21,384 bases of DNA from a virus: positions 1 through 21,384 of IMG/VR virus record IMGVR_UViG_3300043436_001000. One strand, 5' to 3'. Position 1 is the first letter of the stretch, and every line of letters begins with the position of its first letter. A model generated the notes under the pieces. That model did no database searches. It saw nothing but the letters and a program-made list of their open reading frames with translations, and was not told where the DNA came from. The translations under genes were made by a program, and so were the position numbers. This document shows, one piece after another, positions 1 through 21,384 of this stretch.

Positions 1-1154
1 TTCTTCTGCTTAGTAGACATTTCTACGTCACGACGCTCAAACATCATTTCTGGCAACCAAGGCAACACACGAGATTTCAACATACGACGCATACGAGGAT
101 TAATAGTTGCGTGGAACTCTTCTTCCATGTGTGGCTTTACGCCAAGAACCATCATTCCACCAAACGCATTGAGCATTGTGTTAATCATGCGGTCAATCCA
201 TCTAGTCTTGCTCGGGAACTCTTGTGGAGATAGCCAGTGCAGGATAGCCCACATGTCAAGAACGTTGTTAGCAATTGGAGTACCAGTCAAAGCAAAGCGA
301 ATGTCAGCATTACCAGTTGCAGACCAAAGTGCACGAGTCTGTTTTGACTTAGGCTCTTTTGAACGGTGCATCTCGTCGGCTACAACAGCCTTAAAATCAA
401 TAGCGTTTAGTTCTCTAGGATGTACCTCACAACGATTTAGAGTTACACGGTCATCGTGCCCACCACAGTCTGGACACTTAGCAAGTGCAACAGAACCGTA
501 AGGTGCAAGACGAGAGTGTGAACGTAGTGACTCCCAGTTAATTACATAAACATCCACGTTTTCTTCATCAAACTGCTTACGACGTTGAGTCGCAGTTCCC
601 TTGATAACTTGGACCTTTACTTCTGGCCACCACTTCTTAAACTCACGTTGCCAGTTCTTTTTCAAAGTGTTAGGGCAGACGATGAGGGCTGGAAATACTA
701 CTTCGCCCCCATCGTTAACTGCCTTAAGAGCACGAATCGCCTGAGCGGTCTTGCCCAATCCCGGCTCGTCGGCAAGCAAAGCCTGTCGAGCAGTAGCCAG
801 AAATTTTACCCCAGCACGTTGGTGTGGGAATAAGTCTTCGTTACCAGTTTCGCCTTCTTCAAGTGCCTCTAGGTCACGAAGAGCATTAGCAGGGTCGATA
901 CGCTTAAAGCGTTCGCTTGTAGCCCAAGCCTTAATACGGTCACCTAAAACTAGGTCATCTCTAAATGTAGAACGTAGGGCTAAGCAAGCAGACCAAGATA
1001 CTGGTACTTTCCAATTTTGAGTCTTTGAGTCGTAGGTCGAGCCAGGAATACTTTTACATAGTTCCTTGAAACGCCAATCAGACACAATAACGATGTGCTT
1101 TTCAGCCTCATCGAGTTCTACATTTATCGCCACTTGGGAGATTCCTTTCGTCAT
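1..1154 (-). CDS. SNF2-family DNA helicase/translocase, C-terminus cut by window edge
   Basis: The frame is open from an ATG at 1154 to the left edge (384 complete codons), so the 3' end lies outside the window. It encodes the first RecA-like lobe of an SF2/SNF2 ATPase: a Q-motif-like stretch LFPHQRAGVKFL (about 109-120), Walker A DEPGLGKT (129-136), a DEAH-type box written DEMH (260-263) and motif III TGTP (290-293). The N-terminal stretch around YDSKTQNWKVPV (41-52) resembles the HARP-like segment before the SMARCAL1-type motor. Between motifs Ib and II lies a Cys/His cluster (C227, C230, C242, H245) that could bind zinc. Family members remodel or anneal DNA forks in phage replication or recombination, and the polymerase and resolvase genes upstream fit that role. 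An in-frame ATG also exists at 1163. Neither start has a good Shine-Dalgarno, whereas a TGCTAGTAT promoter-like box sits right before them. Confidence 0.93.
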   Translation of the reverse strand, partial: MTKGISQVAINVELDEAEKHIVIVSDWRFKELCKSIPGSTYDSKTQNWKVPVSWSACLALRSTFRDDLVLGDRIKAWATSERFKRIDPANALRDLEALEEGETGNEDLFPHQRAGVKFLATARQALLADEPGLGKTAQAIRALKAVNDGGEVVFPALIVCPNTLKKNWQREFKKWWPEVKVQVIKGTATQRRKQFDEENVDVYVINWESLRSHSRLAPYGSVALAKCPDCGGHDDRVTLNRCEVHPRELNAIDFKAVVADEMHRSKEPKSKQTRALWSATGNADIRFALTGTPIANNVLDMWAILHWLSPQEFPSKTRWIDRMINTMLNAFGGMMVLGVKPHMEEEFHATINPRMRRMLKSRVLPWLPEMMFERRDVEMSTKQK

Positions 1155-1208
1155 TACATACATACTAGCACAGAATTTAAAAAGTTAAAAACTTTTCTTG
1201 CTAGTATC
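1155..1208 (-). promoter_or_regulatory. nested inverted repeat with extended -10 box before the helicase gene
   Basis: This 54-bp gap holds a perfect 9-bp inverted repeat, ATACTAGCA at 1162-1170 and TGCTAGTAT at 1199-1207. Inside it is a second perfect 7-bp repeat, AAAAGTT at 1180-1186 and AACTTTT at 1190-1196. Read on the minus strand, the arm next to the gene is TGCTAGTAT, which fits an extended -10 (TGnTAnnnT), with a poor -35 (TTTAAC) about 16 nt upstream. Transcription from it would begin within a base or two of the ATG at 1154, giving a leaderless or nearly leaderless mRNA. The dyad could be an operator or an RNA hairpin. The symmetry is seen directly; the promoter and operator roles are inference. 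Confidence 0.45.
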
Positions 1209-1682
1209 TCAACTATCAAAGAGTTTAGTTGGTATCCAGCCGATTTTCACTAAGCGTAGCACGGCGTGTCGGATTGCGTCAAGTGCGTGTCCTTCGCCAC
1301 TTTTGTGCCAATAGCCTATTTTCTTTAACTTAGCGTTATCAAACATAGCCTTAGCATCTGCTGGAGATTGGAATATTATATCTTCAGGATTCATGCCATG
1401 GTCCATAAGGATTTGTTTTAATATACCAATCTGCTCTAGAGAGTAAGGAGCCTGAGAGTTTCTAACAGTCTGTGCGTTGATAGTGAATCTTTCACACACA
1501 ATGTCGATTGGCATACTGAACTCAATAGAAGAGCGTAGAGCAATTCTGATTGGCTCGGCATATTGATTTTGTTGGTACTCGCCAGACCAGAGAAGTCTAG
1601 GCTCATAACCTTTTTCGTATTCAAACAAACAAATACCACTGGCTTTGCCGGGGTCTACGCTAAGAATAAGTTTTTTACTCAT
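1209..1682 (-). CDS. RuvC-like Holliday junction resolvase
   Basis: A 157-residue protein with an RNase H/RuvC fold signature. VDPG near the N-terminus supplies D10, CERF supplies E64, and the C-terminal helix HALDAIRHA supplies H132 and D135. This matches the acidic centre of RuvC, in which the third site may be His as in Thermus RuvC. It would resolve Holliday or branched DNA before packaging or during recombination. The start is the ATG at 1682, which lies inside the last codons of the polymerase gene and overlaps it by 8 bp (ATGAGTAA), so translation is probably coupled. The frame is open further upstream to 1739, but that part runs inside the polymerase gene and does not look like RuvC. 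The length matches bacterial RuvC (about 160-175 aa). The family call is firm; the exact substrate is inferred. Confidence 0.85.
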   Translation of the reverse strand: MSKKLILSVDPGKASGICLFEYEKGYEPRLLWSGEYQQNQYAEPIRIALRSSIEFSMPIDIVCERFTINAQTVRNSQAPYSLEQIGILKQILMDHGMNPEDIIFQSPADAKAMFDNAKLKKIGYWHKSGEGHALDAIRHAVLRLVKIGWIPTKLFDS

Positions 1683-3492
1683 CGTACTTAGCACCCCAGT
1701 TTTCAAATGGACCATCGACTCCAGCAGTAAGTGGGACATCCCAACCCTCTGTTGTAGTCATACATTCACGAACAGTCTGCATAATCTCCTCAACGTTATC
1801 TTTAGGTACGTTCAAAACAATTTCATCGTGTACTGGGACGATTAGGTACTCAGTCAAATCTGCTTGGTCTAGTTTTACTAAATTCTGCTTAAAGATTTCT
1901 GCAGCACTTGCTTGAATCAAATAGTTAGTCAGTGAATAAACTCGGTCATCATCACAAGGCAATCTACGACCAGTCTTAGTTTTGACGTAGCCAACACCCT
2001 CAGAGCGTAGACGTTTCATACCAGCGTCTTCAATTGCCTGAGCCATGTAACGCACACCCGGATAGTTTTGGTCAAAAGCATCTACTACCGATTTCATTTG
2101 TGCATCGGACACCCCAGCAGTCAGAGCCATAGTTGTTACACCAGCACCATACAACTTTCCATAGACCACACCTTTGATAAGTTTGCGTCGGTTGTCTGAC
2201 TTTTGTGCTGTCGGGTCTTGATATACCTGACGCATAATTTCGGTAAACACGTCTCCACCAGTTCGGTCAGCCTCATTAAATAGATTGATTAGGTCTTGGT
2301 CTTGACTGAGGTTTGCTGTAAGGCGAAACTCTACTTGGTCGAGGTCGGAAGAGATGATTAGATGGTCATCGTCTTTAGGGATAAACGCACGACGGACAGT
2401 AGCATCTCCAGACGGCAAAGTCTGAAGTGCAGGGTCAGTGATAGACATACGACCAGTTCGTGCAGCAAGAGTACGAATAGACGGATGGACAATACCATTG
2501 ATGTTTCCTTCAAGGAAGTTCTTAAAGTATGTATTAGCCAACTTGTCAGCCTTACGTTGCTTTAGGACAACTTCAGCCAACTGCTGTACATCTGGAGTAC
2601 CATCACGAACTAGCATCTTTAGTTGGTCTTTAGATGCAGACTTCTGACCAGACGGAGTTGTCTCCGTAATGTCAGCACCCATCTTTTCCAACTGTCTTAC
2701 AAGTTGAATGTTGCTAGTGATAGACATACCGTATGTGTCTTGCCCCCACTTGCGAACGCTCTCACCGTATTGATTCAACTCATCAAACTTTTTCTGTGAG
2801 TAGTCGAGGTCTACACGAGCACCGTTAAGTTCCATACGAGTGGCAATCTTGCGAGTAGCCATTTCTAGTTCATAAGGAGTGGAGTAAATTCCACCAGTGC
2901 CACACTTCTCCCAAAACTGCTCAAACAGTCTCATGGTCAGTACAGGGTCTAAAGCACCATAAGCCCAGTAGGGTTCAAAGTTTACTGGCACAGTACCCCA
3001 AGTCCAACCATTTTCGTGCAAAGAGTTGTCTAAGTGAGTTTGAAGTGCAGCAGCCTTGCCGTCTACATACTGAGCAGTCAGTTTCTTAAGTGCAGCCGAA
3101 CCAATAGGGTCGATAATCTGCGACATAATCATTGTGTCGTGAGCACGTTGCCAAGGAATAGACCAGCGAGAGTGAATCTCAAACCACTTAGCCTCAAACG
3201 CAATGTTGTGGCAGACAATAGGTCCATCAAACTTTTCCATTGCCTCGTAGAACACTCCAGACCATTCATCCCAAGGTATGGCCCAACCAGTCTGAGCGTC
3301 TCCAACTTGCACGAGACGTAACTTACCGTGCCAAGGAGACAAGGCATCTTTAGTAGGTCTGCCAGCAAGTTCACCAGTTTCGGTGTCTATGGCAATAGCG
3401 TTCATAGGTCGACGTTGGCTTAGCCAAGTCATAAACTTTTCGGCTTTTTCTACGCTGTCTACAAGATTGAGTTGCACATCGGCAAGGCTCAT
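1675..3492 (-). CDS. family A (PolA-type) DNA polymerase with 3'-5' exonuclease
   Basis: 605 residues, consisting of a DEDDy proofreading domain followed by a Pol I-type polymerase; the 5'-3' exonuclease domain of cellular Pol I is absent. Exo I is IDTE (D36, E38), Exo II is HNIAFE (N96, E100 where Asp is usual), and Exo III is Y178-x3-D182. Polymerase motifs are TGRMS..P.LQTLP (346-360), motif A SSDLDQVEFR (D383, E388, R390), motif B RRKLIKGVVYGKLYG (R436, K440, Y444, Y448) and motif C VPVHDE (H555, D556, E557). All catalytic residues needed for synthesis are present. Y444 in the O-helix corresponds to Tyr526 of T7 polymerase, where E. coli Pol I has Phe762. A Shine-Dalgarno-like AAGGACGG precedes the ATG at 3492. 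This is probably the replicative polymerase of the phage. Confidence 0.97.
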   Translation of the reverse strand: MSLADVQLNLVDSVEKAEKFMTWLSQRRPMNAIAIDTETGELAGRPTKDALSPWHGKLRLVQVGDAQTGWAIPWDEWSGVFYEAMEKFDGPIVCHNIAFEAKWFEIHSRWSIPWQRAHDTMIMSQIIDPIGSAALKKLTAQYVDGKAAALQTHLDNSLHENGWTWGTVPVNFEPYWAYGALDPVLTMRLFEQFWEKCGTGGIYSTPYELEMATRKIATRMELNGARVDLDYSQKKFDELNQYGESVRKWGQDTYGMSITSNIQLVRQLEKMGADITETTPSGQKSASKDQLKMLVRDGTPDVQQLAEVVLKQRKADKLANTYFKNFLEGNINGIVHPSIRTLAARTGRMSITDPALQTLPSGDATVRRAFIPKDDDHLIISSDLDQVEFRLTANLSQDQDLINLFNEADRTGGDVFTEIMRQVYQDPTAQKSDNRRKLIKGVVYGKLYGAGVTTMALTAGVSDAQMKSVVDAFDQNYPGVRYMAQAIEDAGMKRLRSEGVGYVKTKTGRRLPCDDDRVYSLTNYLIQASAAEIFKQNLVKLDQADLTEYLIVPVHDEIVLNVPKDNVEEIMQTVRECMTTTEGWDVPLTAGVDGPFENWGAKYDE

Positions 3493-3533
3493 TTTCCGTC
3501 CTTAATTGTCGTTTTGTTTTTTAAGTGTACTAC

Positions 3534-3776
3534 CTATACGAAGTCTTCTCCATCATCTTCGCCAAAATCGTTGGATAGTTCTTCGTCATCAAAATTATCT
3601 TCTGGCATAGGAGTATAAGCCATACTGTTTGACATAACCATGCCAACTAATTGTAGAGCCTCGCTCTGTGTAAATCCTCCACGCTGCAGAGAATTAAATA
3701 GTTCATTAAATTGAATAGCCACTGTGTCCAAGTGAGAAAGATTGTCACCGAACATAGACATATCTTCACTAGACAT
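3534..3776 (-). CDS. small acidic protein of unknown function
   Basis: An 80-residue protein I do not recognise by family. The N-terminal two-thirds looks helical, including the segment GGFTQSEALQLVGMVM (33-48). That pattern of a Gly-rich turn followed by FTxxEAL is seen in many short phage proteins. The last 20 residues are a strongly acidic tail (DDEELSNDFGEDDGEDF). There is no membrane segment or signal peptide. AAGAGAA lies a few bases before the ATG at 3776 and serves as a Shine-Dalgarno. It sits between the tail-tip module and the polymerase gene, 15 bp from the upstream stop and 41 bp from the polymerase start, so it is probably co-transcribed with both. The acidic tail would allow binding to a basic partner or mimicry of DNA charge, but no function is claimed. 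Confidence 0.75.
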   Translation of the reverse strand: MSSEDMSMFGDNLSHLDTVAIQFNELFNSLQRGGFTQSEALQLVGMVMSNSMAYTPMPEDNFDDEELSNDFGEDDGEDFV

Positions 3777-3791
3777 TAGTTCTCTTTTCGA

Positions 3792-4262
3792 TTAAGGAAT
3801 CAATTCTATTCTATAGATAGATTCGATAGCCGAGTCTTTATCAGAAGCAGTTTCTAGCAATCTTTGAGCGACGTTAGTTAAATAACGAGCACCACCTTGG
3901 TCGTACTTGTACAGAGCATCTAGTACAGCAGAAGGTTCTTCGCTTACCTGTGCCCAATATCTATGCTTTTCTGGGAACACCAAGTCAGCCTGACTAGATG
4001 GTCGACATTCTTCACAAGGAAGTGAGTCTTTTTCTAGCAACCCAAAACTGATTTCCTGTAGTCCGTACCTCTTAACTAGAGGACAGGCTGCACCGTGATA
4101 GACAAGAGAAACTCCAATACGAGATAAGACATAAGAGCCACTCTCTGTTTTATATAAGTGGAACTCAATCCATCTAGTGGAGCCACGTCTATAAGATGAT
4201 GATTTGCCCAGAAGATTGCCCTCAAATTGTAGAGTTCTGGAACCGTCTTTTACTTCATGCAT
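3792..4262 (-). CDS. hypothetical protein, 156 aa
   Basis: I do not recognise a named family. The N-terminal half (about 10-60) reads as alternating beta strands with a pattern RW-x-E-x-x-LYKT-x-x-G-x-YV and then SLVYHGAACPLV. Similar strand patterns occur in uncharacterised actinophage proteins, from memory only. Cysteines at C60 and in the CEEC-type stretch (LPCEECRP, about 81-88), together with H56, could bind a metal. The C-terminal half (about 105-150) looks helical. AGAGAG precedes the ATG at 4262 and gives a plausible ribosome site. The gene lies between two other small unknowns, 19 bp after the previous stop and 15 bp before the next start. Its place just downstream of the tail tip and upstream of replication genes does not decide between a structural and an early role. 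Confidence 0.75.
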   Translation of the reverse strand: MHEVKDGSRTLQFEGNLLGKSSSYRRGSTRWIEFHLYKTESGSYVLSRIGVSLVYHGAACPLVKRYGLQEISFGLLEKDSLPCEECRPSSQADLVFPEKHRYWAQVSEEPSAVLDALYKYDQGGARYLTNVAQRLLETASDKDSAIESIYRIELIP

Positions 4263-4281
4263 ATTTATCTCTCTAATGTCT

Positions 4282-4674
4282 TTATGAGTCTAAGTCTATC
4301 ACTGTATTAGTTGGTACAACTCTAGTGTTAGGTATTTCAATGTGTCCTAATTCCCATCTAAAGACGTTATCTAAGTTGTGTAGTGCACCTTTGTTGTTAC
4401 GCCAAACAGAGCCTTTTCCAGTAAGAAGCGTAGGGATATTTTTTAAATCATAAACAGTTATTTCCGATAGACCAGCAGGTAAATTTAAATTCATTAAGGC
4501 TTTTTTAATTAATTCAATTTCCCATCCAGCGTCAGTATCGCAATCTAAGGCACCACCCTTATAAATATTGCCATTAATTTCAGTGACAGTAAAGTTTTGA
4601 ACAGCAACCCGAGTCCTGTCTTCATTATAAAAACGTGCATGAATTTTGTCGTTAACTTCAATTTGAATTGTCAT
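4282..4674 (-). CDS. hypothetical protein downstream of the tail-tip gene, 130 aa
   Basis: No family recognised. The N-terminal 40 residues (IQIEVNDKIHARFYN, then VAVQNFTVTEINGNIYKGG) look like a small beta barrel or sandwich. A helical stretch (about 52-68, EIELIKKALMNLNLP) and a second strand-rich part follow. It has no membrane segment, signal peptide or cysteine cluster; the only cysteine is in LDCDTD. It begins 3 bases after the stop of the large tail-tip gene, and its Shine-Dalgarno (AGAAGGAGC) lies inside the end of that gene, so translation is probably coupled. Tight coupling to a receptor-binding-type protein suggests a partner, chaperone or small tip component, but this is inferred from position only. 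Confidence 0.75.
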   Translation of the reverse strand: MTIQIEVNDKIHARFYNEDRTRVAVQNFTVTEINGNIYKGGALDCDTDAGWEIELIKKALMNLNLPAGLSEITVYDLKNIPTLLTGKGSVWRNNKGALHNLDNVFRWELGHIEIPNTRVVPTNTVIDLDS

Positions 4675-4677
4675 TTA

Positions 4678-7600
4678 TTATGCTCCTTCTAGGTATTCGT
4701 AAGTTACTCTTAATTTAGGTAAATCTTCGGTGGTAACGGTCGGGTCTACACCATCAAAATATCCGTAGTTAGTAAGACCCGAGTACCAAGTACTGGTCAC
4801 GGCAGAGAGACCTATAAGAACCCCTCTAACAATGTCTGCTCCAATGTCTGAGTACCAGTCGCTCGGTAGAGTCACCCACTTGCCTTGACCTTTTGCAAAA
4901 ACAGCAGTCATTGTGTCGGTAGCACCGCTAAAGTTTGTGCCTAAAGGTGCAGTAGTTTGGTCTTCTAAATTACCGTCGCTATGTGCACCAATGTATACGG
5001 TGAGACCGCTAGCATTGTAAGAGTGCCTGTTCCTCAGGTAAAGTTCTACTTTAGTGACAGTTGCATTAGTAGGTAAATCTAGAACAGGGAATCTGATTGC
5101 GGATTTTTTAGTTCCAGATGCGGTTCCTGGATTACCTTGATATAAGGAGTATCTGTAAGCGTATTCTCCAGAAGTAGTGCTAGTGCCCCTACCATAATTG
5201 TCAAAGTAAGCAGACTGGTCAGCATTTTTTGTGACAGTTTTAGTTACGGTTACACCATCTCCAGTGGTGCCACCACTCGTGTGAGGACCTGTATTGTCAT
5301 CAAAGTCGTAAGACTGGCTACCAATTTCTGTCCTATAAAAATCTTGAACCGAATCAAAACTGGGATATTTAGAAGGTCCTTCATCAGAGACAATTAAAGT
5401 TGCTGCTGGGTAGGGCGACCCAGCAGTAGAAAGCGTTATATTAGCGTTCGCTGGGGTGCTAGTAGGAGTTGCTTGCAACAATATTGTCCAGTAAATAGGC
5501 ACACCAGCCTTTACTTCTGAAAAGTTTGTACTAAATCTTGCATATGTTTTTGCTACAGGAGAGTCAACATCCTGATATTGAGTGGTGTTAAAAGTAATTG
5601 CACCGCTAGTAGCGTGATTAATAGTGGTAGTAAACTGAGTAGAACTAACAATGCTATTTATAACTGTTCCAGTTCCAAATACTCCAGTACCACTCACTTT
5701 ATCTAGTTTAAATCCAGGATAGAGTCCAGCAGTATTAGCAACAGTTACGGTTTTTACACCAGCACTTAGCGTTGCAGTTCTTTGTACAACATTACCTAAG
5801 TCAACGGTGTGAAGTGCTATACCCTTAGTCGTGTATTTAATGTAACTAGAGCCGTCTGTATAGTCATTACTTTCGCGTAAAGTCCAATACCCAGAAAACG
5901 GGTAGTCCACTCCAGAAACTCCAACTATATCGCCAGTAAATCTGTTAGATGCTCCATCAGTTCTTATACTAATCATGGTACTCTGAGCGGCAGAAAAAGT
6001 TATAGAGCCAGAGGTAGCATGCGAAGTTTCAAAACCTAAATTATCTACTACGTTAAAAACTGTACTTGAGAAAACGGTACCTACATACACAACACCGCTA
6101 TTACCAAATACCCCAGTACCAGAAGTTTTACTTAAAAGTTGTCCAGATATTAAGTTTGCTGTATTTCCAGTAGTTAGTGTTACGTTTGCAGTTGAAGTAG
6201 ATAGCGTGGCTACTAGCCCAGTTTTTGCTGCAACGCTTTCTGCTCGTTTTCCTATAATGGTTTGAGCGGAAGAATCTAAATCTGTTGCGTCTACATGTAT
6301 AGATGGCATATTTATGCTTGTGTGAATGCCAGCCCCTACTACAAAACGGCTAGAGTAGTCAAGTTCTTCGCCAATGCTGAGAGGACCTGTCCCCATGTAA
6401 AGGTATAAAACAGCATTTTTGTTAGATGAGTTATTTATTGAAAAATTTCCGTTAAGGGGGTCAATTCTATACGCTCTACCCTCTTCTAGAGTAAACACTC
6501 CAGAGGCAACGCTCATGTAGGGAGAAGCATTGGTCATAACCATAGTTTCTGGAGTAAAGTATCCATTATAAATAGTTCCTCTAGGAAGCCTATTAAAATA
6601 AGAGTTGTAAGTTTCAATTTCTCCAGCATCAGTGTTGGCTGTGTTTAGTTCGCTGTATGGAAAACCATTGTAGGAAGCATTAGCAAAATCCCCAACTAAA
6701 GCAACTCCGCCTAAAATAAAATTGTCTGAGTCAACTGAAGCAAAAACAGCCTTACCTTCACTGTCAATAGAGGTAACTACGTCAACTCCATTGTAAATAT
6801 TAAACACGGAATTAGTTGCGGTAGTTAAGTCAACAGCAAGAGAGCCGTTTGGTTGGTACAGACGTAATCCGTCTGGAGTCAATTCTGAGCGTTGTCTGCC
6901 ATTGTAGGCAACAGCCTTACCTACAACGCTAGAGTTTGAAGTTATGTCGCCACTAACTATTGTGTAAGTAAAAGTGTTTGTAGTAGGTACTCCACTAATA
7001 ATGTGCGTACCGTCATAAGGAGCACCAACGTTAGAGATAACTACAGAACTATCAATTTTAAAACTGTGAGGTGCGTCAGTCGTTAAAGTTGCCACTCTAG
7101 TAGTCAAAACAGAAGTATTTACGTTGGCATAAGCAGGTTCTTTAGAGCCATAACCGATAACTTCAAAAACTTTTGCTAACTTTAGCAAAACTGAAGGGCT
7201 ACCAGCAGGTACTTCTAGGTAAACAGCGTACTCTGTTGCAGAGTCAGAGTCTAAAGAAAATACTTGCACTGCTGGAGATACAGCAGCAGTAGGTACATCA
7301 GAGGCTTCTTTTTGGTAACTAAGAGTTGTGTCAGTGACAGCAGTGACTTTAAAAGTGCCGTCAAAAGAAGTATCTATTCCGCTAACTCTTAAAGTGTCTC
7401 CAACAACAAACTCGTGCGAAGTGTTTGTAGTAAGAGTGGCCAAGTTGCTAGTAAGAACTTTATTCGAGACGTTGGCAAGGCGATAGTCAGCGTCCCACTC
7501 AACCTTGTTTGTTAGTTCTTCATAGACATAGTCTTCAAGATTTACAGAGCCACGGGTCTCCCACAGGTCATCATTTAAATTATCAGAAACAGTTAGCGTA

Positions 7601-8277
7601 GGACTCGTGTAACTTATGGAGTAGGTATCTACAGCAGTAATTGTGTGGTAGCCGTTGTAGTCAACGTCAAGTCCAGTAACTCTAATCTCATTGCCCACTG
7701 TCCAACCGTGGGCAGTAGCAGTTGTAATAGTTGCTACCCCAGCAGTTGTAGAAGTGTTAGTAACCTCAACAGGGTGAGAGTTCTTCCACCAAATAAGCCT
7801 TAAGTTTACTTCCCTGTCTGACTCCCAAATAGAGTAAATTTTTCTACTTTTTGGAATAGGAACACGGCCAGTCAAATAAATTCTTGATGCTTCATCAGCA
7901 GTAGGAGTAAATAAAAGACCGTCAGAAGTGGCCTCTACGTTTTGGATATTTTCATCATTGTGAAGCCCCTGCTTGTGGAGTTCAGCAAAGCCAGAAGTAA
8001 CTTGTACCCAGTAAGGTACGTCAGTTAGTTCAGAGGGCACACGCTGATTAGATTCTCCAGAGGCAATTTTTGCACCTTCAGAGAAGTTGCTAGCAGAAAT
8101 TCCACCGTAGTTAATAGTGGTGGTGTCAATAGAGTTGACCTCTAGTTGAGCAAAGTCGACACCTTCGTTAATAATTTGGTCTGGTGGAGTTTGCTTATTT
8201 ACAACTTCAAAAGTTTCTTTAATGTCATTGAATCTAGTTCCAAAACTGCGTTTTGAATTATATCTTTTACTAGGCAA
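4678..8277 (-). CDS. minor tail protein, probable receptor-binding tail-tip protein
   Basis: 1199 residues, with a TTG start at 8277 chosen because GGGAGGTGG (8292-8284) sits at the right distance and no ATG follows nearby; the start overlaps the upstream gene by 8 bp. Residues 1-165 form an N-terminal attachment region. Three FCCH-like beta repeats lie at about 176-225, 276-322 and 392-440. Residues 455-530 (ELTPDGLRLYQPNGSLAVDL) resemble fibre/tip proteins of other phages. A second repeat type occurs at about 688-765 and 833-898. The C-terminal 150 residues (KKSAIRFPVLDLP, then KVELYLRNRHSYNASGLTVY) match a beta-sandwich domain common at the C-terminus of actinophage minor tail proteins and similar to carbohydrate-binding DNRLRE-type domains. 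Being last in the tip module and carrying this domain, it most likely contacts the host surface. Confidence 0.88.
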   Translation of the reverse strand: MPSKRYNSKRSFGTRFNDIKETFEVVNKQTPPDQIINEGVDFAQLEVNSIDTTTINYGGISASNFSEGAKIASGESNQRVPSELTDVPYWVQVTSGFAELHKQGLHNDENIQNVEATSDGLLFTPTADEASRIYLTGRVPIPKSRKIYSIWESDREVNLRLIWWKNSHPVEVTNTSTTAGVATITTATAHGWTVGNEIRVTGLDVDYNGYHTITAVDTYSISYTSPTLTVSDNLNDDLWETRGSVNLEDYVYEELTNKVEWDADYRLANVSNKVLTSNLATLTTNTSHEFVVGDTLRVSGIDTSFDGTFKVTAVTDTTLSYQKEASDVPTAAVSPAVQVFSLDSDSATEYAVYLEVPAGSPSVLLKLAKVFEVIGYGSKEPAYANVNTSVLTTRVATLTTDAPHSFKIDSSVVISNVGAPYDGTHIISGVPTTNTFTYTIVSGDITSNSSVVGKAVAYNGRQRSELTPDGLRLYQPNGSLAVDLTTATNSVFNIYNGVDVVTSIDSEGKAVFASVDSDNFILGGVALVGDFANASYNGFPYSELNTANTDAGEIETYNSYFNRLPRGTIYNGYFTPETMVMTNASPYMSVASGVFTLEEGRAYRIDPLNGNFSINNSSNKNAVLYLYMGTGPLSIGEELDYSSRFVVGAGIHTSINMPSIHVDATDLDSSAQTIIGKRAESVAAKTGLVATLSTSTANVTLTTGNTANLISGQLLSKTSGTGVFGNSGVVYVGTVFSSTVFNVVDNLGFETSHATSGSITFSAAQSTMISIRTDGASNRFTGDIVGVSGVDYPFSGYWTLRESNDYTDGSSYIKYTTKGIALHTVDLGNVVQRTATLSAGVKTVTVANTAGLYPGFKLDKVSGTGVFGTGTVINSIVSSTQFTTTINHATSGAITFNTTQYQDVDSPVAKTYARFSTNFSEVKAGVPIYWTILLQATPTSTPANANITLSTAGSPYPAATLIVSDEGPSKYPSFDSVQDFYRTEIGSQSYDFDDNTGPHTSGGTTGDGVTVTKTVTKNADQSAYFDNYGRGTSTTSGEYAYRYSLYQGNPGTASGTKKSAIRFPVLDLPTNATVTKVELYLRNRHSYNASGLTVYIGAHSDGNLEDQTTAPLGTNFSGATDTMTAVFAKGQGKWVTLPSDWYSDIGADIVRGVLIGLSAVTSTWYSGLTNYGYFDGVDPTVTTEDLPKLRVTYEYLEGA
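5584..6216 (-). repeat. second repeat family, two copies in the tail-tip gene
   Basis: Residues about 688-765 and 833-898 share the order: ATLS, a T-V-x-L/V strand, NTA-x-L-x-x-G, a K-x-SGTGVFG turn, a V-x-x-I/V strand, S-S-T-x-F and HATSG-x-I-F. The shared stretch SGTGVFG is identical in both. A third, more diverged copy lies at the C-terminal end of the Dit-like protein (residues 1005-1068, about 10716-10907). The family differs from the H-G/G-D repeats. Confidence 0.75.
6958..7752 (-). repeat. three FCCH-like repeats in the tail-tip gene
   Basis: Copies centre on AHGWTVGN (residue 189 on), SHEFVVGD (287 on) and PHSFKIDS (403 on). Each is followed by a strand, a D-(Y/F)-(N/D)-G turn and a closing V-x-x-V strand. 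They share the layout of the copies in the two genes upstream. Segments of unrelated tip scaffold separate them. Confidence 0.7.
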
Positions 8278-10561
8278 AGGTGTCCACCTCCCAATCAGGT
8301 ACTAATGTCAAAGAAACTTCTTCTGGCACACCTAAAGCATCTTTTACTTTTACACTGTAGCCAATAATCTTTCTAACAATTATATCATCTCTAGGCTCTA
8401 GCCCACTGGCTAAACGCTGTCTAATAAAGTCGTCGTCAATAATTACTGAGCACCAGTCACCCGGATAGTAACTTCCAATAACAGGGTCAATGCTTCCGTT
8501 TACAGATATAGAAATTTCACCCATTGGAGGTCTGCTCTCATACAAGTACCTCTCAGCCCACTGGTAGAGCACGCTTTCGCTATTTTCTGAATCTACTTTT
8601 TCGTCTTCATCTAGTAGTAGCCAGTTGTCATCTAGCAAGTCTTGTGCTGCAGCCGCAGCGTGCGGTGCAAAAGCCGCATCTCCTAGCCCCTCCTTAGAGC
8701 CAATAGTAAAGAATCTAGTAGCAGCGTTTTCAGCATTTTCTTGAAGTTGTACGCTACTGACATTGCCTGGAAACTCGAATACAACTTTATCTGCACCAAA
8801 TCTACTAATTGGAGATACTTCTCCATTTATAGGTGGGTCAGGAAATTGTCTAGGGATAAATTTAAAAACTCTTTTAAAACTTTTGCTTTCGGGGTCGTAA
8901 TCACAATCAATACGATAGTCAAAACCGTCAATATCGTCGGAGTAGGTATCTAAAACTTTATCAAGCGTTTGCATTTGGTCACCTCTAATTAAACTAGGTG
9001 CCTTATTTATCCCAGAAAATTCCTCTTCAAAAGTAATTCCAATGTCGGCGTTATTTACAAACGGCCCATAAGAACCAACTTTAAGCGTCGGCTGAGCAGA
9101 CGCTAAACCATTTGGAGTAATAGGTTCTGATTTTTTGCTGTCTACTTTTTGTTCTGGTGCTTTAACGCCAAAAGTTTTTGAGGTAGGTGCGTCAATAACC
9201 CTAAATACGCCTTTGTAGTTGTAGTACTCATATGTATTGTTTTTTGGTTCTTTTTTGTCTTCTTTTATTAATTGCTTTGTACTAGCAACACCAGAAATTG
9301 TTACGTAGTCTCCTGCTTCAAAACTGTGTGCTGTAGCAGTGGTGTAGGTGATTACTCTGTCTCTTCTAAAACGACTTTGAACGTAGACGTCCCTACTAGA
9401 TGTGGATTTAAATGGGAAGGCTTCTCCCTCAGAGAAAAAAGTAGCAGTGCTGTCATCAATAATTTCTAAAACAGAGTGCTTACCGTTAATGTCAGAAGAA
9501 AGGCTACTGATAGTAAATTCTTGCCCTTGATAGAGTTCGTGAGGCTCTGATGTTGTTATAGTTACAATGTTGGCTTGCCTACCTACACCATTTACATCAA
9601 CAGCGTATGAGATTCCAGGCTCGATAGCAGAGTTAGGGTACCCCGTACCAGTAAAATCAGTGGCAATAGCGTCAATCATTCTTCTAGCAAACTCGTAACT
9701 ATCTAAAGAACAAGTAACAGTTACCGTATAAGTTCCGGGTGGCAAAGACCCATTAAAAGTAGCCCTAGCGTTTTGCTTAACGTTGTCGGCTTTCAATGCT
9801 TGGTCAACATCAGTTTTTGCTGTAAAAGAGTTGTTGCTAGGTATTTTTGTGACAGTCTGAGTTGCGTTCATTCGAACTTGAACGTTAGGGTATTTTTTAT
9901 TATCTAACTTAATTCCGCTAACTGTGACTTGGTCGCCAATTGACAATCCATGGTTAGTTTTAGTTTTAAAAGTGAAAACGCCCTTTTTCAAAGAAACGCT
10001 ATTTATAATATAAGAACGTTCAGCAGGGTTTATTTGAAAAGATTCAGTAGTCGGGTTATTTCCAATTTTAAAAAAACTGCTTAGGTTTATGTAATCGCCA
10101 GTAAAAGATATGTATACATCACTTCCAGCCTCAAAACCAAAAGTGTCATTAGATAGAGTTACAGTTGAATCTGCACCAATTTCGTTAGGAACAAATAATT
10201 TTGCAGAAAATGAATTTGTGTAAGTTTTCCAGATTTTTCTGTGAGAAAAATAACTTGTGAACTCTAACCCTTTAACAGTTAGTTCTCTTTCCTTAACGTT
10301 GTAGTCTCTGCTCCAAAGAATTCCACCCCAAACGCAAGAATCATTTCTCATTACGTATAGACCAGTTTTGGCTGGCATGGTAGTTTCATAAAGATTTAGG
10401 TAAGAAGTGTCATCCGTTACCGCTATTTTTCCAGAAAAACTTCCAGCAGATTTAATTGCTCTTGAATAATTGACGTCGACAAACGGCACCTCTGCTATTA
10501 CTTCATTTGTAAGTAAATTAGTCAGGATGTATTTGTATGACACAGTGTCGCTTGTTGCCAT
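8270..10561 (-). CDS. minor tail protein, hub-like (siphovirus Gp37/tail-associated type)
   Basis: 763 residues. The N-terminal part (residues 10-105: FVDVNYSRAIKSAGSFSGKI, then LYVMRNDSCVWGGILWSR) is the typical first domain of the siphovirus minor tail protein that follows Dit and forms the tail hub. The scaffold resumes at EFARRMIDAIA (290-300), DIGITFEEEFSG (506-517) and the conserved C-terminal half (530-763: LDTYSDDIDGFDYRID, then PPMGEISISVNG). Between these blocks lie three FCCH-like repeats at about 195-248, 330-375 and 402-465, so the scaffold is interrupted more than once. The ATG at 10561 has only a weak AGGAAAG upstream. The last codons overlap the next gene by 8 bp (TTGCCTAG). 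I see no peptidase or glycosidase motif. The protein should connect Dit to the tip protein. Confidence 0.87.
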   Translation of the reverse strand: MATSDTVSYKYILTNLLTNEVIAEVPFVDVNYSRAIKSAGSFSGKIAVTDDTSYLNLYETTMPAKTGLYVMRNDSCVWGGILWSRDYNVKERELTVKGLEFTSYFSHRKIWKTYTNSFSAKLFVPNEIGADSTVTLSNDTFGFEAGSDVYISFTGDYINLSSFFKIGNNPTTESFQINPAERSYIINSVSLKKGVFTFKTKTNHGLSIGDQVTVSGIKLDNKKYPNVQVRMNATQTVTKIPSNNSFTAKTDVDQALKADNVKQNARATFNGSLPPGTYTVTVTCSLDSYEFARRMIDAIATDFTGTGYPNSAIEPGISYAVDVNGVGRQANIVTITTSEPHELYQGQEFTISSLSSDINGKHSVLEIIDDSTATFFSEGEAFPFKSTSSRDVYVQSRFRRDRVITYTTATAHSFEAGDYVTISGVASTKQLIKEDKKEPKNNTYEYYNYKGVFRVIDAPTSKTFGVKAPEQKVDSKKSEPITPNGLASAQPTLKVGSYGPFVNNADIGITFEEEFSGINKAPSLIRGDQMQTLDKVLDTYSDDIDGFDYRIDCDYDPESKSFKRVFKFIPRQFPDPPINGEVSPISRFGADKVVFEFPGNVSSVQLQENAENAATRFFTIGSKEGLGDAAFAPHAAAAAQDLLDDNWLLLDEDEKVDSENSESVLYQWAERYLYESRPPMGEISISVNGSIDPVIGSYYPGDWCSVIIDDDFIRQRLASGLEPRDDIIVRKIIGYSVKVKDALGVPEEVSLTLVPDWEVDTFA
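8284..8292 (-). promoter_or_regulatory. strong Shine-Dalgarno deciding a TTG start
   Basis: The minus strand reads GGGAGGTGG here. It is followed by 9 bases from the GGAGG core to a TTG at 8277-8275, which is the first possible start of the 1199-residue tail-tip frame. The site lies inside the end of the hub-like gene. There is no in-frame ATG close by, so the ribosome site fixes TTG as the start. Confidence 0.75.
9167..9979 (-). repeat. three FCCH-like repeats inside the hub-like gene
   Basis: Copies centre on NHGLSIGD (about residue 203), PHELYQGQ (about 340) and AHSFEAGD (about 411). Each is followed by a V-T-(V/I)-S-G/S-type strand. They are separated by normal hub scaffold (EFARRMIDAIA), so at least two separate insertions are needed. 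The third copy carries an odd Lys/Glu/Asn-rich loop (KEDKKEPKNNTYEYYNYK). Confidence 0.7.
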
Positions 10562-10607
10562 GTCTTATATTCTTTCCTAAAAGCGTCTATGTTTCATTAT
10601 TAAAAGT

Positions 10608-13600
10608 TTAACCTATCCAGCCAGACCTGAAGTAGACACGCATGGTGCCATCGCTGTTTCTTACTATTTCTCCAGCAGTATTTGCCAAGACAAGGTTGCT
10701 TGAACCCATAAGAGAGTAGTTTATGGAACCGCTACCAGTAGGAGCAGTATTAACTGTGAAAGCAGTAGCGTTTATGACACTTGTAATAAATGAGTTAGCC
10801 ATTGCTGCTCCAGAATTACGTTCTACAATTCTTCCAACATAGAACTCACTGTTAGTAGTAGTTCCAGTTATGGTTGTGTTTCCAGCAGAAGCCGTGCCAG
10901 AGGCGTTAAAGACTCTCAAATTTGGATGGAAGTAAGTAAAAGTAGTATTTGTCTTACTAACTATTGGATAGACCTCTTCAGCGTAAGTGTCTACTAGGCT
11001 TTGATGTATACGAGTAGTAGTTGTAATGTTTGCGTTTGTGGTAGCACCAGAGACGTAAGTAAAAGCCGTAGCATTGATGTTTGAGTACATTACCCATTGT
11101 CCGTCTAGGTCCCCTACTGCACCAGCACCGACAACATAAATAGAATCTCCAACAGTAAATCCGTGGTTAGTAGAAGTAACTACAGTAACTATGTTATTAG
11201 GGCTAGTTCTTCTAACGTTTGTGCTTGCTCTAGATTGTCTTAAAGCATTGTTGTCTACTACGTAACTTACGACTCTAGCATTGACGTTTGTGATTTGACG
11301 GACTCCATCTACAGAAGAACTTAATCCGTATAAGGCAAGAGACTCTCCAGTAACTAAATTATGATTGGAGTCAAACGCTACGTAAACAGTATTTCCTATG
11401 GTTGATGAATTTACACCACTTCCGTTATTTCTAGTGAAATAAATTACTTTGTGCAGACGCTTCATGTAAGCGTTATCAACCACAGTACTTGACACAGAGT
11501 TTGTGTTAGAAGTGCTAAAAGTGACTGTATAAACATTGCTAGATAAATTAGCACTAGAAAGTTGGTAAGTACCATCTACAGAACTATCAACGTTGCTAAC
11601 AGTTACGTGGTTACTGTCATTAAAAGACACATAATTAAACACATTTGCTGAATTTAAAGTGACTTGGCCGTTGCTCGCTCGTTCCCAGTTATTAATTCTA
11701 ACTGGCGTTCCAGTTGCAACAGCGTACATATTTACAGCAGAAGAAGAAGTGTCTTCGGAAATAATTTGCACGTGGTCGTTTGGTTGGAATCCGTGCTCGC
11801 CGTTAGTAGTTAGAGTTACTAAATTAGTTGTAGGATTGGTTGAAATAGAGTAAACGCCAATTTCACCTACGTTATTGGTAGAAGCAATTGCACCAATACC
11901 AACCTCTGAAACGCTGACAGTTGCAGGTCTCTTAGTAAATACAATCTTGTAGTCGTCTTCGTCAGCCAGTTGATATCTAACAGCAGCGTACCCATTAGCA
12001 GTGTTAGTACTAGCGACGTTACCAGTAGACCTAGTTACATAAGTCATAGTATTAGCATCTACGTTAGTAACAATGTACAAGCCATCAACTACGTTACTTA
12101 GACCAGTAAAGAATACGTATTCATTAGAGTAAAAACCGTGAGCAGTTGCATTTACAGTCACGACGTTTGCAGTTCTACTGTAGTTGTGAACCTTAGATAC
12201 TTTTCTAGATGTAGCACCTTCTGGTGCGTTAGTTGTATAAGAGTTACCGCTGGCAGTGGTCGTAAAAGATATGAAGTTGGCATTTACATTTGTTACTGCG
12301 TATAGTCCATCTACGGTCTTATCTATTCCAGACACAACAACGTGATTTCCAGTAGTGTATCCGTGAGAATTTACACGAGCAGTTACTACGTTGGCAGTAC
12401 TTGAGTAAGTGGCAATAGGTTTAGACAAGTCAGTGTTAACGTTGCTAGAAACATTGCTAATGGTTACCGAGTCGCTAGTGCTATAACCGTGAGCATTAGT
12501 TGTATAAAGAGTTACTGTGTCGGCAGTAGCGTTTGCCACAGTTTTGTATCTGTAAATCCAAGAAGTAGGAGCATTGCTGTCATCAAACTGGACTATGTTA
12601 TTGCCCTTATCAAGAGCCACCCAATCAACTATGGCATCTAGCATTCCACGTTTTTGCGAAGCGTCTCCGTTAAACGCTACTTCTCTGTTTGAAGTATCAA
12701 TCTCAAGAATATCTGCGTCCCTAAAAACCGTAGGACCAGAATTAGCAAACGTCTGAGCAACGTTAGTTATTGAGTCATTGTAAATTGTTGTGTAGGTAAA
12801 CGCAAAGTTATTTACTACGCTAGCAACAGGGAAAGTTCCGTTAAGTTTTTTGTTGGTAATATTAACAACTGTTCCAGTGACAGCAGTGCTAGTGATGTCA
12901 CCTGAAGTGGTAGTTGCAGTGTAAGTGTTGTGAGTTGGGGTCAGTAATACAGTGAGTTCAACGTTGTTTAAGTTAGCGTGGACGTTTGAAACAGCGAATA
13001 CGTCACCGATTGCAAAGTTGTGGGTAGTGCCTGTAGTAAAAGTAGCAGTCCCAGAAATAACCTCAACGTTAGTTATGCTCAAAGATTCTGGCAAAGTAAC
13101 TTCAATTTCGTCGCCCACAGTTAAATCGTGTTTAGTGGTAATTCGCAAAGTAGCAACGCCATTTGCCATAGATTTAGCGTTTGCGTAGCGATACATCTTG
13201 CCACGGGTTGAGTCAATAATCGTGAGTAAATTGCCATTTGTTTCGTTAAACAAAGTGGCGTCTCCGCTAACAATAGGGCCTTCTATTTCATAGACGGCAC
13301 CGACAGGATAATTGCCTTTGTTGTTAATTGTGACATAGCCGTCTTGAGTTCCAGTAGCATTTTTTGGTGGAGTTTCAGCGTAGTCAGTAGTTAGGCTGTC
13401 ACCAAACCACTGGTACTTGACAGGGTCTACAGCAACTAGACCAATAGAAAACTGAATTCGACCACGAGCATTAACGTTGTCAATTCTAGGCTTACCACTT
13501 ATACGTACCTTTACAGCCTTAGTATAGTCAGCCTCGTTTACAACTAGCCACGCAGTAGTTCTAATTAGGTTTATTGCTTGAACCAAAGTATCTCTAGCAA

Positions 13601-13919
13601 CGGTAATCTTGCTAGCATCTGGAGGCAAAATTACGCCTTCAAGTGTCAAAATTCTAGAACGATAACGTCCTTTAGAGTTGTAACTTCCGTCGCCCCAACC
13701 TTTATCTAAATCCTGAACCTCAACGTCTGGAAGATTCCACCAGCCCTCGATGTCTGTACAGACCCACACAACGTCGTTATCGTCGATAGCGTTAAGTTGT
13801 AGGTCTCCAAGTTTTATGTCTTTGCCTAAAACGGCACCAGTTAGATGGGGTCTAGGGACCTTAGTTAAGGCTCTATTGACAATTGCATTTTCTTGGCCTT
13901 GGTCTGGAGTTTGTACCAT
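10608..13919 (-). CDS. distal tail (Dit-like) minor tail protein with inserted repeats
   Basis: 1103 residues, far longer than ordinary Dit proteins (about 250-350 aa). Residues 35-175 (LGDLQLNAIDDNDVVWVCTD, then RYRSRILTLEGVILPP and IQFSIGLVAVDPVKYQWFGD) are the N-terminal Dit/siphovirus tail component domain. A second scaffold block is at 398-460 (DILEIDTSNREVAFNG, then MLDAIVDWVALDKGNN). The very end, MRVYFRSGWIG, is the usual C-terminus of actinophage Dit-like proteins. Everything between these blocks is small beta repeats (about nine FCCH-like copies from 252 to 957, plus one copy of a second repeat type at 1005-1068). The start ATG overlaps the tape-measure stop as TAATG, and AGAGGGG precedes it. 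It forms the ring at the tail end and may carry surface domains on its insertions. Confidence 0.88.
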   Translation of the reverse strand: MVQTPDQGQENAIVNRALTKVPRPHLTGAVLGKDIKLGDLQLNAIDDNDVVWVCTDIEGWWNLPDVEVQDLDKGWGDGSYNSKGRYRSRILTLEGVILPPDASKITVARDTLVQAINLIRTTAWLVVNEADYTKAVKVRISGKPRIDNVNARGRIQFSIGLVAVDPVKYQWFGDSLTTDYAETPPKNATGTQDGYVTINNKGNYPVGAVYEIEGPIVSGDATLFNETNGNLLTIIDSTRGKMYRYANAKSMANGVATLRITTKHDLTVGDEIEVTLPESLSITNVEVISGTATFTTGTTHNFAIGDVFAVSNVHANLNNVELTVLLTPTHNTYTATTTSGDITSTAVTGTVVNITNKKLNGTFPVASVVNNFAFTYTTIYNDSITNVAQTFANSGPTVFRDADILEIDTSNREVAFNGDASQKRGMLDAIVDWVALDKGNNIVQFDDSNAPTSWIYRYKTVANATADTVTLYTTNAHGYSTSDSVTISNVSSNVNTDLSKPIATYSSTANVVTARVNSHGYTTGNHVVVSGIDKTVDGLYAVTNVNANFISFTTTASGNSYTTNAPEGATSRKVSKVHNYSRTANVVTVNATAHGFYSNEYVFFTGLSNVVDGLYIVTNVDANTMTYVTRSTGNVASTNTANGYAAVRYQLADEDDYKIVFTKRPATVSVSEVGIGAIASTNNVGEIGVYSISTNPTTNLVTLTTNGEHGFQPNDHVQIISEDTSSSAVNMYAVATGTPVRINNWERASNGQVTLNSANVFNYVSFNDSNHVTVSNVDSSVDGTYQLSSANLSSNVYTVTFSTSNTNSVSSTVVDNAYMKRLHKVIYFTRNNGSGVNSSTIGNTVYVAFDSNHNLVTGESLALYGLSSSVDGVRQITNVNARVVSYVVDNNALRQSRASTNVRRTSPNNIVTVVTSTNHGFTVGDSIYVVGAGAVGDLDGQWVMYSNINATAFTYVSGATTNANITTTTRIHQSLVDTYAEEVYPIVSKTNTTFTYFHPNLRVFNASGTASAGNTTITGTTTNSEFYVGRIVERNSGAAMANSFITSVINATAFTVNTAPTGSGSINYSLMGSSNLVLANTAGEIVRNSDGTMRVYFRSGWIG
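10716..13166 (-). repeat. multi-copy beta-repeat region in the Dit-like gene
   Basis: Residues 252-1068 contain repeated units with the pattern V-x-T-hydrophobic-x-T-x-x-x-H-(G)-hydrophobic-x-x-G-D, then a V-x-G/N-hydrophobic strand, a D-G-x-Y turn and a V-T-N-V-N-A strand. Cores visible are THNFAIGD, AHGYSTSD, SHGYTTGN, AHGFYSNE, EHGFQPND, NHNLVTGE and NHGFTVGD, among others. The spacing is irregular (about 50-110 residues), so this is not a clean tandem array. The DNA of the copies is diverged. The units resemble the FCCH-type beta repeat often seen in phage tail proteins. Confidence 0.75.
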
Positions 13920-16900
13920 TACGACATTGCCCCTCTTCGCATCTGAGCAGAAAGTTCACGGCCAACCATGGCGGCAAGTTCTGCTTCATCCATTCCAGGT
14001 GAAGGGTTTACGGTAATGTTTACGGAGTTCATTAGAGAACCTCCACCTCCACCGACCATTGTGCCAGCGTCACCATTCCTTTGAGTGACTCCGTAGTTAA
14101 TAGCATTAAGTAATGGTAGCGTGCGAGCAGTTGCTGCAGCGTTCACAACATACTCTCCGTTAGAAAGCATGGCTGGAATCTTGTCAGAGCGAGGTCCACC
14201 TTGACCAAATACTTGACCACCAGGAGCAAATCTCTTCAATACATTCCCACCATTAGCAAATTTAGCGAACCCACCATTAGCAAATTTAATGAGTCCGCCG
14301 TCTGCCACTGCAGGTTTTGTCGTCACTACTAGAGTAGTTTTACCCATTTCTTCGGCAAGTTTTTCTTGAAGTTTTGTGATAGAGTCACCGTCCCACTCAA
14401 TTTTTTGTTTGACAGGTTTTGCGTCAGCCAGTCCTTGCATTACATCTGCAACTGTTATGCCCTGCTCCTGCATAAGTTTACCAATAGTAGTTTTTCCAGC
14501 CTCTAAACTTTTTCTTAAGCCCTCTATATAAGCGTTAGTGATTCTACTTGGGTTACGTTTGCTTCTTATAATGTCAAGAACAACTGTAGGGTCTGTCAAC
14601 GCATTAGCAAGACCAGCAGTGGTGTCTGGAATAACTGCGTTAAAAGTTTTTTCAAACTTTTTTACGTCTTCTACACTCATACCTGCAAGTTTTTTAACTA
14701 AATTTGCACCCTCTTTACCCATGTCAATAAGTGCTTTATAAGTACTACCCTTGATACCCTTAGCCTGTACTTTTTGTAGGTTATCAAACCATGTTACCTG
14801 AGCGTCAAGTTGTTTTTCTAAATCTTCTTGATACCCAGTCAAGTTAACATCGGTACCTTTAGTGTATTTTTCTAGAGGAGCGTTTACATCAATAAACGAA
14901 GCCGCAGCGTTCTTCAGTTTATCTGCTAAGAACTGCTGAGCCTCTCCAGCCTTAATTGCCGCATATGTCCCACGAGTCAATGCAATGTCAGTGTAGACAG
15001 CAACTTTTTCTTGCTCAGTCATTGCATCATTTACTAGAGCATATTTTTCAGCGGTTTCTTTTAGTTGCTCTGTAAAGGCTGGCTGTGCTTGTATTTGTGC
15101 TCGTAAAAGGTCTAAATTTTCTTCCTGTGAAAGACTGGTGTCATACATATCGTTGGCAAGCATAGTAAAGCCTCTTTGGGCTTGCTTCATATTAACTTTA
15201 GCAATAGCACCTAAAGCACTACCTAAGTTTTTTAATCCTTCTTGATAGTTATTTTGTTCTCTAATTATGCGTTGTATAGGTCCTGGAACTAATCTTACGA
15301 ATTGTAAAAATGGGACATACTTACCTATGTCCATTGCAGCAGTGGCGTACTTAAAAATATCACCCATACCGTCTTTTTGTGCTCTAGCCAACAACTTTGT
15401 GTTACCAGTTAGTTTAGTTATATCTTGAATTGAAGAATTGGCAGCAGTTCCAGTAGATGAAAGTGCTGCTGTCCAAACTTTTTGTGAAGCAGTCAAACTA
15501 TTATTTGCATTTACCCCAGAGTCAGTTAACTTTTTTAATTCTTTTTGAGTGTCCGAAGACGCTTGTTTCATTTTGTCATTTTGTGCACCAACAGCCAAGG
15601 AAATAGCAGCAATACCTCCAGCAACTAAAGCAGCGATTGCAATGATTGGCCAAAGAGCAGAGTTTAAGGCAATACCAAAAAGAGTGACTGGAACTTTTGC
15701 TCCAGCAGCGGCTATACCTTGTCTAGCGATAGAAGCCGTAACAGTGTCTCCTGCTTTAGCAGCGGCAAGAGACTGAACTATTTGAGTTTTTTGTGCTGCT
15801 ATGTTTGCATTTTTGGCAGCAGTGTTTTGTATCTCAGCGATAGTTTCCGCTTGTTTTGCTGTAAGTTTCTTTCCACTAGCAACTGCATCTAAAGCAGAAA
15901 GTATTTGTTTCTTTTTAGAAGCAGCAAGGTCAGCATTACTTGCAACAACGTTTCTATACTCTGCAATAGTCTCAAGGTTTTTAGCAGTTAAAGTTTTTTT
16001 AGATAGGGCTAAAGAAAGAGTATCTGAAATGTTTTTTTGTTTTTGTACTGCAATTTGAATTCGCTGAGCAATAATTTGTTTATAAGACACGGCAGTTAAA
16101 GAAACTATTCCACCACGTAAAAGCCCAAAGGCACCTACAACAATTGTTCCTGCACTCTTTAATAGCAGGAAACCTGTAACTAAAGCACCTATTGTACCAG
16201 TCAAAGGACCAAATATTCTTGCAATGTCTCCTACAACAGAGGCAACTTCAGCAAACACAGTAAATATCTCAGCCAAAGCGTTAAAGTAGGCTTCCAACTG
16301 AGCACCATCGCTAAATTCTTGAAGGATTTTTAGAATGGCAACTATGACTCTTGCAAATGCAGGACCAGTAGCACTGACGATGCTTTGCAAAATAGATTGA
16401 ACAGAAGAAGAACCTTGTCCCAATATTGTCCAAAACTCTTTAACTCCAGGGTCTCTTCCAATATCAAAAAGAGCCTTACCCAGTCCACTGAAGGCAGTAA
16501 AGATAGCCTTAGTGTTTTCAACCATAGGCATAAGTTTTTCATTTAAAGTTAGGCCATCTGCACCCATTTTAAATTCTCTAAGGCTTTCGCTACTCTGCTT
16601 CATCCAGTCGAGGAATTCTCTACCAGCAGAACCTGGACCGACCTGACTCATAACAAGACGCTTAAACGGCTGGAAAATATTACTTAAAAGTCTTCCAAAA
16701 TCTGCAGCGGCGTCTCCAGCATTTTTAAAGAAAGCATTTAGTTGCCCAAAGTTTTTCTTAGAGGCGTCACCAAGACTAAAAACTTTTCTATCTAAGAAGT
16801 GAACAAGTCTGCCAATAAGTGGGTCAGCAGCCTTCATAAGAGTCATAAAGTAGCCGAAGAAGTTTCCTACTACACGACCCATAGTCCCTAGGGTTCTACC

Positions 16901-17875
16901 AGTAGATTCAAAAAACGCTGAAAGGTTTGCTCTATTAGACGGGTCAAACATGGTGCCAGCAAATTCACTTACTGCTTTACCTAGTCCCTTGCTGACGTCT
17001 TCAAACCCTCTAACAAGCATGTCAAAGTAGCCACTATCAAAAAGAACTTTCATTTGCTTAGTAAGTTCAGGTAAGAAGGAACTTGCTGCAGCCTCTGTAA
17101 GTTCTTTCATTCTCGGCTTTACAGCCCTCAGGTACTGAGCGAATGCTACTTGGCTTTTGGTAAGTTGAGCCATAGGGTCTGGACCAGCGTTTGCAGCAGC
17201 CTTTTTTGGATTTGCAAGTTCTTCTTGCAAGTCATTATTTTTATCCCTAGCACGTCTGTAGGCTAGTTCCGCCTGTTTGAAGGCTAATTCTGCTTCACGT
17301 CTAGCCCTGTTGTTAGGTGGTAAGTCTTGAACACGAGCAAGAGTTTCTCTAGCATTCTCTAATTTAAGAGCAGCACTTTCTTCGCTAAGAGCAGCCTCTT
17401 CAGCGTCAAACGCAAGTTGTTGCATTTCTTCACGAAGTTCACGTAGGCTCTTTGTTCCAACGGTTCCAGTATCTTGAATGGCTTGCGTAATGCCCTTGAA
17501 AGCCATCTTGCCAACCATGCTAGCGACTTTTAGTTGAGCCATCACTCCTACAAGAGCAATACCAGAAGTAGCAGCACCGACTAACGTTCCAGACAGAGCA
17601 CCTAAAGCACCGATAAGTGCGGAGACGGAGGTGAGGGCAGCACCGATACCTGCTTGTACAGAGTAACCTCTACGCATTAATTGGAAGAACGCTCTTGCCG
17701 ATTGAGTCGCTTGGTCACGCATTGTGTCACCAAAACCTTGACCAAAAGCATTACCAGCAGACTTACCTTCTTTAGTCGACTGACCCTTAACGCCATCAAA
17801 GCCGTTAGCGATATCTTTTTTAATTTCAGTTGTGATAGCACGTACTAAAATATATGCTTCACCGACTACTGCCAT
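13919..17875 (-). CDS. tape measure protein
   Basis: 1318 residues; the longest gene, placed between the chaperone pair and the Dit-like gene as expected. The N-terminus (YILVRAITTEIKKDIANGF) is typical. Long helical/coiled stretches rich in Ala, Lys and Gln include a decaying tandem repeat at 636-719. Hydrophobic segments lie at about 73-115, 555-590 and 731-762 (ALWPIIAIAALVAGGIAAIS). The C-terminus has Gly-rich FANGG repeats and GGPRSDKIPAMLSNGEYVVN (about 1225-1245), a hallmark of actinophage tape measures. It spans the tail tube during assembly and, from its hydrophobic segments, may insert into the host membrane at DNA entry. At the usual 0.15 nm per residue the tail would be about 200 nm (inference). 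AGGAGGTGA at 17888-17880 is a strong ribosome site for the ATG. I see no lytic domain. Confidence 0.96.
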   Translation of the reverse strand: MAVVGEAYILVRAITTEIKKDIANGFDGVKGQSTKEGKSAGNAFGQGFGDTMRDQATQSARAFFQLMRRGYSVQAGIGAALTSVSALIGALGALSGTLVGAATSGIALVGVMAQLKVASMVGKMAFKGITQAIQDTGTVGTKSLRELREEMQQLAFDAEEAALSEESAALKLENARETLARVQDLPPNNRARREAELAFKQAELAYRRARDKNNDLQEELANPKKAAANAGPDPMAQLTKSQVAFAQYLRAVKPRMKELTEAAASSFLPELTKQMKVLFDSGYFDMLVRGFEDVSKGLGKAVSEFAGTMFDPSNRANLSAFFESTGRTLGTMGRVVGNFFGYFMTLMKAADPLIGRLVHFLDRKVFSLGDASKKNFGQLNAFFKNAGDAAADFGRLLSNIFQPFKRLVMSQVGPGSAGREFLDWMKQSSESLREFKMGADGLTLNEKLMPMVENTKAIFTAFSGLGKALFDIGRDPGVKEFWTILGQGSSSVQSILQSIVSATGPAFARVIVAILKILQEFSDGAQLEAYFNALAEIFTVFAEVASVVGDIARIFGPLTGTIGALVTGFLLLKSAGTIVVGAFGLLRGGIVSLTAVSYKQIIAQRIQIAVQKQKNISDTLSLALSKKTLTAKNLETIAEYRNVVASNADLAASKKKQILSALDAVASGKKLTAKQAETIAEIQNTAAKNANIAAQKTQIVQSLAAAKAGDTVTASIARQGIAAAGAKVPVTLFGIALNSALWPIIAIAALVAGGIAAISLAVGAQNDKMKQASSDTQKELKKLTDSGVNANNSLTASQKVWTAALSSTGTAANSSIQDITKLTGNTKLLARAQKDGMGDIFKYATAAMDIGKYVPFLQFVRLVPGPIQRIIREQNNYQEGLKNLGSALGAIAKVNMKQAQRGFTMLANDMYDTSLSQEENLDLLRAQIQAQPAFTEQLKETAEKYALVNDAMTEQEKVAVYTDIALTRGTYAAIKAGEAQQFLADKLKNAAASFIDVNAPLEKYTKGTDVNLTGYQEDLEKQLDAQVTWFDNLQKVQAKGIKGSTYKALIDMGKEGANLVKKLAGMSVEDVKKFEKTFNAVIPDTTAGLANALTDPTVVLDIIRSKRNPSRITNAYIEGLRKSLEAGKTTIGKLMQEQGITVADVMQGLADAKPVKQKIEWDGDSITKLQEKLAEEMGKTTLVVTTKPAVADGGLIKFANGGFAKFANGGNVLKRFAPGGQVFGQGGPRSDKIPAMLSNGEYVVNAAATARTLPLLNAINYGVTQRNGDAGTMVGGGGGSLMNSVNITVNPSPGMDEAELAAMVGRELSAQMRRGAMS
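15719..15970 (-). repeat. 42-residue (126-bp) tandem duplication in the tape measure gene
   Basis: Two adjacent 42-codon units start with TIAEYRNVV (residue 636) and TIAEIQNTA (residue 678). Both have the plan T-I-A-E, N-x-x-A, N-A-x-(L/I)-A-A, Q-(I/V) and then A-(A/V). The link KKLTAKQAE before the second unit matches KKTLTAKNLE before the first. A shorter remnant precedes them. The units look like helical hairpins. Confidence 0.7.
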
Positions 17876-17912
17876 ATTCTCACCTCCTAACTATCCACTC
17901 TTAATTATTTTC

Positions 17913-18320
17913 CTAGCCACCAATAGGTGCGTCTAAGACTCCACCAAACGGGTCACTATCATCTGCACTAAAGTCAGTAGGTGGAAAATAAGGTTTTACA
18001 TTACTTCTTTGAGTAGGGTCAAACGCTTTAAAGTCTTCAGTTTCTTCTACATCAAACTCATTGCTTTTTTGAAAAACTGTGTACCTGTATGGAGCGTTGT
18101 ACATACTTTTCCAAATAGCAACTCTGCGAGTTTCTACCATCTGTGCTTGCTCTTGAGAAACGTAATTAATATCTTCCTCATATATGTAATGGATAACGTC
18201 AAGCATGTCCGCTGCATCCATTTCTGCCAATTTAACTTGGCTCATCAAGGCTTTACCGTTTACGTAATACCAGAGGTCTAACGCCCAAGTTATTAGACTT
18301 CTGGTTGCTCTTCCGGGCGG
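17913..18320 (-). CDS. tail assembly chaperone, frameshift-encoded C-terminal part (T of GT)
   Basis: This frame is open from 18320 to the TAG at 17913-17915. Its first ATG is near 18245, but the coding-like sequence continues upstream of it (TWALDLWYYVNGKALM), so an independent start is unlikely and no Shine-Dalgarno precedes the ATG. It lies in the -1 frame relative to the shorter chaperone frame that ends at 18293, the classical lambda G/GT arrangement just before the tape measure. The visible protein is helical (LAEMDAADMLDVIHYIYEED), with an acidic middle and a Pro/Asp-rich tail (FPPTDFSADDSDPFGGVLD). It would be made only as a fusion to the first frame, at a minor ratio, and would guide tail-tube polymerisation on the tape measure. 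The family call rests on position and frame layout. Confidence 0.85.
   Translation of the reverse strand, partial: PPGRATRSLITWALDLWYYVNGKALMSQVKLAEMDAADMLDVIHYIYEEDINYVSQEQAQMVETRRVAIWKSMYNAPYRYTVFQKSNEFDVEETEDFKAFDPTQRSNVKPYFPPTDFSADDSDPFGGVLDAPIGG
18270..18320 (-). promoter_or_regulatory. -1 programmed ribosomal frameshift cassette
   Basis: The overlap of the two chaperone frames is short: the -1 frame is closed by TGA at 18323-18321, and the zero frame stops with TAA at 18295-18293. The best slip site between them is C CCG GAA (18317-18311), where the proline tRNA can re-pair from CCG to CCC. After 6 bases (18310-18305) comes a 12-bp stem, CCAGAAGTCTAA (18304-18293) with TTAGACCTCTGG (18281-18270), which has 11 pairs, one A-C mismatch and an 11-nt loop. 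A heptamer, a short spacer and a stem-loop are the classical stimulatory layout. The heptamer is non-canonical, since the A-site GAA to GGA shift is imperfect. Confidence 0.7.
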
Positions 18321-18634
18321 TCACCATATTGTTCTAGTAGCCATCCAGTAATTTCAGCCAATGTCTCAACTGAAACAATCTTGTCTGGGTCATCAAGTAG
18401 AGCGTCAAACTTTGTGTAACTCTCTGGCTTTAGCACCTTCTTAAAGAAGACTCTTGTAACCTTTGCAGTGTCAGAAGCGTTTTCAGAGTTTGCCATCTCA
18501 ACAAACTCAAGTAGAGCCTTACCCTGCATACGTGGGTAGCAGTGGAACTCTTGGTCGAATAGTTTAAAGGTTAGAGGCTGGTCAGAAACGTTCTTGTCAT
18601 TTCCACGGCCAAAATCTTTGAATCTAGCAGTCAT
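18293..18634 (-). CDS. tail assembly chaperone (G part)
   Basis: 113 residues. The plan LTFKLFDQEFHCYPRMQGKA (21-40), FFKKVL (64-69), DALLDDPDKIVSVETLAEI (78-96) and WLLEQYGDRPEE at the end is that of the first tail-assembly chaperone of actinophages. It binds the tape measure protein and helps recruit tube subunits. Most ribosomes should end at the TAA at 18293; a minority would shift into the -1 frame and make the GT fusion. The ATG at 18634 has only a weak ribosome site (GAGAAAG, about 13 bases away). An 88-bp spacer separates it from the upstream neck gene, so this may be the head of a tail-gene transcript. The usual major tail tube gene is not found before it. Confidence 0.87.
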   Translation of the reverse strand: MTARFKDFGRGNDKNVSDQPLTFKLFDQEFHCYPRMQGKALLEFVEMANSENASDTAKVTRVFFKKVLKPESYTKFDALLDDPDKIVSVETLAEITGWLLEQYGDRPEEQPEV

Positions 18635-18722
18635 TTGTTTTTAGTTCTTTCTCATGTTGTCGTGAGTTATCAGATACGGTATGCATCCATAGTCAATTTT
18701 ACTATGTATAAAAAAGAGTGAT
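18635..18722 (-). promoter_or_regulatory. spacer before the tail chaperones with hairpin and possible promoter
   Basis: The largest internal gap of the structural cluster. It contains a 6-bp hairpin, CATAGT at 18688-18693 with ACTATG at 18701-18706 (loop of 7). On the minus strand it holds TTGACT (18696-18691), a good -35 match, but only poor -10 candidates 18-19 bases downstream (TGATAA/GATAAC). No T-run follows the hairpin on either strand, so it does not look like a terminator. A promoter for the tail genes is plausible but weakly supported. Confidence 0.3.
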
Positions 18723-19382
18723 TTATTTGATACCGTACCTAGAACGCTGTCCGGGCTTAGGAGTGTACATAGGAGTCCTACCAGCACCTCTAAAAAACTT
18801 AAGTTGGTCGTAGAGGTATCTATTTCTTTTAGTCCCTGGGTGGTTGACTAAGTTAGTCCTAACTAGCCTTAAACGGCTACCACTCTTACCGCCACCTCTA
18901 CCCATAAAGACAAGTTGACCCTCCCCTTTTGGAGTAATGGTGTGAGGCTTAGTCCCCCTATGGACCATGAGAGCGTATGGCACAGTCCAAGAACCGACCA
19001 TTAAATACTGACCTTTGGTGTTTAAATATCCGAGATGTTTTTTGTGGATAGATTTAGCAAGACGTCCAGTACGCCAAGGTTTCTGAGGCATCTTACGCAT
19101 ACGGTTTTTAGCCGCTTTAGTTGCTAACTCACCTTGTTTATCTAAGTACTTCCATAGATACCCATCTATGGTGTGAAATTCACGATAGTAACTTACAGCA
19201 TGTCTATCCCAAGACATGTGACTAAATTTATATGTGTATACAGTTTTAGTGGAAGTTCTACCTCTACCACCAATTTTGATGGGAGGTAGTTTAGGAGGTC
19301 TTCGAGGACGTCTACCTCTACCTGCTCTGGCAACCCTACGGCCACCCCAGAGGACCCAACTATCTGGAAAGCCTCTAGGCAT
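18723..19382 (-). CDS. HK97 gp10-like head-tail connector / neck protein
   Basis: 219 residues. The core from about 80 on (KQGELATKAAKNRM, RTGRLAKSI, YLMVGSWTVPYALMVHRGTK, then LVNHPGTKRNRYLYDQL) follows the HK97 gp10-like family plan: a helix, a R-T-G-x-L loop, strands and an H-x-G-T-x-x-H turn. These proteins link the head-completion ring to the tail. The N-terminal 45 residues are unusually rich in Arg, Gly and Pro (GRRVARAGRGRRPRRPP) and precede the usual domain. The ATG at 19382 lies 1 base after the upstream stop, which supports this start; an internal ATG (M56, 19217) would remove the basic part. The basic tail could touch packaged DNA in the neck, which is inference. Confidence 0.82.
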   Translation of the reverse strand: MPRGFPDSWVLWGGRRVARAGRGRRPRRPPKLPPIKIGGRGRTSTKTVYTYKFSHMSWDRHAVSYYREFHTIDGYLWKYLDKQGELATKAAKNRMRKMPQKPWRTGRLAKSIHKKHLGYLNTKGQYLMVGSWTVPYALMVHRGTKPHTITPKGEGQLVFMGRGGGKSGSRLRLVRTNLVNHPGTKRNRYLYDQLKFFRGAGRTPMYTPKPGQRSRYGIK

Positions 19383-19383
19383 T

Positions 19384-19890
19384 TTAAGGAACTGCCATTA
19401 CAACGTTTAGGACCGAGGTAACAAATCCACCTTCAGGTTCACCAATTTCAAGTGTTGCAACAATGCCAAGGCCGTAGCCAGTGTCATCCCACATGTCAAA
19501 CTCACGCAAAGATTCCATAAGAATCCAAGCGTCAACTACAGATATCTCACTGCTTTCCTGAATTTTGGTTCCAGAAGGTGGTCTACCACTTTGACCCACA
19601 GTAGGGATTTCACGAGAGATGCTGATAGCAACTGTCGCACTTCTAGGTACGTTACAACGCTGAGGTTGTGCTACTTCATCACCGGGCGAACCCAAGTACA
19701 TGCCCATAAAGGACACGACTACTTGGTCGCAATCAACTGGTGGCTGTCCGATGTTCCAGTAACGTCGGTTAGGGAGCGGAACGTTGTAAGACTGAAAGAC
19801 TGACTCTACTCTTTCGAGTATGCCGTCCATCATTACTTTTAGACGGAGAGCCTCTTCAGTAAAATTTGCTGTTACTAGAGGCTGTGCCAT
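19384..19890 (-). CDS. tail terminator-like protein
   Basis: 168 residues. The segments PPVDCDQVVVSFMGMYLGSP (50-69), QRCNVPRSATVAISISREIP (77-96) and a C-terminal helix-strand unit (VVDAWILMESLREF) resemble the tail terminator family of mycobacteriophages and other actinophages, in which C-D-Q and a conserved C-x-x-P-R-x-A occur. The terminator caps the tail tube and joins it to the neck. The start ATG at 19890 follows the preceding stop by 2 bases; the ribosome site is weak, so coupling is likely. In transcription order it precedes the gp10-like gene, whereas in many siphoviruses the connector comes first. A head-stopper assignment is the main alternative. Confidence 0.7.
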   Translation of the reverse strand: MAQPLVTANFTEEALRLKVMMDGILERVESVFQSYNVPLPNRRYWNIGQPPVDCDQVVVSFMGMYLGSPGDEVAQPQRCNVPRSATVAISISREIPTVGQSGRPPSGTKIQESSEISVVDAWILMESLREFDMWDDTGYGLGIVATLEIGEPEGGFVTSVLNVVMAVP

Positions 19891-19892
19891 AC

Positions 19893-20114
19893 TTACTCTG
19901 CTTCAGGCTCTGCTGGTGTTACAGTCTCTTCGACGACAGGAGCCTCAACGACTACGTCTTCTACTACAACTGGAGTCTCGACTACTACCTCTTCGACTAC
20001 AACTGGCTTCTCTTTTTTAACTGGCTTTTCTGCCTTTTTAGGGGCTACTGTTGCTTCTACCTTCTTGCCTGTGTTCATAGACGCAGCGGTGAAGTTTGTC
20101 TGAATGTGTGCCAT
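19893..20114 (-). CDS. small Val/Glu/Pro repeat protein
   Basis: 73 residues, not recognised as a family. Residues 1-20 look ordinary (MAHIQTNFTAASMNTGKK). Residues 21-36 are Lys/Pro/Ala-rich, and from 37 on there are 11-residue repeats with P-V-V-V-E-E/D-V-V-V-E-T/A (37-47, 48-58, then a decayed copy 59-69). Charge changes from basic to strongly acidic along the chain, so an extended or disordered tail is likely. GAGAAAG precedes the ATG at 20114. It sits between the adaptor and the tail-terminator gene, with a 42-bp gap before it and 2 bp after it, in the place where other phages have a head-stopper or other neck gene. A decoration or neck-associated role is possible but unproven. Confidence 0.65.
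   Translation of the reverse strand: MAHIQTNFTAASMNTGKKVEATVAPKKAEKPVKKEKPVVVEEVVVETPVVVEDVVVEAPVVEETVTPAEPEAE
19908..20006 (-). repeat. 33-bp (11-codon) repeats in the Val/Glu/Pro gene
   Basis: Three units of 33 bp code for PVVVEEVVVET, PVVVEDVVVEA and a decayed PVVEETVTPAE. The first two are close to identical at the protein level. The array is inside a gene and has no spacers, so it is not a CRISPR. Unit number may vary between strains by slippage. Confidence 0.7.
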
Positions 20115-20156
20115 TTTTTGACTTTCTCTAGTAATGGATATGTTTCTATTGTAAAA

Positions 20157-21263
20157 CTATATGACTGTGTTGATTTTTAGGTTTCCGCTAGTAATCAAGA
20201 CAACGCTGCTATTTGTGTGAGTTGCGTACAAATCGTAAGACCCAGGGTCAATTCTTCCCAAGACATTGTTGGCGTCATCGTACCCAACGGATAGCGTAAT
20301 AGTGGAAGCACCCACGTTGACTGAAGCCGAAGAAGCACCTAAGTCTTTAGAGTACAGCCCTGAGTAACTCTTGACTGTAACGCTTGGAGTCCAACCAGCC
20401 TGTGACGTAAGGAAAGTTGCGTTTATGTTAGAAAGTCCCAAAGTTACAGAGCCAGTCTGCGTTTTTCCAGCATTTACAGTAATATCGCTAGTTGCGTTTG
20501 CTGTGTAGACCAAAGCCTTTGGATTGTAGCGACGTCCTCTAGGAGCGTCAACTGAGAACACTTTAGCCTTAGCACGTGCTTTGTCAGGGTTTGCAGTCTT
20601 AAGGAACAAATCAATTGCGTACAGACCAGTACGAACGTCATCAATAAAGTCTTGACTATCAAGAATTGTGTAAGAGACACCCTGACGAGATACAGAAGTA
20701 ATACGCTGTGGCAATGCACAGTCCTCGTCATTCCACAATTTAGCCAACTCGATGGCTAGTGTACGAGCAGCCATTTTTCCTGAAGTTGGGGGAGGAGCAC
20801 CATAAGAATAAGTGATTTCAGTATTACATGGAGTCCAAGGAGCACCAACCGAAATTTGCACAGTTGAGTGGTCTACTAAGTAATAGTAGGAAGGGTCTAG
20901 AACTTCCCCCAGTCTGTTGCGAATAGAGTGGATTTCTGTCACAGGGCCACCACGCAATTTAATACGTGATTCAGGAGAAATACCATCTACAGTTAAAGAA
21001 GAGTATTCATCAAAATCAAAATCTGATTTTGGAATGTTATAGACGCTACCGTTAAACAGTAGAGCGTCAGTAGTACGAACAGAGTCACCTATACGTCCAC
21101 GACGAAGCACACAGGTATAACGTTCTGTAACAGTTGTTACGCCAGAAAACTTACGTCCAGACATAGCCCACAGTAAGTAGGAAGCAGTCTGAGCAGCCTC
21201 TTGTGCATACTCAGTGTTAGCGTAGTCGCCAAGTTCTTCTGGTTGAATCCAAAGTGCTGTCAT
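20157..21263 (-). CDS. head-tail adaptor with extra C-terminal beta domain
   Basis: 368 residues. Residues 1-250 match the head-tail adaptor of actinophages: ASYLLWAMSGRKFSG (27-41), ITYSYGAPPPTSGKMAARTL (150-169), CALPQRITSVSRQGVSYTIL (182-201), GLYAIDLFLKTANPD (213-227) and the usual end VFSVDAPRGRR. It docks under the portal and starts neck assembly. Residues 253-368 are an additional domain rich in Thr, Ser and Val; its end (RIDPGSYDLYATHTN, then ITSGNLKIN) has the strand-and-turn plan of Ig-like/BppU-like domains. Adaptors usually stop near residue 200-250, so this is a fusion. AAGGAT precedes the ATG at 21263. The gene lies after the probable capsid gene and a hairpin, the normal adaptor position. 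Confidence 0.85.
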   Translation of the reverse strand: MTALWIQPEELGDYANTEYAQEAAQTASYLLWAMSGRKFSGVTTVTERYTCVLRRGRIGDSVRTTDALLFNGSVYNIPKSDFDFDEYSSLTVDGISPESRIKLRGGPVTEIHSIRNRLGEVLDPSYYYLVDHSTVQISVGAPWTPCNTEITYSYGAPPPTSGKMAARTLAIELAKLWNDEDCALPQRITSVSRQGVSYTILDSQDFIDDVRTGLYAIDLFLKTANPDKARAKAKVFSVDAPRGRRYNPKALVYTANATSDITVNAGKTQTGSVTLGLSNINATFLTSQAGWTPSVTVKSYSGLYSKDLGASSASVNVGASTITLSVGYDDANNVLGRIDPGSYDLYATHTNSSVVLITSGNLKINTVI

Positions 21264-21286
21264 TTATAAATCCTTAAGTAAGAAGT

Positions 21287-21332
21287 AAGGCGACGTGTTT
21301 CGGAACATTTAAGAACCAAAACACGCCGCCTT
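21287..21332 (-). terminator. probable terminator/processing hairpin after the capsid gene
   Basis: The arms at 21332-21319 and 21300-21287 pair over 14 bp with one G-U wobble on the minus strand: AAGGCGGCGTGTTT with AAACACGTCGCCTT. The loop is 18 nt. The sequence after it (ACTTCTTACTT) is only moderately T-rich, so termination may be partial. It lies between the stop at 21347 and the adaptor start at 21263. A leaky terminator here would give more capsid than neck mRNA. Confidence 0.55.
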
Positions 21333-21346
21333 TCTTAATCCAGTTA

Positions 21347-21384
21347 TTAACTCTCGTTCGAACGAATTACGAAGTCGACGTTGT
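21347..21384 (-). CDS. C-terminal fragment of upstream gene, probable major capsid protein
   Basis: The first 2 bases and 11 codons seen on the minus strand from 21384 read as a protein end, NVDFVIRSNES, followed by two stops in a row (TAA TAA, 21349-21344). The fragment is too short for family proof. A capsid identity is inferred from position alone: it is the gene just before the adaptor, the usual place for the major capsid gene in siphoviruses, and it is followed by a strong hairpin as highly expressed capsid genes often are. The rest lies beyond the right edge. Confidence 0.5.
   Translation of the reverse strand, partial: NVDFVIRSNES

Follow-up and report, generated by a model that had tools for sequence, protein, structure and literature searches.

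What role does the inverted repeat between the RuvC-like resolvase gene and the DNA helicase gene of this virus play? The window, i.e. the whole stretch of DNA analysed here, is a virus record of 21,384 bases in which polA (1675–3492), the RuvC-like gene (1209–1739) and the helicase gene (3–1133) follow each other in this order on the minus strand. All features of the window described below lie on that strand. The RuvC-like gene is an open reading frame just upstream of the helicase gene, and the gene at the same place in relatives is annotated as a RuvC-like resolvase. The helicase gene, which has lost its 3′ end at the end of the contig, matches PHROG 62 (DNA helicase, E = 2.9e-58). The gap between the two genes reads GATACTAGCAAGAAAAGTTTTTAACTTTTTAAATTCTGTGCTAGTATGTATGTA.

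The stop codon of the RuvC-like gene adjoins the upstream (left) half-site ATACTAGCA (residues 1199–1207), which together with its flanks reads GATACTAGCAAGAAA (1194–1208). The gene-proximal (right) half-site TGCTAGTAT (1162–1170) is at the same time the extended -10 box of the helicase gene. Both half-sites form a perfect 9-bp inverted repeat separated by an AT-rich spacer of 28 bp (1171–1198). Within the spacer (1180–1196) lies a perfect 7-bp inner repeat, AAAAGTT/AACTTTT (1180–1186 and 1190–1196). An earlier note on this DNA had described two perfect, nested repeats. Both repeats are real, but the term "nested" is loose, since they do not share a centre: the outer repeat has its axis at 1184.5 and the inner one at 1188. 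By itself, the dyad of the window is barely above chance. Of 3,000 shuffles of the gap that preserved its dinucleotides, 36 gave a perfect repeat of at least 9 bp. Over its full length the window contains three repeats with an arm of 9 and a loop of 3–40, with 4.1 expected, i.e. no excess. The statistical case is built on the relatives and not on this sequence alone.

Relatives of the helicase were collected in three scans, from which the best 80 of 216, the best 80 of 93 and the best 80 of 151 loci were kept. Five cultured phages, DSL-LC01 and the window itself were added, for a total of 247 sources with 242 usable upstream regions, 126 of them distinct. The dyad was counted in 117 distinct regions, with the isolates and DSL-LC01 left out. 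An inverted TACTA...TAGTA pair was found in 86 of these 117 helicase-upstream regions of related phage contigs. The spacing is 40 bp in 42 cases, 39 bp in 35, 38 bp in seven, and 37 bp and 41 bp in one case each, so that 77 of the 86 dyads are spaced by 39 or 40 bp. The length of the spacer is tightly kept among the relatives, whereas its sequence is not (A+T about 80%). Perfect inner repeats of at least 7 bp occur in 13 of the 86 spacers compared with about two in base-shuffled ones; the inner repeat is a minority feature among relatives. The comparison of the gap in related phages that had been proposed for this locus has thus been carried out, and the dyad is kept. The earlier note had named a lack of conservation as something that would refute its reading, and the comparison does not refute it on this point.

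Many of the other 31 regions carry different arms, which are 36–41 bp apart by each motif's own register: TATTATCA/TGATAATA, TACGGT/ACCGTA, TATGGAC/GTCCATA and CTAACAC/GTGTTAG. The arms TACTTAGA, TATTATCA, TACGGT, TATGGAC, CTAACAC and TATTAGCA substitute for TACTATC on both sides, and the helicase dyad of DSL-LC01 is TACTTAGA/TCTAAGTA with a distance of 40 bp. The arms vary by clade and tend to change together on both sides. Among 44 non-redundant sequences of the TACTA type, arm position 6 agrees in 31, compared with 15.7 by permutation (0 of 20,000; phylogeny not modelled), and positions 7–9 show no excess of covariation in the same set. A clear dyad is absent in L142 and L290 and weak in L144/L147. 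In the cultured phages Pumpernickel, Zooman, Cece, Atuin and Sixama no dyad with a spacing of 39/40 bp was seen by eye.

The relatives also correct the start of the helicase gene. We read the start codon in 117 distinct regions that extend 100 nt or more upstream, allowing the start to shift by up to two codons. It is GTG in 65, ATG in 48 and TTG in four, and it is preceded by a Shine-Dalgarno-like sequence in 112. In the window, the conserved start is the GTG at 1131–1133, which is the start of the homologues and agrees with the annotated starts in Pumpernickel and DSL-LC01. The Shine-Dalgarno-like sequence AAAGGA (1143–1148) is found nine bases before it. The earlier note had placed the start at an ATG (1154) without a Shine-Dalgarno sequence and had proposed a leaderless mRNA. 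This ATG is in frame with the helicase but not conserved as a start: the position reads ATG in 41 of 94 placeable regions and is in frame in 31. The end of the gap at 1155 is a wrong boundary, as it was drawn from the wrong start codon. The conserved GTG, 21 nt further downstream and behind a Shine-Dalgarno-like sequence, and the unconserved ATG make it unlikely that the helicase mRNA is leaderless, and we discarded such a start. Transcription would instead begin at about 1154–1156, leaving a leader of about 21–23 nt.

Extended -10 promoters are characterized by the motif TGnTAnnnT. Of 118 distinct upstream regions, 115 contain this motif no more than 75 nt from the start, compared with 11% of shuffles, and TGCTAGTAT fits it, so the assignment of an extended -10 box made previously is well borne out. 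No -35 element is conserved in the relatives; the TAGTAT columns of this comparison are fixed by the way the sequences were selected. As in other promoters of this class, TG-n-TAGTAT occurs here without a conserved -35, the difference being that it is embedded in a conserved inverted element. The right arm comprises TG followed by TAGTAT in 76 of the 86 dyad regions, and these have no other extended -10. The remaining ten lack the TG. All ten carry a separate extended -10 downstream of an intact dyad, beginning 10 bp (seven regions) or 12 bp (three regions) after the start of TAGTAT. Since the dyad is kept even where its right arm is no extended -10, it is more than a promoter. Judged from these regions, the promoter and the dyad serve functions that can be separated, although the two mostly have bases in common. 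Counts of TAGTAT and of the half-site, taken genome-wide in relatives, do not exceed the Markov expectation, which rules out a general phage promoter motif.

In the ruvC-helicase gap of Microbacterium phage Pumpernickel (L001), TGCTAGTAT is kept, the leader contains GGAGG and the left half-site is absent. A TTGCAA box is found about 17–18 bp upstream of TGCTAGTAT.

Could the element be a promoter only, with TGCTAGTAT as extended -10 and a left arm that is either fortuitous or belongs to a back-to-back (bidirectional) promoter? The near-universal extended -10 and the arrangement in Pumpernickel, with its upstream box and without a left arm, are what such a reading expects. It appears improbable to us, however, because the dyad persists in all ten regions with a separate -10, because on the left side TATGGAC, TACGGT and similar arms do not read like a -10, and because the half-sites keep a fixed distance and agree in their arms with a second locus.

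The contig of the window is too short to contain this second locus, and the two-locus result comes from relatives. In relatives of 120–137 kb the helicase dyad recurs at one other place, often in two or three tandem copies, namely in the divergent intergenic region before the gene of a zinc-cluster protein. Strong dyad pairs are present at only these two loci in the genomes scanned. Of 104 loci with relatives of the zinc protein, 80 were kept, and they bear out this second location. Perfect 8-bp inverted pairs at 37–42 bp were observed in 29 of 55 non-redundant zinc-gene upstream regions compared with 4.0 in Markov sequences. This excess is only a relative one, because inverted repeats with other spacings are abundant there too (11–21 of 55 per spacing class).

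To compare the two loci, the helicase arms, which were chosen by eye, of 22 two-locus genomes were scored against the zinc region (1,500 bp upstream) of every genome; the comparison covers contigs that include the zinc gene (G014 and G017–G020 have none). The own-genome score is at least 14 of 16 in 20 of 22 genomes, with lower values for G007 (12) and L066/L403 (13). The mean own-genome match is 14.8 of 16 compared with 13.0 after permutation (0 of 200,000; relatedness not modelled). With one genome for each of seven variants, the values are 15.6 and 12.7 (31 of 200,000). In G008, the spelling of the left arm is identical at both loci. The zinc locus of G007 carries GATACTAGCAAAAAAA, its helicase spelling, as one good half-site with a degenerate partner. 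As a forward check we used G021, which was outside the set of 22 genomes. Its left helicase arm TACTAGGT predicted the arms at the zinc locus, where TACTAGGT..ACCTAGTA was found with 16 of 16 positions, plus a second tandem copy.

Long inverted repeats whose sequence is specific to the clade are also present in the zinc-gene intergenic region and enclose a TATACGCGTA-like core (G008 66900–67010, G001 63650–63760, W01 18100–18230, G015 55100–55200). This core region might serve as an origin, belong to a structured leader RNA or act as a further control site; a search of seven zinc loci gave no Rfam match. In several of the genomes examined, a similar small protein of about 78–99 amino acids is encoded divergently from the zinc gene (G008 66364–66600, G005 110759–111034, G016 95911–96174).

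A replication-initiator or partition site of the iteron type, with the zinc-gene region as origin, would be in keeping with these tandem copies among long inverted repeats with a TACGCGTA-like core and with one copy in the replication operon. We regard it as quite unlikely. The helicase copy is firmly tied to a promoter. In most of ten genomes the cumulative GC skew does not turn at either locus, although this is a weak test for phages and was uninformative as to an origin.

Based on the conservation and on the matched arms, we consider it likely that the element is an operator covering the helicase promoter, and that a single sequence-specific DNA-binding protein encoded by the phage acts on it at two loci, probably as a repressor. 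Unlinked loci whose spacers are unrelated agree in the spelling of their arms, which argues for a protein that acts in trans and recognizes the half-sites, and the fixed spacing of 39/40 bp argues for a rigid complex on the DNA. Binding should exclude RNA polymerase, since the -10 box lies in or beside the right half-site and the would-be -35 region is inside the dyad. The earlier note had guessed that the dyad may be a repressor site. This was the best among its ideas, and it agrees with the conservation in relatives, the fixed spacing and the identical arms at the second locus.

We propose the following mechanism. The operator would span about 50 bp and overlie the helicase gene's extended -10 promoter with two inverted half-sites 39–40 bp apart. 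A single protein encoded by the phage would recognize both this site and the divergent intergenic region of the zinc gene. Once bound, it would block RNA polymerase and hence most likely act as a repressor. In this way it could coordinate in time the expression of the zinc-protein region and of the helicase portion of the replication operon. Protein binding, the phage origin of the protein and repression are all inferred from sequence comparison.

DSL-LC01 has been called apparently lysogenic by its authors (PMC10611076), so that the regulator might repress early genes or confer immunity. The text of that paper mentions no promoter, operator or inverted repeat, and no report of this element was found among literature listings and the opening parts of abstracts.

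Which protein could bind the operator? By position, the zinc protein is the nearest candidate. Members of the family (L346–L430, e.g. L420:1914–2369, with the CxCGH motif) comprise about 150–190 amino acids with invariant CxCGH..C..CxC and C..C..C..C clusters. Pfam gave no family for the first member and only scattered weak matches among 47 members, the best being a Gp3-like recombination directionality factor (E = 0.0071, 2 of 47 members). There was no PHROGs relative of note, no PDB sequence match and no relative in genome_contigs. The structure was predicted with confidence (pLDDT 87.8), and the model had no fold match in the PDB. Tentatively, and with clear reservations, the zinc protein might itself be the regulator. 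It would then represent a new DNA-binding family that spans the 40 bp between two half-sites, acts as repressor of both its own region and the helicase and has a specificity that co-evolves with the operator. If so, many orthogonal specificities would exist among these actinophages.

Proteins of the XRE type (HTH_3) are encoded in 10 of 14 genomes. Their absence in DSL-LC01, G005, G013 and G036 rules them out as the universal regulator. One phage-encoded XRE protein (G015 56081–56371) is located close to an operator array and resembles the actinobacterial ClgR regulator. This ClgR-like protein was rejected as the regulator, as matches were found in only 5 of 16 genomes.

That no phage DNA-binding protein was found in every genome (HTH_3 in 10 of 14), together with arms that vary by phage clade, could point to a regulator of the host, with the arms following the host rather than a phage protein. 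We give this little credence: each phage genome has only two loci, both at phage genes, and the array adjoins a gene family without relatives in genome_contigs. Very unlikely, and rejected as the main reading, is an RNA hairpin in a ruvC-helicase read-through transcript (attenuator, processing site or terminator): the arms covary and the minus-strand RNA folds with -14.2 kcal/mol, but the z-score (-1.92) is weak, the terminator scan lists none at the site and no U run follows the dyad (which also goes against the earlier suggestion that it ends the upstream transcript), the window has no Rfam match at the gathering score, a loop does not require the fixed 39/40 spacing, clades with a separate -10 further downstream have the dyad ahead of their promoter, and the arm spelling common to the second, unlinked locus would be left unexplained.

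As far as can be judged from the two loci, the element is probably a phage operator whose half-sites are paired in an unusual geometry and which shows matched changes at both places. If this reading holds, a two-locus control circuit has been recognized from sequence alone in a large, mostly uncultured group of actinophages of about 120–137 kb. The approximately eight arm variants matched at two unlinked loci would constitute a natural set of operator specificities and offer a direct route to the cognate protein. For the helicase itself, the analysis provides a corrected start and removes the claimed leaderless mRNA.

The divergent operator regions of lambda-type phages are well-known phage switch operators. 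Like the element described here, they combine operators repeated in tandem between divergent genes with an additional operator at a different promoter, and they have symmetric half-sites and overlap with a -10 box. Other examples of phage switch operators are those of TP901-1 and phage 13 (PMC7250872, PMC8516035). In contrast to such operators, the half-sites here are 39–40 bp apart instead of forming one compact palindrome, the second site is located in a replication operon, and the cognate regulator is only a candidate. NrdR boxes likewise consist of two boxes at a helix-phased distance (spacers of 14–17 or 24–27 bp) that overlap a promoter (PMC12051234). The present half-sites differ in being variable between clades, and their targets are the helicase and zinc-protein genes rather than ribonucleotide reductase; unlike NrdR, the zinc protein has no ATP-cone match in Pfam. 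Judged by targets and arm variation, the element is not an NrdR box pair. The stoperators of Cluster A mycobacteriophages are described as asymmetric 13-bp sites at many places in the genome (PMC6550527; see also PMC9283540). Here, strong pairs of inverted half-sites occur at two loci only, and half-site counts are at or below the Markov expectation. What both have in common is that they are operators of actinophages, and that their sequence as well as the specificity of the repressor diverges from clade to clade.
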